Part shown: piece by piece, positions 1 to 64,000 of the stretch
How the letters are laid out: every line of letters starts with the position of its first letter
Numbering within the stretch: position 1 is the first letter of the stretch
Assembly: GCA_025055285.1 (NCBI GenBank)
Contig: JANWXM010000001.1
Span: 434,001-498,000, forward strand
Direction of reading: 5' to 3'
Origin: Saprospiraceae bacterium
GTDB taxonomy: Bacteria > Bacteroidota > Bacteroidia > Chitinophagales > Saprospiraceae
DNA length: 64,000 nucleotides
Notes under the pieces: generated by a model
What the model was told of the DNA's origin: nothing
Database searches by the model: none
The model's input: only the letters and a program-made list of their open reading frames with translations
Made by a program: the position numbers and the translations under genes

Positions 1-113
1 GGTTTCACTCGTTACCTGTGGTAGACGAGCATAAGCACTTGTTGGGCATCGTTACTACCCTTGACCTTATGCGAGTGCTCGAGACTATATTTTTGGAAGA
101 ACTGCGGCGGTAG
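1..113 (+). CDS. CBS-domain protein, C-terminal fragment
   Basis: This is the 3' end of a gene that begins before the window. Reading in the frame that starts at base 3 gives an open stretch of 36 codons to a TAG stop at 111-113. The peptide contains SLPVVDEHKHLLGIVTTLDL, the classic second half of a CBS motif: a strand 'LPVVD', a turn, 'LGIVT', then a helix starting 'xDL'. CBS pairs bind adenine nucleotides and regulate attached enzymes, channels or transporters, but the attached domain lies outside the window. The tail after the motif (about 14 residues, ending LRR) is short, so the CBS module is C-terminal. The CBS call is secure; the parent protein is unknown. Confidence 0.75.
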   Translation, partial: FHSLPVVDEHKHLLGIVTTLDLMRVLETIFLEELRR

Positions 114-399
114 CCCAGAGATGAGGCACTTGTCATGCGCTTTGCTGATTATCCCTCGACCGAAAGCACCTAATCTAATCATAGAGGGTAAATAAGCACT
201 TCTTTTTTCTGCGTGCAGGTAAAGGAGAGGAAATAGTGCTTGTTCAATCGATTGGCTGGTGAGGAAATGGCGAATTCTTGGGAGTCTTTCCTACTAAAGG
301 AAGGGAGGACTATAGTACGAAAGTGGTGAGGTATTTTCTATGGCCGATCTTTTTCGAGCTTCGAGGAAGTAGAATACCTGTTGGCGCGATGAACTTCTC
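114..399. other. Intergenic stretch before smc, no gene seen
   Basis: About 290 bases lie between the CBS fragment and the smc promoter box. Only very short ORFs are present, none with recognisable protein character. I see no tRNA, no strong hairpin followed by a T-run, and no repeat. Confidence 0.5.
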
Positions 400-407
400 T
401 ATTTTTG
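400..407 (+). promoter_or_regulatory. -7 promoter box of smc (TAnnTTTG)
   Basis: TATTTTTG matches the Bacteroidota -7 consensus TAnnTTTG. It lies 60 nt upstream of the smc ATG at 468. A TTG at 381-383 could be the -33 element, but its 16-bp spacer is short. The box overlaps the TTG codon at 405 that would begin a longer smc reading frame, which argues that translation starts at 468. Confidence 0.45.
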
Positions 408-467
408 CCGGCCTCTAGGCGTTCAAACGGGAGCGAGTGGGTTCTCGAAAAGGAACAGGTACTTACC

Positions 468-3400
468 ATGCGACTGAAAACCCTTGAGCTAAAAGGATTT
501 AAAAGTTTTGCCAATGAAACGGTTATCCATTTCCATGCCGATGTAACAGGGGTAGTCGGTCCTAATGGTTCAGGCAAAAGCAATGTGGTGGATGCAGTTC
601 GCTGGGTATTAGGCGAGCAAAAGAGCAAAGAACTTAGGCTAGACAAAATGGCCGGAGTGATCTTCAACGGTACTAAGCATCGAAAAGAAGGTCAATTCGC
701 CCAGGTTTCCCTGACGTTTGAGAATACTAAAAACCTCTTGCCAACGGAGTTTCAGACCGTTACCATCAGTCGACTGCTGTACCGCAGCGGAGAAAGTGAA
801 TATCGACTCAATGGCATCCCTTGCCGGCTTAAAGATATTACTTCCCTTCTGATGGATACGGGCATTGGGCCTGATTCGTATGCCATCATTGCTCTTAACA
901 TGGTGGAAGACCTCTTGAGCGACCGCGACCAGGCGCGTCTTCGCATGTTCGAGCAAGCTGCTGGCATTAGTAAGTACAAGGCTCGAAAACACGAAACACA
1001 ACTCAAGTTGGAGGCTACTTCCGCTGACCTGGACCGCGTGGAAGACCTTTTGTATGAAATTGAAGACCAGTTGAAAAAACTCGAAAAACAGGCACAGCGC
1101 GCTCAAAAATACACTGAGCTTAAAAACGCTTACAAAAATGCTGCGATCGAACTAGCGCTGCATCAACTAACTCAACACCGCCAGCGCAACAGCGAAATAG
1201 AGGCGCAAATCCGACAACAAGAGGATCAATACTGGACCAACGAAGCGCAAATCCGGAAGTTAGAAGCTAATATTGAGCAATTGCGAAAATCGCACATCGA
1301 TGAAGAGACTATGCTTAGTGCTCAGCAGCGGCGGGTCAATGATCTAATGGGGCGGATTCGCTCTAAGGAAAATGAGAAAGCGCTGTTGGCCCAAAAAGGT
1401 GCATTCATTCATCAGGAAATTGCCCGTATAGAAGACCAGCTTAGTCGCGCCGCTGAGGTTGTGCGCCGCTTAGAGGCTGAAATTGCAGGGTATGAAACCG
1501 ACCTTAATGCCGAAAAACACTTAGAGGCCAGTCTTGAACGCGAACTAGAGCAAGCGCATCTTCTCTTAAAAAAAACGCAATCAGACCATGACCTTCTAAA
1601 AGGGAATTTGGAAGAGGTCGTTCGGCAGCAACAGTTGCTCGAGCATGAAATTGTCGAACTAGAGCGCCAAAAAGCCATTCAACAGAGTCAAGTAGAGAAT
1701 CTTCGCCGCGACGTAGAGCGCACCCTCAACGAGATGACCTTGCGTCAGGTTGAGGTACAAGCCTTACAGCAGAGCGTGAACAATCTTGCTGAGCGTATCC
1801 GGCAACAAGAACTGGAGATCGCTCAGCTAGAAGAAGCCGAGCACACGCGCCTTCGTGATGTCGCTCGTATAGAGCGCGAACTAGATGAGCTGTCGCAGCG
1901 ATTGGTGCAGCACCACCGCCAGCTAGATGCTCGCCGCAACGAGTACAAGCTCACCAAAAGCATGGTAGAAAACCTAGAGGGTTTCCCTGAGAGCATCAAG
2001 TTCCTTGGACAACAAAAGGAATGGGCCAAAAATTGCCCGCTTCTCAGCGACCTCATCTATGTGCCTGAAGAATATCGCTCAGTTATTGAGGCCTACTTGG
2101 AGCCGTACCTGAATTATTACGTCGTGCCTAACTTAGAGGCAGCGATTGAGGCGATTCAGCTTCTCAGTCGCACCCAGAAGGGGCGCGCTAATTTTTTTAT
2201 TCTCGACGCTTTCCAACACTACGAGGCTCCTCTTACGCTACTACCAGGAGGAATTCGGGCTATGGAGGTAGTTGAGGTAGATGCCCAATACCGGCCGCTG
2301 ATAGCTTTTCTGCTTGAAAATGTGCTTATTGTAGACGATGCAACAGCCATTGGAGCTACAACTGCAGAGGCAATGGGGCTTTCTCTTGTCTCTCGGTCGG
2401 GAACTTTTATTCGTCGGCATTTTATCCTTAGCGGTGGCTCAATCGGCTTATTTGAGGGTAAAAAAATTGGCCGGAAGAAAAATCTCGCTCTTTTGGAGGC
2501 CCAAATCCGCCTCCTAGAAGACCAAGAGGCTGAAATGAACGGTCAGCTCAATGCACTGCGCACACAGCTGATAAGCCTCAAGAACGCTGACCAGAGCGCG
2601 CTCCTTACCCAAAAGCGGGATGCCCTTGCCCGCCTATACAGTGAGCATGCTGCTATCTTGGCTCGCATAGAAAATATTACAACTTTCATTCAGAACTTCG
2701 ACGTGAAGGCAGCTGAAAGCGGTAGGCTCATTGAGCAACTCATCGCTAGCAACGAACATGTAGACGCACAACTAGTGGAAAAACAGCGGATCGCCGCTCA
2801 ATTTCGCGAGCGTTTACACCACGCCGATAGCTCTTTCCGCGAAATTGCCGAAACACTTAGCCGTGTTAGTCACGCTTTCAATCAAAAAAATATTGAATTT
2901 ATCCGTCAACAAAACCGCGTTAATATTTTTCAACAAGAACTCGCTTTTCGCCAAAAGAATCTCGCTGACCTCCTCCATCAAATCGAACAGCATCGCCTTG
3001 CTCTAGCCAAATATTCTGATGAACTCGCCTCGGTCAATACCGAAATTCAGCATATAGACAAAGAGCTCATCCAGGCTTACTCTCTCAAAAAGGAGGAAGA
3101 AGCTGCCCTAACTGCTGCCGAACAACAATATTTCAAGGCTCGAAACAAAATTCACGAGGGTGAGCAGCAGTTGCGCGAACTCTATCGTCGACAGCAAGAC
3201 CTTCAGGGAGCTGTAAATCGCCTAAAAGACAAGCTGGGAGAGGTTAAATTCAACATTACCGCGCTATACGAACGTCTGCGCGCAGAATTTGGCATCCAAC
3301 CTCAGGAGCTGGAACAGCGCACACCCAACGCACATATCGATCTTGAAGCCTTAGAGCGCGACGTGATCAACCTCAAGCGCCGACTCGACAACTACGGGGA

Positions 3401-4025
3401 GATTAATCCCTTGGCCATCGAAGCCTACAACGAAATCAAAGAACGCTACGACAATATCGTTCATCAGCGCAACGACATCCTTGCTGCCAAAGAGAACCTC
3501 CTGCAAACTATGCGCGAAATCGAGGACACAGCTAAGCAACGCTTTATGGAGGCCTTCGAGCAAGTGCGGCAAAACTTTATTCGCGTCTTCCGCACCCTCT
3601 TTAGTGAGGAAGACTCAGCCGACCTCGTCCTAACCAATCCAGCTAATCCACTCGAATCTGACATTAACATTATCGCTAAACCAAAAGGCAAACGCCCTCA
3701 GAGTATCGCTCAACTTTCAGGCGGAGAAAAGACACTTACTGCGACCGCCTTGCTTTTTGCCCTCTACTTGCTTAAACCCGCGCCTTTCTGTATCCTCGAT
3801 GAAGTAGATGCTCCCCTCGACGACGCAAACATTCAAAAATTCAACCGCATCATTCGCGAGTTCTCAAAGCAATCGCAATTCATTATCGTCACCCACAACA
3901 AAGCCACTATGGCTGCTATGGACATCATCTACGGCGTGTATATGCCTGAGCAAGGCGTTAGCGCCGTAACACCCGTAGACTTCCGACAATTGAACCACGA
4001 AGTGCAAATCTTAGAACAGGAGTGA
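468..4025 (+). CDS. smc: Chromosome segregation protein SMC
   Basis: SMC is the ATPase of the bacterial condensin, which compacts and segregates the chromosome with ScpA/ScpB. The product is 1185 aa, a normal family length. The N-terminal head carries Walker A GPNGSGKS at residues 31-38. Long coiled-coil arms follow, with a hinge around residues 510-650 (for example IYVPEEYRSVIEAYLEPYLN). The C-terminal head has the signature LSGGEK near 1084 and Walker B CILDEVDAPLDD near 1107. The open frame extends upstream to a TTG at 405, but the family N-terminus MRLKTLELKGFKSF begins at the ATG at 468, and a promoter-like box overlaps the upstream codon. No neighbouring scp gene is visible. I see no disruption. 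Confidence 0.97.
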   Translation: MRLKTLELKGFKSFANETVIHFHADVTGVVGPNGSGKSNVVDAVRWVLGEQKSKELRLDKMAGVIFNGTKHRKEGQFAQVSLTFENTKNLLPTEFQTVTISRLLYRSGESEYRLNGIPCRLKDITSLLMDTGIGPDSYAIIALNMVEDLLSDRDQARLRMFEQAAGISKYKARKHETQLKLEATSADLDRVEDLLYEIEDQLKKLEKQAQRAQKYTELKNAYKNAAIELALHQLTQHRQRNSEIEAQIRQQEDQYWTNEAQIRKLEANIEQLRKSHIDEETMLSAQQRRVNDLMGRIRSKENEKALLAQKGAFIHQEIARIEDQLSRAAEVVRRLEAEIAGYETDLNAEKHLEASLERELEQAHLLLKKTQSDHDLLKGNLEEVVRQQQLLEHEIVELERQKAIQQSQVENLRRDVERTLNEMTLRQVEVQALQQSVNNLAERIRQQELEIAQLEEAEHTRLRDVARIERELDELSQRLVQHHRQLDARRNEYKLTKSMVENLEGFPESIKFLGQQKEWAKNCPLLSDLIYVPEEYRSVIEAYLEPYLNYYVVPNLEAAIEAIQLLSRTQKGRANFFILDAFQHYEAPLTLLPGGIRAMEVVEVDAQYRPLIAFLLENVLIVDDATAIGATTAEAMGLSLVSRSGTFIRRHFILSGGSIGLFEGKKIGRKKNLALLEAQIRLLEDQEAEMNGQLNALRTQLISLKNADQSALLTQKRDALARLYSEHAAILARIENITTFIQNFDVKAAESGRLIEQLIASNEHVDAQLVEKQRIAAQFRERLHHADSSFREIAETLSRVSHAFNQKNIEFIRQQNRVNIFQQELAFRQKNLADLLHQIEQHRLALAKYSDELASVNTEIQHIDKELIQAYSLKKEEEAALTAAEQQYFKARNKIHEGEQQLRELYRRQQDLQGAVNRLKDKLGEVKFNITALYERLRAEFGIQPQELEQRTPNAHIDLEALERDVINLKRRLDNYGEINPLAIEAYNEIKERYDNIVHQRNDILAAKENLLQTMREIEDTAKQRFMEAFEQVRQNFIRVFRTLFSEEDSADLVLTNPANPLESDINIIAKPKGKRPQSIAQLSGGEKTLTATALLFALYLLKPAPFCILDEVDAPLDDANIQKFNRIIREFSKQSQFIIVTHNKATMAAMDIIYGVYMPEQGVSAVTPVDFRQLNHEVQILEQE

Positions 4026-4275
4026 ATGGAAGTCTGTGAAATTTACTGTTCCGCACGCGATGCCGGCTCGTGAGGAAAAATCCCTTTGGGCGAAGTTAAT
4101 TTCAGCGGTCTGATTCAAGTTTACCAATGCAAAAGCCATCTGTTTGTGTGGTTCGTAGTTCAGGGCCGACAGCAAAAGGTAAAAACTCAATGATGTAGTT
4201 TTATACCCGTTGCCCATGGGATTAAGCCGAGCTCCCTACCTTAGCGCTTGAAAGCAGAGAAAAGTTTCGGAAAGT

Positions 4276-5265
4276 ATGGAGGATATGATTGCCCGCTTCC
4301 CTGACCAATTAGAGGAAGCACTCTCTTTGGCAAGGTCAATAGCATATCGCGAGCATCCGCACGCCTTGCGCCAAGTGCTTATCAGCGGGATGGGAGGTAG
4401 CGGCATTGGAGGCAACTTTGTACAAGAGCTAACAGCAGGCGAATGCAAAGCGTTGATCTGGGTAAACAAAGGTTACGATGCGCCACATTGGGTAGATCGC
4501 CACACGCTTGCCATTTGTTCGTCGTATAGCGGCAATACCGAAGAGACCTTAAGCGTATTCGAGCAGTCAACCTCTACGGGTGCCAAGGTGGTTTGCATAG
4601 CTTCTGGCGGGCAGTTACTTGAGCGCGCTCGGGCTCGAGATTTTGACGTTGTCGCCCTGCCGAGTGGATGGAGCAGCCCTCGAGCGTGTTTAGGCTATTC
4701 CATCGTAGCTCAGCTTGGCGTCTTGCATGCTGCCCAACTGATAGGAGAAGGGTTCTTTCGCGAGATAGAAGCAGCACGTCAGCTGTTGGTCAAAGAACAA
4801 GACGACATTCGCGAGCGCGCTCGAAAGTTAGCCGGCTTCCTTGCCGACAAATTACCCGTGCTCTACTGTGCTGATGGAATGGAGGCTGTAGCCTTGCGTT
4901 GGCGCCAACAAATTAATGAGAATGCCAAGATGCTTTGCTGGCATCACGTTGTGCCAGAGATGAATCACAACGAATTGGTAGGTTGGCACAACGCCCAACC
5001 GCACCTTGCCGTTATTTGGCTGCGTCAAGGAGACGACTCCCTCCGGATTGCTGCTCGAATGGATATTGTCCAAAGAATTATTCGGCATTATGCTGCTGCC
5101 TCTATTGAAGTCTTTTCAAAGGGTAAAACACGTACGGAGCGCAAATTCTACCTGATTCACCTGGGTGATTGGGTATCGTTTTATCTGGCTCAGGAACGTC
5201 GAGTAGACCCCGTAGAAATCCGCGTAATTGATTATCTGAAAGCCGAATTGGCTAAAATAGGATAA
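4276..5265 (+). CDS. Bifunctional phosphoglucose/phosphomannose isomerase
   Basis: A 329-aa protein with an N-terminal SIS sugar-isomerase fold and the C-terminal domain of bifunctional PGI/PMI enzymes. They interconvert glucose-6-P or mannose-6-P with fructose-6-P, linking glycolysis to GDP-mannose and surface-sugar synthesis. Diagnostic stretches are GMGGSGIGG (about 38-46), the phosphate-binding SSYSGNTEET (about 81-90), PSGWSSPRACLGYS (about 128-141), and NENAKMLCWHHVVPEMNHNE with its catalytic-region Glu and His. The ATG at 4276 sits next to the first helix, as in homologues. The stop is 6 nt before the ATG of the next gene, which encodes a classical glucose-6-phosphate isomerase, so the two are almost certainly co-transcribed. 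No clear promoter box is seen; TACCTTAG at about 4237 is a one-mismatch candidate. Confidence 0.9.
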   Translation: MEDMIARFPDQLEEALSLARSIAYREHPHALRQVLISGMGGSGIGGNFVQELTAGECKALIWVNKGYDAPHWVDRHTLAICSSYSGNTEETLSVFEQSTSTGAKVVCIASGGQLLERARARDFDVVALPSGWSSPRACLGYSIVAQLGVLHAAQLIGEGFFREIEAARQLLVKEQDDIRERARKLAGFLADKLPVLYCADGMEAVALRWRQQINENAKMLCWHHVVPEMNHNELVGWHNAQPHLAVIWLRQGDDSLRIAARMDIVQRIIRHYAAASIEVFSKGKTRTERKFYLIHLGDWVSFYLAQERRVDPVEIRVIDYLKAELAKIG

Positions 5266-5271
5266 GGTTGC

Positions 5272-6588
5272 ATGGCAAATCTCGTTCTCGACTTAACGCA
5301 AACAGCACCTTTTATTTGCCCTGAGGAATGGAAGGCCATAGAACCTCAAGCCGTTGCTGCAGCTAAATTGCTCGATAGTCGGCGTGGCTTGGGTGCCGAT
5401 TTTTTGGGCTGGCTCGACTTGCCTGTTAAGTACAGTCGATCGGAGTTGCGTCGCATAAAAGCAGCTGCTCAACGTATTCAGCAAGAAAGCCAAGTGCTTG
5501 TGGTAATTGGTATTGGCGGTTCTTATCTAGGCGCTCGGGCGGCCATAGAGTTTTGCCTGCCTACACCTATCTTGCCCTCTTTTCGGAATTCGGAGAAGGA
5601 GCCGCTCTTTGTGTGTTTTGCGGGTAACCATCTCAGCGGGGTGTATCTGCAACAACTTCTAGATGCACTAGATGAGCGAGCCTTTTCCGTGAACGTTGTG
5701 TCCAAGTCGGGCACAACGTTGGAACCAGCTGTTGCTTTTCGTTTTTTCCGCCAGAAATTGGAAGAGCGCTACGGCCGAGAAGGTGCGCGCAGACGCATCT
5801 ACGCTACAACTGACCGCTCGCGTGGAGCACTCAGGGCTTTGGCCGACCGTGAAGGATACGAGACGTTCGTTGTCCCTGATGATGTCGGCGGGCGCTTCTC
5901 CGTCCTAACGGCAGTAGGGCTTCTGCCTATGGCTGCTGCCGGAGTGGATGTGGATGCTCTTCTGCAAGGCGCCGCTGATGCTCGTGCGCATTACCGCTCA
6001 CCCTCGCTAGAGAGCAACGATGCCTTGCGCTACGCCGCGGTGCGCAATATCCTGTATCGAAAAGGTAAACTCATCGAAATGTTAATCGGCTACGAGCCTC
6101 GACTTTTCTATTTTGCAGAATGGTGGAAACAACTTTTCGGCGAAAGCGAGGGAAAGGATGGCAAAGGCATTTTTCCTACGACTGCTCAATATACTACCGA
6201 CTTGCATGCCTTAGGTCAATACGTACAGGACGGACGCCGGCATTTGTTTGAGACTCTGATCGACGTCGTCTCCTCCTATCCTGACCCGGTCTTGCCCGCT
6301 GTAGAAGACGATTTCGATGGCCTAAATTATCTAGCAGGCAAAACAATGGGATTCATTAACGAACAGGCCCGGCGCGGCACTGCAGAAGCTCATGTGGCTG
6401 GTGGTGTACCTAATATCCGAATTGTTGTTCCTGAAGCTACGCCTTATTACCTTGGTCAACTTTTCTACTTTTTCGAAAAATCATGTGCATTAAGTGGATA
6501 TCTACTGGGCGTCAATCCGTTCGACCAACCTGGTGTGGAAGCTTATAAAAAGAACATGTTTCGCCTTCTTCGAGCACAATTAAGCTAA
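5272..6588 (+). CDS. pgi: Glucose-6-phosphate isomerase
   Basis: A 438-aa cytoplasmic enzyme of the short bacterial (Bacillus/Thermotoga-like) Pgi class, converting glucose-6-P to fructose-6-P. It shows GIGGSYLGARA near residue 83, the PGI signature VSKSGTTLEPAVAFRFF near 143, GGRFSVLTAVGLLP near 205, and FGESEGKDGKGIFPTTAQYT near 290, which holds the conserved Glu. A conserved TAEAHVAGGVPNIRI block lies near 375. It starts only 6 nt after the bifunctional PGI/PMI gene, so this organism carries two unrelated-in-detail enzymes for the same reaction in one transcript. The C-terminus is complete, ending in a TAA. No terminator is obvious before the next + strand gene. Confidence 0.95.
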   Translation: MANLVLDLTQTAPFICPEEWKAIEPQAVAAAKLLDSRRGLGADFLGWLDLPVKYSRSELRRIKAAAQRIQQESQVLVVIGIGGSYLGARAAIEFCLPTPILPSFRNSEKEPLFVCFAGNHLSGVYLQQLLDALDERAFSVNVVSKSGTTLEPAVAFRFFRQKLEERYGREGARRRIYATTDRSRGALRALADREGYETFVVPDDVGGRFSVLTAVGLLPMAAAGVDVDALLQGAADARAHYRSPSLESNDALRYAAVRNILYRKGKLIEMLIGYEPRLFYFAEWWKQLFGESEGKDGKGIFPTTAQYTTDLHALGQYVQDGRRHLFETLIDVVSSYPDPVLPAVEDDFDGLNYLAGKTMGFINEQARRGTAEAHVAGGVPNIRIVVPEATPYYLGQLFYFFEKSCALSGYLLGVNPFDQPGVEAYKKNMFRLLRAQLS

Positions 6589-6726
6589 GCCCAAAGTGAA
6601 TCAGTTGCACTGATGCCACTCACAGCTAACGCATCTTATCTCTTAGCCCATCTTGCTGTTAGCACACAATGGCAATACTGAGCACTTCCTTTGGCGGCAG
6701 TTCCTTCTCTTTACAATCATTTTTCT

Positions 6727-7554
6727 ATGAGTAGAACGACTTTCTGTCTTTTGTTGCTTCTCTCAGCGGCTACCTGCGTTTTTTCTCAAACGCAAGCATC
6801 CAACGTACCCACCCGTACTGTGTCGGCAGTAGTCTTATTGCGCGAAGCCAAAGTACCTGATTTTCGCGCCTTGCTGCCGGTCTTGCGCAAAGATTGGAAT
6901 TTGCAGATAGATTCCTTTAGCCTGACCGACAAGAAGTTAACTGCCTATTCGGGTGGTTTAAGTATTGTGTTGCAGTATGTCAGTTACCCAGTAGCAGCGG
7001 CCGAAATCGCCGCCGTATTGGAAGGCGCTTGGCTCTGGGGCACGGCGCGCGAGGAAGTCCCTCGTCATCAAGCTCAACTGACTATAGCCGTGCTAGGAAA
7101 GGGTCAAACACCTTTGAATACATATCAGACGTATACGCGCGTAGCTGCAGCCGTATTGGAAAACACGCGAGCCTATGGTATCTATTTGCCGCGCCACTAT
7201 CTGTTGCTACCACGCGGCTTTTTCCTAGAGGCGGCTCGACAAATGGAACAAGATGAACTACCCTTGTACTGTTGGATTTACTTCGGTATGTTCCAGTTGG
7301 ATGGACTTAGCTGCGCCTACACTTACGGACTAGATGACTTTGGTATGTTGGATTTGGAAATTGTGCGTACGCCAAGAAGTTTAGCTGAAGCCCATGCTAT
7401 CCTTTACGATGCTGTGCGCGATGCTTTGAAAACGGGCAAACCTTGGCAAGAAGGTGCTATTCTAGAATCGCTAGATGGCGAGCGATTTCGCTTGCGCCGC
7501 GTACGTTCACCTTATATCGAGAATCGAGAAATGCTCCAGTTGCAAAAGCTATAA
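6727..7554 (+). CDS. Exported DUF4261-like protein
   Basis: The protein is 275 aa from the ATG at 6727. An upstream in-frame ATG at 6691 would add 12 residues, but MSRTTFCLLLLLSAATCVFSQ is a textbook Sec signal peptide and fixes the start. The mature part has an alternating strand/helix pattern. Its C-terminal YTYGLDDFGMLDLEIVRTPR, followed by a helix, resembles DUF4261, a domain of unknown function more often seen in cytoplasmic proteins. No catalytic motif stands out. It follows pgi after 138 nt on the same strand and converges with trxB. The DUF4261 assignment rests on recall of the family pattern; periplasmic location is inferred from the signal peptide. Confidence 0.65.
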   Translation: MSRTTFCLLLLLSAATCVFSQTQASNVPTRTVSAVVLLREAKVPDFRALLPVLRKDWNLQIDSFSLTDKKLTAYSGGLSIVLQYVSYPVAAAEIAAVLEGAWLWGTAREEVPRHQAQLTIAVLGKGQTPLNTYQTYTRVAAAVLENTRAYGIYLPRHYLLLPRGFFLEAARQMEQDELPLYCWIYFGMFQLDGLSCAYTYGLDDFGMLDLEIVRTPRSLAEAHAILYDAVRDALKTGKPWQEGAILESLDGERFRLRRVRSPYIENREMLQLQKL

Positions 7555-7895
7555 GTAGAAGCCAGTTTTCAGCTTTCTTCATCGCAGTATCACTCCCATA
7601 AAAGTAAAGGCAATGGCAGTGTATGACAGCGCTTAACTGGTATAGGAAAATCGACGAGCAGATAGGAGCGCTGCCTTTCTTGAGTGACCGTCGCAGGAAA
7701 ACACTGTATGTCTCTCTCTTCTTTCCGATGAGTGCATCTTTATAACCTGAGCTTGTCAGGCGAGTAAGCAAAAAGGCAGAAAAAAATCGAGAGATTTTCT
7801 TCAAATACCCTAGCTCTAAGGGCCTTCTATGGTTCAAACTGAACCTTGAAATAAAGAGAGAGGTACAGGGCAGTGAGTGGGCAACGTCTGAGAGA
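7555..7895. other. Convergent intergenic region, no gene seen
   Basis: These 341 bases separate two convergent genes. A long minus-strand frame crosses it but is the antisense of a coding end and has no protein character. One short AT-rich inverted repeat (AAAATC...GATTTT near 7790) is too weak to call a terminator. Confidence 0.5.
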
Positions 7896-8828
7896 TTAAT
7901 AACCTTGCTGAACGAGATAGCGCTCGGCATCCAAAGCTGCCATACAACCCGTACCTGCTGCTGTAACGGCTTGCCTATAGATTTTATCTTGGGCATCGCC
8001 ACAGGCAAACACACCGGGAACCTTGGTCGTCGTGCGCCCAGGCGTGGTGATTATGTAACCGCTCTCGTCTAGCTCTAGCCAGTCGCGAAAGATGTCTGTA
8101 TTTGGTTTGTGCCCAATAGCGACAAAGAAGCCCGTTACAGGCAAGATAGTGCGCTCGCCTGTCTTATTATTAACGATGCGGACTCCTTCAACGACCTGCT
8201 CGCCGAGAATCTCTTCTGCTTCCGTGTTCCAATGGATCTGAATGTTGGGCGTATTTAGGACGCGTTGCTGCATGATCTTTGAGGCGCGCATTTCGTTGCG
8301 GCGCACCAACAGGTGCACTCTCGAGCAGATCTTAGCCAGATAGGTGCTCTCCTCCGCTGCAGTGTCGCCGCCGCCAACGACAGCAACTTCTTGTCCGCGG
8401 AAGAAAAAGCCATCGCACACAGCGCAAGCTGATACACCAGCGTTTTTTAACCGTTCTTCTCCTGGAATACCCAGCCACTTGGCACTGGCGCCTGTGGCTA
8501 TAATAACAGTAGGAGACTGAATTTCGTGCCCATTTTCCGCCCATGCTCGATGGGCCTTCGGGTCAGAGAAGTCTACGCGAACGATGGCCTCGTATCGAAT
8601 GTCAGTGCCGAAGCGCTCGGCCTGGCGGCGAAAATCATCCATCATCTCTGGACCAGTGCGCCCCTCGGGATAACCAGGGTAATTCTCTACATCTGTGGTA
8701 ATCATGAGCTGACCGCCCGGCTGAGGGCCAGCATACAATACCGGTTTTAGGCCTGCACGTGCCGCGTAAATAGCTGCCGTATATCCTGCAGGACCCGAGC
8801 CAATGATTAAACATTTAACCTTTTCCAT
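7896..8828 (-). CDS. trxB: Thioredoxin-disulfide reductase
   Basis: A 310-aa flavoprotein that uses NADPH to reduce thioredoxin. The FAD-binding GSGPAGYTAAIYAARAG is at residues 10-26. The redox pair lies in CAVCDG with Cys135 and Cys138. The NADPH-binding VVGGGDTAAEES is at 150-161 with the dinucleotide-specificity region VRRNEMRAS after it, and the C-terminal FAD motif is ACGDAQDKIYRQ. Length and motif order are those of the low-molecular-weight bacterial enzyme. It is transcribed alone. The -7 box at 8837-8844 ends 8 nt before the ATG, suggesting a leaderless or nearly leaderless mRNA. It likely supplies reducing power to the TlpA-like and Omp28-like thiol proteins seen elsewhere, but that link is inference. 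Confidence 0.96.
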   Translation of the reverse strand: MEKVKCLIIGSGPAGYTAAIYAARAGLKPVLYAGPQPGGQLMITTDVENYPGYPEGRTGPEMMDDFRRQAERFGTDIRYEAIVRVDFSDPKAHRAWAENGHEIQSPTVIIATGASAKWLGIPGEERLKNAGVSACAVCDGFFFRGQEVAVVGGGDTAAEESTYLAKICSRVHLLVRRNEMRASKIMQQRVLNTPNIQIHWNTEAEEILGEQVVEGVRIVNNKTGERTILPVTGFFVAIGHKPNTDIFRDWLELDESGYIITTPGRTTTKVPGVFACGDAQDKIYRQAVTAAGTGCMAALDAERYLVQQGY

Positions 8829-8836
8829 AGCGGCTG

Positions 8837-8844
8837 CAAAGGTA
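8837..8844 (-). promoter_or_regulatory. -7 promoter box of trxB
   Basis: On the minus strand it reads TACCTTTG, a perfect match to TAnnTTTG. Only 8 nt separate it from the trxB start codon, so the transcript should begin at or within a few bases of the ATG. No convincing -33 TTG is seen at the usual distance. Confidence 0.5.
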
Positions 8845-9143
8845 GTGGCCCAAGTGGAAGCTGTGCATAGGGCGGAATCTGGGTATTTGGGTATTTTTTA
8901 TCAGCCGTGAGAGAAACGCATTTTTGCACGTTTTACAAAAAATTTTTAAACCTTCCATTTATTATTCCTATTCCTCTTTTGCGCGTTTGGCTTCGGCCCA
9001 ACGCTAACTAGTGGAGGCTGTGAATAAAATTGCATGGAAACATCACTAATTTACTAATCTTTCTCATACCTTCGCTGTGTTTTATCTTCAAACTCGTTAA
9101 GGTAATTTTCCTTTTCCTGTTGAGGACGAAAAACTTATCTCCT

Positions 9144-9785
9144 ATGGATAAACACTTACAGTTGTTAGAAGCTAACCGAGCTTGGGCTAAACGCATGGTA
9201 GAAGAGGATCCTGAATTTTTTACGCGTTCCCTACATGTACAACGCCCAGAGTATCTATGGATAGGCTGCTCCGATAGTCGGGTTCCGCCAGAGTTGATTA
9301 CTCAGATGAAGCCGGGGATGATCTTCAACCACCGCAACATCGCTAATCAAGTGATTCATACTGACATGAATTTGTTGAGTGTGCTGCAATATGCAGTGGA
9401 AGTTTTGGGAGTCAATCACGTGATCGTTTGCGGCCATTATGGTTGTGGCGGTGTCAAGGCAGCGATGACTCGCCATGACTATGGCTTAATCAACAAATGG
9501 CTGCGCCACATAAAAGACGTGTACCGTTTGCACGAAGCAGAACTTGAGGCTATTGCGGACGAGCAAATGCGCCTTAATCGCCTTATTGAACTCAATGTTA
9601 TCGAACAAGTACAGCACGTAGCAGACACTTCCATCGTACAACGCGCGTGGAAAAGACGCCGCGCTCCGCATCTGCACGGATGGGTGTACAATTTAGCCGA
9701 CGGTATTATAACGCCGCTCATCGACATTCCTGCAGGCTCTCACCTAGATCATCCTATTTATGAGTTTGAAGATCTACAGGTGTGA
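9144..9785 (+). CDS. can: Beta-class carbonic anhydrase
   Basis: A 213-aa zinc enzyme interconverting CO2 and bicarbonate. The zinc ligands and catalytic dyad fall at Cys42, Asp44, Arg46 (GCSDSR) and His98, Cys101 (CGHYGCGG), the same numbering as the E. coli Can enzyme. The frame stays open upstream to 9030 and would add 38 hydrophobic residues, but MDKHLQLLEANRAWAKRM is the family N-terminus, so I start at 9144. Family blocks NHRNIANQV and HGWVYNLADG are present. It is a single gene between divergent trxB and convergent topA. The roughly 315 bases upstream show no perfect TAnnTTTG box on this strand. Confidence 0.95.
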   Translation: MDKHLQLLEANRAWAKRMVEEDPEFFTRSLHVQRPEYLWIGCSDSRVPPELITQMKPGMIFNHRNIANQVIHTDMNLLSVLQYAVEVLGVNHVIVCGHYGCGGVKAAMTRHDYGLINKWLRHIKDVYRLHEAELEAIADEQMRLNRLIELNVIEQVQHVADTSIVQRAWKRRRAPHLHGWVYNLADGIITPLIDIPAGSHLDHPIYEFEDLQV

Positions 9786-10015
9786 CTTAATTTTCGTTGT
9801 GCAAAACACGAGTAGCCTGTTTATGCAGTTCTCAAAAGTTGAGCAGCGCTCTATTCCTTCATTGAGCAACGGTTGCGATTGTTTCGCTTTTCCACAGGTG
9901 CAGACCGCTAAAACAGGCGGAGGCTTGGTATGCGATGTTTACTTTTATATAATTTAATGCTTCTTTAAACTAGAAAAGACAAACTAAATTCTGAAAAAAC
10001 GATATACAAATATTT

Positions 10016-12517
10016 TTACTTTGTCGCCTCGGCTATCAAAGCCTTTACCTGTTCAAGGGTAAGCGTGCGTGCCTGTTCTACACTCATAGTCGCGCCATTT
10101 ACTTTGGGCAATTTGATAATTTTTTTTCCAGCGCGAATAAAGGGTCCCCACCGCCCATTTTCAATGCTGATGTTTTCATCGGGCCATCGTTGAATAAGGC
10201 GATTGGCCTCCTTTTCTATTTTAGCCTCAATGAGTTCGATAGCTTGTTTTTCAGTGATTGTCTCAAAAGGTATTTTTGAAGGAATACTTATATATTTATC
10301 TGCCCATTTTAAAAATGGCCCAAAACGCCCTTTTCCCTTTGTAATGGGTTGGTTTTGGTAATATCCTATAGGTGCTTCGGCCGCTAATTTGTTTTGGATG
10401 TATTCAATGGCGCGCTCGAAAGTCACATTGAAAAGATCTTCATTTTTTGGCAAGGATACAAAAAGGTCACCCCATCTCAGATAAGGACCATACCGCCCTG
10501 TATTGAGGATTATCTCCTTGCCTTCGTATTCTCCTACGGAACGCGGCAGGTCGAAGCTCGCTAAAGCCTCTTCGAGGGTAGCTGTTTCAAGTGTAATGCC
10601 AGCTTTCAAATTTGCGTAGCGCGGCTTTTCTCCTTGAGGTAATTCGTCACTTGTCCCAATTTGCACCACCGGTCTGCCAAGACTACTCATCCGAACCAGG
10701 ACGGTCCGGCCTGTTTTGGGGTCTTTACCTAAGATGCGCTCCCCGCTAAATCGCCCTGCCGTACGCAAAGCTTTTTCTACATCCTCATGGAAGGGCCGAT
10801 AAAAATCATCGATCGTTTGCGTCCATTCCTTTTTTCCCTCAGCAATATCATCAAATTGTTGTTCAATTTGCGCCGTGAAGTTGTAGTCCATAATCTTTTG
10901 AAAATGGGCGTCGAGGAAGTCGCTAACGATCATGCCCATGTCGGTCGGATAAAGCACATTTTTAGTGGCACCGACAATTTCTTTTTCTATAGTTTTCTGA
11001 ATGATATCATTTTTTAGCGTTAGCACCTGATAATGGCGGACTTCACCGGGGCGGCTATCCTTCACAACATAACCGCGATTAGGTTCCATAATTTTACTAA
11101 TCGTGGGCGCGTATGTGGAGGGCCGACCGATGCCTAACTCCTCGAGTTTTTTCACTAGGGAGGCCTCCGTATATCGGGCGGGAGGGCGAGTAAAACGCTC
11201 TATGGCAGAAAGTTGCTCCAGGGTTAGTACCTGGCCGACTTTGAGCGGGGGCAAGATGCCTTGCGTCTGTTCTTCATCTTCATCAGTGCTTTCGATGTAG
11301 AGTTTGAGAAAGCCGTCGAAGGTAAGTACTTCACCTTCTGCGATAAGTTGGGCGTCAGGGTGAGTGCTAATTGCGATGTCTACGGTAGTTTTTTCCAATT
11401 CGGCATCGGCCATTTGACAGGCCATAGTGCGCTTCCAAATGAGTTCGTACAGGCGCTGTTCGTCGCGCGTAGAACCAGCAGTGGGGTTTTCGATATAGGT
11501 TGGCCGAATGGCTTCGTGTGCCTCCTGAGCCATAGCGCTTTTTGTTTTGTAGCGCCGCAGCTGGTGATATCGGCTGCCAAACTGTTTAATGATTTGGTCT
11601 CCGATAGCTTGCAAAGCCAACTCACTGAGGCTAGTCGAATCAGTACGCATGTAAGTAATGAAGCCTTGTTCGTAGAGGCTCTGCGCTACAGCCATCGTTC
11701 GGCTGACAGAGAAGCCAAGTTTTCGACTAGCCTCTTGTTGTAGAGTAGAAGTAGTAAAGGGAGGCGCAGGACGCCGGCGCGAAGGGCGCACGTCAATATG
11801 GCGAACTGTATAAATGGCGCCTATGCATTTTTTTAGAAAATCTTCGGCGTCAGTAGCATTGGTCAAACGCTCAGGACTCTCTGCTGTAAAGCTGACCATC
11901 TTACCCTGAGCGTTGGGCGTCAGAAAATTGGCCGTGAGGCGGAAGTAGGGCTGTGGTTTAAAACGCTGGATCTCGCGCTCGCGCTCTACGATAAGTTTGA
12001 CGGCTACCGATTGTACCCGGCCGGCGGAAAGTTGACTCTTAATCTTCTTCCACAGCAATCCCGACAGCTCCCATCCGACTAAGCGGTCGAGTACTCGGCG
12101 TGCCTGCTGAGCATTCACTAGGTTAAGGTTTATGTGCCGAGGGCTCTGCACGGCTTGTTGTATGGCCGGCTTAGTAATCTCGTGAAAGACAATGCGCTTG
12201 GCTTGTAGAGGGTCTAGGCCGAGCACTACGCATAAATGCCAGGAAATGGCCTCTCCCTCGCGGTCTTCGTCGGTGGCTAACCAAACTTCCTCGCTTTGGC
12301 GGGCCGCTTCTTGCAGCTCCTTGACGGTCTTTTGCTTTTCAGGGGGAATGACGTAATTCGGTTTGTATCCATTTTCAACGTCTACACCTAGGTCATTGCC
12401 TTTCTCCAAATCACGAATGTGACCATAGGAGGATTTTACCACAAAATCTTGGCCTAGGTATTTTCCAATTGTTTTTGCCTTGGCTGGTGATTCTACAATG
12501 AGGAGCTTTTTACCCAT
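10016..12517 (-). CDS. topA: DNA topoisomerase I
   Basis: An 833-aa type IA topoisomerase that relaxes negative supercoils. The TOPRIM domain has Glu9 (LIVESPAKA) and the acidic triad Asp83/Asp85/Glu87 in TDEDREGE. The active-site tyrosine is Tyr289 in GFITYMRTDS. Instead of C-terminal zinc ribbons, the last 170 residues contain at least three topoisomerase C-terminal repeats: GRYGPYLRWGDLFVSLP, GRFGPFLKWADKYISIP and GRWGPFIRAGKKIIKLP. This arrangement is common in Bacteroidota. The start at 12517 is supported by the family N-terminus MGKKLLIVESPAKA and by a -7 box ending 8 nt upstream. Confidence 0.97.
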   Translation of the reverse strand: MGKKLLIVESPAKAKTIGKYLGQDFVVKSSYGHIRDLEKGNDLGVDVENGYKPNYVIPPEKQKTVKELQEAARQSEEVWLATDEDREGEAISWHLCVVLGLDPLQAKRIVFHEITKPAIQQAVQSPRHINLNLVNAQQARRVLDRLVGWELSGLLWKKIKSQLSAGRVQSVAVKLIVEREREIQRFKPQPYFRLTANFLTPNAQGKMVSFTAESPERLTNATDAEDFLKKCIGAIYTVRHIDVRPSRRRPAPPFTTSTLQQEASRKLGFSVSRTMAVAQSLYEQGFITYMRTDSTSLSELALQAIGDQIIKQFGSRYHQLRRYKTKSAMAQEAHEAIRPTYIENPTAGSTRDEQRLYELIWKRTMACQMADAELEKTTVDIAISTHPDAQLIAEGEVLTFDGFLKLYIESTDEDEEQTQGILPPLKVGQVLTLEQLSAIERFTRPPARYTEASLVKKLEELGIGRPSTYAPTISKIMEPNRGYVVKDSRPGEVRHYQVLTLKNDIIQKTIEKEIVGATKNVLYPTDMGMIVSDFLDAHFQKIMDYNFTAQIEQQFDDIAEGKKEWTQTIDDFYRPFHEDVEKALRTAGRFSGERILGKDPKTGRTVLVRMSSLGRPVVQIGTSDELPQGEKPRYANLKAGITLETATLEEALASFDLPRSVGEYEGKEIILNTGRYGPYLRWGDLFVSLPKNEDLFNVTFERAIEYIQNKLAAEAPIGYYQNQPITKGKGRFGPFLKWADKYISIPSKIPFETITEKQAIELIEAKIEKEANRLIQRWPDENISIENGRWGPFIRAGKKIIKLPKVNGATMSVEQARTLTLEQVKALIAEATK

Positions 12518-12525
12518 AAGTGCGG

Positions 12526-12533
12526 CAAAAGTA
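12526..12533 (-). promoter_or_regulatory. -7 promoter box of topA
   Basis: On the minus strand it reads TACTTTTG, matching TAnnTTTG. It ends 8 nt before the topA ATG, so the mRNA should have essentially no leader. Confidence 0.5.
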
Positions 12534-12559
12534 CAGGCTTTTCAGCAAGCACGCGAATG

Positions 12560-13174
12560 TTACTGGCCCTTGGCAGTTGACTCTCGCTTTGCAGTGGGTT
12601 GAACAGGCTTGACCGTAGGCTGGGTTTGGGATGTGTCAGAGGGCGGGCGCTTCCGCACCTCTTGATAAATGACTTCGCTTTTTTGGAGTCGTTCTTGCCA
12701 CTCTCTCCTTCGCTTTTCCTTGAAATACGTCGCCAATTGTCGCACTTCAATGGGTTTTTGATTGAGATGTCGGTGAAAGGCTATGATGAGAAAGTCGGCC
12801 ATATCGTCGGGAAAGGTGATTCCTGCGCTGCGTAGGTAGTGCGACAGGCGCGACCCTTCGTAGAAACTCCAGTGAACAATCATCCACTGCCCTAATCGAG
12901 CATGGGTGCGAATGCAGATGCTATCCTCCGGAATTTTCCGAAGGCGGTTTCGTAGCGTTTCGTCGGTAAGCTGGTAGAGCTGATTAATTGCATCGTCCAG
13001 ATTTTTGGGAATATATACCCCGTTTAGTCGGTCTTTTGTGATCCGCTCTTGATAGCGGCGCTGAAATTCCTCCTCCGTGTCTGCTGGCCGATAGGGCTCT
13101 CCTTGAGCTATTCCGCGCGACGTTGTGCACAAAAGCGCAGCGAGCAAGCAGAAAAAGCGAAATACAAGAGTCAT
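12560..13174 (-). CDS. Exported DUF6794-like protein
   Basis: The product is 204 aa with a signal peptide (MTLVFRFFCLLAALLCTTSRGIAQ) followed by an acidic, helical domain. The block IPKNLDDAINQLYQL, then GQWMIVHWSFYEGSRLSHYL and GITFPDDMADFLI, matches my recollection of DUF6794, a Bacteroidota family of unknown function. The C-terminal 30 residues are a low-complexity tail rich in Pro, Thr, Gln and Lys. It ends 42 nt before the topA start on the same strand, but topA has its own promoter box inside that gap. No enzymatic motif is visible. Confidence 0.65.
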   Translation of the reverse strand: MTLVFRFFCLLAALLCTTSRGIAQGEPYRPADTEEEFQRRYQERITKDRLNGVYIPKNLDDAINQLYQLTDETLRNRLRKIPEDSICIRTHARLGQWMIVHWSFYEGSRLSHYLRSAGITFPDDMADFLIIAFHRHLNQKPIEVRQLATYFKEKRRREWQERLQKSEVIYQEVRKRPPSDTSQTQPTVKPVQPTAKRESTAKGQ

Positions 13175-13355
13175 GAGTCATACGGATTTAGGCAGTAAAT
13201 CAGAGCTACCCACAAAACACTAGAAAACAATAGGAGAGAAAGAAATACAGCTTAACAGCCCTAATTTTAATTTAACTAATAACGTCAAAGCGAGAGGAAT
13301 GATGTAAACGTATAAGCGAATTAATGCTCTACATGCCGTTGCACAAAACAAGGCA

Positions 13356-15479
13356 TCAAAAAATAAGCCGGCGATAGAGCGCTATATAGGCTTCGGCAGC
13401 ATACTCGGGTAAATAACGGCGGGCATTTTCGAGGCCGTTTTTTACAAGCCGCTCCCGATAGAAGGGGTCTCTTAGAATGCGAAGGATTCCTTGGCGAATA
13501 TCGGAAGGGTCAAATGGGTTGACTAGGCAGGCGCCGTTTTCTCCCGCTACACTAGGCATACTCGAGATATTGGACGTCACTACAGGACGGCCAACGAGTT
13601 GAGCTTCTAGAATAGGCATACCGAAGCCCTCGAAAGTAGAAGCAAACAGGAGCATATCGCATGCTTCATAAGCATGTACTATGCCAGCGTCGTCTAAGCT
13701 GGGCGTGCACTCATAGGAAATGCCGTAGTACTGCAGGCAGTGCCGCTCTTGAGGGCCTATTTGGCCTACGATGTGTAATGTGCACGGGATGCCTTGAAGG
13801 GCTTCGATATGGCGCCGTAAATTCTTATTAGGCGTAGAGCCGATGTGTAGGATGCGAGGTCGTTCCGTTTGAAACGGTTTTGGTTTGGGTTGAAAATGAG
13901 GTAGTATGGCCGAAGGAATTACTGAGATTTTGTTGACCGGGCATTTCGTGTAGTGGAGGATATCTGCTTTTGTGGCTGCCGAAACGGCTACTACATGTCG
14001 GCAGTGGCGCACAGGCCAGCGAAGCCAGAGCCAGCGCAACAGCCAGCGCTTCAGCGGGTTAGGGTGTTGTGCGAAACCACAATCGTGCACGGTCAACACT
14101 GTTTTGCTACCAGGCAGAAAAAGCGCAGCAAAGTGAATGTCGCCAGTGATGTGGAAAAGGTCGGCGTGCAGGGAGAATAGTTGAGCAGCGATGCGAAGCC
14201 GCGGCCATATACCTCGGCTAGGTGCACAAGCAACGACCTTTTGAAGCTGAAGATCAGGCGCGCGCTCCAAATACGGCCACAAGGCAGCGAAGGAACGCTC
14301 GATGCTGTAATGCCCTAGGGCATAGGGCTTGCGCATTATAAGGCATACCGTCCGACGTCGGTAGGCCCCCAGAAAGCGCTTTGCAATGGATGTTGGGTTG
14401 AAATCAGCGCTTATTTGGGAAGGTGCTTCTTGGCGAATTTGCTGGCGCTTAACAGTATCCCTCATAGCGTCCTGCAGCACCTCGTTCCAAGCCTCTTTTC
14501 GCAGCGGAGCTACCCAGCCGAAATTCCATCGCTCTACGTAGTCGCACAAGCCCACCTGATCGCTAAGGACGACAGCAGTGCCCACTGCTAATGCCTCTAA
14601 CACTGCGATGGCAAAGTTTTCATTCTTAGAGGGCAAAACTAGAAGATCAGAATCCATCAGCAGACGCCATTTCTCTTCACCCAAGACCCATCCTATCCAT
14701 CGAATGCGGTCGGATAAGCCTTTCTCATGGGCTAGCCGTTGCATGGCGCGGCCATAAAAGGAATCAACATCTCCAGCAACAAGTAATTCCCATTCGTTTT
14801 TTCTATCTATAGTTGATAGGGTTTCCAGAAGAAAATCTAAACCTTTTTTCGGGTCTATACGAGATAAATAAAGTAGTCGGATTCGGTTTCGAGGTCTTGT
14901 ACGGGCCAAAGGGAGAGGCTTCTCAGGCAATGGTGTGATGACAGGCAGGAGCACGACTTGATGTTCTCTTATAGGTCCTGTCCATTCGCTTCGCTCAAAG
15001 AAGCTAGTTGCATGCCAACGCGCGCGAGCCAATAGCCAATATCCAAGCGTTCGTTGAAAGAAACGCCTGCCAGCTTTACGTAGACTATACGAGCTGAGCA
15101 TGCCATGTGGACTAAATACTGTTCGATAGCCGCGCAACCGACAAATAAGTGCAGCGCCTATAGCTACCCAGTTCCACCACGAATGGATATGTACAGCATC
15201 GAAATAGCTGCCTTGTCGCCATAAAGCCCACCACAATGCCGGGCACAAATGGCTATGGTCGCCTGTCCACCGGCGAAAATAGACGACCTGTACACCTTCA
15301 ATCTCTTGTGGTCTGCCGACAGGTACGTCTAGTTCCTTGGTTCCGTTGGCAGTCGTTGTAAAAACCCATACTTCGGCGCCGCACTTAACCATTTCCTCGG
15401 CCAGGAAACTCACACTTTGAGGAACGCCTCCATAAGCAAATGCAGGTTTGTACGATGGAACAATGTGTAGGATGCGCAT
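13356..15479 (-). CDS. Fused double glycosyltransferase (two GT4-type units)
   Basis: A 707-aa protein made of two complete GT-B glycosyltransferase units in one frame. Unit 1 (about 1-375) opens with MRILHIVPSYKPAFAYGGVP, the N-terminus of GT4 enzymes, and has SRIDPKKGLDFLLETL and the EX7E motif ENFAIAVLE. Unit 2 (about 380-707) restarts with MRKPYALGHYSIE, contains LTVHDCGF, VVAVSAATKADIL, LHIGSTPNKN and the EX7E motif EGFGMPILE. Both units therefore keep the donor-phosphate-binding acidic pair. GT4 enzymes transfer nucleotide sugars, typically in LPS, exopolysaccharide or glycoprotein glycan synthesis; substrates cannot be read from the sequence. The gene stands alone, not in a polysaccharide operon. 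Whether the join is biological or hides a lost stop between two genes is untested. Confidence 0.85.
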   Translation of the reverse strand: MRILHIVPSYKPAFAYGGVPQSVSFLAEEMVKCGAEVWVFTTTANGTKELDVPVGRPQEIEGVQVVYFRRWTGDHSHLCPALWWALWRQGSYFDAVHIHSWWNWVAIGAALICRLRGYRTVFSPHGMLSSYSLRKAGRRFFQRTLGYWLLARARWHATSFFERSEWTGPIREHQVVLLPVITPLPEKPLPLARTRPRNRIRLLYLSRIDPKKGLDFLLETLSTIDRKNEWELLVAGDVDSFYGRAMQRLAHEKGLSDRIRWIGWVLGEEKWRLLMDSDLLVLPSKNENFAIAVLEALAVGTAVVLSDQVGLCDYVERWNFGWVAPLRKEAWNEVLQDAMRDTVKRQQIRQEAPSQISADFNPTSIAKRFLGAYRRRTVCLIMRKPYALGHYSIERSFAALWPYLERAPDLQLQKVVACAPSRGIWPRLRIAAQLFSLHADLFHITGDIHFAALFLPGSKTVLTVHDCGFAQHPNPLKRWLLRWLWLRWPVRHCRHVVAVSAATKADILHYTKCPVNKISVIPSAILPHFQPKPKPFQTERPRILHIGSTPNKNLRRHIEALQGIPCTLHIVGQIGPQERHCLQYYGISYECTPSLDDAGIVHAYEACDMLLFASTFEGFGMPILEAQLVGRPVVTSNISSMPSVAGENGACLVNPFDPSDIRQGILRILRDPFYRERLVKNGLENARRYLPEYAAEAYIALYRRLIF

Positions 15480-15729
15480 AGTAGCCTAAAAAGGAGACGA
15501 GAAGAGGGTAGTAAACCTCAACCTCGACAGTATTTTTCTTGCAAAGGTCAGGCGAGAGCGGTCAAGCGTGCAATGGAAAAGCCTCTTCACGCTTTGCGAT
15601 CGAGGCTTGATCTCCGACCTGTACTGCCGAACTGAAAAAGTTGTCTTTGATAACGCAGCACAACTTTGTAGCTGGAGGCGAAGGACGCAGCCTCTCCGGC
15701 AGTATTAGCCTATTCGATAGTAAGAGTTT

Positions 15730-18700
15730 TTAGTTCCCTTCGTCGTCTAGCGTATCACAGTGATAATGTCGTTCTTGGCGCGGACGAAAGTTATTGGGTC
15801 GTCTAGATCCTTCGGTGTCAGCCTTTCTTTCGGCTTGTACTTTAGCTAACAAGCGAGCTCGTTCGCGGCGCATTTCTTCACGCAGACGGAGGTCTTCTTC
15901 AATATCGAAATACTTGATGCCGTCTACCCACGTCTTTTCAGCGCGCGTATAGACAGATAGAGGATGTCCGCTCCACAAAACAACATCGGCATCTTTTCCT
16001 ACTTTAATACTGCCTACGCGGTCATCTACGCGAAGCATCTTAGCTGGGTTTAGGGTCACCATTTTCCAAGCTTCCTCTTCGCTGACGCCGCCGTATAGGA
16101 CGGCTTTGGCAGCCTCCTGATTGAGGCGGCGAGCCATCTCGGCATCGTCAGAGTTGATGGCCACAAGTACGCCCTGTTGATGCAGTAGAGCAGGATTATA
16201 GGGAATTGCCTGGTAGACTTCGAACTTATACGCCCACCAATCGCTAAATGAACTAGCACCCACGCCGTGTTGACGCATCTCCTTGGCTACCTTGTAACCC
16301 TCTAAGATGTGGGTGAACGTGTTAATGCGGAAGCCGAAGCGTTCAGCTACTCGCATGAGCATAAGGATTTCACTTTGCACGTAGGAATGGCAGGTGATGA
16401 AGCGCTTACTTTCGAGAATTTCCACTAGGGCCTCCATTTCTAGGTCCTTTCGGTAGGGTTTTCCGGAGTACTTCTGCCGAGCATATTCTTGAGCCCGGGT
16501 AAAGTAGTCTATGTAAACTTGTTCGACGCCCATACGCGTCTGAGGGTATCGGGTTCGTTGCACTTCGGCCCAGTTACTTTGCTTGACGTTTTCTCCAAGA
16601 GCAAACTTGATCTGACCGGGCCAGCCCTCAAATTTGAGCGCCTCAGGAGGGAGCCCCCACCGCATCTTGATAAGTTGCGTTTGTCCGCCGATAGGGTTAG
16701 CTGAGCCGTGGAGCAAGTGAGCGCTAGTGACACCGCCAGCCAATTGGCGATAAATGTTGATGTCTTCGTGGTCTATTACATCGCCGATGCGGACTTCGGC
16801 ACTTGATTCTTGAGTGCCCTCATTAACTCCGCGCGAGATAGCAATATGCGAATGCTCGTCTATGATGCCAGCGGTCAGATGTTTTCCCGTAGCGTCGATG
16901 ACAATAGCGTCGTCTTGTGCGGGCAGGTTGCGGCCAATGCGGCGAATTTTTCCGTCGGCAATAAGCACATCGGTGTTGCGCAGGATGCCTTCGCGCTCGT
17001 TTGTCCAGACGGTAGCGTTTCGAATCAGATACGTTTGCGCTGTTGGGCGTTCTTTTCGACCAAATGCTTCAAAGGGGTAGATGACGCTGCCCAGTTGAGG
17101 TTTTTCCGAAAGCTTTTCTGGACGACTGGGCTCCGCTGGGGCATCACCTGTTCGCTCAGCATGCCAGTGGGTCCAAACGCCTTCAGGCGTTGTGCCTCGG
17201 CCCAACCAGCGGTTGCCGCGCACTTCGCCCGTGAGAGAAAAGAAGGCTTTGCTTGTGGTGTCGGGTTGGAAGGAGAGGGTCACTAATCCATTGGCTAGGG
17301 TTAGCTTTGCCTTAATGGTACTGCTATCGGCGCGCATTAGTTGGGCCTCGAGAGCTTCGGGTTTGCCTTTCACCGTTAAGACATAAGAAAGAGTGTCTAC
17401 AGTAAGGCGGTAGATGCCGCTAAGATTGATCTCGGGCTCGGCGCTTATCTCGAAGCGCTGGCCCTGTACCCAAGTTTCAAGGATTTTGGCGTCCTTTTTG
17501 AAAATGTTGCCGTTAGCGATGAAAAAATTAGCCCACTTACCAGGGTCCAGGGAGCCGAGTTGGTCTTGAGCTCGGACAAATTGGGCCGCTTGCCACGTGA
17601 GGGCTTTGAGTGCATCCGTTTCTGAAAGCCCATACTCGATTGCCTTGCGCAAGTTTGGCCAAAATTGCTTCTTATCGGGAAGGTCACCTGCAGTTAAGGC
17701 GAATGGAATACCTGCAGCAGCTACGCGCGCGGGATTGGTAGGTGCTAGCTCCCAGTGCAACAGATCAGCAAAGGGAATGTCTTCAGCATCGAATGATGTG
17801 CGTATGTCTGGCGCTTCAGGGAATTTGAGCGATACGATGATACCTATTAAACCGGCGTTCTTTACTTCGTCGAGTAGCTGATATTCATCGCCTGCTGCTT
17901 TAACGATATATTTTTGGTTAAATTCTTTTCCAATACGCGCAATGCGTAAGATTTCCAGTTTATCGCCAGCTTCAACGACCTGAGGCAAATCCTGTACGCG
18001 ATTCCAAGCTTCAAGAGAAAGATTGCGTTCTTCGGCAGCGCCCGCAGTGCGGTACCACTCGGCATCGAGGTAAGTTTGGCGCAGCAGGGCAATAACGCCC
18101 ATGAGCGAGGTGGGATAGTTCTGCGCAGTGTTGCCTCGGCGCAGCGACAAGTGGTGCGTTGCTCGAGGAATCAACAGCGTTTGATGCTCGCGCTCCGTAC
18201 TCAGGGCAACCAATGCTCCTGTACCTCGCGAGATGCCATCTGGCTGATGGGTGAGCAAGGCACCAAAGCCCATTTTGCGCCATTCGCTTGCAGCTTTGTC
18301 GTCGTTAACAAACACATCAGCAGCATTAAATTCCGGCTTGAGCGACTCGTTCCATGCGTATGCACCTTTCTTGGTGGAATAGGGTTGAAGCGGTGCCGTA
18401 AAGGGATTGCGCGCTTCCGTGCGGATAGGCGGTAAGCCGTAGCCACTGCCATAGAGGTCGAGAAAAGCTGGATAAATAGTTCTTTCTGAGCAATCTACGA
18501 CTACGGCGTCTTTGGGTATAGAAACGCCCTTTCCACAGGCCTCTACTTTTCCTTTGCGGATAACGAGGGTGGCACTGTCGAGTCGCGTCTGATAGTCGCG
18601 GTAAATGGTCGCATTTGTGAACGCGTAGGCGCGATCGCGCAAGTCAGAGGGAGCAGCTTGAGGAAAGGTTCGTTGGGCCTTGGCACTGAAGGAAAGAGTC

Positions 18701-18738
18701 AATTCTCCAAGAAAAAATAGCGTAATCCAGAAGCGCAT
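15730..18738 (-). CDS. Exported double-amidohydrolase protein
   Basis: The product is 1002 aa from the ATG at 18738, where a signal peptide (MRFWITLFFLGELTLSFSAKAQ) begins; the frame runs 40 codons further without protein character. It holds two amidohydrolase-superfamily units. The first (about 30-480) has the beta-sandwich start and a late LGSLDPGKWANFFIA, but the metal-binding HxH position reads PAFLDLYGSGYG, so it has no HxH. The second (about 590-960) keeps DEHSHI, CHSYVQSE, FTHILEGYKVA and the Asp in AINSDDAEMA, a full metal site of the imidazolonepropionase-like type. The likely role is a periplasmic hydrolase of amide or peptide-like substrates; the substrate is unknown. A -7 box lies 25 nt upstream. 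Confidence 0.88.
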   Translation of the reverse strand: MRFWITLFFLGELTLSFSAKAQRTFPQAAPSDLRDRAYAFTNATIYRDYQTRLDSATLVIRKGKVEACGKGVSIPKDAVVVDCSERTIYPAFLDLYGSGYGLPPIRTEARNPFTAPLQPYSTKKGAYAWNESLKPEFNAADVFVNDDKAASEWRKMGFGALLTHQPDGISRGTGALVALSTEREHQTLLIPRATHHLSLRRGNTAQNYPTSLMGVIALLRQTYLDAEWYRTAGAAEERNLSLEAWNRVQDLPQVVEAGDKLEILRIARIGKEFNQKYIVKAAGDEYQLLDEVKNAGLIGIIVSLKFPEAPDIRTSFDAEDIPFADLLHWELAPTNPARVAAAGIPFALTAGDLPDKKQFWPNLRKAIEYGLSETDALKALTWQAAQFVRAQDQLGSLDPGKWANFFIANGNIFKKDAKILETWVQGQRFEISAEPEINLSGIYRLTVDTLSYVLTVKGKPEALEAQLMRADSSTIKAKLTLANGLVTLSFQPDTTSKAFFSLTGEVRGNRWLGRGTTPEGVWTHWHAERTGDAPAEPSRPEKLSEKPQLGSVIYPFEAFGRKERPTAQTYLIRNATVWTNEREGILRNTDVLIADGKIRRIGRNLPAQDDAIVIDATGKHLTAGIIDEHSHIAISRGVNEGTQESSAEVRIGDVIDHEDINIYRQLAGGVTSAHLLHGSANPIGGQTQLIKMRWGLPPEALKFEGWPGQIKFALGENVKQSNWAEVQRTRYPQTRMGVEQVYIDYFTRAQEYARQKYSGKPYRKDLEMEALVEILESKRFITCHSYVQSEILMLMRVAERFGFRINTFTHILEGYKVAKEMRQHGVGASSFSDWWAYKFEVYQAIPYNPALLHQQGVLVAINSDDAEMARRLNQEAAKAVLYGGVSEEEAWKMVTLNPAKMLRVDDRVGSIKVGKDADVVLWSGHPLSVYTRAEKTWVDGIKYFDIEEDLRLREEMRRERARLLAKVQAERKADTEGSRRPNNFRPRQERHYHCDTLDDEGN

Positions 18739-18763
18739 AACACCGAGCAGGTTTAATTTAGAG

Positions 18764-18771
18764 CAAAGGTA
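18764..18771 (-). promoter_or_regulatory. -7 promoter box of the amidohydrolase gene
   Basis: TACCTTTG on the minus strand, matching TAnnTTTG. It ends 25 nt before the ATG at 18738, supporting that start over the longer open frame. Confidence 0.45.
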
Positions 18772-18947
18772 TAGAAGCAATTGACTCTTGCTTTCAGTTG
18801 CTGCGTTTAACGCCAAAGGATTTGGACAAAAATAGCCTTCCGCGCGTTGGCAGCGCAAAAGGTTTCAGCGTACTTAGCGGGAATGAGGCCGCCTACAAAA
18901 TCCTCTTTAGTAAGAAGGTAACTTCGCTTTGCTACGTCTTTATTTTA

Positions 18948-19835
18948 TCATGCGTCGGCAATGAGCGCTTGCGCTTGTCCGACCCAATCTTCTTGGATAA
19001 TTCTAACAAGCGACAGGTTCAAGGCGCGGGCGACTCGGATTACATCGTCATCGTCCCATTGACTAACTTGAAGGAAAGATTCAATGCCCATTTCGCGCAG
19101 GCGTGCGGCTAGTTCTGGGGTAATGCCGCGGATTCGGCACAAGTCGTCGCCCTTTTGAGGAGCAGAAGATGGCTCAGAAATGACGTCAGAAACACGCGTG
19201 CTTCCGCTTAGGCTCCGCACCTGCTGAGTTAGTTCATCGAGTTCGCGCAGTTGCTGTTCAATGCGAGCGCGAGCAATAGTCAATTGTTCGCGTAACTGGC
19301 GGCGTTCCTGCTCAAGTACAAGATTTCGCTCTTCCAGTTCTTGAAGTCGCTGTTGAGCAAAGGTAAGGTCGGTTTGCAACTGCGTGCCGTTTATGTACTG
19401 GTTGTGTAATTCTTCCCATTCAGCTCGAAGGCGTTCGTTTTCTTTTAATAAATGCTGATTTTCGGCTTCTAGTTCTGCAACTTTATCGCTCAGGCGAGCA
19501 ACTTCTGCTTCGGCGCGCTCCATGCGTCCTGTGTAAGTTTGGGCTGACTCAAGCAGCATAGCGCGCTCGCTTTCGTATTGTCGAACTAAATCGCGCAACT
19601 TACCAACTTCTAAAGAAACTTTGCGCAAGTCCACCTCTCGCAAGTCGTAATAATACTTGACCTGCGTATACAGGCGAGCCAATGCATTTCGCTCATTTGT
19701 CGTTCGCTCGAGCTGGCGGGCCAAATGACGCTCAGGCCATGCCGCGCGCAAGTTCCAGCCGATCAGCAGGCCAGCCATTACTGCTATGGTCCACAATAAT
19801 GCAAAGAGGACAGGGTCCTGAAGGAGGTCAAGCAT
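18948..19835 (-). CDS. Membrane-anchored coiled-coil protein with helix-hairpin-helix-like end
   Basis: A 295-aa protein with three parts. Residues about 5-30 form one transmembrane segment (ALLWTIAVMAGLLIGWNL). About 40-215 is continuous coiled coil rich in Glu, Gln, Arg and Leu. About 230-295 is a compact domain, DDLCRIRGITPELAARLREM followed by a second short helix pair, resembling the helix-hairpin-helix fold of DNA-binding or L21-like proteins. The start at 19835 (MLDLLQDPV) puts the membrane segment near the N-terminus; a start 12 codons earlier is possible. This architecture recurs in Bacteroidota, but no function is established to my knowledge. Tethering DNA or another nucleic acid to the membrane is one guess. 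It stands alone on the minus strand. Confidence 0.75.
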   Translation of the reverse strand: MLDLLQDPVLFALLWTIAVMAGLLIGWNLRAAWPERHLARQLERTTNERNALARLYTQVKYYYDLREVDLRKVSLEVGKLRDLVRQYESERAMLLESAQTYTGRMERAEAEVARLSDKVAELEAENQHLLKENERLRAEWEELHNQYINGTQLQTDLTFAQQRLQELEERNLVLEQERRQLREQLTIARARIEQQLRELDELTQQVRSLSGSTRVSDVISEPSSAPQKGDDLCRIRGITPELAARLREMGIESFLQVSQWDDDDVIRVARALNLSLVRIIQEDWVGQAQALIADA

Positions 19836-20375
19836 GAAGAGTCTGTTACAGACCGCCGAAATGCTCGGCAATTATAAGGACAAGACGCTGTGGTTCCAAA
19901 TTTTAATCTGCATTCAAGACCTTTTTTCGACGGATTTAACTTATTTCAGTGCCAATTGGCACAAAAACAAGGTAATTAGCACGTATCGAGCCCTTTGCCC
20001 AAACGCATAAACTTCTGTCAAGCTCAACAATTGACCAAAGAGGCTCATCTTCTTCCTTGACCTCACGCAGATGAGGCATAATGCTGCGCGCTAAAGGTTG
20101 CATCGCCCAATGTCAGCAGGTACATCGAGCATCTTAGAACTCTCCGTGGAACAGGGCGAGCCCATCTCGTTGAACATCCTAATAAACATCACGTTGTAGA
20201 GGAAGGTCAGTCTGAATAGAGGGTCTCTCCGTGGAGAAAAGGGCTTTTGGCGAAGCAGACTGAACGTCGACAAGGCGCTACGCTCTAGCCGTGTGCAATA
20301 TCAAACATCAGTTCTTCATTAGTTTGGCAATCCAAAACCCGAGCTATAAAATTACACGTCTGCGGAAGACGAGGT
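19836..20375. other. Long intergenic region with short repeats and inverted repeat
   Basis: No gene is supported in these 540 bases. Two structures stand out. An 11-base direct repeat CTCTCCGTGGA occurs at 20140-20150 and 20225-20235. An 8-base inverted repeat TCAGTCTG (20207-20214) / CAGACTGA (20256-20263) encloses the second copy, which can itself fold as TCTCC/GGAGA. A 60-codon minus-strand frame through it has no protein character. It could be a dispersed intergenic repeat or a structured RNA; the sequence alone does not decide. Confidence 0.4.
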
Positions 20376-20420
20376 AAAAAATAAAAAAAGCAGAGCTACT
20401 CGTCTACAGCGTAGCTCTGC
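20376..20420 (-). terminator. Rho-independent terminator of the susCD operon
   Basis: A perfect 10-bp stem GCAGAGCTAC (20390-20399) / GTAGCTCTGC (20411-20420) with an 11-nt loop is followed on the minus strand by a T-rich run (complement of the A tract at 20376-20389). It lies 39 nt past the stop of the last gene of the operon. Confidence 0.88.
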
Positions 20421-20458
20421 TCTTCGGCCCACTCTTCTGCGGCCGGCCTTCTCTTTGC

Positions 20459-20908
20459 CTATGGTCGAATCGTGACGTTCGGGGGCGTCATGGTGCGCCG
20501 AACGGAAACCAAGCCATCTGTGGTAACGGCCTCTACCTGTAAGCTGAAGCTCTTGTTTGGCTCATTCGGCACGTTATACGGATATTTTACTACATGAACG
20601 CGTTCAGCAGGTACAAAATTAGGCGTAAACGGCTCTGTCTTTAGGAAAGAATAAGCTCCTGAGGTGCCGATACGCTGATAAAATTTTAGCTCCTTCACCG
20701 TCGTCTTCACATAGCTCAATTTTACAGTTAGTTCGATTGTCGAGCCAGCAGTAGGGGTAGTTGTCGAAGGCGTTAGCTCCGAAACTTGAGGCACTCTTCC
20801 TACGATCTCGAAGTTGTCTTCGTTCGGATTCTTCTCCTTGTAGCACGCATTTAGGATGAAAGCACAGAAAGCTAGCATTGAGATAGTGATATGAATAGGA
20901 TGTTTCAT
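20459..20908 (-). CDS. Small lipoprotein of the SusCD operon
   Basis: A 149-aa lipoprotein. The N-terminal MKHPIHITISMLAFCAFILNAC ends in a lipobox (LNAC), so the mature protein starts at Cys22 and is probably tethered in the outer membrane. The rest is a single beta-rich, Ig-like domain with Thr/Pro-rich strands (TPTAGSTIELTVKLSYVKTT). The frame opens 15 codons earlier, overlapping the upstream susD end, but the signal peptide fixes the ATG at 20908. It is the third gene of the operon, 29 nt after susD and just before the terminator. By position it is probably an accessory surface lipoprotein of the uptake system; no family is recognised. Confidence 0.7.
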   Translation of the reverse strand: MKHPIHITISMLAFCAFILNACYKEKNPNEDNFEIVGRVPQVSELTPSTTTPTAGSTIELTVKLSYVKTTVKELKFYQRIGTSGAYSFLKTEPFTPNFVPAERVHVVKYPYNVPNEPNKSFSLQVEAVTTDGLVSVRRTMTPPNVTIRP

Positions 20909-20937
20909 GGTGTATTTCGATTTAATAGGTGAATGAA

Positions 20938-22386
20938 CTATTGGAAAATCCACATTTTAACGTTAAGGTCCTTGGTGTTTCGAGCGACGGTCTCTGCATT
21001 TCGCGCTGCCTCTGTGTCGGGATAGTGACCGCGCTGGATCCATTGACCACCGAGGTCAGGGTTATGGTTGGCAGGCAGGGCTAGACCAGGTAGGATGGCA
21101 CTGCTGTAGTCATAGCGGCGCAAGTCATTCCACGCCTCTGGGCACAAAAAGAGCGCCTTGTACTTTTCCGTTATGACATGACTAAGGGTAAGGTTGGCTG
21201 CGCCTACGCCAATATTGGGATGGTTTAGGAAGTTATTGATGTTGGCAGTCGTGACGCCCATTTTAGTCATGTTTGCTCGGATGCCTTCTTGATAAGCAGC
21301 ATATGCCTCTGGAGTTGGATTTCCACCGTTTTGCAGGATCCGTACTTCAGCTTCAATAAACTTACACTCCGAATACGTAATCATCTGAAGCGGAGCGTTT
21401 TGGGCAAATTGCCAGCCGAAAAATACTGTTCCGTTGTTGTAGCGTACGTTTGCTCCCGTAGCTGCGCCAGGTGTCATGCCATAATAGATAGTGTCTGAGG
21501 CCACAGTCTTGAAAGCGTGTATCGGTAAGCGAGGATCCACCACACCTTGGCGCGTTCCGTTCATCAAGTTAATGAATGTAGCGCTGAAGTTGGTGGTGAA
21601 GTTTCCGGTATTATTAGCTAGCGCGACTTGATGCCAGCGGCTTAAGTTACGGTCGTTGTAGATAAGCTGGAAATCCTCGCTATTGCTGCTAATCCCTCGA
21701 CTAAGCGCGGAGAGAATATCGGCATAAACGCCGGGTCCACGTTTCTTAGCCAAATGTAGCAAATAGCGAGCCTTGAGGCTGTGAGCGGCTTTGAGCCATT
21801 TTGCAATGTCTCCTTTATAAATGAGGTCATCTGCTCCAGGTCGGGAAGTACTCGTAGGGCTATTTAAGTCGGCAATAGCCTCGTCTAGCAATCGAAGAAT
21901 TTCATTGTAGATACTTTCCTGGGTATCGTAGCTGGGCTGTAATTTGGTCAACTGGTTATCAGCTTCCTTGAAAGGAATATTTTCCCACAAAGAAGTGCCT
22001 AGGCCGAGGTTATAGGCAATTATTACTTTGGCAATGCCGGCGTAGTAAGGCGAGCCGGTAGCATTTGCCTTCTTGATAATCTCATTGGCGTTGGGTATGA
22101 TGTTCAAGTAGATATCATCCCAAGTACCACTAAATGTATTGCGCGTTTGAGAGTCGAAGCCAGCAGCGGTTACACTGCCGATGTGTTGAACATAAGAGTT
22201 AGCCACTACTGCTGCCTTTTGGGTTGCCTCGGCAGAATAAAACATGATGGTAGGAGCCAGCGTGTTTAAAGGAGCATCACTGGTGCGGTTGGGATCAATG
22301 TTAGTATCCTCCCCTAGAAAGCTGTTACAACTGGCCAGCACTAGTGTAAAGAGAGGAAGAAGGCTATGCAGAAGTATCTTTTTCAT
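20938..22386 (-). CDS. SusD/RagB-family nutrient-binding lipoprotein
   Basis: A 482-aa outer-membrane lipoprotein with lipobox LASC at the end of MKKILLHSLLPLFTLVLASC. The helical TPR-like body matches the SusD-like_2 subgroup: an early LNTLAPTIMFYSAE, the WDDIYLNIIPNANEIIKKA helix, KWLKAAHSLKARYLLHLAK near the middle, and the late HVITEKYKALFLCPEAWNDL. SusD proteins form the lid of the SusC transporter barrel and capture oligosaccharides, peptides or other large nutrients. It follows susC after 40 nt. No glycosidase, protease or sensor gene flanks the pair, so the substrate cannot be predicted. Confidence 0.93.
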   Translation of the reverse strand: MKKILLHSLLPLFTLVLASCNSFLGEDTNIDPNRTSDAPLNTLAPTIMFYSAEATQKAAVVANSYVQHIGSVTAAGFDSQTRNTFSGTWDDIYLNIIPNANEIIKKANATGSPYYAGIAKVIIAYNLGLGTSLWENIPFKEADNQLTKLQPSYDTQESIYNEILRLLDEAIADLNSPTSTSRPGADDLIYKGDIAKWLKAAHSLKARYLLHLAKKRGPGVYADILSALSRGISSNSEDFQLIYNDRNLSRWHQVALANNTGNFTTNFSATFINLMNGTRQGVVDPRLPIHAFKTVASDTIYYGMTPGAATGANVRYNNGTVFFGWQFAQNAPLQMITYSECKFIEAEVRILQNGGNPTPEAYAAYQEGIRANMTKMGVTTANINNFLNHPNIGVGAANLTLSHVITEKYKALFLCPEAWNDLRRYDYSSAILPGLALPANHNPDLGGQWIQRGHYPDTEAARNAETVARNTKDLNVKMWIFQ

Positions 22387-22426
22387 GACCCGATGATTTT
22401 TTCATTTTAAAAGATAAGCGAGGAAG

Positions 22427-25400
22427 CTAGAAACCAACGGACAAGTTAAACGTAAAGCTCCGAGTAATAGGCGTGTTACGCCCGGTGAAGCCAATGAAGT
22501 TGCTACCTGAGCCGAAGGCCAACGCTTCAGGGTCATATCCGCGGAAGGGCGTGGAAAGGAATAGGTTATGTCCGGTAACGCCAAGCTGAACGGAGTTCAA
22601 GCGGTTTCCTAATAGCGACTTTGGCAGTCGGTAGGATAGGGTAGCGTTTCGCACTCGGAACCAAGAGGCATCCTGAATAACATAGGAGTAATGAGCATTG
22701 ATGCCAAAAGCGCGATAGGTATCTTGGTTGAGAATGGCCGTGGTTTCATTGGGTTTACCATCAGCTGTGACACCCTTCCAACGCACTACCATATCGCGGT
22801 CTTCAGTAAACCAGATGGTCCCGTTGCGAATGGCATTGTTTTCACCCAAGTCTACCACATCGCCGCCATGGCGCATTTCTAGCAAGAAGTTGAGCGTAAA
22901 GCCCTTGAAAGAGAATGTGTTGTTCATGCCACCAAACCAGTCGGGCAGAGCATTACCGACTTTGACATAGTTGGCCTGGTCTAGGGTGGGCAAACCATTT
23001 GTACCGATGATAGGACGACCTTGAGCGTCGCGTTTCCAGTCATAACCATACAAGTCGCCTACGCTACCGCCCTCTTCAACGCGTAGCACGGCCCGTCCGC
23101 CCAGGGCTGTAATATAAGTGATGGTTTTCAAATCCTTGGGCATCTGCGTAACTTTTCCGCGCAAGCGCGACCAATTGAAGTCGATGCTCCAGCGGAAGTT
23201 CCGCCCGCGGATAGGATTGAGCCCTACCAATAGCTCTACGCCGCGATTAGTGATGACACCAGCATTGGTAGTATAACTCGAGTAGCCCGTAGCTGTGCTG
23301 ATGGGTACACTCAAAATCTGGTTGCGGCTCTCGCGCACAAAGTAGTTGGCCTCGATGGACAAGAAGTTATTAAATAGGTTAGTTTCGACGCCTACCTCGG
23401 TTTCAGTAGTAAACTCGGGCTCTAGATTAAAATTGCCCACGTTTGGATCACGTGTAAAACCACCCACCGTGCCAAATGGAAAGCCTGGCACGGGTGTGAA
23501 GTAATTGCCAATGCGATAGGGTGGAGCATCTTTGCCTACAGTAGCCCACGAGCCGCGTAGCTTTAGGTAACTGAGTATTTTGTTGTCTCGCAACAGATGA
23601 TTGGTCAGAATGTACGATAGGCTAACTGACGGATAGAAGAAGGAGCGGTTTTGTTCAGGCAGAGTTGAAGACCAATCGTTGCGCCCTGTCACCGTCAGGT
23701 AGAGGAAGTCGCTATATTCTAGCCGCGCCTCACCAAACACGCCTATCAAGCGACGGAGTGAACCACCGCGTAGCGGGAAATAATTTGTAGCATTTCGAAT
23801 ATTGTAGAAGCCGGCAGCAATGAAACGCTCGCCGCGTACGCCTAAGAAGTCGTTTTTAATTTCCGTGATGGCATTACCTAGGGTGAAGTGAAGATTTAGG
23901 TTTCGAAACAGAGAGCGTTCGCCTATCAAAAAAAAGTTTGAGTTCAGCTCGCGGAAATTGATGGATTGCTCCACGATAAAGCCACCTACCTGAGTACCCA
24001 CGTCGAGCTCCGGTCCTACGACCCGATTTCGGTCGTCATTGTAGTAGTCAGCCGTAATTTGATAGCGCGCTTTCAGCCATGGGAGAATTTCGTAGTTGAG
24101 GTTGATGTCGCCAAAGACCCGATTAACTTTTGAAATTTGAGGGCTTTCCTCTGCCATGTAGCGGGGGTTATCAATGATGCCAGCGAAGGGATTCTTCTGC
24201 GAACCATCAGGATTTCGATGGTCATTAATGTCAAACGACGGCGACCAGAACCACAGCGCACTGAACACAGATTTGTCTCCAGAGGTAGGTGCAGTTTGGT
24301 AATTATTGTTGTAGTTAATTTGAGCCCCTACGGATAAACGCCGGCTCATCTTATGAGTAGCGGCTAGGCGAGCTGTGGCACGCCTAAAATTCGAGTTCAC
24401 GACGATTCCGTCGCTGTTTAGGTAAGAAAAAGACGATTGAAAAGTAGAGTTCGCATTGCCACCCGAGAACGACAACGAGTGATTCATGTTTTTTCCCGTT
24501 ACAAAGAAGTCACGGAAGTGGTTGTAGAAAACATCCGTCTCCAGGGCAGGCGGACCGTATTGCCAAAAAACGATAGCCGGCGGTTTGCGCTCTAGGCCGT
24601 TAAATCCCTGATAATAAGTGCGCTGAATACGCGGTACCTTGTCAACATTTTCAATTCCGTAAGAGAAATTGTAATTGATGCTTGTCCGTCCTTCTTTGCC
24701 TTTTTTGGTAGTAATAATCAAGGCGCCATTGGCAGCGCGTTGACCATAAAGGGCTGTGGCGGCAGCGCCTTTGAGCACATTAACGCTCTCTATGTCGTCT
24801 AGATTTAAGTCGGCCAATCGGTTTGAATTCATGAATTGCTCGTTGCTATTGAGGGCATTACTGCCAGCAGAGGGCAAGACGTTCACCACGTCGGTATTGT
24901 TGCTGATGATAATGCCGTCCACTACGATAAGAGGCTGGTTATCGTTGTCAGCGCTGAGCGAGTTAATGCCTCGAATATTGATGTTTGCGCCGGCCCCAGG
25001 TGCTCCTGCTGAGTTGTTGATTACCACTCCTGCAACCTTGCCTTGAAGGGCGTTGATCAAGTTCGGTTGGTTCGACTGCAAAATATTTTCGCCCGATAGC
25101 GATTGCGAACCGTAACCTAACACCTTCTTTTCGCGGGCGATACCAAAGGACGTGACTACCACCTCGCTAAGCACGTTAGACTGCGATAGGACTACGTCAA
25201 TGACCGCCTGCCCGTTGATGGGAATTTCTTTGCGGTCATAACCTGTGTAACTGACTACCAGAACGCCATTAGCCGGTACATTCACTAACCGAAAGTTTCC
25301 TTCTACATCGGTGATGGCAGCCAAATTGGCGTTCTTGACCATAATGGTTGCACCAATGAGCGGCTCACCGTCGTCCGCTGAAGTTACTCTACCACTAACG

Positions 25401-25468
25401 GTTAGCGTCTGTGCTATTGTCGTCCAGCTCAAAAACAGCAGCACAAATAGGGTAATGATCTGTCTCAT
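22427..25468 (-). CDS. SusC/RagA-family TonB-linked outer membrane transporter
   Basis: A 1013-aa TonB-dependent transporter. After a signal peptide (MRQIITLFVLLFLSWTTIAQ) comes a carboxypeptidase-regulatory-like domain (VSGRVTSADDGEPLIGATI). A TonB-box region NVLSEVVVTSFGIAREKK follows, then the plug with NALQGKVAGVVINNSAGAPG, INIRGINSLS and LKGAAATALYGQRAANGAL, and a long barrel. The start at 25468 is set by the signal peptide; the frame runs 13 codons upstream. It is the first gene of a three-gene operon with susD and a small lipoprotein, has a -7 box 36 nt upstream, and ends at the terminator at 20376-20420. The pair imports a large nutrient across the outer membrane using TonB energy. 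Confidence 0.95.
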   Translation of the reverse strand: MRQIITLFVLLFLSWTTIAQTLTVSGRVTSADDGEPLIGATIMVKNANLAAITDVEGNFRLVNVPANGVLVVSYTGYDRKEIPINGQAVIDVVLSQSNVLSEVVVTSFGIAREKKVLGYGSQSLSGENILQSNQPNLINALQGKVAGVVINNSAGAPGAGANINIRGINSLSADNDNQPLIVVDGIIISNNTDVVNVLPSAGSNALNSNEQFMNSNRLADLNLDDIESVNVLKGAAATALYGQRAANGALIITTKKGKEGRTSINYNFSYGIENVDKVPRIQRTYYQGFNGLERKPPAIVFWQYGPPALETDVFYNHFRDFFVTGKNMNHSLSFSGGNANSTFQSSFSYLNSDGIVVNSNFRRATARLAATHKMSRRLSVGAQINYNNNYQTAPTSGDKSVFSALWFWSPSFDINDHRNPDGSQKNPFAGIIDNPRYMAEESPQISKVNRVFGDINLNYEILPWLKARYQITADYYNDDRNRVVGPELDVGTQVGGFIVEQSINFRELNSNFFLIGERSLFRNLNLHFTLGNAITEIKNDFLGVRGERFIAAGFYNIRNATNYFPLRGGSLRRLIGVFGEARLEYSDFLYLTVTGRNDWSSTLPEQNRSFFYPSVSLSYILTNHLLRDNKILSYLKLRGSWATVGKDAPPYRIGNYFTPVPGFPFGTVGGFTRDPNVGNFNLEPEFTTETEVGVETNLFNNFLSIEANYFVRESRNQILSVPISTATGYSSYTTNAGVITNRGVELLVGLNPIRGRNFRWSIDFNWSRLRGKVTQMPKDLKTITYITALGGRAVLRVEEGGSVGDLYGYDWKRDAQGRPIIGTNGLPTLDQANYVKVGNALPDWFGGMNNTFSFKGFTLNFLLEMRHGGDVVDLGENNAIRNGTIWFTEDRDMVVRWKGVTADGKPNETTAILNQDTYRAFGINAHYSYVIQDASWFRVRNATLSYRLPKSLLGNRLNSVQLGVTGHNLFLSTPFRGYDPEALAFGSGSNFIGFTGRNTPITRSFTFNLSVGF

Positions 25469-25504
25469 ACGAAAAACGGTTTTGATTAGCCCAAAGATTA
25501 GCGG

Positions 25505-25512
25505 CAAAAGTA
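25505..25512 (-). promoter_or_regulatory. -7 promoter box of the susCD operon
   Basis: TACTTTTG on the minus strand, matching TAnnTTTG, 36 nt before the susC ATG at 25468. It overlaps the start of the longer susC frame at 25507, which supports the downstream start. Confidence 0.45.
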
Positions 25513-25569
25513 GCGAACAAAGTGATTTTTATTAACCCAATGTTAAATTTTTGGGTGGGTACATGTAGA

Positions 25570-25613
25570 CAAATAATAAGGCCCTTCCCGGCTCTCAATG
25601 ACGGGAAGGGCCT
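25570..25613 (-). terminator. Rho-independent terminator after secG
   Basis: A perfect 12-bp stem AGGCCCTTCCCG (25579-25590) / CGGGAAGGGCCT (25602-25613) with an 11-nt loop is followed on the minus strand by TTATTATTTG. It lies 29 nt past the secG stop and closes the guaA-lptE-TPR-secG run. Confidence 0.88.
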
Positions 25614-25642
25614 AGATTCACTTCGCCAATACAAGATTCGCC

Positions 25643-25912
25643 TTATCCGCCGCTTTGGAGAGGAATGGCTTCTACACCCGAGCCCCCTGAACCTACGACC
25701 AGTACTGCTATTACGCAAAGTACAGCTAACGCGCCAGCGAGTACCCACGTGGCTTTTTCAATGAATTCCGTCGAGCGAGCAGCGCCGAACAACTGTTGCG
25801 CTTGACCACTCAAGGTAGGGTCAATGCCACCACCTTTAGGATTTTGGATGAGTACAGCGGCCATCAATAGGACACTTACAAGAGCAATCAGAATCGTCAG
25901 AATGGTTAACAT
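25643..25912 (-). CDS. secG: Preprotein translocase subunit SecG
   Basis: An 89-aa inner-membrane protein that assists SecYEG protein export. Two transmembrane segments are visible: about residues 3-22 (ILTILIALVSVLLMAAVLI) and about 53-73 (ATWVLAGALAVLCVIAVLVV). Between them lies the family motif LIQNPKGGGI and the polar loop ending in FIEKATW. The C-terminus is a short Gly/Ser-rich tail. It starts 2 nt after the stop of the TPR gene and is the last gene before a strong terminator. The neighbours lptE and the TPR protein form a gene order typical of Bacteroidota. Confidence 0.93.
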   Translation of the reverse strand: MLTILTILIALVSVLLMAAVLIQNPKGGGIDPTLSGQAQQLFGAARSTEFIEKATWVLAGALAVLCVIAVLVVGSGGSGVEAIPLQSGG

Positions 25913-25914
25913 CT

Positions 25915-26757
25915 TTACGTGTTTTTAATCAAAGTATGAATTTGGCTCGCAAAGAACGCACTTTTTTCTGGATACAAGGCCATCAAGCGTTTATACATTT
26001 CCACAGCCTTATCGCGATAACCCTGCCGGGCATACAGACGAGCCAATGTTTCTGAGGCTATTTCAGGGTTTTCGCTTATACTTTTTTGCGCGAGATATTG
26101 AGCAAGGTCATCAGTCTCTCCTGGCTTTGAAGATGTCTCACGAGGTATTGTTGAGGCCGTAGGTTTAGGCGGCGCCAAGGGAGGGAGGTTGAAATGATTC
26201 ACCCATTGAGTAAAGCTAATGAACCGCTCTTCTTCTTGCAATAGAGTAGAGGGTTCTGCCTCAGTAGGTGTGTGCTCAAGAGGAGGTTTATTTTTTTGTG
26301 CCTTGTTCAGCGCTTCTTCCTCCAACAGTGTGGGCTTATTTTCCGTCATTTCATTGTCAGTCGTTCGGCTTTGTTTTGAAGCTGGAGTAGTCGCTGGCGT
26401 GTCAGGGAGCGAGGAGAAAGCCTGAGCTGCAGCAAGCCCTGGAGATTCTTCTTTGCGGACATTTAAGACACTTAGAGGACGCAGCTCGAGAACCTCCATT
26501 TCCAAAGATGGAAGAGGTACCACGGCTCGTTCAATCAGCAAGGTTAGCAAGCGTTTGCGATCGAGAGTGTAAGCAGCAGCAGTGGCAAGATTCCGTTCCT
26601 CATCTGGATGCTTTTCTTGAGCCGATTTTAACAGCAATAGAAGCTGAAGATTGGCCGCATAAGGATAGGACAATGCCAGCGTTTTCAATTCCTCATAGGG
26701 AATGGCTGACAACAAATCTGGGCTATGTAAGAATTGTTGAAAACGTTCCTGTGTCAT
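25915..26757 (-). CDS. TPR-like protein of the lptE-secG operon
   Basis: A 280-aa protein of unknown function, without a signal peptide. The N-terminal 90 residues are helical (FQQFLHSPDLLSAIPYEELK and a Leu-rich helix). About 95-215 is a low-complexity, Pro/Thr/Glu-rich linker. The C-terminal 60 residues contain a tetratricopeptide-like helix pair (SETLARLYARQGYRDKAVEM). Proteins of this build sit between lptE and secG in many Bacteroidota genomes, which is the main support for the call. It starts 21 nt after lptE and ends 2 nt before secG. A scaffolding role is plausible but unsupported by sequence. Confidence 0.75.
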   Translation of the reverse strand: MTQERFQQFLHSPDLLSAIPYEELKTLALSYPYAANLQLLLLLKSAQEKHPDEERNLATAAAYTLDRKRLLTLLIERAVVPLPSLEMEVLELRPLSVLNVRKEESPGLAAAQAFSSLPDTPATTPASKQSRTTDNEMTENKPTLLEEEALNKAQKNKPPLEHTPTEAEPSTLLQEEERFISFTQWVNHFNLPPLAPPKPTASTIPRETSSKPGETDDLAQYLAQKSISENPEIASETLARLYARQGYRDKAVEMYKRLMALYPEKSAFFASQIHTLIKNT

Positions 26758-26778
26758 AATCTTCTTGTAGCTGAGTTG

Positions 26779-27285
26779 CTACCAGTTGTTGAACGCTGCA
26801 TTAAAGATATCTTCCAGTAACTGGTCAAAAATCTGGCGGATGAGCCTATCCTGGATGCTTAACAAGTCTTGGTCTGCTCCAAATTCAGCAAAGTGGCTAA
26901 AAGTGCGCTCAGCAGGCCAGCTACCTTCCGCTCCCTCGACGTTGACAGTATAGAGCAACTGCAGGCGTATCTCTAAACGGTTAAGCGACACCGTTTCTCC
27001 TGGCCTAGGAGCAACCGGCACGACTCGAAAGTCGGTGATACGTCCGCTAAATTCTGCGTCTGGAGAGTCATTAACTAAGCGCAGAGGTGTCTCCGTACGT
27101 ATCTTGTCTTTGAGTCGTTCGGTGAAGTCTACAGCGAGAGTAGGCGGTGCGCTTGCTGCGGCATTTTCAATATTTTGGACAAAGAAAGTTTTCACTTTAG
27201 GGTCAATGGAAATGCCTTTGAGCGAGTAACAACCTGGATGGAGAATCCCTGCACTCATTACCAGGAGTATGCCTATTCTTCGCAT
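26779..27285 (-). CDS. lptE: LPS-assembly lipoprotein LptE
   Basis: A 168-aa lipoprotein that, by family, plugs the LptD barrel and guides lipopolysaccharide into the outer leaflet. The signal peptide ends in a lipobox (GILHPGC), followed by YSLKGISI, a typical start of Bacteroidota LptE. The family core is seen in KTFFVQNIENAAA, the FTERLKDKIRTETPLRLV helix, and a C-terminal helix RLIRQIFDQLLEDIFNAAF. The frame is open for 50 codons upstream, overlapping the guaA end, but the lipoprotein signal sets the ATG at 27285. It lies 55 nt after guaA and 21 nt before the TPR gene. Confidence 0.82.
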   Translation of the reverse strand: MRRIGILLVMSAGILHPGCYSLKGISIDPKVKTFFVQNIENAAASAPPTLAVDFTERLKDKIRTETPLRLVNDSPDAEFSGRITDFRVVPVAPRPGETVSLNRLEIRLQLLYTVNVEGAEGSWPAERTFSHFAEFGADQDLLSIQDRLIRQIFDQLLEDIFNAAFNNW

Positions 27286-27340
27286 CACGCAAGGAGCTTT
27301 AGCCCAGAGTCTAGAGTCTTCTCTCGGGGTACGAGACAAG

Positions 27341-28879
27341 TTATTCCCATTCAATTGTTGCTGGTGGTTTAGTGCTGATATCATAGACAACGCGATTGAT
27401 GCCTTTGACGCGGTTAACAATTGTACTTGATACATCGGCTAAAAACTCATAAGGCAATCGGCTCCACTCCGCCGTCATCCCATCAGTGCTGTTTACGGCG
27501 CGTAAGACAACCGTTCGCTCGTAGGTGCGTTCGTCGCCCATGACGCCTACCGATTGGATGGGCAGTAATATGGCGCCAGCTTGCCATACTTGGTCGTACA
27601 AGCCGTATTCTTTAAGCTTCTCGATGTAAATGGCGTCGACTTCTTGAAGAAGCTGCACTTTTTCCGGAGTGATGTCCCCTAGGATGCGAATGCCTAATCC
27701 TGGCCCTGGGAAGGGATGGCGATTTAAAATTTCAGCGGGAATACCCAGCTCTTTGCCTACGTGCCGCACTTCATCTTTAAACAGCATGCGCAGCGGCTCT
27801 ACTATTTTTAGCTTAAATCGCTCGGGCAAGCCTCCTACGTTGTGATGGCTTTTTATGGTTACGGATGGGCCGTGCACGCTAGTGGATTCAATAACATCTG
27901 GATAGATGGTGCCTTGCCCCAGCCAATGACAGTCCGGATGAGCACGAGCCTCTTCTTCAAAAATTTCAATAAATAGCCGCCCGATGATTTTTCGCTTTGT
28001 CTCTGGGTCGCTTACGCCGCGTAAGGCCGCGTAGAAGCGATCGCGAGCATTCACGCCTTCTACGTGTAGGCCCATGCGCCGATATGCGCCCAATACTGTC
28101 TCGAATTCTCCCTTGCGAAGCAGGCCATTATCTACAAAAAAGCAAAACAATTGATCTCCAATGGCTCGATGTAGTAACGTAGCAGCTACTGTTGAGTCTA
28201 CGCCGCCCGACAGCGCCATGATTACCTTTTCAGAGCCTATCTGCTGGCGCAACGTGTTGACAGTTTCTTCAATGTAGTGTGCTGGCGTCCAGTCAGCTTT
28301 GCAGCCACAGATGTCAAGGACGAAGTTCTTCAAAAAGGTCGAGCCTTCTAACGTGTGAGACACTTCTGGGTGGAATTGAATGCCGTATACGGGCAAAGGG
28401 CTGAAGTTATCCTCTGCTCGATAAAGAGCCACGGAAATGCTTTTAGTGCCTGCTAACGCTCGAAAACCTGGCGGCAATTGAAGAATCGTATCTCCATGGC
28501 TCATCCATACTTGCGTATGCGTTGAGATGTTCCGCAAGAACAGGTCGGATGAGTCGTATACGATCAAAGTGGCCTTCCCGTATTCCCGATTCTCGGCGCG
28601 CGCTACAATACCACCATAATGGTCAGCGATTAATTGTGCGCCATAACAGATGCCCAACAAAGGTCTTTTGCCCACTATCCGTTCTAGAGGAAAACGCGGA
28701 GCTTCGGGCTGTTTTACAGACCATGGGCTGCCCGATAGGATAAAACCTCGCACCTCATCCGTTAGCTCTTGCCATTGGTGATAGGGTACAATCTCGCAAT
28801 ACACCGATAGCTCACGAATGCGCCGCGCAATTAGTTGCGTATACTGAGAGCCAAAATCGAAGATGATAATTTTCTCCAT
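27341..28879 (-). CDS. guaA: GMP synthase (glutamine-hydrolysing)
   Basis: A 512-aa enzyme making GMP from XMP, ATP and glutamine. The class I glutaminase domain has the nucleophile Cys78 in LGICYGAQ and the His/Glu pair in [12 protein letters not shown]. The ATP pyrophosphatase domain has the P-loop [12 protein letters not shown]. The C-terminal dimerisation domain has [14 protein letters not shown] and the terminal [17 protein letters not shown]. The family N-terminus [20 protein letters not shown] sets the start at 28879, four codons inside the open frame. The -7 box ends 9 nt upstream, indicating an almost leaderless mRNA. It heads a run with lptE, the TPR gene and secG. Confidence 0.97.
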
Positions 28880-28888
28880 AAACCTCAG

Positions 28889-28896
28889 CAAAGGTA
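28889..28896 (-). promoter_or_regulatory. -7 promoter box of guaA
   Basis: TACCTTTG on the minus strand, matching TAnnTTTG, with 9 nt to the guaA ATG. The longer frame would start at 28891, inside this box, which supports the 28879 start. Confidence 0.5.
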
Positions 28897-29042
28897 GCGC
28901 GAAACTTGTGCCGCGTGCTAACGACGCTGCCCCTTTTGCATCGAAGAGATGCCTTAGAGTAAGTTTTCCTCACAGAAAACGCATTTTGCCGAAGGTAGTT
29001 TCGGTTTCAAGGGTATTTCCAGGAAAGATTTTTAACTCTTTT

Positions 29043-29969
29043 CTATGTCAACTGGGCGCCTTGAATTTTCTTTTGATAGCCGTTGCGAAACTCTTCAGCA
29101 GAAAGACGCCGTTTGCTTTCCAACTGTACTTCAATCAATTGTACATGACCGTCAACAGTAGTTACCCACACCCCACCGCTCGGAGGAAAGATAATATGGC
29201 CAGGAGGCAAAGAAGGCGGTGTGTACTCTTTCAGGGTACGAAAGATCTTGAACACCTTGCCCTGTAAGTAGGCCCATGCACCTGGACTAGGGCTGAGTCC
29301 TCGGATGAAGTTATGCACCTGCACAGTGGGTCGGTCAAAACAAATGTGGCAGGTCTCGCTGAAAATTTTTGGTGCGTAGGTAGCCTCGTCTTCCTTCTGC
29401 GGCTGAGGATGAATGTCTCCGCGTTCAATGGCCTGTACGGTTCGAAGCACTAACTGAGCGCCTACGTGCATCATGCGGTCGTGTAGCTCACCAGCAGTCT
29501 CATTTTCTCCGATATCGAGCCGTTCCTGAAAGAGGATATCGCCTGTATCTACAGCATGGCGAATTCGAAAAGTCGTAAGGCCAGTCTCTGTCTCGCCGTT
29601 GATAATAGCCCAATGTATTGGCGCGGCTCCTCGATACTTGGGCAACAGGGAGGCATGCAGATTCACCGTTCCCAAGGGTGGCATAGCCCATACGACCTCG
29701 GGCAACATGCGGAAAGCCACTACTACTTGCAAGTCAGCGCGATATGCGCGCAGCTGTTCAATAAACTCTGGAGCTTTTAGTTTTTCCGGCTGTAGAACTG
29801 CTAGGCCGTGTTTCAAAGCAAATTTCTTAACTGCTGACTCTATTAACCCTAAACGACCTCCTGGTCTATCAGGCGCGGTTACAACAGCCGAAATATCATA
29901 ACCCTTTTTCCAAAGCAGCTGTAGGGATGGCACAGCAAATTCGGGTGTACCCATGAAAACAATGCGCAT
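29043..29969 (-). CDS. fmt: Methionyl-tRNA formyltransferase
   Basis: A 308-aa enzyme that formylates initiator Met-tRNA from 10-formyl-THF. It shows MRIVFMGTPEFAVPSL at the N-terminus, VVVAFRMLPEVVW, the catalytic Asn/His block GTVNLHASLLPKYRGAAPIH, and the catalytic Asp in VDTGDILF. The C-terminal OB-like domain runs from about 205 and includes FIRGLSPSPGAWAYLQGKVF. The open frame extends 7 codons upstream, but the family N-terminus and a -7 box only 5 nt before the ATG fix 29969. It is a single gene on the minus strand. Confidence 0.96.
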   Translation of the reverse strand: MRIVFMGTPEFAVPSLQLLWKKGYDISAVVTAPDRPGGRLGLIESAVKKFALKHGLAVLQPEKLKAPEFIEQLRAYRADLQVVVAFRMLPEVVWAMPPLGTVNLHASLLPKYRGAAPIHWAIINGETETGLTTFRIRHAVDTGDILFQERLDIGENETAGELHDRMMHVGAQLVLRTVQAIERGDIHPQPQKEDEATYAPKIFSETCHICFDRPTVQVHNFIRGLSPSPGAWAYLQGKVFKIFRTLKEYTPPSLPPGHIIFPPSGGVWVTTVDGHVQLIEVQLESKRRLSAEEFRNGYQKKIQGAQLT

Positions 29970-29974
29970 GGCGG

Positions 29975-29982
29975 CAAACATA
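29975..29982 (-). promoter_or_regulatory. -7 promoter box of fmt
   Basis: TATGTTTG on the minus strand, matching TAnnTTTG. Only 5 nt separate it from the fmt ATG, the shortest gap in the window, so transcription probably starts at the A of the ATG or a base or two before it. Confidence 0.5.
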
Positions 29983-30006
29983 AAGATCATTCCGAGTCTT
30001 TGCCGT

Positions 30007-30014
30007 TACCTTTG
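30007..30014 (+). promoter_or_regulatory. Candidate -7 box of the aldose-epimerase gene
   Basis: TACCTTTG on the plus strand, matching TAnnTTTG, in the divergent region between fmt and the epimerase gene. The distance to the ATG at 30103 is 88 nt, longer than at other genes, so this one is less certain. Confidence 0.35.
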
Positions 30015-30102
30015 TCAGAGCAAAAAACATTAAGCAAGTGTTTTATTCAATCAATTGATTGATAATCAGCTTTAAAAATACCCGATTTTATCCCATAAAA
30101 AT

Positions 30103-31035
30103 ATGTTTGAGTTACACGTTTCCTCCTTCGGCCGCTTTCGGCGATACGATTTTGTCCTGCCGGAGGTAGGTCATGGCTTTAGCGTTGTTCCTGCGGCAGG
30201 CGCAACTTTGGTGGCGCTTCAGCATGAGGCTGAGCCTGTGCTCGACAGCTATGAAACCTCCGAAGCGCTTGAGATTGGTCTAGAAGCAAAAGGCGCCTTA
30301 CTTTTTCCCTTTCCCAACCGCTTACGCGAGGGGCGATACTCTTGGTTAGGCAGGCAATACGTCTTTCCCATTAATGATCCGCAGACCAATACTGCTATAC
30401 ACGGGTTTATCTGCAGGGAGGTTTTTCAACCGGTGCGCATCGAACTAACTGATGAGCATGCTGAAATCGCGTGCCGACTCGACTATGAGGGATCCCATCC
30501 GGGTTATCCTTTCCCATTTACCATGGGAGTAACTTACAGTATGACATTGCGCAGCCTATTTGGCCTCCAAGTATGGGTAAAAAATCGGCACACAGAACCC
30601 ATTCCACTGGGATTTGGGTGGCATCCCTATTTTCGCCTTGGAAAAAAAATAGATGATTACCTACTGAAGTTGCCTCCTTGCTCTCGGGAAATTTTAGATG
30701 AACGTAAGCTTCCTATCCTCAAGCAAGAGCCCTTTACAGCCTTTGAGCAAATGCGTCCTCTGGGCAAGGAGGTCTTTGATGCTTGTTTCCGCGCTGCTGA
30801 ACATCTAACCCTTTATGATGTTCACCTAAGAGGTGAACGCCGTGCTGTGACTATCTCATTGAGTCGAACCTTGTTTCCATTCTTTCAAATCTTCACGCCG
30901 CCGACGCGGCAAAGCTTGGCCATTGAACCCATGACTTGTTTAATCAATGCCTTTGAAAATGGAGAAGGAATAACTTCTTTAGCACCGGGTCATGTTTGGT
31001 CAGCAGCTTTTGTGCTTCATTGCGAAACAGTTTGA
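30103..31035 (+). CDS. Aldose 1-epimerase family protein
   Basis: A 310-aa cytoplasmic protein of the galactose-mutarotase fold. It carries FPFPNRLREGRYSW with the substrate-binding Asn-Arg, NTAIHGFI with the first His, GFGWHPYFRLG with the second, catalytic His, and AIEPMTCLINAF with the catalytic-base Glu. These enzymes interconvert alpha and beta anomers of hexoses; some relatives act on hexose-6-phosphates, so the exact sugar is open. It has no signal peptide. It diverges from fmt and its stop lies 22 nt from the end of the convergent repeat-protein gene, with no terminator visible in between. Confidence 0.88.
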   Translation: MFELHVSSFGRFRRYDFVLPEVGHGFSVVPAAGATLVALQHEAEPVLDSYETSEALEIGLEAKGALLFPFPNRLREGRYSWLGRQYVFPINDPQTNTAIHGFICREVFQPVRIELTDEHAEIACRLDYEGSHPGYPFPFTMGVTYSMTLRSLFGLQVWVKNRHTEPIPLGFGWHPYFRLGKKIDDYLLKLPPCSREILDERKLPILKQEPFTAFEQMRPLGKEVFDACFRAAEHLTLYDVHLRGERRAVTISLSRTLFPFFQIFTPPTRQSLAIEPMTCLINAFENGEGITSLAPGHVWSAAFVLHCETV

Positions 31036-31057
31036 AGTGTTTGCTTGAAAACAGAAG

Positions 31058-34000
31058 TTAACGATGCACCGTGACGTCACCTACAAACACCTCTTCTGCT
31101 CCATCTAAAAAGACTACAACTGCTTTCCACACATACACGCCAGGGAGCACGACTTGACCGCGGAAGGTGCCGTCCCAGCCGGCTGCTTCGTCATTGGGCT
31201 TCAGTTGCTGGCGCGAGAAAACTAGATTTCCCCAGCGGTCGAAAATCTCTAGCGAACGTATGGAAACGACTGCCCGGTTGCCGAATATGGTAAAACGGTC
31301 GTTTTGACCATCGTCGTTAGGCGAAAAGATATTCGGAGCATACAGTAGGCGACGTCGGCTAACGGGTACGACGACGTGGGCTTCTGCAGTGCATCCATTT
31401 TGATCGAGGATGCGCAAATGATAGCGCGTGGATTGAGACGGACTAGCCCAAGGTGTTGAGCAATCGTCGCACGAAAGACCGTCTTTAGGAGTCCATCTCC
31501 ATGCTTTTACCGAGGTAAAGGGCAAATTTAGAAGTGGTTCTAAGCGCACAGAGTCGCCCAAATCAATCGGTGCCAAAGAAGCAAAGGAGATCTTTGGCAG
31601 CAAAGGAGGTACAATGTTTACAAAGTCTGTTGATGTGCAGCCCAAAGCATCGCTCACCAGCAAGGTGTAGGAACCTGGTGGCAAGCCGTAGAATAGAGGC
31701 GAAGTGCTAAATGTTCGCCCATTGTCAATAGAGTATCGCAACGGAGGTTGGCCGCCTGTCAGAGCAGTAAAGGCGACAGAACCAGTGTTGCGGTAGCAGT
31801 TAGGTTGTTCGACATGAGGTACGAATTCAGGTGGAGCTATCTCGACCACCTGAACCTCATCGGAAGCCGCGCATCCGTTGTCCAAACGCGTAATTGTAAG
31901 CCTGTATATACCTGGTTTGCGCGTCGTTGGGCGCTCAATTAGTGGATTGCCAGTAAGAGGGCCTCCACTAACGACTGTCCAAGCGTAACGAAGTGGGCCG
32001 GGCGTATTGCTTTGGCCGCTTAAAGTCACTTCTGGTTGTGTACAGTAGAGCGTTTGGTCAGGGCCAGCGTAGACGTCTGGTGGCGTGCGATCTTCCTGAA
32101 CTATTGCGGTAGCACTCGCTGTACATCCATTTTGGCTGTTGGTCAATAAAAGAAGATAGGAGCCAGGTGCATTTACACTGGTAATCAGGGTATTCGCATT
32201 CGAGGAAATATTGCCGTTAGTTGTAGTCCATTGTGCAAATAGAGGCAATTGCCCTGTAGAAGCTGAAGCATCTAGTGTTACGGTTTGTCGGTCGCAGGTC
32301 AGCAAAGGTGCAGGGGCGATGCGAACTACAGGCAAGGTTGTATCGGCTAGTACCTCCACCGTTGCCGTCGCGATGCAGCCGTTGGCCTCATCCGTTAGCG
32401 TAAGTGAGTATAGGCCGGGCTGGCCAACCCAAGGCGACGAGGTGCCCTGACCGCTAAGCACAAGCCCTCCCGACCATTTAAACGATAGGGCACCCTGACC
32501 TGCAGAAGCAGAGGCATCGAGCATCACTTGGCGTTTTACGCACGTGATAGTTGGCGGTGTGGCGAGGCGCACTGTTGGTTCTACAGTGTTTTGAGTTACT
32601 TGGACAGCGCGGCTAGCCATACAGCCATTAAGGGTATTTTGGACAGTTAGCGAATACATCCCAGCTGCTGCTACAGTGGGAGTCAAGCTCTGCACTCCTG
32701 TAGCAATCTGGCCATCAGTAGTGCTCCATTGAGCTTTCAGCAATCCGGGAGGGAGGTTATCAACCGTGGCTACGAGAACTACTTGAGGCTCTCTGCACGT
32801 CAGGGTGGGAGGTGGAGCAATGCTGATTTGCGGCAACTCTTGATCGGTCGACACCTCCGCTGAATAGACACTCGTGCAACCGGTGCGGCGGTCTGTTGCT
32901 ACAACAGTATACGTCCCTGGTTGATTTACCGTAATTTGAGCACTTTGGGTGCCCGAGACGATGTTTCCGCCAAGCGTTTGCCACTGATAGAGGTAAGCTA
33001 CTGTATCGGGTTGGGCGCGTACTGCTGTGACAGGTGCGGTGCAGGTAAGAAGGGCAGGAGCAGGTATCTCTAGAATGGGCTTGGTAATGTCCTGAAATAC
33101 AACTCTTTCTGCCGTAGCTGTACAGCCGTTTTTCGGATTCGTTACAGTCAGAAGGTATTGGCCGGGCATATTCACAAGGAGTGTGAATGTATTAGAGCCA
33201 GACAGGATGTTACCTCCAGCTATGGTTGTCCACTGAGGATGTACCGTCGAAGGGCTTCCATTGCCTTGTAGGACAACTTCCGTACGGGAGCATGTAAGTG
33301 TATCAGGTAGCGCAATAGAGACCGTCGGCGCGTCTTTATCCAACAGTACACGTACTTGACTACTGTTGGAACAGCCGTTGTATGGATCCGTGGCCTTCAT
33401 TGTATAGATGCCTGGAGCGTTAACTACAGGTTGATAAGTATTGGCGCCTGAAAGGATATTTCCTCCTGCCGAGGCTGTCCACTCAACTATAGGCGGCAGG
33501 AAACCAAATGCAATTCCTCGCAAAGTAATTTGTGAAATGTTGCACGTCAGCGTCGTATCCTGACCTGCACTGACTATAGGTGTTAGTTGGTTGATATCCA
33601 ACGTCGTATGAGCTACAGCAGTACAACCATTGTGTTTTGAAGTCACCTGAAGCACATAGTTGCCTGGCTCGGTAGCTAGGGGCTGAAGCGTTTTCCAGTC
33701 TAGAATAGCACCGATGTCAGGGCGTGCCCAAAAGAAAGTGATGCCCGTATCGGGTTTCACTACGCCCGGCAAAATAATGGCTGGGGAGGTGCAACTGAGG
33801 AAGCCATGCGGCAAAATGCTGACCTTTGGTTGCACAGTATCCAGGGCAATAGAGAAGGTTTGTTCAGCCGTGCAACCATTTTGCGCATCTGTAATCAGGA
33901 CGCGGTACTCTCCTGCTCCGTTTATCCAGACCGCTTCGCTGTCTGGGCGCGTCAAGAAATTGCCTCCCGACGTCGTCCAGAGTATCTGCCAGCTTGGTGC

Positions 34001-37000
34001 CGGATTTGTTACGTGAAGCAGTACTCTAGAATAGAGGCAGGTAATTTTTGGATGGCTTATAAAAAATTTGGGTTGAGGAGCTTCTCGATTGGATACGATG
34101 CGAACAGTATCGATCGAAGTACATCCGTTCTGAGGATTAGATACGTGCAACACATAGGTGCCAGCTTGCACGACCTTCACCACGGCGGCATCTGGCGCGC
34201 TCGCAAAAGCGCCATCTAATGTTTGCCAACGGTACTGATATGTCCCTACTTTCCCTGCATTAGCCACAAGAAGAATTGCAGAGTCAGCACAGGTAAGCAT
34301 GCCGTCTGGCCCAGCGTCGGCAGGAGGGGATAAAGTGTCTATCGAGACTTTTTCAGTAGCGCTTTGCGAGCAGCCATTTCGGTGGTTGAGTATCGTCAGA
34401 GTATATGCTCCTGCGGCATCAATAGAGGGAGTGAGCGTATGGGTATTTTCGAGGAAGCGCCCACCCTCAGCAGCTGTCCAGTTGAAGGAAAACGCTGGCC
34501 CATAAGAAGAAGTGCTGCCGTCTAAAATTCGAACGGATTCAGCGCAAGTGATGGGAGGAACAGGTGCAAGGGATACATAGGGCGCAGCTGTATCTATAGC
34601 TACAGTAATGGAGGCAGTCGCCGTGCAACCGTTGTGAAGGTTTGTCGCCATGAGCGTGTATAAACCCGCTGCATTGGCCAACGGCGTCAGCGTTTGTTCT
34701 CCTTGAACGAGGTTTCCGCCTCCCGAAGCCGTCCAAAGGTAATGAAAATGACCAGGTGTCGGATTTTGTCCAAACAAGACAACTACTGGCGTTGAGCAAG
34801 TTAGCGTATCTGGAGTAGCAATGCTAAGGCGCGGAGCGGTGGTATCTTGCTGTACAATTACGAAATCGGAGGCGGTACAGCCATTTGCAGGGTTGATTAA
34901 AAGCAGGGTGTATGTTCCAGGCGCACCTACTGTCGGAGTAGGTGTATTTGCCCCCGAGAGCACAAGACCATCAACTGTTGTCCACGTATATTGAAGATCA
35001 GGTAGATTCGAAGAGCCGTCGGCATTTAGTGTCACTTGCATTCGCTGGCAAGTGAGGATTTCAGGGGCATTTGCTACAGCTACAATGACATTCTCATCGG
35101 CTTCAACGCGTACCGAATCTGTGGCAGTACAGCCATTTTTCACATTAATCACTTCGAGAAAGTAGGTTCCTGGCGCATTGGCTCGAGTATTTAGAAGCGT
35201 ATCGGCATCGGTGAAATTACCCCCTGAAGTCGTTTTCCACCGATAGGTATAATCGGGCCCTTCGGAGGAGCCAGAACCGGAAAGAACGACTTCTGGCTGT
35301 GTGCACGTAAGCCGTTGCGGAGGCATGATGGAAGCGAAAGGCGCCATTGTGTCAGAGGCAACAGTTATAGTGTCCACGGCAGCGCAAGAGCTTAATGTGT
35401 CTAAGACGGTTAGTGTGTATCGTCCTGGCCCTAATACGCGAATTTCAAAAAAGGTAGTATCACCTGCGAGTAGCGGTTCGTCGAGGGCGCGCCATACTAC
35501 GCGCACAGCGCCGCTATCTAATATGCGCGCGCGAAGCCACAACGTATCCACTGCGCAAGTAAATATAGCTGGAGTATCTACAGAGAAAATTGGGGGTTTA
35601 CGTCGATCTTTTACTTTGACTGTATCGCGCGTTATACAGCCATTGGTAGTGTTCGTAACCTGCAAGACATACACCCCTGGCGCATTGGCTCGAGCGTGAA
35701 GAGAATCAGTGTTCGATATAATACGCCCTCCCTGCAATGCCGTCCAAGTGTAGACGTAATTCGAACCTGTTGAAGAGCCATTCCCACTTAAGCTGAACGT
35801 ATCAGAAGTACAAAAAAATGCCGAAATACTTGCCTGGGCCTTCGCAATGGGTGTTTCAGTTGCAGCAGTTACGCTTACCGTGGCCGTTGCGGTACAGCCG
35901 GTCATTGTGTTCGTTACAGTGAGGGTATAAATGCCAGGCCGACTTACCCACACCGTTGAACTGTCTGGTTTGGAGGTAAATTGCCCGCTGGGCCCAGATG
36001 CCCAATGATATTGGGCGAATCCAGGCTGATTGGTGAATCCGCGCAACTGCACGGCGTTGTTGCCGCAGCCCAATGGCGAGGGAGGTACTATCCAGGCTGT
36101 TAGAGGATTATTGGTGGGAATAACGTTGACTGTAGCAGTACGCTTACATTCCACGAAGCCGTTATTAAACGTGACGACTAAGGTGTATGCTCCTGCTGAA
36201 TTTACTACAGGCTGCAAGGTGGTGTCGCCAGAGACGATGTTTCCATTCGTCGTCTCCCACCGATAGGAAATGTTCGGCCCAGTAGAGGAGCCGTTTCCAT
36301 TGAGTGTAATTGGGCTACCTTCGCAAGGGATGACTGAAATTGCCGGTGCTGCCGCAGCTTTTAGCTGAACTACATGCACTCGCACCGTATCGCTTACGGT
36401 GCATACCGGCGAAAAAACGATGTCATCTAATGCAAAATCATTACCGCCTAAAGTGGTGTTCTGATTAACAATGCAAATTGTAGCTGATGTGTTTGTGCCG
36501 CTATTCCAGAGGGTATAGAAGTTTAACCAAGTACATGTCGTCGAGGGCGCAGTGAAAATTGGCCCAATGGGACTGCCGTTAATGGAAAACTGTAATCGCG
36601 CTGGGGAGGAAGGATGCAGCGAGGTTACCCAAGCAGAAAACACATATTGCGTATTGGGCTGGATGGCTACGGTCTGACACCAGACATTCAGGTTAGGGAT
36701 ACCAGCGCCGTTGACGGCCATCATATTGCCACCTCCAGAGGTGTGGTCGCCACAAGGAGCGAAGCCAGCATGCGCCGTTTGTGGATTGGGCAGGACGGCA
36801 TACGTCCCTTCTGGCACAAGGTTTGTAGGGCTATACAAGTAGTTACTAAAAAAGCCTGTATTCCCTGCCTCGAAATCACCGTTGACAATCAAATTGTTGC
36901 TCAAATTAACGCCTCTTCCTGTAAGTACATAAGTAGCTGGGCCATTCACCGTGACGGTCGGAGTAAGCGTATTGGCCCCCTGCATACCCGTTGTGGGTGA

Positions 37001-37168
37001 CCAAGAAAAATTTATGTATGGGCCTTGAATAGCCCCATTGAGCTGGGCTGATGCGGGAACTTGGCACAACCAAACGTCGGGACCCGCCTCTACGGTAATT
37101 GGGCACTGTGCCGAAAGAAAGACACATGCGTGCAAACAGAGCAGCAAAGCAGGTAGTAGTGTTCGCAT
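31058..37168 (-). CDS. Giant repeat surface protein with gliding/T9SS C-terminal domain
   Basis: A 2036-aa secreted protein. Residues 1-21 are a signal peptide (MRTLLPALLLCLHACVFLSA). About 22-90 is an Ig-like unit and about 91-268 a jelly-roll-like module (NNLIVNGDFEAGNTGF ... NDFALDDIVF). About 269-1780 holds roughly 18 tandem Ig/SprB-like repeats of 82-86 residues, each with a 'TC' near its start and most with 'NGC' near its end. A SprB-like unit (QPNCYRNTGSVAFTALTGGQPP) follows. The last 90 residues are the CHU_C/gliding motility-associated domain (APNIFSPNDDGQNDRFTIFG, IFDRWGNLVF, AAGWDGTFRG, PGVYVWKA), a type B T9SS sorting signal. The product is probably a cell-surface adhesin or gliding factor. 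The start is the ATG at 37168; a GTG two codons earlier is possible. Confidence 0.9.
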   Translation of the reverse strand: MRTLLPALLLCLHACVFLSAQCPITVEAGPDVWLCQVPASAQLNGAIQGPYINFSWSPTTGMQGANTLTPTVTVNGPATYVLTGRGVNLSNNLIVNGDFEAGNTGFFSNYLYSPTNLVPEGTYAVLPNPQTAHAGFAPCGDHTSGGGNMMAVNGAGIPNLNVWCQTVAIQPNTQYVFSAWVTSLHPSSPARLQFSINGSPIGPIFTAPSTTCTWLNFYTLWNSGTNTSATICIVNQNTTLGGNDFALDDIVFSPVCTVSDTVRVHVVQLKAAAAPAISVIPCEGSPITLNGNGSSTGPNISYRWETTNGNIVSGDTTLQPVVNSAGAYTLVVTFNNGFVECKRTATVNVIPTNNPLTAWIVPPSPLGCGNNAVQLRGFTNQPGFAQYHWASGPSGQFTSKPDSSTVWVSRPGIYTLTVTNTMTGCTATATVSVTAATETPIAKAQASISAFFCTSDTFSLSGNGSSTGSNYVYTWTALQGGRIISNTDSLHARANAPGVYVLQVTNTTNGCITRDTVKVKDRRKPPIFSVDTPAIFTCAVDTLWLRARILDSGAVRVVWRALDEPLLAGDTTFFEIRVLGPGRYTLTVLDTLSSCAAVDTITVASDTMAPFASIMPPQRLTCTQPEVVLSGSGSSEGPDYTYRWKTTSGGNFTDADTLLNTRANAPGTYFLEVINVKNGCTATDSVRVEADENVIVAVANAPEILTCQRMQVTLNADGSSNLPDLQYTWTTVDGLVLSGANTPTPTVGAPGTYTLLLINPANGCTASDFVIVQQDTTAPRLSIATPDTLTCSTPVVVLFGQNPTPGHFHYLWTASGGGNLVQGEQTLTPLANAAGLYTLMATNLHNGCTATASITVAIDTAAPYVSLAPVPPITCAESVRILDGSTSSYGPAFSFNWTAAEGGRFLENTHTLTPSIDAAGAYTLTILNHRNGCSQSATEKVSIDTLSPPADAGPDGMLTCADSAILLVANAGKVGTYQYRWQTLDGAFASAPDAAVVKVVQAGTYVLHVSNPQNGCTSIDTVRIVSNREAPQPKFFISHPKITCLYSRVLLHVTNPAPSWQILWTTSGGNFLTRPDSEAVWINGAGEYRVLITDAQNGCTAEQTFSIALDTVQPKVSILPHGFLSCTSPAIILPGVVKPDTGITFFWARPDIGAILDWKTLQPLATEPGNYVLQVTSKHNGCTAVAHTTLDINQLTPIVSAGQDTTLTCNISQITLRGIAFGFLPPIVEWTASAGGNILSGANTYQPVVNAPGIYTMKATDPYNGCSNSSQVRVLLDKDAPTVSIALPDTLTCSRTEVVLQGNGSPSTVHPQWTTIAGGNILSGSNTFTLLVNMPGQYLLTVTNPKNGCTATAERVVFQDITKPILEIPAPALLTCTAPVTAVRAQPDTVAYLYQWQTLGGNIVSGTQSAQITVNQPGTYTVVATDRRTGCTSVYSAEVSTDQELPQISIAPPPTLTCREPQVVLVATVDNLPPGLLKAQWSTTDGQIATGVQSLTPTVAAAGMYSLTVQNTLNGCMASRAVQVTQNTVEPTVRLATPPTITCVKRQVMLDASASAGQGALSFKWSGGLVLSGQGTSSPWVGQPGLYSLTLTDEANGCIATATVEVLADTTLPVVRIAPAPLLTCDRQTVTLDASASTGQLPLFAQWTTTNGNISSNANTLITSVNAPGSYLLLLTNSQNGCTASATAIVQEDRTPPDVYAGPDQTLYCTQPEVTLSGQSNTPGPLRYAWTVVSGGPLTGNPLIERPTTRKPGIYRLTITRLDNGCAASDEVQVVEIAPPEFVPHVEQPNCYRNTGSVAFTALTGGQPPLRYSIDNGRTFSTSPLFYGLPPGSYTLLVSDALGCTSTDFVNIVPPLLPKISFASLAPIDLGDSVRLEPLLNLPFTSVKAWRWTPKDGLSCDDCSTPWASPSQSTRYHLRILDQNGCTAEAHVVVPVSRRRLLYAPNIFSPNDDGQNDRFTIFGNRAVVSIRSLEIFDRWGNLVFSRQQLKPNDEAAGWDGTFRGQVVLPGVYVWKAVVVFLDGAEEVFVGDVTVHR
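31830..36365 (-). repeat. Coding tandem array of about 18 Ig/SprB-like repeats
   Basis: By hand alignment I count 18 units of about 84 codons in the giant surface-protein gene. Typical anchors are 'LTC' near the start, 'Y.W' in the middle, 'PG.Y.L.VTN' and 'NGCTA' near the end. Units differ clearly from one another, so the array is old and diverged rather than recently expanded. Nearly every unit keeps one early and one late Cys, suggesting a disulphide per repeat. Boundaries are approximate. Confidence 0.8.
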
Positions 37169-37189
37169 ATGCACAGATCAAAAACTAGG

Positions 37190-37197
37190 CAAAGGTA
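37190..37197 (-). promoter_or_regulatory. -7 promoter box of the giant surface-protein gene
   Basis: TACCTTTG on the minus strand, matching TAnnTTTG, 21 nt before the ATG at 37168. Confidence 0.45.
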
Positions 37198-37566
37198 TGG
37201 AAATGACTGGCTTATCGCTGGTTTTCAAAAGAATGCCAAATAGACCAATAAAATATTAAATCTGGAGCGCCAAATGTGCGCAACAGCTGCAGTGCATTGC
37301 CCTTGGCGATATTGTCACTTCGCGGAGAGATGCTTTCTGCAGCTAACTCCTTTGTTGAGAAGAATGAAAAAGTTGCTCAAGAAAGGGTAAATACTGCATT
37401 GTGAGCTACTTTCTCGCGATGCCCAAGTAGTTATTCTTCAACAGTATAGCGCTTTCAGCACAAGATGCCTTCACTTGCACTTGACAAACTAACCCTCGGC
37501 ATGCTGCTACACGAAAGCGAAACATTTTATTAAATTTATGTTTATATAATAGCAAAGCACAGTTAA

Positions 37567-37574
37567 TACTTTTG
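37567..37574 (+). promoter_or_regulatory. -7 promoter box of the TonB-receptor operon
   Basis: TACTTTTG on the plus strand, matching TAnnTTTG, 26 nt before the ATG at 37601. The AT-rich stretch just upstream has no clear -33 TTG. Confidence 0.45.
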
Positions 37575-37600
37575 CGGGCTACTTATGCCAACCTTTTTGC

Positions 37601-40360
37601 ATGCACATGGCCCGTTTTTTACTGTCTTTGACCTTTAGCTTTGTTGCAGTAGCAACTTATGCGCAAACTGTTGCCCTTAAAGGCCTCGTATCGGATGCCG
37701 AAAACAACGCACCTATAGTGGATGCCGCTGTGGTGCTTTCACAAACAGGTCTCTTCGGCGCTACAGATACGCGAGGGCGATTTACCATTCTACGGGTGCC
37801 TGTAGGCAGGCATACCTTGATTGTGTCGCGGGCTGGTTATCTACCAGAAGAGTTAGAGGTTGTAGTGGAGGCAAACAAGGAGGACCTCATCATCATTCAA
37901 CTTAAACGCGACCCGAAGAGTGCACAGGCCAACATCACCGACATTCCTACCATTTTGCTGGAAGAAGCAGAAGAAAGCGACGGCTATGGCGAGATAGCCA
38001 ACTTGTTGCACGCCTCGCGCGACATCTTCCAAACTGCGGCGAATTTTGGTTGGAGCGTGTTTCGTTTCCGCGAGCGCGGCTACGACTCAGAGCACTTTCC
38101 GCTGTATCTGAATGGTTTCAACGTGAACGACCCAGAATCGGGCATCACCTTTTTCGGCGAGCTAGGCGGCCTTAACGATGTACTGCGGGCGCGTCAAAGC
38201 GTCATTGGCCTGGAGCCTGCCGAGTTTGCCTTTTCCGAAATTGGCGGTGCCTCCTACATTGATACTCGGGCCAGCATTCAGCGCAAACAACTGCGGGTTT
38301 CGTATGCCATCAGCAATCGCACTTATCGGCATCGGCTGATGCTTACAGCCAGTACTGGCCTAATGCCCAGGGGCTGGGCGGTTTCGTTTTCGGCTAGCCG
38401 TCGTTGGGCTCAAGAAGGGTGGTATGAGGGTACTTTTTTTGACGGCTACGCTTATTTTCTTTCCGTTGATAAAAAATTTGGCGGCGACCGCCATAGTTTG
38501 AATCTGACTGTGCTCGGCTCACCGACGGTACGCGGTAGGGTAGGAGATACCTTTCAAGAGATGTACGACCTCGCAGGTACAACGCGCTACAACCCATTCT
38601 GGGGCTATTGGAATGGTGAAAAGCGAAATGGATATGTCAATCACAATCATCAGCCCATTGTGATGCTGCGCTACGACCTTAAACCTTCGCGGCAAACCAG
38701 CGTGATGCTCGTGGGTTTTCTTCAAACAGGTCGCAATGGCTCTACGCGCCTCGATTGGTTTAATGCCAACAATCCCGAACCAGATTTCAACCGCCGCTTA
38801 CCCTCTGCACTTGTCGATCCTAAACAAGCCGCCGAATGGGCCGACATGCTGCGCCAGAACGAAAACCTCCGCCAAATTGATTGGGCGGGCTTGTGGGAGG
38901 CAAATACCATCTCCGTAGAGACAATTGCCGATGCTAACGGGATTCCTGGAAACAACGTTACAGGCAAGCGCTCCCAGTACGTCATTGCTGACTTTCGCAG
39001 CGATTCACGGGAACTGGGCGTCAACCTCGTCTTGCGCCAATCGCTTTCCTCTCGCTTTACCTTGAATGGCGGAGGGAGTTATCACTACTATTTAGGTCGC
39101 AACTTCAAAACAGTAGACGACTTGTTAGGTGGCGATTTCATCGTGGACTGGGATCGCTTTGCTCAACAAGATGTGCCCGACAATCCTTCGGCTCGTGATA
39201 ACGACTTGCGCACCCCTAATCGCATTGTGCGTCAGGGCGAAATCTATGGCTTCGATTACGATGAAAACATCCGAAAGGGTATGACCTGGGTACAGGTACA
39301 GGGCAATTTAAAACGCTTGTTTGTTTTTGCAGCTGCTGAGAATCTTTTCACTACGTTCTGGCGCACGGGTCACATGCAAAACGGCCGCTTTCCAGATGAG
39401 TCGCTGGGCAACTCTAAAAAACACACTTTTCTGACCTATGGCTTGAAGGCTGGTCTAACCTATAAATTTAGTGGTCGCCATTACGCCTATGTGCATGGCT
39501 TCCACGGGACGCGTGCCCCGCTGTTTCGCGATGTTTTTCTCTCGCCGCGCACGCGAAATCAGTCCATTGATGCCAAGCCGTATGCTATAAACAGCTTAGA
39601 GGCGGGCTACTTGTGGCGGGCACCTTTAGTTCGCGCGCGATTGACAGGCTTCTACACTACCTTCGAAAGCGAGTACGACAATTTTCTCTTCTACGCCGCG
39701 GTAACAGGTGTTTTTGGTTCCTCTTTGCTGACTAACATTAACCGCCGCCATGCGGGCATTGAGGCCGCCGTGGAAGTGCGCCCTGCAACTCCATTAACCC
39801 TCACCTTTGCAGGAAATCTCGGAGAATACATCTATACTAATCGCCCCACTCTCTACCTAACGCAAGACAATACTGCTGATGTTATTCTAAATGGTGTAAC
39901 GGTTTATCAGAAAAACTTCTACGTACCGCGCACGCCCCAAACAACCGCTTACGCCAGTGCACGCTATGAGGGAAAGCGCTTCTGGTTCGCTTCGCTGACA
40001 CTCAATTGGGCCGACAATTCTTGGTTCCTCTTCGATCAAACGCGTCGAACAGCCAGTTTTATTGAGCCTTTTGAACGCGGCTCTGAGCTTTGGAACCTCA
40101 TCCTAGACCAACAAAAGGCGCCTGCAGCTTTCACGGTGGACTTCTTCGGCGGAAAGTCGTGGCGCATTCGCAGCAATTATTTCCTTTATTTCAACATCGG
40201 TGTTAATAACTTATTGAATAACACCAACATCATCATTTCAGGGCGTGATGCATATCGGAATGCGTATCGAAATGACACAACCGACCCACGCCTATACACC
40301 ACACAGGTGCTCTACGCACCAGGGATCAATTACTTTGCTAGCTTAGCGCTGCGAATGTAG
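37601..40360 (+). CDS. TonB-dependent receptor with carboxypeptidase-like domain
   Basis: A 919-aa outer-membrane receptor. The signal peptide (MARFLLSLTFSFVAVATYAQ, from the second Met at 37607) is followed by a carboxypeptidase-regulatory-like fold (LKGLVSDAENNAPIVDAAVV ... GYLPEELEVVVE). Then comes a shortened plug (FRFRERGYDSEHFPLYLNGF, FSEIGGASYIDTRAS) and a beta-barrel that ends in the aromatic-rich strand NYFASLALRM. No classic TonB box is evident. It is not a SusC-type protein and has no SusD partner. It leads an apparent operon with a DUF5689 lipoprotein 63 nt downstream, a pairing often seen in Bacteroidota. The ligand is unknown. Confidence 0.88.
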   Translation: MHMARFLLSLTFSFVAVATYAQTVALKGLVSDAENNAPIVDAAVVLSQTGLFGATDTRGRFTILRVPVGRHTLIVSRAGYLPEELEVVVEANKEDLIIIQLKRDPKSAQANITDIPTILLEEAEESDGYGEIANLLHASRDIFQTAANFGWSVFRFRERGYDSEHFPLYLNGFNVNDPESGITFFGELGGLNDVLRARQSVIGLEPAEFAFSEIGGASYIDTRASIQRKQLRVSYAISNRTYRHRLMLTASTGLMPRGWAVSFSASRRWAQEGWYEGTFFDGYAYFLSVDKKFGGDRHSLNLTVLGSPTVRGRVGDTFQEMYDLAGTTRYNPFWGYWNGEKRNGYVNHNHQPIVMLRYDLKPSRQTSVMLVGFLQTGRNGSTRLDWFNANNPEPDFNRRLPSALVDPKQAAEWADMLRQNENLRQIDWAGLWEANTISVETIADANGIPGNNVTGKRSQYVIADFRSDSRELGVNLVLRQSLSSRFTLNGGGSYHYYLGRNFKTVDDLLGGDFIVDWDRFAQQDVPDNPSARDNDLRTPNRIVRQGEIYGFDYDENIRKGMTWVQVQGNLKRLFVFAAAENLFTTFWRTGHMQNGRFPDESLGNSKKHTFLTYGLKAGLTYKFSGRHYAYVHGFHGTRAPLFRDVFLSPRTRNQSIDAKPYAINSLEAGYLWRAPLVRARLTGFYTTFESEYDNFLFYAAVTGVFGSSLLTNINRRHAGIEAAVEVRPATPLTLTFAGNLGEYIYTNRPTLYLTQDNTADVILNGVTVYQKNFYVPRTPQTTAYASARYEGKRFWFASLTLNWADNSWFLFDQTRRTASFIEPFERGSELWNLILDQQKAPAAFTVDFFGGKSWRIRSNYFLYFNIGVNNLLNNTNIIISGRDAYRNAYRNDTTDPRLYTTQVLYAPGINYFASLALRM

Positions 40361-40423
40361 TGACCTATTGAAGCTTAGGCTCCATCGCTTATAAGGTCTA
40401 TTGGCTCGATAAAAATTCTCACT

Positions 40424-41845
40424 ATGAAGAATAAAAACTGGTTTTATGCGGCGGTGTCCGCCCTTTTCATTTATAGCTTCTTCGGCTGCGTGAAACGTGA
40501 ATTTGATGAGCCGCCCGTAGGCGGTGAACCAGTTAGTGTAAAGCCGAATATCAGTATCGCTGAGTTGAAGAAGTTGCATGTAACGCCAGGGGGGTTCGAT
40601 ACCATTAAACAAGACCTCATTATTGGTGGCGTGGTAGTCATGGATGATCGCTCAGGCAATTATTACAAAAGCCTCGTCATTCAGGATTCTAGTGGTGGCA
40701 TAGAGGTGCGCTTTAACGATGGATTTCTCTACAATCAATTTCCAATTGGACGACAAATTTTCATTTACTGTAAAGACCTCATCTTGACAGACTACAACAA
40801 CCTGACTCAACTTACAGGCAGCGTTGTGGAGCAGGGGGGGGTGCTGGACGACGTTGGCCTCACAGAGGCTCAGGTGCGCCGCAAGATCGTAAAAGGCCCA
40901 ATGGTTGGTGCTCCAACACCGCGTACGCTGCGCATCAACGAACTGAACAACAGTCATATCAGTACACTCATCCGTCTAGAACAGGTCCAGTTTATCGCCG
41001 CTGATACAGGCAAGACGTATGCAGAACCCATTACCAAAAACAGCCTCAATCGCACATTGATAGACTGCTCAGGCAACAAACTGATACTGCGCTCGAGTGG
41101 CTACGCAGATTTTGCCGGCCAACGGACGCCAGCAGGCAATGGATCCATTGTGGGCGTGTTGAGCATTTTTGGTACAACGCTTCAAATGTACATTCGCGAC
41201 CTCAACGATGTAAAAATGACCGGAGCGCGTTGTAGCGGCGTAGGAGGGCAACTTATGAATATTCGCGACCTGCGTTCGCTCTTTACGGGCTCGACGATGC
41301 AAATTCCAGCTGACCGCAAGATCCGGGGGATCGTCATCTCTGATCGTATCGCCAACAATACTGACGGCCGCAATTTGTTCGTTCAATCTGTTGATGGCTC
41401 GGCAGGTATTGTAGTGCGCTTTACAGCTAACCATAGTTATAATTTAGGCGATGAAGTTGAGGTGGATGTGTCTAACATGGAATTGAGTCAGTTTAACGGT
41501 TTGCTTCAAGTGAATAACGTGCCCGTTGACCGCTCGGCGGCAGTAGCCTCTGGTCGAACTCCCGCGGTGCGCACGGCCACAGTTGCGCAGATAAACGCCA
41601 ATGGCGAACAGTGGGAGAGTACGCTTGTTCGCATCACGGGTGCTACTATTTCTGGCGCAGGCACGGCCCTATCGGGTACCAAGACAGTAAGCGACGCTAC
41701 GGGGAGTATCCCTATGTTTACGCGTACTGCAGCCACTTTTGCAAATGCTCCAACACCCGCGGGTACAGTTTCATTAACAGCTATTGTTTCAGAGTTCAAT
41801 GGTCGCCAAATCATTTTGCGCAACCTTAACGACATTCAACCCTGA
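40424..41845 (+). CDS. DUF5689-type lipoprotein
   Basis: A 473-aa lipoprotein with lipobox FFGC in MKNKNWFYAAVSALFIYSFFGC. The mature part holds two similar beta-rich halves. The first has ISIAELKKLHVTPGG and GGVVVMDDRSGNYYKSLVIQ; the second has MNIRDLRSLFTGSTMQIPAD and IRGIVISDRIANNTDGRNLF. This matches DUF5689, a Bacteroidota family with OB-like folds found next to TonB receptors. The function is unknown; surface attachment and ligand or mineral binding are possible. It follows the TonB-receptor gene by 63 nt and its stop lies 2 nt before the next gene. Confidence 0.8.
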   Translation: MKNKNWFYAAVSALFIYSFFGCVKREFDEPPVGGEPVSVKPNISIAELKKLHVTPGGFDTIKQDLIIGGVVVMDDRSGNYYKSLVIQDSSGGIEVRFNDGFLYNQFPIGRQIFIYCKDLILTDYNNLTQLTGSVVEQGGVLDDVGLTEAQVRRKIVKGPMVGAPTPRTLRINELNNSHISTLIRLEQVQFIAADTGKTYAEPITKNSLNRTLIDCSGNKLILRSSGYADFAGQRTPAGNGSIVGVLSIFGTTLQMYIRDLNDVKMTGARCSGVGGQLMNIRDLRSLFTGSTMQIPADRKIRGIVISDRIANNTDGRNLFVQSVDGSAGIVVRFTANHSYNLGDEVEVDVSNMELSQFNGLLQVNNVPVDRSAAVASGRTPAVRTATVAQINANGEQWESTLVRITGATISGAGTALSGTKTVSDATGSIPMFTRTAATFANAPTPAGTVSLTAIVSEFNGRQIILRNLNDIQP

Positions 41846-41847
41846 TA

Positions 41848-42510
41848 TTGAGTACCCTGAGCTCGTTGGTTCCTTCATCTAAGTATCTCACATGTGCCAT
41901 TGCGCAAAAATGCAGAGAGCTTTGGCGGTGGCAGCTTTGTATTCTAACCGTATGGCTGCCTTTGGCCGGCCAAAGTCAAGGTGCCGATACGACCGTAGCG
42001 ACTCCTTCCATTGAAAACCCAGGCTTCTTTCGCCGCACGTTCTTGGGCGAATATCCTAGTCCGCGCACAGCAGTCATTCTCTCTCTAGTCTTACCCGGTG
42101 CTGGGCAGGTGTATAACAAGAAATGGTGGAAATTGCCTATCGCCTACGGCGTCTTGGGCACCCTTATCTATCTTGAGGTGAAGAATGTCCATCAATATCG
42201 CGCCCTACGCAACAACTACAAATGGGCAGTAGACGACGATCCTACGACGAACCCGACTCCACCTTACAATCGATTAAGTGCTTCAGCACTGCGGGAATAT
42301 CGCGATCAATCGAGAAACCGCGTCGAAAGAAATGCGCTGGGCATTGGACTAGCATACCTCCTAACAGCAGCGGATGCTTTCGTTGATGCGCATCTGGCCC
42401 GCTTCGATGTAGAGGAGAGCCTCAGCGGACGGTTGCGGCCCAGCGTTCGCTTAGGAGTGGGTGGAATGCCCGTCTTAGGCATAGAAATTTCGACAAACCT
42501 GAGTAAGTAG
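41848..42510 (+). CDS. DUF5683 membrane protein
   Basis: A protein of about 220 aa. The core SPRTAVILSLVLPGAGQVYN, then WWKLPIAYGVLGTLIYLEV, is the hallmark of DUF5683, a small Bacteroidota membrane family of unknown function. Two or three hydrophobic helices are visible (about 18-43, probably a signal sequence; 70-85; 93-110). No ATG or GTG exists in frame before the conserved part, so the start must be a TTG, at 41848 (2 nt after the previous stop) or 41866. Either choice keeps the hydrophobic N-terminus. The tight spacing indicates co-translation with the DUF5689 gene. A Bacteroidota -7 box after its stop starts the next transcript. Confidence 0.75.
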   Translation: MSTLSSLVPSSKYLTCAIAQKCRELWRWQLCILTVWLPLAGQSQGADTTVATPSIENPGFFRRTFLGEYPSPRTAVILSLVLPGAGQVYNKKWWKLPIAYGVLGTLIYLEVKNVHQYRALRNNYKWAVDDDPTTNPTPPYNRLSASALREYRDQSRNRVERNALGIGLAYLLTAADAFVDAHLARFDVEESLSGRLRPSVRLGVGGMPVLGIEISTNLSK

Positions 42511-42514
42511 TTCA

Positions 42515-42543
42515 TTGATTTTCTTTTTTCATTCTTAACTTTG
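42515..42543 (+). promoter_or_regulatory. Promoter of ctlX (-33 TTG, -7 TAACTTTG)
   Basis: TTG at 42515-42517, an 18-bp spacer, then TAACTTTG at 42536-42543 gives both elements of a Bacteroidota promoter. Only 6 nt separate the box from the ctlX ATG, so the mRNA should be leaderless. Confidence 0.55.
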
Positions 42544-42549
42544 ACCGCA

Positions 42550-43476
42550 ATGCGCAAACAGACTACACCATATATACTGATGGTGCGGCCGGCCTGCTTT
42601 GGGTTCAATGAGGAAACGGCTGCTAACAATGCCTTTCAAGTGCGCGACAACCGATTGACGGCTGCTGAAATCCAACAGCGCGCCCGCGAAGAATTCGACT
42701 TATTTGTTACTCGTTTGCGCGAAGCAGGAGTGCATGTCCTCGTAGCTGAGGACACTGAAGATCCGCCCAAGCCTGATGCCGTGTTTCCCAACAACTGGGT
42801 GACTTTTCATCAGGAGGGTTACTTGATTACTTATCCGATGTACGCACCTACGCGTCGTCTAGAGCGCCGCGAAGAAGTAATAGAAAAAGCCCTAGAAGCG
42901 GGATTTAAACCGCTAAAAAGGGTGCATTTGGAGCACAACGAGGCTTCAGGACGTTTTTTAGAAGGTACGGGAAGCGTCGTCTTTGATCACGTAAATCGCC
43001 TTGGGTATGCCTGTCTTAGTCCGCGTACCGATGAGCATCTGCTGCGCGAATTATGTGGAATTCTGCAATATGAGCCAATAATTTTTCACGCTGTGGACGC
43101 TAATGGTCGAGAAATCTACCATACTAACGTGATGATGGCCATAGGCGAAACCTTCGCTGTCATCTGCTTAGCCACTATTCGCAACGCTACTGAGCGCGCT
43201 GCCTTAGAAGAAAGACTCCGCATTGCAAACAAAGAAGTAGTACCAATTACTATAGAGCAGATGCAGGCCTTTGCTGGAAACATGTTACAGGTGCGCAATG
43301 ACCGCAGTGAAAATCTTTTAGTTATGTCAGAGCAAGCCTTCCGGTCTTTGACGCCTAAGCAAGTACAAGTGCTAGAGAAGCATTCACGCCTGTTGTATAG
43401 CCCGCTTTATACCATTGAAACCTATGGCGGCGGCAGCGCTCGGTGTATGATGGCCGAAGTGTTTATAGGAGAGTGA
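42550..43476 (+). CDS. ctlX: CtlX-like amidinotransferase-fold hydrolase
   Basis: A 308-aa enzyme of the guanidino-group-modifying superfamily, with the layout of the citrulline/arginine-utilisation hydrolase CtlX. Visible active-site blocks are DAVFPNNWVTFH near residue 77, FLEGTGSVVFD near 137 (acidic residue), YHTNVMMAIG near 195 (catalytic His) and the C-terminal Cys in GGGSARCMMAEVF. It probably hydrolyses arginine- or citrulline-like guanidino/ureido compounds; the substrate is inferred from family only. The ATG at 42550 is chosen over a TTG at 42541 because the promoter box overlaps the latter. It ends 41 nt before the lamin-tail gene and may share a transcript with it. Confidence 0.85.
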   Translation: MRKQTTPYILMVRPACFGFNEETAANNAFQVRDNRLTAAEIQQRAREEFDLFVTRLREAGVHVLVAEDTEDPPKPDAVFPNNWVTFHQEGYLITYPMYAPTRRLERREEVIEKALEAGFKPLKRVHLEHNEASGRFLEGTGSVVFDHVNRLGYACLSPRTDEHLLRELCGILQYEPIIFHAVDANGREIYHTNVMMAIGETFAVICLATIRNATERAALEERLRIANKEVVPITIEQMQAFAGNMLQVRNDRSENLLVMSEQAFRSLTPKQVQVLEKHSRLLYSPLYTIETYGGGSARCMMAEVFIGE

Positions 43477-43517
43477 GGCCACACTGGCTAGTCCGTACAT
43501 GCCTGCTGATCAAAACT

Positions 43518-46148
43518 ATGACCATGCGCCTGTTTTTTTCAATGCTATTTACAGTAGCCCTGACAAGTTTCTTGAGCCCATCCCTTTGTAACGGACAATT
43601 AATCGAGGACTTTTCCGATGGCGATTTTATAAACAATCCAACATGGGTGGGCGATGTATCTCATTTTGTCGTGAACGGAGCAGGCGAATTGCAATTGATG
43701 GCTCCTCAAGCAGGCAGTTCGGTGCTAGCCGTAGGGCTGAACGTGCCCGACAGCGCCGTATGGCTTATGGACATTCGCTTGGAGTTTGCGCCTTCTGCGA
43801 CCAATTTGCTGCGCATTTACTTGATGGCCGACCAACCTAACCTCCTGCAAGCGAATGGCTATTACATCGAGATTGGAGAAAACGGCAATACCGATGCCCT
43901 GCGCTTGTTTCGGCAAACAGGTTCAGGGCGGACGCTGCTCTCCTCTGGCACTGCTGGCTTAGTGGCTGCTGAACCAGTTGCCGTGCGCATACGAGTACGG
44001 CGCAGTAAAGCTGGTCAATGGACTGTGGAGGCGCGCTTACCTGGTGGAGCGTTCCAAGCCGAAGGCAGTGCTACCGACCTAACACATCCACCTGGAACGG
44101 GGCGATACTTTGGTTTTTATTGTCTGTATACCTCAACGCGACGCGACAAGTTTTTCTTCGATAACCTCTCTGTGCTTCCGGACGTTCCTGACACCAAACC
44201 ACCAGTGCTGCTCTCTGCTAGCGCGGGAGACAATGGTCACACTGTCCTTGTGGTGTTCGACGAAGATTTAGATACGCTTTCGGCCCTTGAAAGGGCTCAC
44301 TACACCGTTGTAGGGCAGCCAGCGCCCATAGAGGCTCTTTTTGACGGCGCGCCCAACCGCGTTCGCTTACGGTTAGCACAGCAGCTATCTACTGGCTCTT
44401 ATGAAATACAAACCCAGCAGATTGCCGACCGAGCAGGCAACGTCAGCGGCCTACAAAGAGCCTTTTTCGCTTTCGTGCGCACTGAGGCAGCAGGCGAATT
44501 CGACATACTTATCAACGAAATCATGGCTGACCCTACGCCTTCTGTGGGCCTCCCTGAAGTAGAATGGTTGGAACTCTACAACCGCAGCACGCGCGTTATC
44601 GACCTGAACACCCTCTTTATTTCTGACGGCGGTCCAGCGCGGCGACTGCCAGCGTATCTGCTTTATCCAGACTCATTTGTGGTGCTGACGACCGCAACGG
44701 GTGCTACCGCTTTAGCGCCTTTCACCACTGCCGTAGTAGCCGTTACAAGCTTCCCCTCACTCAATAACACAAGCGATACGCTCATCCTGACCGATACGGC
44801 TGGCCGAATCATTGACCACATATTCTATGCAGCTGCCTGGCATGAAAACAGCGCTAAACGCGACGGCGGTTGGACGCTGGAGCGCATCAATCCGAATCTG
44901 CCCTGCAAAGAGCGTGAGAATTGGACCTCTTGCTCCATGCTGCCAGGTGGAACACCCGGCCGTCGAAATTCCGTTGCTCAATCAATCCCCGACACCGTGC
45001 CGCCACGGCTCCTAAGCGCATTTCCTCTAACAAACAATCTTTTAGAGCTAGTCTTCTCCGAAGGGATAGACCGAGTGGCTGCTGCCAATCTAGCAGGTTA
45101 TCAAACGGATCCACCTTTGGCCATGGCTTCAGCTGTACTTGCCCCAGAAAGCCGTCGCATCGTTTTGCTTTCCTTACAGAGGTCGCTCGAACCCGGAGTA
45201 GTATATCGCCTTTGGACAAATCCATTGGTGCGCGATTGCAGCGGAAATCCTCAAACGCGTGAAGACACTATGCTCTTGGGTTTGCCCGAGATCCCTGCGC
45301 CTCAAGACGTCGTAGTAAATGAACTCCTGTTTAATCCAGAACCTTTTGGCGCCGACTTCGTAGAGCTATACAACAAGAGCCGAAAGATCTTCGACCTGCG
45401 CAACTTTTTTATTGCCAATTTTTATGAAGGCATGAGTACGCGCGGTATTGGCCTCAGACGCCTAATGCTACCTGGTGAGTACCTGGTGTTTACGCCTAAT
45501 CCAGACGATATTCGGCAACGCTTCTCTTCGACGCAGTCTAAGTACCTTTTCCCTCTGGGACTGCCTCCGTTGGCCGACGACGCCGGAAATGTAACGGTCC
45601 TCTGGTCGAAAGATGGCCAACAGATTACCGTGGACTCGCTCGTCTATTTCGAAACTTACCATAATGCCTTGCTTACCTCCTCTCAGCGCGAAGGCGTTTC
45701 CCTAGAGCGCATCCGACCCGATGGCCCTACCAACGATCCAGCCAATTGGACATCCGCAGCGCGAACAGCTAGAGGCAATGGCACACCTACACACCCTAAT
45801 AGCCAACGCACAGGGTTGCAAGCTTCCGGAAGCGACATACTTCAACTTGCCGCTCCCCGCTTGTCGCCAGACGGCGATGGATACGAGGACTTCTTGGACA
45901 TTCGTCTGTATCCGCCTGCTCCAGGCTATGCGGCTACTGTAGTGGTCTACGATTCCGAAGGTATTCCGATTCGCTACCTCGTCCGCCAACAACTCGTCGC
46001 AGCTGAAAGCGCCTTGCGTTGGGATGGCGATGTGGAAGACGGCACGCCCGCTCGACCAGGCATCTATATCCTGCTGGCTGAACTCTATGCTCCTACCGGC
46101 GAAGTCCTGCGCCAGCGAAAAACTTTTGCTCTCGTGCGACGCTTTTGA
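43518..46148 (+). CDS. Exported lamin-tail-domain surface protein
   Basis: An 876-aa secreted protein with signal peptide MTMRLFFSMLFTVALTSFLS; the ATG at 43524 is an alternative start. About 30-240 is a lectin-like beta-sandwich (IEDFSDGDFINNPTWVGD). About 245-345 is an Ig-like unit (VLVVFDEDLDTLSALERAHY). Two lamin-tail domains follow, one around 355-490 (ILINEIMADPTPS, VEWLELYNRS) and one around 610-760 (VVNELLFNPEPFGADFVELY), with another Ig-like unit between. The C-terminal 90 residues (PRLSPDGDGYEDFLDIRLYP ... ALRWDGDVEDGTPARPGIYI) form a FlgD-like/T9SS-type end domain. Proteins of this build are surface-exposed in Bacteroidota; some have nuclease partners, but no nuclease motif is seen here. 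Confidence 0.82.
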   Translation: MTMRLFFSMLFTVALTSFLSPSLCNGQLIEDFSDGDFINNPTWVGDVSHFVVNGAGELQLMAPQAGSSVLAVGLNVPDSAVWLMDIRLEFAPSATNLLRIYLMADQPNLLQANGYYIEIGENGNTDALRLFRQTGSGRTLLSSGTAGLVAAEPVAVRIRVRRSKAGQWTVEARLPGGAFQAEGSATDLTHPPGTGRYFGFYCLYTSTRRDKFFFDNLSVLPDVPDTKPPVLLSASAGDNGHTVLVVFDEDLDTLSALERAHYTVVGQPAPIEALFDGAPNRVRLRLAQQLSTGSYEIQTQQIADRAGNVSGLQRAFFAFVRTEAAGEFDILINEIMADPTPSVGLPEVEWLELYNRSTRVIDLNTLFISDGGPARRLPAYLLYPDSFVVLTTATGATALAPFTTAVVAVTSFPSLNNTSDTLILTDTAGRIIDHIFYAAAWHENSAKRDGGWTLERINPNLPCKERENWTSCSMLPGGTPGRRNSVAQSIPDTVPPRLLSAFPLTNNLLELVFSEGIDRVAAANLAGYQTDPPLAMASAVLAPESRRIVLLSLQRSLEPGVVYRLWTNPLVRDCSGNPQTREDTMLLGLPEIPAPQDVVVNELLFNPEPFGADFVELYNKSRKIFDLRNFFIANFYEGMSTRGIGLRRLMLPGEYLVFTPNPDDIRQRFSSTQSKYLFPLGLPPLADDAGNVTVLWSKDGQQITVDSLVYFETYHNALLTSSQREGVSLERIRPDGPTNDPANWTSAARTARGNGTPTHPNSQRTGLQASGSDILQLAAPRLSPDGDGYEDFLDIRLYPPAPGYAATVVVYDSEGIPIRYLVRQQLVAAESALRWDGDVEDGTPARPGIYILLAELYAPTGEVLRQRKTFALVRRF

Positions 46149-46271
46149 AAAGGATATCCATTCTTCTCTAATTAAACGGCCGTAAGTGAAACTTACAAGG
46201 GTGCAAAAACCTATAACCTGCCATTTTCCTATATCCCTGGTAAAAAACGCTCAATAACAAAATTTTAAGAC

Positions 46272-47576
46272 ATGGAAAAAAGACTCGACCTTTGCCTCCT
46301 GATCATGCTCTCCGTTGAAATGAGCTTTCTCGCTTGCCAGGGCGCACCTAAGACGAATGGGTCCAAATCAAGCGAAAACTCGCCCCCTCAGCCCACACTA
46401 AGGGTCATTGAACCTGAACTCGGATTTACGCCCGACATCAGCGAAGATGCAGCAAAAAATCTTCAAAGAACTAAGGAACTTTTCGCTAAAATTGACAGCG
46501 TAATTAGTAGCTATCCGAGTTATGAAATTGCTAAACAGCATCTTACAGAAAGACAGATTGAAATCTGGGAAAACTAAGAGGAATACCTGAAAGAAGACCA
46601 TTTGGACGTGAGTATATGGGGCTGCAGCTGGTATTGCGGCGGCGGCCCAGATAGTATATTCGCTAGCTCGACCCTGCCTCCAACTAGGCGCTTCAACTAC
46701 GAAGCCAGTAATGCACACGATTTCTCGCTCAGAACTGCTTGGATAGAAGGTGTAGCAGATTACGGAATTGGAGAAAGCATTACGTTCAGGTTTCCTAAAC
46801 AGTCACCACCAGTTACTAAGGTAGAAATCTTTAACGGCTACATGAAATCCGAAAAGGCATGGAAAGACAATTCTCGAGTGAAGCAACTAAAAGTTTACAT
46901 CAATAAAAAACTGTCTTTCGTGCTTAATCTGAAGGACGTTCTTTCGAAGCAAATCTTCCAGCTGGACACTTTACAAGGAACAGATGAAGACCTTTTTCTG
47001 ACTTTTGAAATAACAGAGGTCTACAAGGGCGATAAGTACGACGATGTGGCAATAGCAGAAATTGAGTTCGACGGAATAGGAGTCCACTGTTTTTTGGAAG
47101 GAACATCAATAGCAACTCCAAAAGGGGCAGTAGCGATAGAAAAACTAAGCGTAGGCGACGAAATTTTATCCCTAAATGAGTCCACACAGCAGGTAGAGGT
47201 TTCAAAGGTGCTGGAGTTATATAGCCGGAAGCATCACAATCTCTATGAACTCAACTTCTCAGGTATGGTCATAACTGTTACTGACGACCATCCATTTTAT
47301 TTCAATGGAAAATTCTATTCGGTAAAAGAGAATGAAAAGTATGGGATGCAGAGTTTTCCTTTGAAAGAAGGTCAATTTGTCTATTTTTTAGGTAGTTCAG
47401 GTCTTCAAGCAAAAAGATTGACCGCCATCAGGCGCGTCGATGCATGCCGGGTAGCCTACGCAATAGGAAAACTTGACAGAAACAGGCTATTCTTTGCCAA
47501 TGGATTATGTGCTGCAAGTGAGCGCGCGGCATTTGAGGTGCACCTGTCGCACGGCGCTCGTGAGAAAGCGAAGTAG
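46272..47576 (+). pseudogene. Discoidin-like plus Hint-domain lipoprotein, interrupted by in-frame TAA
   Basis: One reading frame of 435 codons is broken by a TAA at 46575-46577 (codon 102). Part 1 is a lipoprotein signal (lipobox LACQ) and a helical linker ending QIEIWEN. Directly after the stop, in the same frame, comes EEYLKEDHLDVSIWGCSWYC, then a discoidin/NADase-translocation-like domain (NAHDFSLRTAWIEGVADYGI, VEIFNGYMKSEKAW) to about codon 270. A Hint domain follows: Cys273 in GVHCFLEGTSIA, KLSVGDEILSLNE, and the TxxH motif Thr337/His340 in VTDDHPFYF. The C-terminus (FFANGLCAASE) lacks the intein-type His-Asn. The second part has no ATG and only TTG/GTG starts, so it looks like one gene hit by a nonsense change. 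It is more A+T-rich by eye than its neighbours. Confidence 0.75.
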
Positions 47577-47597
47577 CCGTTTTGGATAATGTCTCCT

Positions 47598-48623
47598 TCA
47601 GCATGGCGCTGTTGTTTGCACAACCACTTTACCTACAGTTTGGCCGCTCTGAAAAAGGCGAATAGCCTCTTTCAGGTGTTCAAAGGAGAACGTATGGCCT
47701 ACGTGAGGTGGTGTCAGGTGCATTTGCTCTAAATGTTCCAAAATGGGCGGAAGCATTTCGATGCGCTCATACAAGTAGATGAGATTGAAGCCCATTAGGC
47801 TGCGATTTTGTTCTGGCAGAGCCTGCGGGTCAATTTTGGGCCTTGTTAAATAATGCCATAGCAAGCGGAAAAGATTGGGGCGGTCGCCGACGCTTGCGTA
47901 GCGCGATGAGCCAGCAACAATCATGCGCCCCATCGGCGCCAACATGTTCCAAGGTATAGTAAAATATCGCCCTCCAATAGTATCGAAAACGAGATTGAGA
48001 GGGCGACCCTCTAATGCTTTGCGGAGCGCTTTTTCGAAGTTTGGCCCGCGCACCAATACCCGGTCACATCCGTTGGCTTCGGCTATAGCTATTTTATTGG
48101 GATGACCTACTGTACCAACGACGAAGCAATTGTGAGCTTTGGCAATTTTGAGCGCCTGCAAACCTACGCCTCCAGCTACGCTGTGAAGCAGGATATTTTG
48201 TCCTGGTTGTAGAGCGCCTAAGGTAAAGAGACCGTAATAAGCAGTAATAGTTTGTACTAGGTACGCTGCAGCTGTAGTGCAGTCCCAGCCATCGGGAACA
48301 GGTACTACATATTTTTCAGAGATGTTTAAGCCGGTGGCGAAGGCTCCAAAACGCGTAATACCCATCACCCGGTCGCCTATTCGAATACGCGTTACTTTAG
48401 GCCCTGTTGCAGTAACTACTCCTGCATACTCCAACCCGGGCGTAAAGGGCTCTTTTGGCGCAGCCTTGTACAATCCCCATATCGAAAAAATGTCGGCAAA
48501 ATTCAACCCTATTGCTCGGATAGCCACTTGTACCTCATCTTCATGAGGTGGAGGCAGTACTTCCTCGTATAATTGCAGGTTCTTCAAAGAACCAGGACGG
48601 ACTATGTATCGCTTAATTTCCAT
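47598..48623 (-). CDS. Zinc-free quinone-oxidoreductase-like MDR protein
   Basis: A 341-aa medium-chain dehydrogenase/reductase. It has the GroES-like N-terminal fold (IRAIGLNFADIFSIWGLY, FTPGLEYAGVV) and a Rossmann domain with the NADP-binding HSVAGGVGLQALKIAKAHN near 145-163. The Cys/His zinc ligands of alcohol dehydrogenases are absent, so it belongs with the quinone oxidoreductase/VAT-1-like group reducing quinones or enones with NADPH. The family N-terminus MEIKRYIVRPGSLKNLQL sets the start at 48623; the 22 extra upstream codons have no protein character. It converges with the discoidin-Hint gene and diverges from the Omp28-like gene. The physiological substrate is unknown. Confidence 0.88.
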   Translation of the reverse strand: MEIKRYIVRPGSLKNLQLYEEVLPPPHEDEVQVAIRAIGLNFADIFSIWGLYKAAPKEPFTPGLEYAGVVTATGPKVTRIRIGDRVMGITRFGAFATGLNISEKYVVPVPDGWDCTTAAAYLVQTITAYYGLFTLGALQPGQNILLHSVAGGVGLQALKIAKAHNCFVVGTVGHPNKIAIAEANGCDRVLVRGPNFEKALRKALEGRPLNLVFDTIGGRYFTIPWNMLAPMGRMIVAGSSRYASVGDRPNLFRLLWHYLTRPKIDPQALPEQNRSLMGFNLIYLYERIEMLPPILEHLEQMHLTPPHVGHTFSFEHLKEAIRLFQSGQTVGKVVVQTTAPC

Positions 48624-48739
48624 ATCCTGAGAGAACGCGCAAATAAAACTCTTACATTGCGTATACGTATATCCAAAATTCAAATACAAAGGAAGCTATG
48701 CTAATAGCTATTGCCCAAATTCTAATCCGAGAAAATCTC

Positions 48740-48768
48740 TTGTAGAGACGAGGAAGAGTGTATATTTG
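48740..48768 (+). promoter_or_regulatory. Promoter of the Omp28-like gene (-33 TTG, -7 TATATTTG)
   Basis: TTG at 48740-48742, an 18-bp spacer, then TATATTTG at 48761-48768 matches both Bacteroidota promoter elements. The ATG is 30 nt downstream. Confidence 0.55.
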
Positions 48769-48798
48769 CTTGCATTCTCTCATTAAATTTTTCTTATT

Positions 48799-50790
48799 AT
48801 GCTTTACAAATTACTATTCACGGGATTACTCGCCTTTTTCGGCACCCTCTTGTATGGACAGGGTACAATCATATGGTCTGAAAATTTTGATGCTGTAAGC
48901 GCGAATTTGCCAAATGGCTGGTCTCAGCAGACCTCTGCCACAGACGGAGGCTGGAAAGTTGCTACCCCAGCAACCCATTCTTCGCAGTACTTTTCAGTGC
49001 CTTCTCGGCCAGGCTTAGTCATAGGAACGAACGATGATAAGTGCAACTGTAACAAAGCCAACGAGGTTCTTTATTTACCTCCGCTGAATTTGAGCAATCA
49101 GACAGGAGAGTTGCGCTTGTTATTCGACTTGTTTTTTCTCAAAGGATCTTATCAAGGAAAGACAGAGACACTTAAACTCCTTGCCTCTACGGATGGCGGT
49201 GCCACTTGGAAAGAGCTCCAGGATTTCACTGGTGGAGGCGGTTGGCGGTTGATGATGGTTAACTTGACGGCTCTCACAGGGCAGTCAGAGGTGCGATTGG
49301 CCTTCCGCTATGACGATGCCAACGACTGGCTTTTTGGAGCCATGATAGACAATATTCGCATTGTCCTACCCGATAATGTAATTCGGGCATCCCTATCGAA
49401 CGTCGCTGTAGGTAAATATATCCCGGCCGTACCGACTATTGTGACTAATTACAACAAGATTCTAGTTGGGCATCAAGTGGCGCTTAGAGGAGTCATCCAA
49501 AACAAAGGGTTTCCGACAATTACCTCCTGTGACATTCAGCTCAGATTACCAAATGGAAGCACTGAAATCCATACTTTCCGCAATTTAAATCTTGGCCTTT
49601 CTCAAACGCATACTTTTTATATACCTTTTCCTGTCAAACCCGGCCTTAATAGTTTTGGCTTCGAAGCGCGCTTAATTCGCGTCAATGGCGGTCACGATGA
49701 CGATGACAGCGACAATGGTAGCGTTGCCTCTTATCTTGTCTACGGCGTAGAACCTCAGCCTCATCGAAAGGTGGTGGTAGAAGAAGGTACAGGGACGTGG
49801 TGCGTATGGTGTCCGCGAGGAGCAGTCATGATGGACTACCTTGCTCAGGCCTATAAAGGAAGGGTTGTTCCCATAGCTGTACACAATGGCAGCTCTAACC
49901 CCATGCGGATAACGGCCTATGATAGCGAGTTTTCTAAGCTGTTAAGTGGTTATCCAGGAGGCCTAGTAGAGCGAGAAGAAGATATAGACCCGCTACTGGG
50001 GGATCCAAATTTTGAGAAAAGCCTAATAGAGCATTTAACTTGGCCGGCTAAGGTCATCATAACCCAAAACGTAGATTGGATTCCCAGCATTCGCCGAGTA
50101 AGGATTCGCAGCTCCGTTCGATTTCTGGAGGCAATGAATGGCGATTTTCGCTTAGCTGTAGTGCTTACGGAAGATGGGGTTCGCGGGACGACCTCGGGTT
50201 ATAATCAGGCGAATGCCTATGCCGGTGGTGCGCGTGGACCAATGGGCGGCTATGAAAACTTGCCTAACCCCGTGCCAGCTAGTCAAATGGTCTACAACCA
50301 TGTAGCGCGAGCACTACTGGGAGGTTTTAAAGGTGCGGCTGGTAGTGTACCTGTTGACAACCCTGCTGGCTCTGTAATCTCCCATGAGTTTTCGGCTACT
50401 ATTCCAACTTCTCAGAACGTCAACAACATGCACGCTATTACGATGCTGATTGACCAAGCATCGGGGCGCATCATCAATGCCGAAGTTACGCCAATTCCTT
50501 TTGTCTCTACTGCTGCTACTGAGGCAACAGCAGAACCGCTTCACCTATCTCTAGCGCCCAATCCCGTAGCAGACGAAGCTATGATAACGGTGCGTGTAGA
50601 AGGCACGTGCAACGTTCATCTTCGCGTATTTAACGCTGTGGGAGTGCAGGTGGCCGAACGCCTTTACGACAATGTCACCGGTCGCCAGTTCTTGCCCTTC
50701 AACGCTGGCAACCTTCCGAATGGCATGTACACTTTGGTGGCTACGGCAAAGGAACACGTAGCAACTGTGCCCTTTGTAATTCAGCGATAA
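48799..50790 (+). CDS. Omp28-related T9SS-exported protein
   Basis: A 663-aa secreted protein. The signal peptide (MLYKLLFTGLLAFFGTLLYG) is followed by a beta-sandwich module (IIWSENFDAVSANLPNGW ... GAMIDNIRIVLP, about 25-195), then an Ig-like region. About 330-560 is an Omp28-like, thioredoxin-fold domain with VVVEEGTGTWCVWCPRGAVM; its CVWC is a potential redox pair. The last 80 residues form a C-terminal T9SS sorting domain of type A (LSLAPNPVADEAMITVRVEG ... LPNGMYTLVATA). An acidic patch, DDDDSD near 300, may bind calcium. The product is surface-exposed or released. It has its own promoter and diverges from the quinone-oxidoreductase gene. Confidence 0.87.
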   Translation: MLYKLLFTGLLAFFGTLLYGQGTIIWSENFDAVSANLPNGWSQQTSATDGGWKVATPATHSSQYFSVPSRPGLVIGTNDDKCNCNKANEVLYLPPLNLSNQTGELRLLFDLFFLKGSYQGKTETLKLLASTDGGATWKELQDFTGGGGWRLMMVNLTALTGQSEVRLAFRYDDANDWLFGAMIDNIRIVLPDNVIRASLSNVAVGKYIPAVPTIVTNYNKILVGHQVALRGVIQNKGFPTITSCDIQLRLPNGSTEIHTFRNLNLGLSQTHTFYIPFPVKPGLNSFGFEARLIRVNGGHDDDDSDNGSVASYLVYGVEPQPHRKVVVEEGTGTWCVWCPRGAVMMDYLAQAYKGRVVPIAVHNGSSNPMRITAYDSEFSKLLSGYPGGLVEREEDIDPLLGDPNFEKSLIEHLTWPAKVIITQNVDWIPSIRRVRIRSSVRFLEAMNGDFRLAVVLTEDGVRGTTSGYNQANAYAGGARGPMGGYENLPNPVPASQMVYNHVARALLGGFKGAAGSVPVDNPAGSVISHEFSATIPTSQNVNNMHAITMLIDQASGRIINAEVTPIPFVSTAATEATAEPLHLSLAPNPVADEAMITVRVEGTCNVHLRVFNAVGVQVAERLYDNVTGRQFLPFNAGNLPNGMYTLVATAKEHVATVPFVIQR

Positions 50791-50846
50791 AGAGGCCTTT
50801 TCTGACAGAGGCGATAAAGGACAGTGCGCGTAGGTAAAGCGTTTCG

Positions 50847-51392
50847 TTACCCGTGTCGCTCGTGAAACTCCGCTTCAGGTGGCTCATCCTCAAGCATAAT
50901 TACCTCTGACATGTCTGTACATTCCATGTACAGCTCGTCAATGGGCTTTTTCAACACAGGATGCTCAAGGTCGGGAGCTAGCTCGAGCATAGGCACTAAC
51001 ACGAAAGCCCTTTTATGTAACTCAGGATGAGGAATCTCTAATCCCTTATCGCGAATAACGCGGCGACCGTAAAACAGGATGTCAATATCAATTGTGCGCG
51101 GCCCCCACTTCTCCTGACGTTGGCGACCTAATTGCCGTTCAATTTTACCGATAGCGTCCAACACTTCACGCGGAGAAAGCGTAGTATTAACCATAACTAC
51201 GCAATTCAGAAAGGGAGCTTGCTTAGGATTTCCCCACGGCTCCGTCTCGTAAATGTGACTGCGACGGACAATTTTGCCAATATAGCGTTGAATAAGTGAT
51301 TGAGATTCAGTAAGATACTTCGCCCGATCGCCTACATTGCTGCCAAGGGCGAGGTACACATTAATGTATTTCGCGTCGGGTCTCGAAGGCAT
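50847..51392 (-). CDS. folK: 2-amino-4-hydroxy-6-hydroxymethyldihydropteridine pyrophosphokinase
   Basis: A 181-aa enzyme of folate synthesis that pyrophosphorylates 6-hydroxymethyl-dihydropterin. It shows YLALGSNVGDR near residue 13, SHIYETEPWGNPKQAPFLNC, the ATP-binding RQEKWGPRTIDIDILFYG with its conserved Arg and Asp pair, and IPHPELHKRAFVLVPMLELA. The acidic C-terminal tail (EDEPPEAEFHERHG) is unusual but unstructured-looking. I start at 51392 (MPSRPDAKYIN); an ATG at 51416, 18 nt after the ridA stop, would add 8 residues. It follows ridA and is probably co-transcribed. Confidence 0.92.
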   Translation of the reverse strand: MPSRPDAKYINVYLALGSNVGDRAKYLTESQSLIQRYIGKIVRRSHIYETEPWGNPKQAPFLNCVVMVNTTLSPREVLDAIGKIERQLGRQRQEKWGPRTIDIDILFYGRRVIRDKGLEIPHPELHKRAFVLVPMLELAPDLEHPVLKKPIDELYMECTDMSEVIMLEDEPPEAEFHERHG

Positions 51393-51434
51393 GATGACTG
51401 TTCGGTTAAGAAACAATACAAGAGTGAAAAGGCT

Positions 51435-51821
51435 TTAATCTTCCATCCGGCTTACGGCGGCAACACAGTCTATCTCCACGGAACAACCGTAATGCAACGG
51501 ACCGCAGGGTATAACAACCCGTGCGGGTCGGTGTTCACCTAAGTATGCAGCATAGGCAGCATTGACCCGTGGCCAAAGGGCGATATCGCTTAGGTAAATG
51601 TTTACCTTCAAAATTTGATTGAGACCACTGCCTGAAGCCTTTAGAATAGTTTCGATATTTTTCAAGCATAAGTGAACCTGTTCTTCTATGCTGCTCAATC
51701 GTACTTGGCCATCGGGCGCTGTGGGCAATTGCCCAGAAACAAAAACAAGATCTCCCCATCTTACTGCAGGCGAATAGTGACCCCTAGGAGTAGCAAGCGC
51801 AGCGGGCTGAATGTATTCCAT
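51435..51821 (-). CDS. RidA-family enamine/imine deaminase
   Basis: A 128-aa trimeric-fold protein of the YjgF/RidA family, which hydrolyses reactive enamines and imines formed by PLP enzymes. It has YSPAVRWGDLVFVSGQLPT near 20-38 and QILKVNIYLSDIALWPRVNA near 75-94. At the position of the catalytic Arg the sequence reads PARVVIPC, keeping Arg, and the end VEIDCVAAV matches the family Glu block. The start at 51821 is the family N-terminus; the open frame extends 31 codons upstream through the promoter box and is not used. folK follows within about 42 nt. Confidence 0.9.
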   Translation of the reverse strand: MEYIQPAALATPRGHYSPAVRWGDLVFVSGQLPTAPDGQVRLSSIEEQVHLCLKNIETILKASGSGLNQILKVNIYLSDIALWPRVNAAYAAYLGEHRPARVVIPCGPLHYGCSVEIDCVAAVSRMED

Positions 51822-51836
51822 GTGCCAAATTTTAAA

Positions 51837-51844
51837 CAAAAGTA
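51837..51844 (-). promoter_or_regulatory. -7 promoter box of ridA-folK
   Basis: TACTTTTG on the minus strand, matching TAnnTTTG, 15 nt before the ridA ATG. It lies inside the longer open frame, supporting the downstream start. Confidence 0.45.
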
Positions 51845-51995
51845 CGGTGGACAAGTCGCTTTTGCGACTGTGGTGCCTTCTATTTCGTACAATGAAGCGT
51901 CCAAAAATCAACATTTAATCCTACAAATGCCGTAAAAAAGCCAATAACTCTAAGTAGAGTAGTTGTGACTTTTGATACAACAAAAATTATTGCAT

Positions 51996-53204
51996 ATGAG
52001 CAGTCATTTTCCAATTTTGATCATCGGAGGCGGTAATGCAGGCATTTCATTAGCTGCGCAACTATTGAGAAAAAATAAAAAACTGGACATCGCCATTATG
52101 GAGCCAGCCGATAAACACTATTATCAACCTGCTTGGACGTTGGTAGGCGGTGGAGACTTCGATATCCAAGATACAGTTCGCCCAGAGGCAGAAGTGATGC
52201 CGTGCCAGGTGACTTGGATAAAAGAAGCAGCTACTCAGTTGAAACCCGATCAGAATGCCGTCGTAAGCCAAACAGGAGCGCAGTACACATACGACTACTT
52301 AGTCGTGTGTCCGGGCATTCAGTTGGATTGGCATAAGATCAAGGGCCTAGAAGGAAATTTGGGCAAAAACGGCATTACCTCGAATTACACTTTCGAGACG
52401 GCGCCCTACACGTTTGAATGCATAAAGAGCTTAAAAAAAGGAAGAGCCCTTTTTACCAATCCGAACACACCCATTAAATGCGGAGGTGCACCTCAGAAAA
52501 TTATGTACCTCGCATGCGACTACTGGCGTAAGCATGGAATACTCAAAGAGATTGATGTACATTACTACTCAGGGAGTAGCGTTATTTTTGGTGTGAAAAA
52601 GTACGCAGAAACCCTGCAAAAAGTCATTAATCGTTACGGGATTAAAACCCATTATCTCCACAACCTCGTAGAAATTGATGCTCAAAAAAAGCAAGCTACC
52701 TTCGAGGTATACAAAGACGGACAAGTGGTAGATCGCGTTACCGATACATACGACATCATCCACGTGACGCCTCCGCAAAGTGCGCCTGATTTTATCAAAA
52801 ATAGTCCGTTGGCAGTACCTGGAAATCCACTGGGATGGGTAGACGTGGACAAACACACTTTCCAACACGTGCGCTATCCGAATGTGTATTCCATTGGCGA
52901 CGCCTCTAGTACGCCAAATGCTAAGACAGGAGCTGCCATTCGCAAGCAAGTACCTGTTTTAGTCGAGCAACTCCTTGCTCAAATAAAAACAGGTAAGCCT
53001 GCGGCAGCTCAATACAATGGCTATGGCTCATGCCCACTCGTTACAGGTTATGGCAAACTAGTGCTTGCTGAGTTTGATTACAACAATCAGCCTATTGAGA
53101 CCTTTCCGTTCGACCAGTCAAAAGAGCGTTGGACGATGTATCAACTCAAACGACACATTTTGCCTTGGCTGTACTGGAACAAAATCCTTAAAGGTACGGC
53201 CTAG
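51996..53204 (+). CDS. Sulfide:quinone oxidoreductase
   Basis: A 402-aa flavoprotein of the SQR family (the group that includes mitochondrial SQOR), oxidising sulfide and passing electrons to quinone at the membrane. FAD binding is seen in ILIIGGGNAGISLAAQL (8-24) and NVYSIGDASSTPNAKTGAAI near 312. The two redox cysteines are Cys162 in TPIKCGGAPQKIMYLA and Cys346 in GSCPLVTGYGKLVLAEFDY, the pair used in this SQR type. The C-terminus has two amphipathic/hydrophobic stretches ending HILPWLYWNKILKG, as in membrane-associated SQRs. The ATG at 51996 is preferred over a TTG at 51972 because the Rossmann strand then starts at residue 6. A terminator follows. Confidence 0.92.
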   Translation: MSSHFPILIIGGGNAGISLAAQLLRKNKKLDIAIMEPADKHYYQPAWTLVGGGDFDIQDTVRPEAEVMPCQVTWIKEAATQLKPDQNAVVSQTGAQYTYDYLVVCPGIQLDWHKIKGLEGNLGKNGITSNYTFETAPYTFECIKSLKKGRALFTNPNTPIKCGGAPQKIMYLACDYWRKHGILKEIDVHYYSGSSVIFGVKKYAETLQKVINRYGIKTHYLHNLVEIDAQKKQATFEVYKDGQVVDRVTDTYDIIHVTPPQSAPDFIKNSPLAVPGNPLGWVDVDKHTFQHVRYPNVYSIGDASSTPNAKTGAAIRKQVPVLVEQLLAQIKTGKPAAAQYNGYGSCPLVTGYGKLVLAEFDYNNQPIETFPFDQSKERWTMYQLKRHILPWLYWNKILKGTA

Positions 53205-53244
53205 GAAGGAGCAACAGCACGTTTGTTTCAAGGTTTGAAGGTGT

Positions 53245-53282
53245 GCGCTGCAGTGCTGCAAAGCCTGCGGCGCTTTTTTTTT
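53245..53282 (+). terminator. Rho-independent terminator after the SQR gene
   Basis: A 9-bp stem GCGCTGCAG (53245-53253) / CTGCGGCGC (53265-53273), with one G-U pair, is followed directly by nine T residues. It lies 40 nt after the SQR stop, and the T-run overlaps the stop of the convergent gene by 2 nt. Confidence 0.85.
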
Positions 53283-56200
53283 AAAACTTACGCCCGTTGC
53301 GCACTCGGTTGACAAACGCATCCGCTAGAGCAGGATTAGCAGCGATGATCTCGTATATTTCACCGTTTGGCATCTTGATTTGCGTATCTTTTGGCTTCAG
53401 ATTGAGCAAGGCTTCATTAAACTGTACACTGCTTGATACCACGTTCAATGCACCTCCCTGATAGCCAAAAAAGTACCACAGATCTGGAGAGGCTTTGATA
53501 TACAAGTAAAAGCGGTCATCGCGGTTAGCCGGCATTTTATATTCCACATAAGCCGTAAGCATTTTCTGGATCGGTTCACCAGCGATCGAAATCACTGGGA
53601 TTCGGTCTTCCAAACTCAGAAACGACTGGTATTCTGGATTCCAAATGACAGGGTGACGCCCAAGCAGGAAAGTGTATTTGTTGTCCTTGCGCGGTATTTG
53701 CAAAAAGTTGATATTCAGATTTTCAAAAGCTGTTCCTATATCCGCCGAATCCGTTACGAATTCACTAAGTGCTGCGCGATAGAATGCTTGCTGCGAATTA
53801 AATGGCGCTGCTGGTGCATCAAAGCTGGCAGCGCGAATGTCATTGAGCATCAAGTCGATGAGCACCTTAGGGATCGTAACTTCTATGCCTGTCATTAATT
53901 CGCCGGTAATTATGTGATTTACCGTGTCTGGAATATTAAATTCCGTCTTCAAACGACCGGCTCCTTTAATCTTCATAAACTCTAGGCCATGGCCCAGTTG
54001 AATCGGGCCCTCTGCGGAGAAAGTGCCGCTGCGATTATCATAAGTGAGTTTTGGGCCGCGCAAGTGGGTAGCGGAAACGATGCGAGCCGAGTCTCCAAAG
54101 AGAAAGCGGTCATGTTGGGGCTCGTAGCGGAAATGGCCTTCGCCATTAAAAATTACGCGATCGAGTACGGAGGTCGGCGGCTGCAGAAGTGACGGATACA
54201 TCCGGCCAGTTTCCCGCGATTGGAAAAAACCTAAAAACAAGGGCTCTCCGTTGCCGTCTTTCGGCTTAACTACGCGAATAATGGGCCTATTTCTATCTAC
54301 TTCCGAATAAATAGAAAACCAGGGTACTTGCGTATATTGGGTCTGGATTTGAGCCAAGCCTTCAAAGCGAAGATTTTGTTGGTCGGCTCTCAGAATGATC
54401 GTGCCAGCAAAGCGCGTTTTTGCATCTAAGTAAAAACTATCGCTGGCGCGCACTTCTCCGCTAGCAGTAGTGAGCACTCGCTTGGTTGCGGGCGTGCCCG
54501 GGCCATATCGTTCTCCCACGATGTTGTTGAAGAATATCTCTTGTTTTCGCCCAGGCAGGTTGTACTCATAATAACCGGAGGCTTTGTATTCTTTTCGACC
54601 CAATACCTGGACGGTCGCGCGATTGATGGTATGGTACTTATTTACTGTATCTGCGAGGATACGCGCCTCCTGGAGCGGACGCATAATACCGCCTGGATCA
54701 ATGTCTACATTGCCGTCATTGGGATAGATCAAAGCATCCGCAGATTTGATGACTTCTACGCCCCCCACCTTAAGCCGGCTGTTGCGCATGTCGTAAAGGG
54801 CTGTTTTCCCATTGAAATGGAGCGTATCTTGTTTTGGATCAGTGGAAACAAAGTAACCTGGTTCACGCTCATCACTTTTGAACGTCACCGTTTGACTTTT
54901 CATATCCCAGGTGAACTCGTTCATTGAAGTGCGGTAGCGATTAAGAGGCAGGTCAGTGTTGGCATCTGCTGTATTGGCCTTAAAGTGGCCAATTTGTTGG
55001 TCAAAGTCCAACTCACCGCGTACGTTGCGCGAATCAAACACGATCCCTTGACCGTCCAATGCTTTAATTTGCAGGTCAGCAGTGTCGGAACTAGTCTGAA
55101 AAGGCCCATAGGAAATAACGCGCGAGGTGAGCCGCCCGCCAAACCAGTCGAACTCTCCTCGGCCCTTCAACCCCGAAGGAGTCAACACTAGTACACCTTT
55201 ATGGTAGTAGCCCGGTTGCCGAAACAACTCAAAGGCCTTCGCTCGACTCTCCACGTACATAGAGTCTCGATAGGGCAGCCAATTTACTTTTACATCTTCT
55301 CCTTTGGCTTGAGGCACCTTCACCTCGCTTTTTCGGTCTTCTTCCATGAAAAAGCGACGGGCTGTGCACGTCATCTGCCTGGGCCGAAAAACGATGTCTT
55401 CCGATTCGATATCTGCTGTCAGATATTCTACTGTTCCCACACCCAGAAAACCTCGGTTGCTCAAGTCGATTTTGCCCGTGTAGTTTCCGCGCCGCTGATA
55501 GAGTGGATAGCCCTTGGGTGGCGTCTGGTGAATGAACCCAAAGGAACGGTCGTGTTCGCGCACTACAATAGTTTCTCGGAAGGGCTCGAAAATTTCCGCT
55601 GACGTCATTTCGCCTTTGAAACGCAGGCGGTCGGCAGTGTAACTATCTAACCCGTTGAAAGTAAACGGATCTAGCTTAAAGTAAAACGAGTCGCGCTTGT
55701 ATACCCCGTTCTGAATGGTTGAATCGTCGTAAAAAACAAACGAGATGTGTTTTGATTCCAAAGAGGGAAAAATGTCAATATCTACTTTTCCTGATTTGTT
55801 GTTAGGTGCGTCTACCAGGAGGAAGCCGGTTACCTTTTCTACCCGGGAGTTCATGCCCTCAGCTGCAGGCTGCCCTCTATCGTCAATCTTTCCAGTAGGG
55901 ATGTAAAAATGAAGACTACGCACCGAATCAAACTGGACGTGAAACTTCTCGTAATTGAAGTACATACTATCGCCCTCGAAAACAGCAAAGCCGGCGAAGA
56001 GGCGCCCTCCCATGCGCATGTCCCGGTTTTGAAGCAAGGTGATTTTTTCCCTTGGGACAATCCCTACGCGTTGACGCTCGCTCAACTCTACGCTAGAAAC
56101 ACCAGTAACCGTGGTCTCTTTTGATCTTAGATCGAGCATTGCACTCCCACCTCGAGCGCCTTTTGCCTCGATTTTGATGGCGTCATAGTCGCGCTTGCCC

Positions 56201-57801
56201 TGGCTAGCGAGGGCATATAAGGTTAGCTTTGGCCTAGGTTCAATTTCATGGCGCTGAAAATTGTAGTTGATAAACCCTCTCGCCACCATCTCGGCCAAAA
56301 GAGTTTGAATACTAGAGTAATCAAATTTAGGATCAAGCGCGCGAGCAAAAGCATCGTCAGAGATAATCTTAGTCATGCGCGTGCTATCCCATGGCGTCTC
56401 CTCGGCCAACAGGTGAAGTACTGCTATGGGATTGACGCTCGTGATGTTTTGCATCCGCAAGTATTCTACTGGGTCAAAGCGATTACTACTTTCAAATTCA
56501 ATATTCTGTGCACCGCTCTTTATCCCTGCAATATTCGAAGATATCTCCAGAGAGTCCTTAAGGATGTGCCAGGCGATTTTCTCTGCATTGAGATTCATGT
56601 TGTAGAACGACGAGAAAAAGGGATTTCGCTCAGGCGCCTTTTGTCCACGAGTCAGGGTAATTATTTGTCGAGGTATGTCTAAGCGAAAATTGACAGCAGG
56701 ATGATAGATGCTATCTTTCTCCAAAAATAGTCGAGCAGTGATACCCTCAGCGATAATACTCTCCTCTCGACGGATGATGAATAAGTCACCTACTCCAAAG
56801 AAAATTTTCTGCCGTTTATTGTTGTAAACGGTTAACCGTGCTGGTTGCCCTGGAGAACCATAACCGTACACAGAGCGGCCCTCTAAGCGAAATCCACCTT
56901 CATATTCAATCCCCTCGCCAATACGGGTGATCTTAAGGGTGCGTTCAAAAGACTCAAACTTAGGATATTCTATGGTCGAACCCTTGGTTAAAACTACCAC
57001 ATTCTCTTCCAACTTTCCCCATAGGCTGCGGTTCGGGAAAAATACAGGATAGAAAAATTCCGCCGAATCGCAGATGAAAATTGGCTTTTTGACTTCTATA
57101 GTGTATTTCGTCAAACGGGCATAAACCGAAGAGTCTAACCCCGTGCGCGTCCAATCCAATTTCCCTCCCAAGCCCCGCCATACTTCTTCATAAGGATAGT
57201 AAACGCCAGAGGTATTCTGAATCACAGTAGAGTCCTTCTTTCGTAGCCCTACTAGGTCAACATGTTGACATCGAAGTATAGGGACTTTGTCTTCAAAGGC
57301 GAAATCTATGTTGCCTCCTCGTATTTTCCATACGATGAGGCCTGCTTCGCGCGCCCAAAAGGCGCGTTGCCCCAGAAAATCTGCCGAAAAGTCTAAAAGT
57401 TGTGCAATAGGCTTTGTGCGCCCTTGCTCAATATATCCCAGCGCCGTTTCTAAATAAGCATGCCATCGTCGAAATAGGGTAGTGTCGGTATCTTCCTTTG
57501 CTGCAGTGAGCGCGTTGAGGTAACTCTTATAGTAGGGAAATGCACTTAGTCGTTGCACAGCCAACAGATTGCATACCCGGACAATCGCTGCTAGCTCCTC
57601 AGCAGAATACAGACCGCTTCGATACTGGCGCTTAAATACCGCGAATGCTTCCGCCATATCAGGGCGCTTCGAAGCATTCATAAATTGGTCTAGTCTCTCT
57701 AAGAACTCATTGGGATTTTCCGGGAATAGCGTCATCTGTGCCTTTCCAGGTGGTGTAAACCAACAGGACAGGAAAAAAAGGGTAAGCAAAAACCGTCTCA
57801 T
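53281..57801 (-). CDS. Giant secreted protein of unknown function, beta-rich
   Basis: A 1506-aa protein I do not recognise by name. The signal peptide is MRRFLLTLFFLSCWFTPPGKAQ. Residues about 25-170 are helical; the rest is mostly short beta-strands in long runs, such as RLEGRSVYGYGSPGQPARL, GRLFAGFAVFEGDSMYFNYE, GKIDLSNRGFLGVGTVEYLT and GEGHFRYEPQHDRFLFGD. The recurring 'G.G.F.Y....D...F.DSARI' pattern recalls OstA/LptA-type beta-solenoids, which carry lipids across the periplasm. That resemblance is inference. There is no T9SS or CHU_C end domain, and the C-terminus is short and polar. It is a lone transcript with a -7 box 17 nt upstream of the ATG at 57801. An envelope or lipid-related role is possible but unproven. 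Confidence 0.85.
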   Translation of the reverse strand: MRRFLLTLFFLSCWFTPPGKAQMTLFPENPNEFLERLDQFMNASKRPDMAEAFAVFKRQYRSGLYSAEELAAIVRVCNLLAVQRLSAFPYYKSYLNALTAAKEDTDTTLFRRWHAYLETALGYIEQGRTKPIAQLLDFSADFLGQRAFWAREAGLIVWKIRGGNIDFAFEDKVPILRCQHVDLVGLRKKDSTVIQNTSGVYYPYEEVWRGLGGKLDWTRTGLDSSVYARLTKYTIEVKKPIFICDSAEFFYPVFFPNRSLWGKLEENVVVLTKGSTIEYPKFESFERTLKITRIGEGIEYEGGFRLEGRSVYGYGSPGQPARLTVYNNKRQKIFFGVGDLFIIRREESIIAEGITARLFLEKDSIYHPAVNFRLDIPRQIITLTRGQKAPERNPFFSSFYNMNLNAEKIAWHILKDSLEISSNIAGIKSGAQNIEFESSNRFDPVEYLRMQNITSVNPIAVLHLLAEETPWDSTRMTKIISDDAFARALDPKFDYSSIQTLLAEMVARGFINYNFQRHEIEPRPKLTLYALASQGKRDYDAIKIEAKGARGGSAMLDLRSKETTVTGVSSVELSERQRVGIVPREKITLLQNRDMRMGGRLFAGFAVFEGDSMYFNYEKFHVQFDSVRSLHFYIPTGKIDDRGQPAAEGMNSRVEKVTGFLLVDAPNNKSGKVDIDIFPSLESKHISFVFYDDSTIQNGVYKRDSFYFKLDPFTFNGLDSYTADRLRFKGEMTSAEIFEPFRETIVVREHDRSFGFIHQTPPKGYPLYQRRGNYTGKIDLSNRGFLGVGTVEYLTADIESEDIVFRPRQMTCTARRFFMEEDRKSEVKVPQAKGEDVKVNWLPYRDSMYVESRAKAFELFRQPGYYHKGVLVLTPSGLKGRGEFDWFGGRLTSRVISYGPFQTSSDTADLQIKALDGQGIVFDSRNVRGELDFDQQIGHFKANTADANTDLPLNRYRTSMNEFTWDMKSQTVTFKSDEREPGYFVSTDPKQDTLHFNGKTALYDMRNSRLKVGGVEVIKSADALIYPNDGNVDIDPGGIMRPLQEARILADTVNKYHTINRATVQVLGRKEYKASGYYEYNLPGRKQEIFFNNIVGERYGPGTPATKRVLTTASGEVRASDSFYLDAKTRFAGTIILRADQQNLRFEGLAQIQTQYTQVPWFSIYSEVDRNRPIIRVVKPKDGNGEPLFLGFFQSRETGRMYPSLLQPPTSVLDRVIFNGEGHFRYEPQHDRFLFGDSARIVSATHLRGPKLTYDNRSGTFSAEGPIQLGHGLEFMKIKGAGRLKTEFNIPDTVNHIITGELMTGIEVTIPKVLIDLMLNDIRAASFDAPAAPFNSQQAFYRAALSEFVTDSADIGTAFENLNINFLQIPRKDNKYTFLLGRHPVIWNPEYQSFLSLEDRIPVISIAGEPIQKMLTAYVEYKMPANRDDRFYLYIKASPDLWYFFGYQGGALNVVSSSVQFNEALLNLKPKDTQIKMPNGEIYEIIAANPALADAFVNRVRNGRKF

Positions 57802-57818
57802 AGTTGTAAACCAGCTTG

Positions 57819-57826
57819 CAAACTTA
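57819..57826 (-). promoter_or_regulatory. -7 promoter box of the 1506-residue protein gene
   Basis: TAAGTTTG on the minus strand, matching TAnnTTTG, 17 nt before the ATG at 57801. Confidence 0.45.
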
Positions 57827-57890
57827 GGACAGGTTAAAGAACGGAAGTCAATGCCCTAAAAGTACGCCTAACCTTCGTGCTTCCTCATGC

Positions 57891-57931
57891 ACAAAGTAGG
57901 GCTAGGAGATGCACAACATCCCTTACTTTGT
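57891..57931. repeat. Inverted repeat between prmA and the giant gene
   Basis: ACAAAGTAGGG (57891-57901) pairs with CCCTTACTTTGT (57920-57931), with one bulged base and an 18-nt loop. It could end the prmA transcript on the minus strand, but no T-run follows in either direction, so a terminator is not claimed. Confidence 0.4.
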
Positions 57932-58045
57932 TCTGTCTGCTCAACAGTAAGTCTCGCACACCGCAAAAGAGCGCTTCTGGTATACGTCCCTTCTCAGCGC
58001 AAGCTTTGAAATAACTTGGATATGAGATAGGTGCTCTGTTCGCCT

Positions 58046-58876
58046 TTAGACTCGCTTAAACGTTAGACACCGCCATTCGCCGCGTTTGGCCTGATTCTCC
58101 AATAAAAAACCAACCCTCTCGGCTGCTGCGCAAACTTCTTCAGCGTCTTTGTTCAAAATGCCAGATACCAACAACCACCCACCTTCGCATAAACGCCGGT
58201 GAAGCTCCTCCAATGAGGCAAGGATCACATTGCGGGTGATGTTTGCCATTATGCCGTCGAAAACCTCGTCGGTTAGCTTCTCCAAACTACCCCAATAGAC
58301 CCGAACCTTATCGCCAACGTCGTTGATGCGGCTATTCTCTATGGCGCTGTGAAAGGCACTCTCTTCAACATCAAGGGCTATTACTTCTTTCGCCCCCAGC
58401 CGAGCAGCGAGAATGGCTAAAATGCCCGAACCACAACCAAAATCCAACAGGCGCGCGTCAGCACAGGGCAAGTCGCGCAGCGCTTTCAAACACATCCATG
58501 TTGTTTCGTGATGGCCAGTGCCAAAGGCCATCTTGGGTTCGAGAACTAACTCAACGGCTACTCCTTGAACAGGCGAGTGAAAAGGCGCCCGTACGGCGCA
58601 GAAGTCCTCGATGATCACAGGCGAAAAGTTACCTTCCCAAACAGCATTCCAATTTTGCTCGGGCAAAAACTGTGTCTTCCACTGTAGCAAATAATCCCGC
58701 TGAAGCGCTCTTAACAATGCCTCAGCCTGCTCTTGCCAACCCGGAACATGAGGCAAATAAGCACAAAGACCCTCCTCCGTCTCTTCAAAGCTCTCGAATA
58801 GCGAGCTACTTAGATATGCTAGTAGAAGCTCGGCAGTCTCTTTGTCTGTATGAATGTTGTATTGCCAATAATCCAT
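58046..58876 (-). CDS. prmA: Ribosomal protein L11 methyltransferase
   Basis: A 276-aa SAM-dependent methyltransferase that trimethylates ribosomal protein L11. The N-terminal substrate-recognition domain (about 1-100) includes EQNWNAVWEGNFSPVII. The PrmA-specific MAFGTGHHETTWMCL is followed by the SAM-binding LLDFGCGSGILAILAARLGA near 142-161, EVIALDVEESA, and the MANITRNVI block at the NxxN catalytic position. Length and order fit PrmA. It starts 7 nt after the TlpA-like gene, so the two are co-transcribed. Confidence 0.93.
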   Translation of the reverse strand: MDYWQYNIHTDKETAELLLAYLSSSLFESFEETEEGLCAYLPHVPGWQEQAEALLRALQRDYLLQWKTQFLPEQNWNAVWEGNFSPVIIEDFCAVRAPFHSPVQGVAVELVLEPKMAFGTGHHETTWMCLKALRDLPCADARLLDFGCGSGILAILAARLGAKEVIALDVEESAFHSAIENSRINDVGDKVRVYWGSLEKLTDEVFDGIMANITRNVILASLEELHRRLCEGGWLLVSGILNKDAEEVCAAAERVGFLLENQAKRGEWRCLTFKRV

Positions 58877-58883
58877 CCGCGTC

Positions 58884-59960
58884 CTAAAGTAATTTTTTAA
58901 TTTCCTCCTCTAGGTTGGCTCGCGGATTAATGGCGGCGATTTTGCCGTTTCGGTCTACTAAGAAGGTAGTAGGAATAGCATTTACGCCGTATATACGCGC
59001 TGGTGCCGAATTCCAAAATTGCAGATCACTCACATGGTTGTCCCAAACTAACCCATCTTGCTTAATAGCGGCTATCCAAGCATCCTTTTGCCCTGGGCGG
59101 TCAAGGGAGACGCTAAAAACGTCGAATCCTTTGTCTTTGTACTTGTGATATATCTGCACGACGTGAGGATTAGCCATGCGGCAAGGACGACACCAACTGG
59201 CCCAGAAATCAATAAGAACCACCTTTCCGCGCAACGAGGACAGAGACCGAATCTTTCCGTCTGGCCCAGGTAAGCTAATTTCTGGAGCCGGCTGACCGAT
59301 GCGAATGGGCCCTGCGGCCTGAGCCATCTGAATTTGCTGCATTTGTTGCTCAATACTAGAGGTGATCTGGGCAAATTGAGTAGCATAGGCATTGCCGGGC
59401 ATAGCGTTTGAGAGCGCTTCGCTGGCCGATTTGAACTCAGCGAGATGATTGCCTGCATTCCGTCCCATCAATTGCAAGGTGAAAAACGCTTTCATCAACG
59501 GCGTACAAGTGCGTTCAATGAAACCCTTTGCCATGGCAGGCGAAATCTGACCCGCTCGAACCATCTCCTGAACTAATCGAGCGTAACAAGCCATCGTTTC
59601 TGAGCCTTCTACCGCTATTTGCAGCCGTTCCATCGTTTCTAAGTCTCCTTTGAAAGAGACAGTTTTTTCCCTGCCGTCCAAAATAAAAAACATGCGACGA
59701 GCACCTACTGTCAACCGATAAAGGCCCTCTGGGAAAGGTTCCTTCCGCTCAAAGGAAAAACGCCCCTCCGCATCGCACGTCGTGCGTCCCAATGCAACAG
59801 GCGGGGTACTCTGGTCAAAGAAAACCTGCTCTAAGAGTACTTGCATATTGCCCGCCTTCGTCAAAGTCCCTTTGAAGATGTATGAACCGTTACTCGCGCA
59901 GGAGCTAAGTATTAGTGCTGGCACTAGAATCCACGCAATTGTTTTAATAAGTGCTTTCAT
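58884..59960 (-). CDS. TlpA-like thioredoxin-fold lipoprotein
   Basis: A 358-aa lipoprotein with lipobox LSSC in MKALIKTIAWILVPALILSSC. About 25-125 resembles DUF4369 (YIFKGTLTKAGNMQVLLEQV), the usual N-terminal domain of Bacteroidota disulfide proteins, followed by a helical stretch. About 215-358 is a TlpA/AhpC-type thioredoxin domain: IGQPAPEISLPGPDGK, VVLIDFWASWCRPCRMANPH with the redox pair Cys-Arg-Pro-Cys, and the cis-Pro loop GVNAIPTTFLVDRNGKI. It likely acts as a periplasmic thiol-disulfide reductant; the partner is unknown. It lies 45 nt after purL and 7 nt before prmA on the same strand. Confidence 0.9.
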   Translation of the reverse strand: MKALIKTIAWILVPALILSSCASNGSYIFKGTLTKAGNMQVLLEQVFFDQSTPPVALGRTTCDAEGRFSFERKEPFPEGLYRLTVGARRMFFILDGREKTVSFKGDLETMERLQIAVEGSETMACYARLVQEMVRAGQISPAMAKGFIERTCTPLMKAFFTLQLMGRNAGNHLAEFKSASEALSNAMPGNAYATQFAQITSSIEQQMQQIQMAQAAGPIRIGQPAPEISLPGPDGKIRSLSSLRGKVVLIDFWASWCRPCRMANPHVVQIYHKYKDKGFDVFSVSLDRPGQKDAWIAAIKQDGLVWDNHVSDLQFWNSAPARIYGVNAIPTTFLVDRNGKIAAINPRANLEEEIKKLL

Positions 59961-60005
59961 CGCTCATTTATTTTTTTTTAAGACGCGTTATTTCCTTGAA
60001 GTATA

Positions 60006-62237
60006 TTAACGCATAAGTTCCTCTAAGCGATGTTCATAGATATATTTCCAACTAGACACCAACCCCCAATCCTCTCCATCTACGTAGACTCTGCAGCCCT
60101 CTACTCGACCGAGCCATTCAAAAGGCTGTCCTCTCTCTTGTAGATATTGCTCAAATAAAGCTTTTTTCTCGGGTGCTACACTAACGACAACTCGGCTTTG
60201 TGCTTCACCAAAAAGCCAAGCATCTTTGCGAATACTCGGCTTGCTACACACGGTGAAGCCCAACTGCCTAGGCATAGCACATTCCATCAAAGTCACAAAC
60301 AACCCGCCCTCAGATACATCGTGCGCGCTTTGAACCAGCCGCTTGCGAATAATATCGCGCAATACATTCAACATCCGAAATTCCTCTTCTAAATCAAAAT
60401 GCGGACACGGACTATGTTCTACTCGGTGTACCTCCCGAAGATATTCGCTGCTACCTATGTCGTTGCGGCTCTCTCCGAGCAAGTAAATGAGGTCTCCCTC
60501 AGCTTTAAAATCTAGCGTCATGAGCTGCTCCCAGTCCTCCAAGATACCAAGCATGCCTATGGTGGGCGTTGGATACACTGGGATTACCTTTCCATTATCA
60601 ATGTATTGATTGTAGAAACTGACGTTTCCTCCAGTGACCGGCGTATTGAGCTTGCGACAGGCATCACCCATTCCTCGAACGGCTTGAGCAAACTGATAAT
60701 AAACTTCTGGATTGTAGGGATTGCCGAAGTTGAGACAATTGGTTATCGCCACGGGCTCGCCGCCAGCACAGGTAATGTTGCGCGCTGCTTCGCATACCGC
60801 GATCATGGCCCCTCGGTAGGGGTCGGCGTACACATAAGCAGAATTACAGTCAGTAGTCAAAGCAAGCGCTTTTCGAGTGCCTTTCACGTACACTACCGCC
60901 GCATCGGCAGGCCGAGTGCTGGTTACAGTTGCCGTGCGAACCATAGAGTCGTATTGGCGCGTAATCCAGCGCTTCGAGGCAATGTTGGGTGAAGCCCACA
61001 GGGTTTGAGCCACTTGGTACAAATCAGTAGGCTCGGAAATGTCTTCCATACGAAAACGCGCAATCTCAGCAAAATACGCAGGCTCGCGTTGCTCGCGTAC
61101 ATAAACAGGGGCCCCTCCGCCCAACACCAACGAGTTGGCTGGCACTTCCGCTACCTTCTTACCATGCCAATAGTATTCAAGTAGACCTCCCGCAGTTGTC
61201 TCTCCAATCTTTTCACAGGGTAGGTCCCATTTGGCAAATACTGCCTTGAGAAGGTCTTCTTTCTCCGGTTTGCATACGATGAGCATTCGCTCTTGGCTTT
61301 CCGACAGCAAAATCTCCCATGCCTCCATATTTGCATGGCGTTGAGGCACTTTATCCAGATCTATGCGCATACCACAGCCCGCACGAGCGCTCATCTCCGA
61401 AGTCGAACAAGCAATCCCTGCCGCGCCCATGTCTTGCATGCCGACAATTGCACCTGTCTTTATTGCCTCTAAGGTAGCTTCCAAGAGGAGCTTTTCCTGA
61501 AAAGGGTCGCCTACCTGCACAGCAGGCAAGTCCTCATGGCTATCTTCGCTCAGATCCGCCGAGGCAAAGGTCGCTCCATGAATGCCATCTTTACCCGTAG
61601 CAGAGCCGACAATGAATACCGAATTCCCTGGTCCGCCCGCCGTAGCACTTATCGTCTCACCCACTTGTACAATTCCTACCGACATAGCATTGACTAAAAT
61701 GTCGTGGTGGTAGCAGTCATAAAAATACACTTCACCCCCTACCGTAGGAACACCAAAGCAATTGCCGTAGTCACCAATGCCTTTGACAACTCCGGCAATA
61801 AGGCGCTTCATCCGCGGATTATCCGGCTTTCCAAAGCGCAGACTGTTTAGCGCAGCAATAGGCCTAGCACCCATCGTAAAAATATCTCGGTGAATACCAC
61901 CTACCCCTGTAGCAGCACCCTGATACGGCTCGATGGCCGAAGGATGATTGTGACTCTCAATCTTAAAAGCACATGCCAGGCCATCGCCAATATCTACCAG
62001 ACCAGCATTTTCTTCTCCAGCACCCACTAGCAACCGACCTCCCTTACGCGGCAGGGTCTTTAGTTGCAGAATAGAGTTTTTATATGAGCAGTGCTCACTC
62101 CACATTACAGAATAAAGTGAAAGCTCCGTGAAGTTGGGATTTCGACCTAAAATCGCACAGATCTTCTCGTATTCTTCAGCAAGAAGTCCAAGCCTTTTAG
62201 CGGTATCCACCGTCGGAAGTAAGTCGGCTGTAACCAT
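60006..62237 (-). CDS. purL: Phosphoribosylformylglycinamidine synthase subunit PurL
   Basis: A 743-aa purine-synthesis enzyme of the small PurL type, which works with separate PurQ and PurS subunits that are not in the window. It has the family start [17 protein letters not shown], the ATP-binding [20 protein letters not shown] near 95-114, and two tandem halves, the second with [10 protein letters not shown] and [13 protein letters not shown]. The C-terminus includes [19 protein letters not shown]. The start at 62237 keeps the usual length, and a -7 box lies 46 nt upstream. The TlpA-like and prmA genes follow closely and may be read from the same promoter. Confidence 0.96.
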
Positions 62238-62283
62238 GAGTGAGTGGTGGAAAAGCTAGCGTTTCTCTCTCAAAAAAGCGCCG

Positions 62284-62291
62284 CAAAAGTA
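62284..62291 (-). promoter_or_regulatory. -7 promoter box of purL
   Basis: TACTTTTG on the minus strand, matching TAnnTTTG, 46 nt before the purL ATG. Confidence 0.4.
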
Positions 62292-62329
62292 GGGAATGTA
62301 TCCCACCTTTTTACTTTTCGACTTCGGCC

Positions 62330-63202
62330 TTACGACCATTGACGCAAAATGCGCCGTACGCTCGCTTCATAACTCGCACCAAAAAGGTTAACATGAACGA
62401 GTAGATAGTACAACTGGTAGATTGTCTGACGCTGTTCAAATCCTGGTTCAAGAGGCGATACTTCTTCGTAGGCAGTGTAAAAACGAGGGTCGAACCCACC
62501 AAAGAGGCGACTCATAGCTAAGTCCATCTCGCGGTGCGCATAAGCTGCCGCTGGGTCAATAAGTACTGGCTCTTCGAGCGTATTACATAAAAAGTTACCG
62601 CTCCAAAGGTCTCCGTGTGTAAGGGCAGGGGGTTCCTCAGGACACAGGTCGTTCAGACGAGCGCAAAGATTGTCTAGTTGCCGCTCAGCTGTTTTGTCTA
62701 GAAAGCCTTGTTGTCGGGCCAAACGCATCTGGGGTTCCAAGCGTTCGCTAGCATAAAATTCTGCCCATGTCGAACATCTCCGATTCGATTGAGGCAGTCG
62801 TCCAATGTAGTTATCGTGGGCAAAACCGAAAAAGGCCGACGTCTGAGCATGCATGGCGGCTAAGTTTCGACCGAATCGCTCCCAAAACACTGGTGTCTGA
62901 CGTCCACTATCTATAAATTCCAGAATCAAAAAGGCATCTCCTCGCTTACTCTGACCCTGCCCAATTACTTTCGGGGTGCGAATCACTCCCGCTGCGCCTA
63001 GTATAGCCAAGTCTTGAGCCTCTCGTCGAAACATTAAAGCGGCCGAAGGTGCCGAGTTGGCTTTTAAAAACCACTTTCGTCGGCGACTATCGATCAAACA
63101 GAAAGCGGAATGAATATCGCCGCCTCTTATCGGAGTCGCCTGCAATATCTTCTCCTTCAATACCTCTTCTACGTGAGGCAACAAATCCGTCAGGTATACC
63201 AT
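62330..63202 (-). CDS. Fructosamine kinase family protein
   Basis: A 290-aa protein-kinase-like enzyme of the fructosamine/ketosamine-3-kinase family, which phosphorylates sugar adducts on proteins so that they fall off (deglycation). It shows RKWFLKANSA with the ATP-binding Lys, MFRREAQDLAILGAAGVIRT, FLILEFIDSG in the hinge, the catalytic loop ALTHGDLWSGNFLC near 202, and the metal-binding LIDPAAAYAHREMDLAMSRL. The frame continues 47 codons upstream, but MVYLTDLLPHVEEVLKEKI is a normal family N-terminus and a -7 box ends 8 nt before the ATG at 63202. It is a single minus-strand gene. Confidence 0.92.
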   Translation of the reverse strand: MVYLTDLLPHVEEVLKEKILQATPIRGGDIHSAFCLIDSRRRKWFLKANSAPSAALMFRREAQDLAILGAAGVIRTPKVIGQGQSKRGDAFLILEFIDSGRQTPVFWERFGRNLAAMHAQTSAFFGFAHDNYIGRLPQSNRRCSTWAEFYASERLEPQMRLARQQGFLDKTAERQLDNLCARLNDLCPEEPPALTHGDLWSGNFLCNTLEEPVLIDPAAAYAHREMDLAMSRLFGGFDPRFYTAYEEVSPLEPGFEQRQTIYQLYYLLVHVNLFGASYEASVRRILRQWS

Positions 63203-63210
63203 GCCTTGGG

Positions 63211-63218
63211 CAAAGGTA
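63211..63218 (-). promoter_or_regulatory. -7 promoter box of the fructosamine-kinase gene
   Basis: TACCTTTG on the minus strand, matching TAnnTTTG, 8 nt before the ATG at 63202. TTTG at 63240-63243 on the same strand, 21 bp further upstream, could be the -33 element. It lies inside the longer open frame, supporting the short start. Confidence 0.5.
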
Positions 63219-63368
63219 GCATCTTCATTGGTGCGCTCCCAAATGGAGCAGTTGGGCAGTGAAGAATTGAATTCTGAAGAGCAGAGCATGTAAGCGAAAC
63301 CAGTATCTTCGCGCGAGTTTAGCCCTTCAAGGGCAGGAGCCACTCATAAAATACATCTAAAAACAGTC

Positions 63369-64000
63369 TTGAAACGCGTCCTCGTCGCACCCCTTAACTG
63401 GGGCCTTGGCCATGCAACCCGCTGCATTCCCATTATTCGGGCCCTACAAGAGCTTGGGGCAGAGGTACTGCTGGCCTCCGATGGCGTAGCCCTCCACCTG
63501 TTGCAAGCCGAATTTCCTCATTTACCTGCTATCGAACTGCCCTCCTATCGCATTCGGTACGACACACCTAGCATGGTCTGGAATATCGGCCGACAGCTCC
63601 CCCGTATCTTATGGGCAATCGGACAGGAACACAGAGTTGTAGAACGCCTGGTCAAACAATACAACCTGTCGGGCATCTTGTCTGACAATCGCTATGGCTG
63701 CTTTAGTCGTCGCGTCCATAGCGTACTCATTACTCATCAACTGTACGTGCGCGTGCCTTTCTTGTCTTGGCTCGTTCGCCCAGTGGTTCGCCTGTTCCTC
63801 GCTCAGTTCCATGCTATCTGGGTGCCCGATGTAGCAGAGCCACCCGGATTATCGGGAGAGTTATCGCACGGCAACAAGAGCCCTTGCCCAAATGTAGCCT
63901 ACATCGGAATCCTTACCCGTATGGAAGGATACGAACGCTCTATTGAATACGACATTGCTGTAGTACTCTCCGGCCCTGAACCACAGCGCACCATTCTGGA
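63369..64000 (+). CDS. MurG-like glycosyltransferase, N-terminal part
   Basis: The reading frame runs off the window end after about 210 codons. The N-terminus KRVLVAPLNWGLGHATRCIP, followed by IIRALQELGAEVLLASDG and later ISDNRYGCFSRR-like and ITHQLY blocks, is that of the Bacteroidota GT28/MurG-like glycosyltransferases. That family is related to the enzymes making lipid II or glycolipids but is distinct from MurG. No in-frame ATG precedes the conserved start, so initiation is likely at the TTG at 63369. The sugar and acceptor cannot be told from this fragment. Confidence 0.8.
   Translation, partial: MKRVLVAPLNWGLGHATRCIPIIRALQELGAEVLLASDGVALHLLQAEFPHLPAIELPSYRIRYDTPSMVWNIGRQLPRILWAIGQEHRVVERLVKQYNLSGILSDNRYGCFSRRVHSVLITHQLYVRVPFLSWLVRPVVRLFLAQFHAIWVPDVAEPPGLSGELSHGNKSPCPNVAYIGILTRMEGYERSIEYDIAVVLSGPEPQRTIL

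Follow-up and report, generated by a model that had tools for sequence, protein, structure and literature searches.

The gene under study lies at positions 46272-47576 on the plus strand of the window, by which we mean the whole 64,000-nucleotide stretch of Saprospiraceae bacterium DNA that was analysed, and it forms a frame of 434 codons before the final stop when an in-frame TAA (codon 102) is counted. This TAA, at 46575-46577, is the sole interruption of the frame, and as written the gene yields only a 101-residue lipoprotein stub. The original prediction held that the part downstream of the stop has no ATG; this is true of its beginning, but in-frame ATG codons occur at fragment residues 89, 230 and 257, every one of them within a domain. 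The earliest listed start after the stop is a TTG at 46602, and a product started there would carry no export signal. No second copy of the gene was seen in this genome, where the one further match (E 0.2, 22% identity) is not credible.

Read through the TAA, the gene is predicted to encode an exported lipoprotein composed of a lipid-anchored Cys, a helical stalk, a GCSWYC motif, a discoidin-like domain of the glycan-binding type and a C-terminal Hint domain (Table 1). The sequence FLAC, with Cys22, we take to be the lipoprotein-type signal motif. Neither Pfam nor NCBIfam profiles matched codons 1-101 at E up to 1; this N-terminal part is continuous with the remainder of the protein in two orthologues from sister genomes (L022 and L023) and is helical in a structural model of L022. 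The post-stop part matched PF25302 (NADase_transloc) at 163.3 bits (cut-off 27) over profile positions 1-146 of 146, and the discoidin part matched NF047619 at 141.9 bits. Further along, the post-stop part matched both Hint_2 (PF13403, 38.3 bits, cut-off 28.4) and PT-HINT (PF07591, 36.4 bits, cut-off 27.7).

Table 1. Features of the interrupted lipoprotein gene, in window coordinates
Feature	Position	Strand	Remark
N-terminal part: lipoprotein-type signal and helical region, 101 codons to the stop	46272..46574	+	
In-frame TAA	46575..46577	+	two orthologues have a sense codon at the aligned column
Discoidin / NADase_transloc domain	46578..47087	+	Pfam match 46629-47072
GCSWYC motif	46620-46637	+	inside the discoidin / NADase_transloc part
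Conserved His, codon 272	47085..47087	+	residue -1 of Hint; C-terminal residue in relatives lacking Hint
Hint domain and short tail	47088..47573	+	profiles; HINT fold in the model of orthologue L022
Cys273	47088-47090	+	within the Hint part
T-D-D-H	47280-47291	+	within the Hint part
FFANGLCAASE	47490-47522	+	within the Hint part

Most of this architecture had been proposed from the sequence beforehand. The single frame across the TAA was borne out, there being no second in-frame stop, and profile matches agreed with the proposed succession of lipoprotein, discoidin/NADase-translocation and Hint parts. Cys273, Thr337 and His340 were correctly placed in the window translation, and Hint profiles matched codons 273-434 of the region (codons 270-434) assigned to that domain. 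The reported absence of a C-terminal His-Asn was likewise confirmed, and a C-extein is absent too.

The AlphaFold2 model of L022 had a mean pLDDT of 73.3, with the ten-residue blocks of its Hint part at 78-96 apart from one at 69. Its Hint part aligned best with Tetrahymena BIL2 (6y75; Z 22.6, rmsd 1.5, 144 residues aligned), followed by 2lwy (Z 19.7) and the Hedgehog Hint domain (1at0; Z 16.6, rmsd 2.0, 131 aligned). The window Hint part therefore shows the features by which the Hint superfamily is recognized, namely a profile match, the HINT fold (in orthologue L022) and Cys273 together with TxxH.

Orthologues and the internal stop codon

We searched for the post-stop protein in 60 genomes, comprising G000, 36 same-genus and 23 same-order genomes, and retrieved matches at E 0.001 or better in 21 of them (G000 included), mostly to the discoidin domain only. 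The whole protein occurs as one open frame in two of the 59 other genomes, both of the same genus. These are Saprospiraceae bacterium SKYG121 (G018), with an orthologue of 429 amino acids (L022, the same as L003) that is 80% identical over the post-stop part, and Saprospiraceae MAG-360 (G026), with an orthologue of 426 amino acids (L023, the same as L004) that is 63% identical over that part. Both have a sense codon at the stop column, and five upstream genes keep the same order in G018. Downstream of the intact G018 orthologue there is a CRISPR-like array (L003:2716-3951; 19 copies in one repeat family, spacing 64-67 bases, repeat start GTTTCAATTCCAACAGGTGCGATTACAGT), in the place where the window has an alcohol-dehydrogenase-like gene (47598-48689). 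A partial match to the Hint part (51% identity), perhaps a second copy, was found at the very start of a G026 contig (G026:C70:1-228). Reading of the same-genus matches covered 17 loci minus L005, L009, L011 and L017. Twelve other matches were lipoprotein-like proteins of 472-501 residues (L007 among them is cut at 418 by the locus end) with discoidin domains and no Hint seen; the Hint of L019, a long and unrelated protein, ends in HN.

The comparison with sister genomes that had been proposed as a check thus returned intact orthologues of 429 and 426 residues, each with a sense codon at the stop. Homologues ending near codon 101 were also sought, and none was found among those read; a natural gene boundary at this point is ruled out on that ground, and the reading of one split gene was upheld. 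Because the same-genus orthologues are intact with a sense codon, the stop is, judging from these alignments, a lone nonsense mutation or a sequence error and not a gene boundary. Pairwise dN/dS to L022, with dS >1, was 0.156 for the pre-stop part, 0.046 for the discoidin part and 0.122 for the Hint part with its tail; in the same comparison dN was 0.229 for the Hint part versus 0.067 for the discoidin part.

For the surrounding genes, we picked 28 window/G018 main-frame gene pairs by eye, setting the remaining rows aside as shadow frames and omitting window parts for which no G018 counterpart was retrieved (most of 20-38 kb). Two of the 28 alignments held a stop on the window side, one of them preceding that gene's own start codon, so that only the Hint-lipoprotein gene has a stop inside the window gene. 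With no internal stop in the 27 other compared genes, these pairs gave no sign of TAA recoding, nor of many errors. Residue changes confined to the window copy outnumbered those confined to G018 by 27:13 in the split gene (p 0.04), while two neighbour genes gave 44:37 and 36:14, the latter (window 60012-62237, minus strand) being itself uneven (p 0.003). Set against the pooled neighbours (80:51), the split gene was not exceptional (Fisher p 0.58). Decay of the window copy was considered and rejected, since its excess of changes does not exceed that of these two neighbours. As the split gene has no more lineage-specific change than they do, the stop appears to be either recent or false.

Whether the stop exists in the organism at all is a fair question, and we rate a pure assembly or sequencing error, with the gene intact in the cell, at a little short of even odds. 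The genome is a draft of 93 contigs, changes are in no excess over the neighbours and constraint is strong on either side of the stop; however, a single internal stop among 28 compared genes indicates that the sequence is generally clean, and a true recent nonsense mutation would look identical. Far less probable is a functional stop, with read-through or restart giving two products, or with a switchable allele. The TTG soon after the stop and the constraint downstream could be read in its favour, but both orthologues have a sense codon, a restarted product would lack an export signal and the other compared genes carry no internal stop. We also found no direct or inverted repeat of at least 10 bases in 46425-46725, and hence no switching device is visible at the site. 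Among the origins named in the original prediction, the switchable allele accordingly found no support, and nonsense mutation or sequencing error was retained, the stop being absent from both orthologues. The sequence does contain the interruption, but it is an ordinary one and carries little weight beyond marking the window copy as probably dead or misread.

Relatives with and without a Hint domain

Using the discoidin part as a profile (A2), we mined overlapping samples of phylum, class and family genomes for relatives. At E 1e-15, A2 retrieved matches in 8 of 395 phylum-wide genomes, 21 of 395 in the class sample and 9 of 199 in the family of G142; at E 1e-25, matches were retrieved in 5 of 13 and 5 of 35 genomes of two further families. 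A scan of public genomes with two peptide patterns gave eight loci, among them ones from Prevotellaceae, Tannerella, Candidatus Azobacteroides and two Pedobacter. Duplicates (L003, L004 and L050, equal to L022, L023 and L028) were dropped before counting, and reading of the matched frames left 44 distinct loci (L077 included). A coarse lipobox pattern was present in five of the 44, a count made on stop-to-stop frames in which some were missed. Many relatives may be plain secreted proteins, the status of exported lipoprotein holding for the window protein and its orthologues. Two further homologues are apparently broken, L033 by an in-frame TAA and L035 by a scrambled frame.

At 130 bits or more against the discoidin profile, a line drawn after seeing the data, there are 32 distinct loci, 13 with a Hint domain and 19 without. 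All 19 Hint-less proteins end in His followed by a real stop codon (for example DGIDVH, EGTGHH, DGEGDH, FDGPSH and YLMGAH), and in 17 of them this His lies exactly 17 residues from a conserved Tyr (16 cases counted by script, and L059 by eye); L049 falls short of that length by one residue and L061 by two, and both keep the terminal His. Each of the 13 Hint-bearing loci has the same count of 17 residues from the Tyr and then, without any linker, the Hint Cys; in 12 of them this Cys is immediately preceded by that conserved His (for example FDGIDVH followed by CLAKGT). The exception, L032, has Leu at -1 and His at -2 with the junction length unchanged. Below 130 bits, a C-terminal His is present in 3 of 12 loci (L029, L034 and L063); L033, L035, L036, L037, L038, L046, L048, L064 and L065 end otherwise. 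In L029 (L029:2698-3240, Pedobacter sp. BAL39), a Hint-less protein with most of the discoidin core missing (profile 62-152), the end is still GISVH. Forms of one secreted protein with and without Hint therefore occur in nature and share the junction residue, and this comparison suggests self-removal of the tail at the very point where relatives without a tail have their natural end.

The stop codons of the 23 Hint-less loci that end in His (22 distinct, L050 included) are TAA in 14, TGA in six and TAG in three. No Hint remnant was detected in the 900 bases downstream of these 23 loci (hmmsearch, E up to 10, three forward frames, stops masked). Loss of the Hint by a simple nonsense change at Cys1 was considered as an origin of the Hint-less form; the varied stops and the lack of a downstream remnant speak against it.

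Placing Hint presence on a maximum-likelihood tree built from 35 discoidin rows (34 of them different) requires six changes. At least five of these are forced by well-supported branches (three in an earlier 34-row tree, which also required six in total), and a single change occurred in 0% of 200 bootstrap trees. Both gain and loss of the Hint would be compatible with the tree. The Hint tree itself has long branches and weak forks. Hint and discoidin distances gave a Mantel r of 0.57 (45 of 5000 permutations as high), or 0.44 when L032 was left out (9 of 5000 as high), a correlation that is indicative of partial co-inheritance only.

Predicted cleavage at the Hint junction

Cys1 and TxxH are present in all 13 Hint-bearing loci, with a block-F-like F-x-x-[NR]-[GT] following, and His-Asn is found in none of them, the window included. 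One residue past the place of His-Asn, 12 of the 13 have a Glu (11 detected by regex and L024 by reading; L032 lacks it), which is invariant in a 10-row Hint alignment (A5) and is followed by 0-22 residues in those 12 loci. With A5 as the query, matches were found in 16 of 390 class genomes, the discoidin-linked Hints among them, and of the others read to the end the Hints of L090, L094, L096, L098 and L100 end in HN. Two other matches, L091 (217 residues) and L093 (201 residues), are short exported-looking frames that are almost Hint alone and whose Hints could act on other proteins. In L091, GTE follows block F; L093, in which the first profile position is not Cys and the match contains stops, may be degenerate.

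Based on these sequences, the reading we favour, at a probability of about two in three, is that the window gene is a lipoprotein gene cut by one stop and that in its intact relatives the Hint is hydrolysed off before Cys1, leaving a C-terminal His. The first Cys of the Hint would form a thioester, assisted by the Thr and His of TxxH, and hydrolysis of this thioester would let the Hint part leave. The mature protein would then have the conserved His as its last residue, just as Hint-less relatives do through translation alone. A thioester at Cys1 followed by hydrolysis would be the least demanding step, going by intein chemistry as set out in the available portions of the literature (PMC4031507, PMC7765530). 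Neither splicing nor C-terminal cleavage is expected because there is no C-extein or Asn. A cut before Cys1 would keep everything upstream on the mature protein, and any linker would stay behind as a tail; that none of the 13 loci has a linker, despite the repeated change of state, fits selection for a native C-terminus, and the free terminal His would be what selection preserves. The self-cleavage at Cys273 put forward in the original prediction is thus plausible and favoured by the endpoints of the relatives, whereas the discoidin part, whose release it also envisaged, would instead stay on the lipid-anchored N-terminal side, and re-attachment of that part gained no support of its own.

An outside alcohol, amine or thiol could instead attack the thioester, leaving the His covalently joined to another molecule such as a lipid, glycan or peptide in a Hedgehog-like transfer. 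We consider this unlikely, even though, like Hedgehog-type Hint domains, the Hint closes the protein and lacks both His-Asn and a C-extein, its fold matches that of Hedgehog (Z 16.6) and the Glu past the His-Asn place in 12 of 13 loci could activate a nucleophile. The 22 residues at most that follow this Glu leave no room for a sterol-recognition region, and Hint-less relatives reach the same terminal His by translation.

Rather improbable, in our estimate, is a fusion that does not cleave at all, in which the Hint is passive or decayed and the His is kept just because the discoidin fold ends with it. Cleavage is itself a prediction from sequence and fold, residue -1 of L032 is not His, and the Hint part is the more variable one (dN 0.229 versus 0.067 for the discoidin part), all of which would suit such a fusion. 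Against this, all 13 loci retain Cys1 and TxxH, and none has a linker although Hint presence needs six changes on the tree. Direct fusion at the domain edge would nevertheless be a less demanding reading of the missing linker, the discoidin domain ending there anyway. No structural role for the terminal His is legible in the models, because the GCSWYC stretch, and in the Hint-less relative L026 the last three residues, are of low confidence (pLDDT <50).

A bolder proposal, and one we regard as doubtful, is that the Glu-ending Hints form a distinct subclass acting as a removable cap. Gained or lost repeatedly at one exact bond, such a chemically active cap would turn the terminal His into a thioester and so allow a lectin-like surface protein of Bacteroidota to be joined to a cell-surface or environmental molecule, as a bacterial counterpart of Hedgehog; in a variant, a Cys of GCSWYC would be the nucleophile, giving an internal thioester. 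For hydrolysis before Cys1, our preferred reading, the endpoint pattern specifies which bond should be cut, what the product would be and how it would end, and it opens the choice between hydrolysis and transfer to direct test. It is this pattern of a removable tail within one family that we see as the part worth following.

Relation to known Hint and discoidin systems

The discoidin part resembles PF25302/NF047619 in matching over the whole domain, and its nearest solved sequence relative is 7ji1 (E 4.7e-10). The model of L026 (mean pLDDT 70.3) is discoidin/CBM32-like (best Z 10.8, rmsd 3.3, 138 aligned). Unlike NADase_transloc proteins, no NADase part was found here, and GCSWYC and the terminal His mark most of the subfamily. 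The PF07591 match above cut-off is shared with PT-HINT polymorphic toxins; however, no toxin domain follows the Hint, the frame ending at 47576, 17 residues past the Glu. Among the open-licence literature, we found no title or abstract start that describes the lipoprotein-discoidin-Hint architecture, and the native role of bacterial Hint domains without His-Asn is, to our knowledge, poorly known.

The family Hint differs from inteins and A-type BIL domains in that the C-terminal His-Asn is absent from 13 of 13 loci. In both fold and sequence, the Hint part is matched best by the BIL2 domain of Tetrahymena BUBL1 (6y75, E 2.5e-11) and a Clostridium thermocellum BIL domain (2lwy, E 4.6e-13), although the title of 6y75 names N143, presumably a C-terminal Asn, which the family Hint lacks. 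With the Hedgehog Hog domain it shares the HINT fold, a C-terminal place after a secreted N-terminal part and chemistry that is possible at the N-junction only, but it is bacterial, has no room for a sterol-recognition region and has a His at the junction, where residue -1 in Hedgehog is Gly.

B-type BIL domains have intein motifs without a C-terminal His-Asn, and cleavage at the N-terminal junction is expected of them, as far as the available portions of two reviews describe the class (PMC4031507, PMC7765530). Similarly, the window Hint has intein motifs and no intein-like C-terminal motif, with activity that is predicted only. It differs from B-type BIL domains in lying at the very C-terminus with no C-flank to cleave, and in having a conserved Glu after block F, a partner family of its own and a fixed junction across the Hint-bearing family. 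By the definitions in those portions of the reviews, the Hint would be nearest to B-type BIL domains, and by position it would be nearest to Hedgehog.
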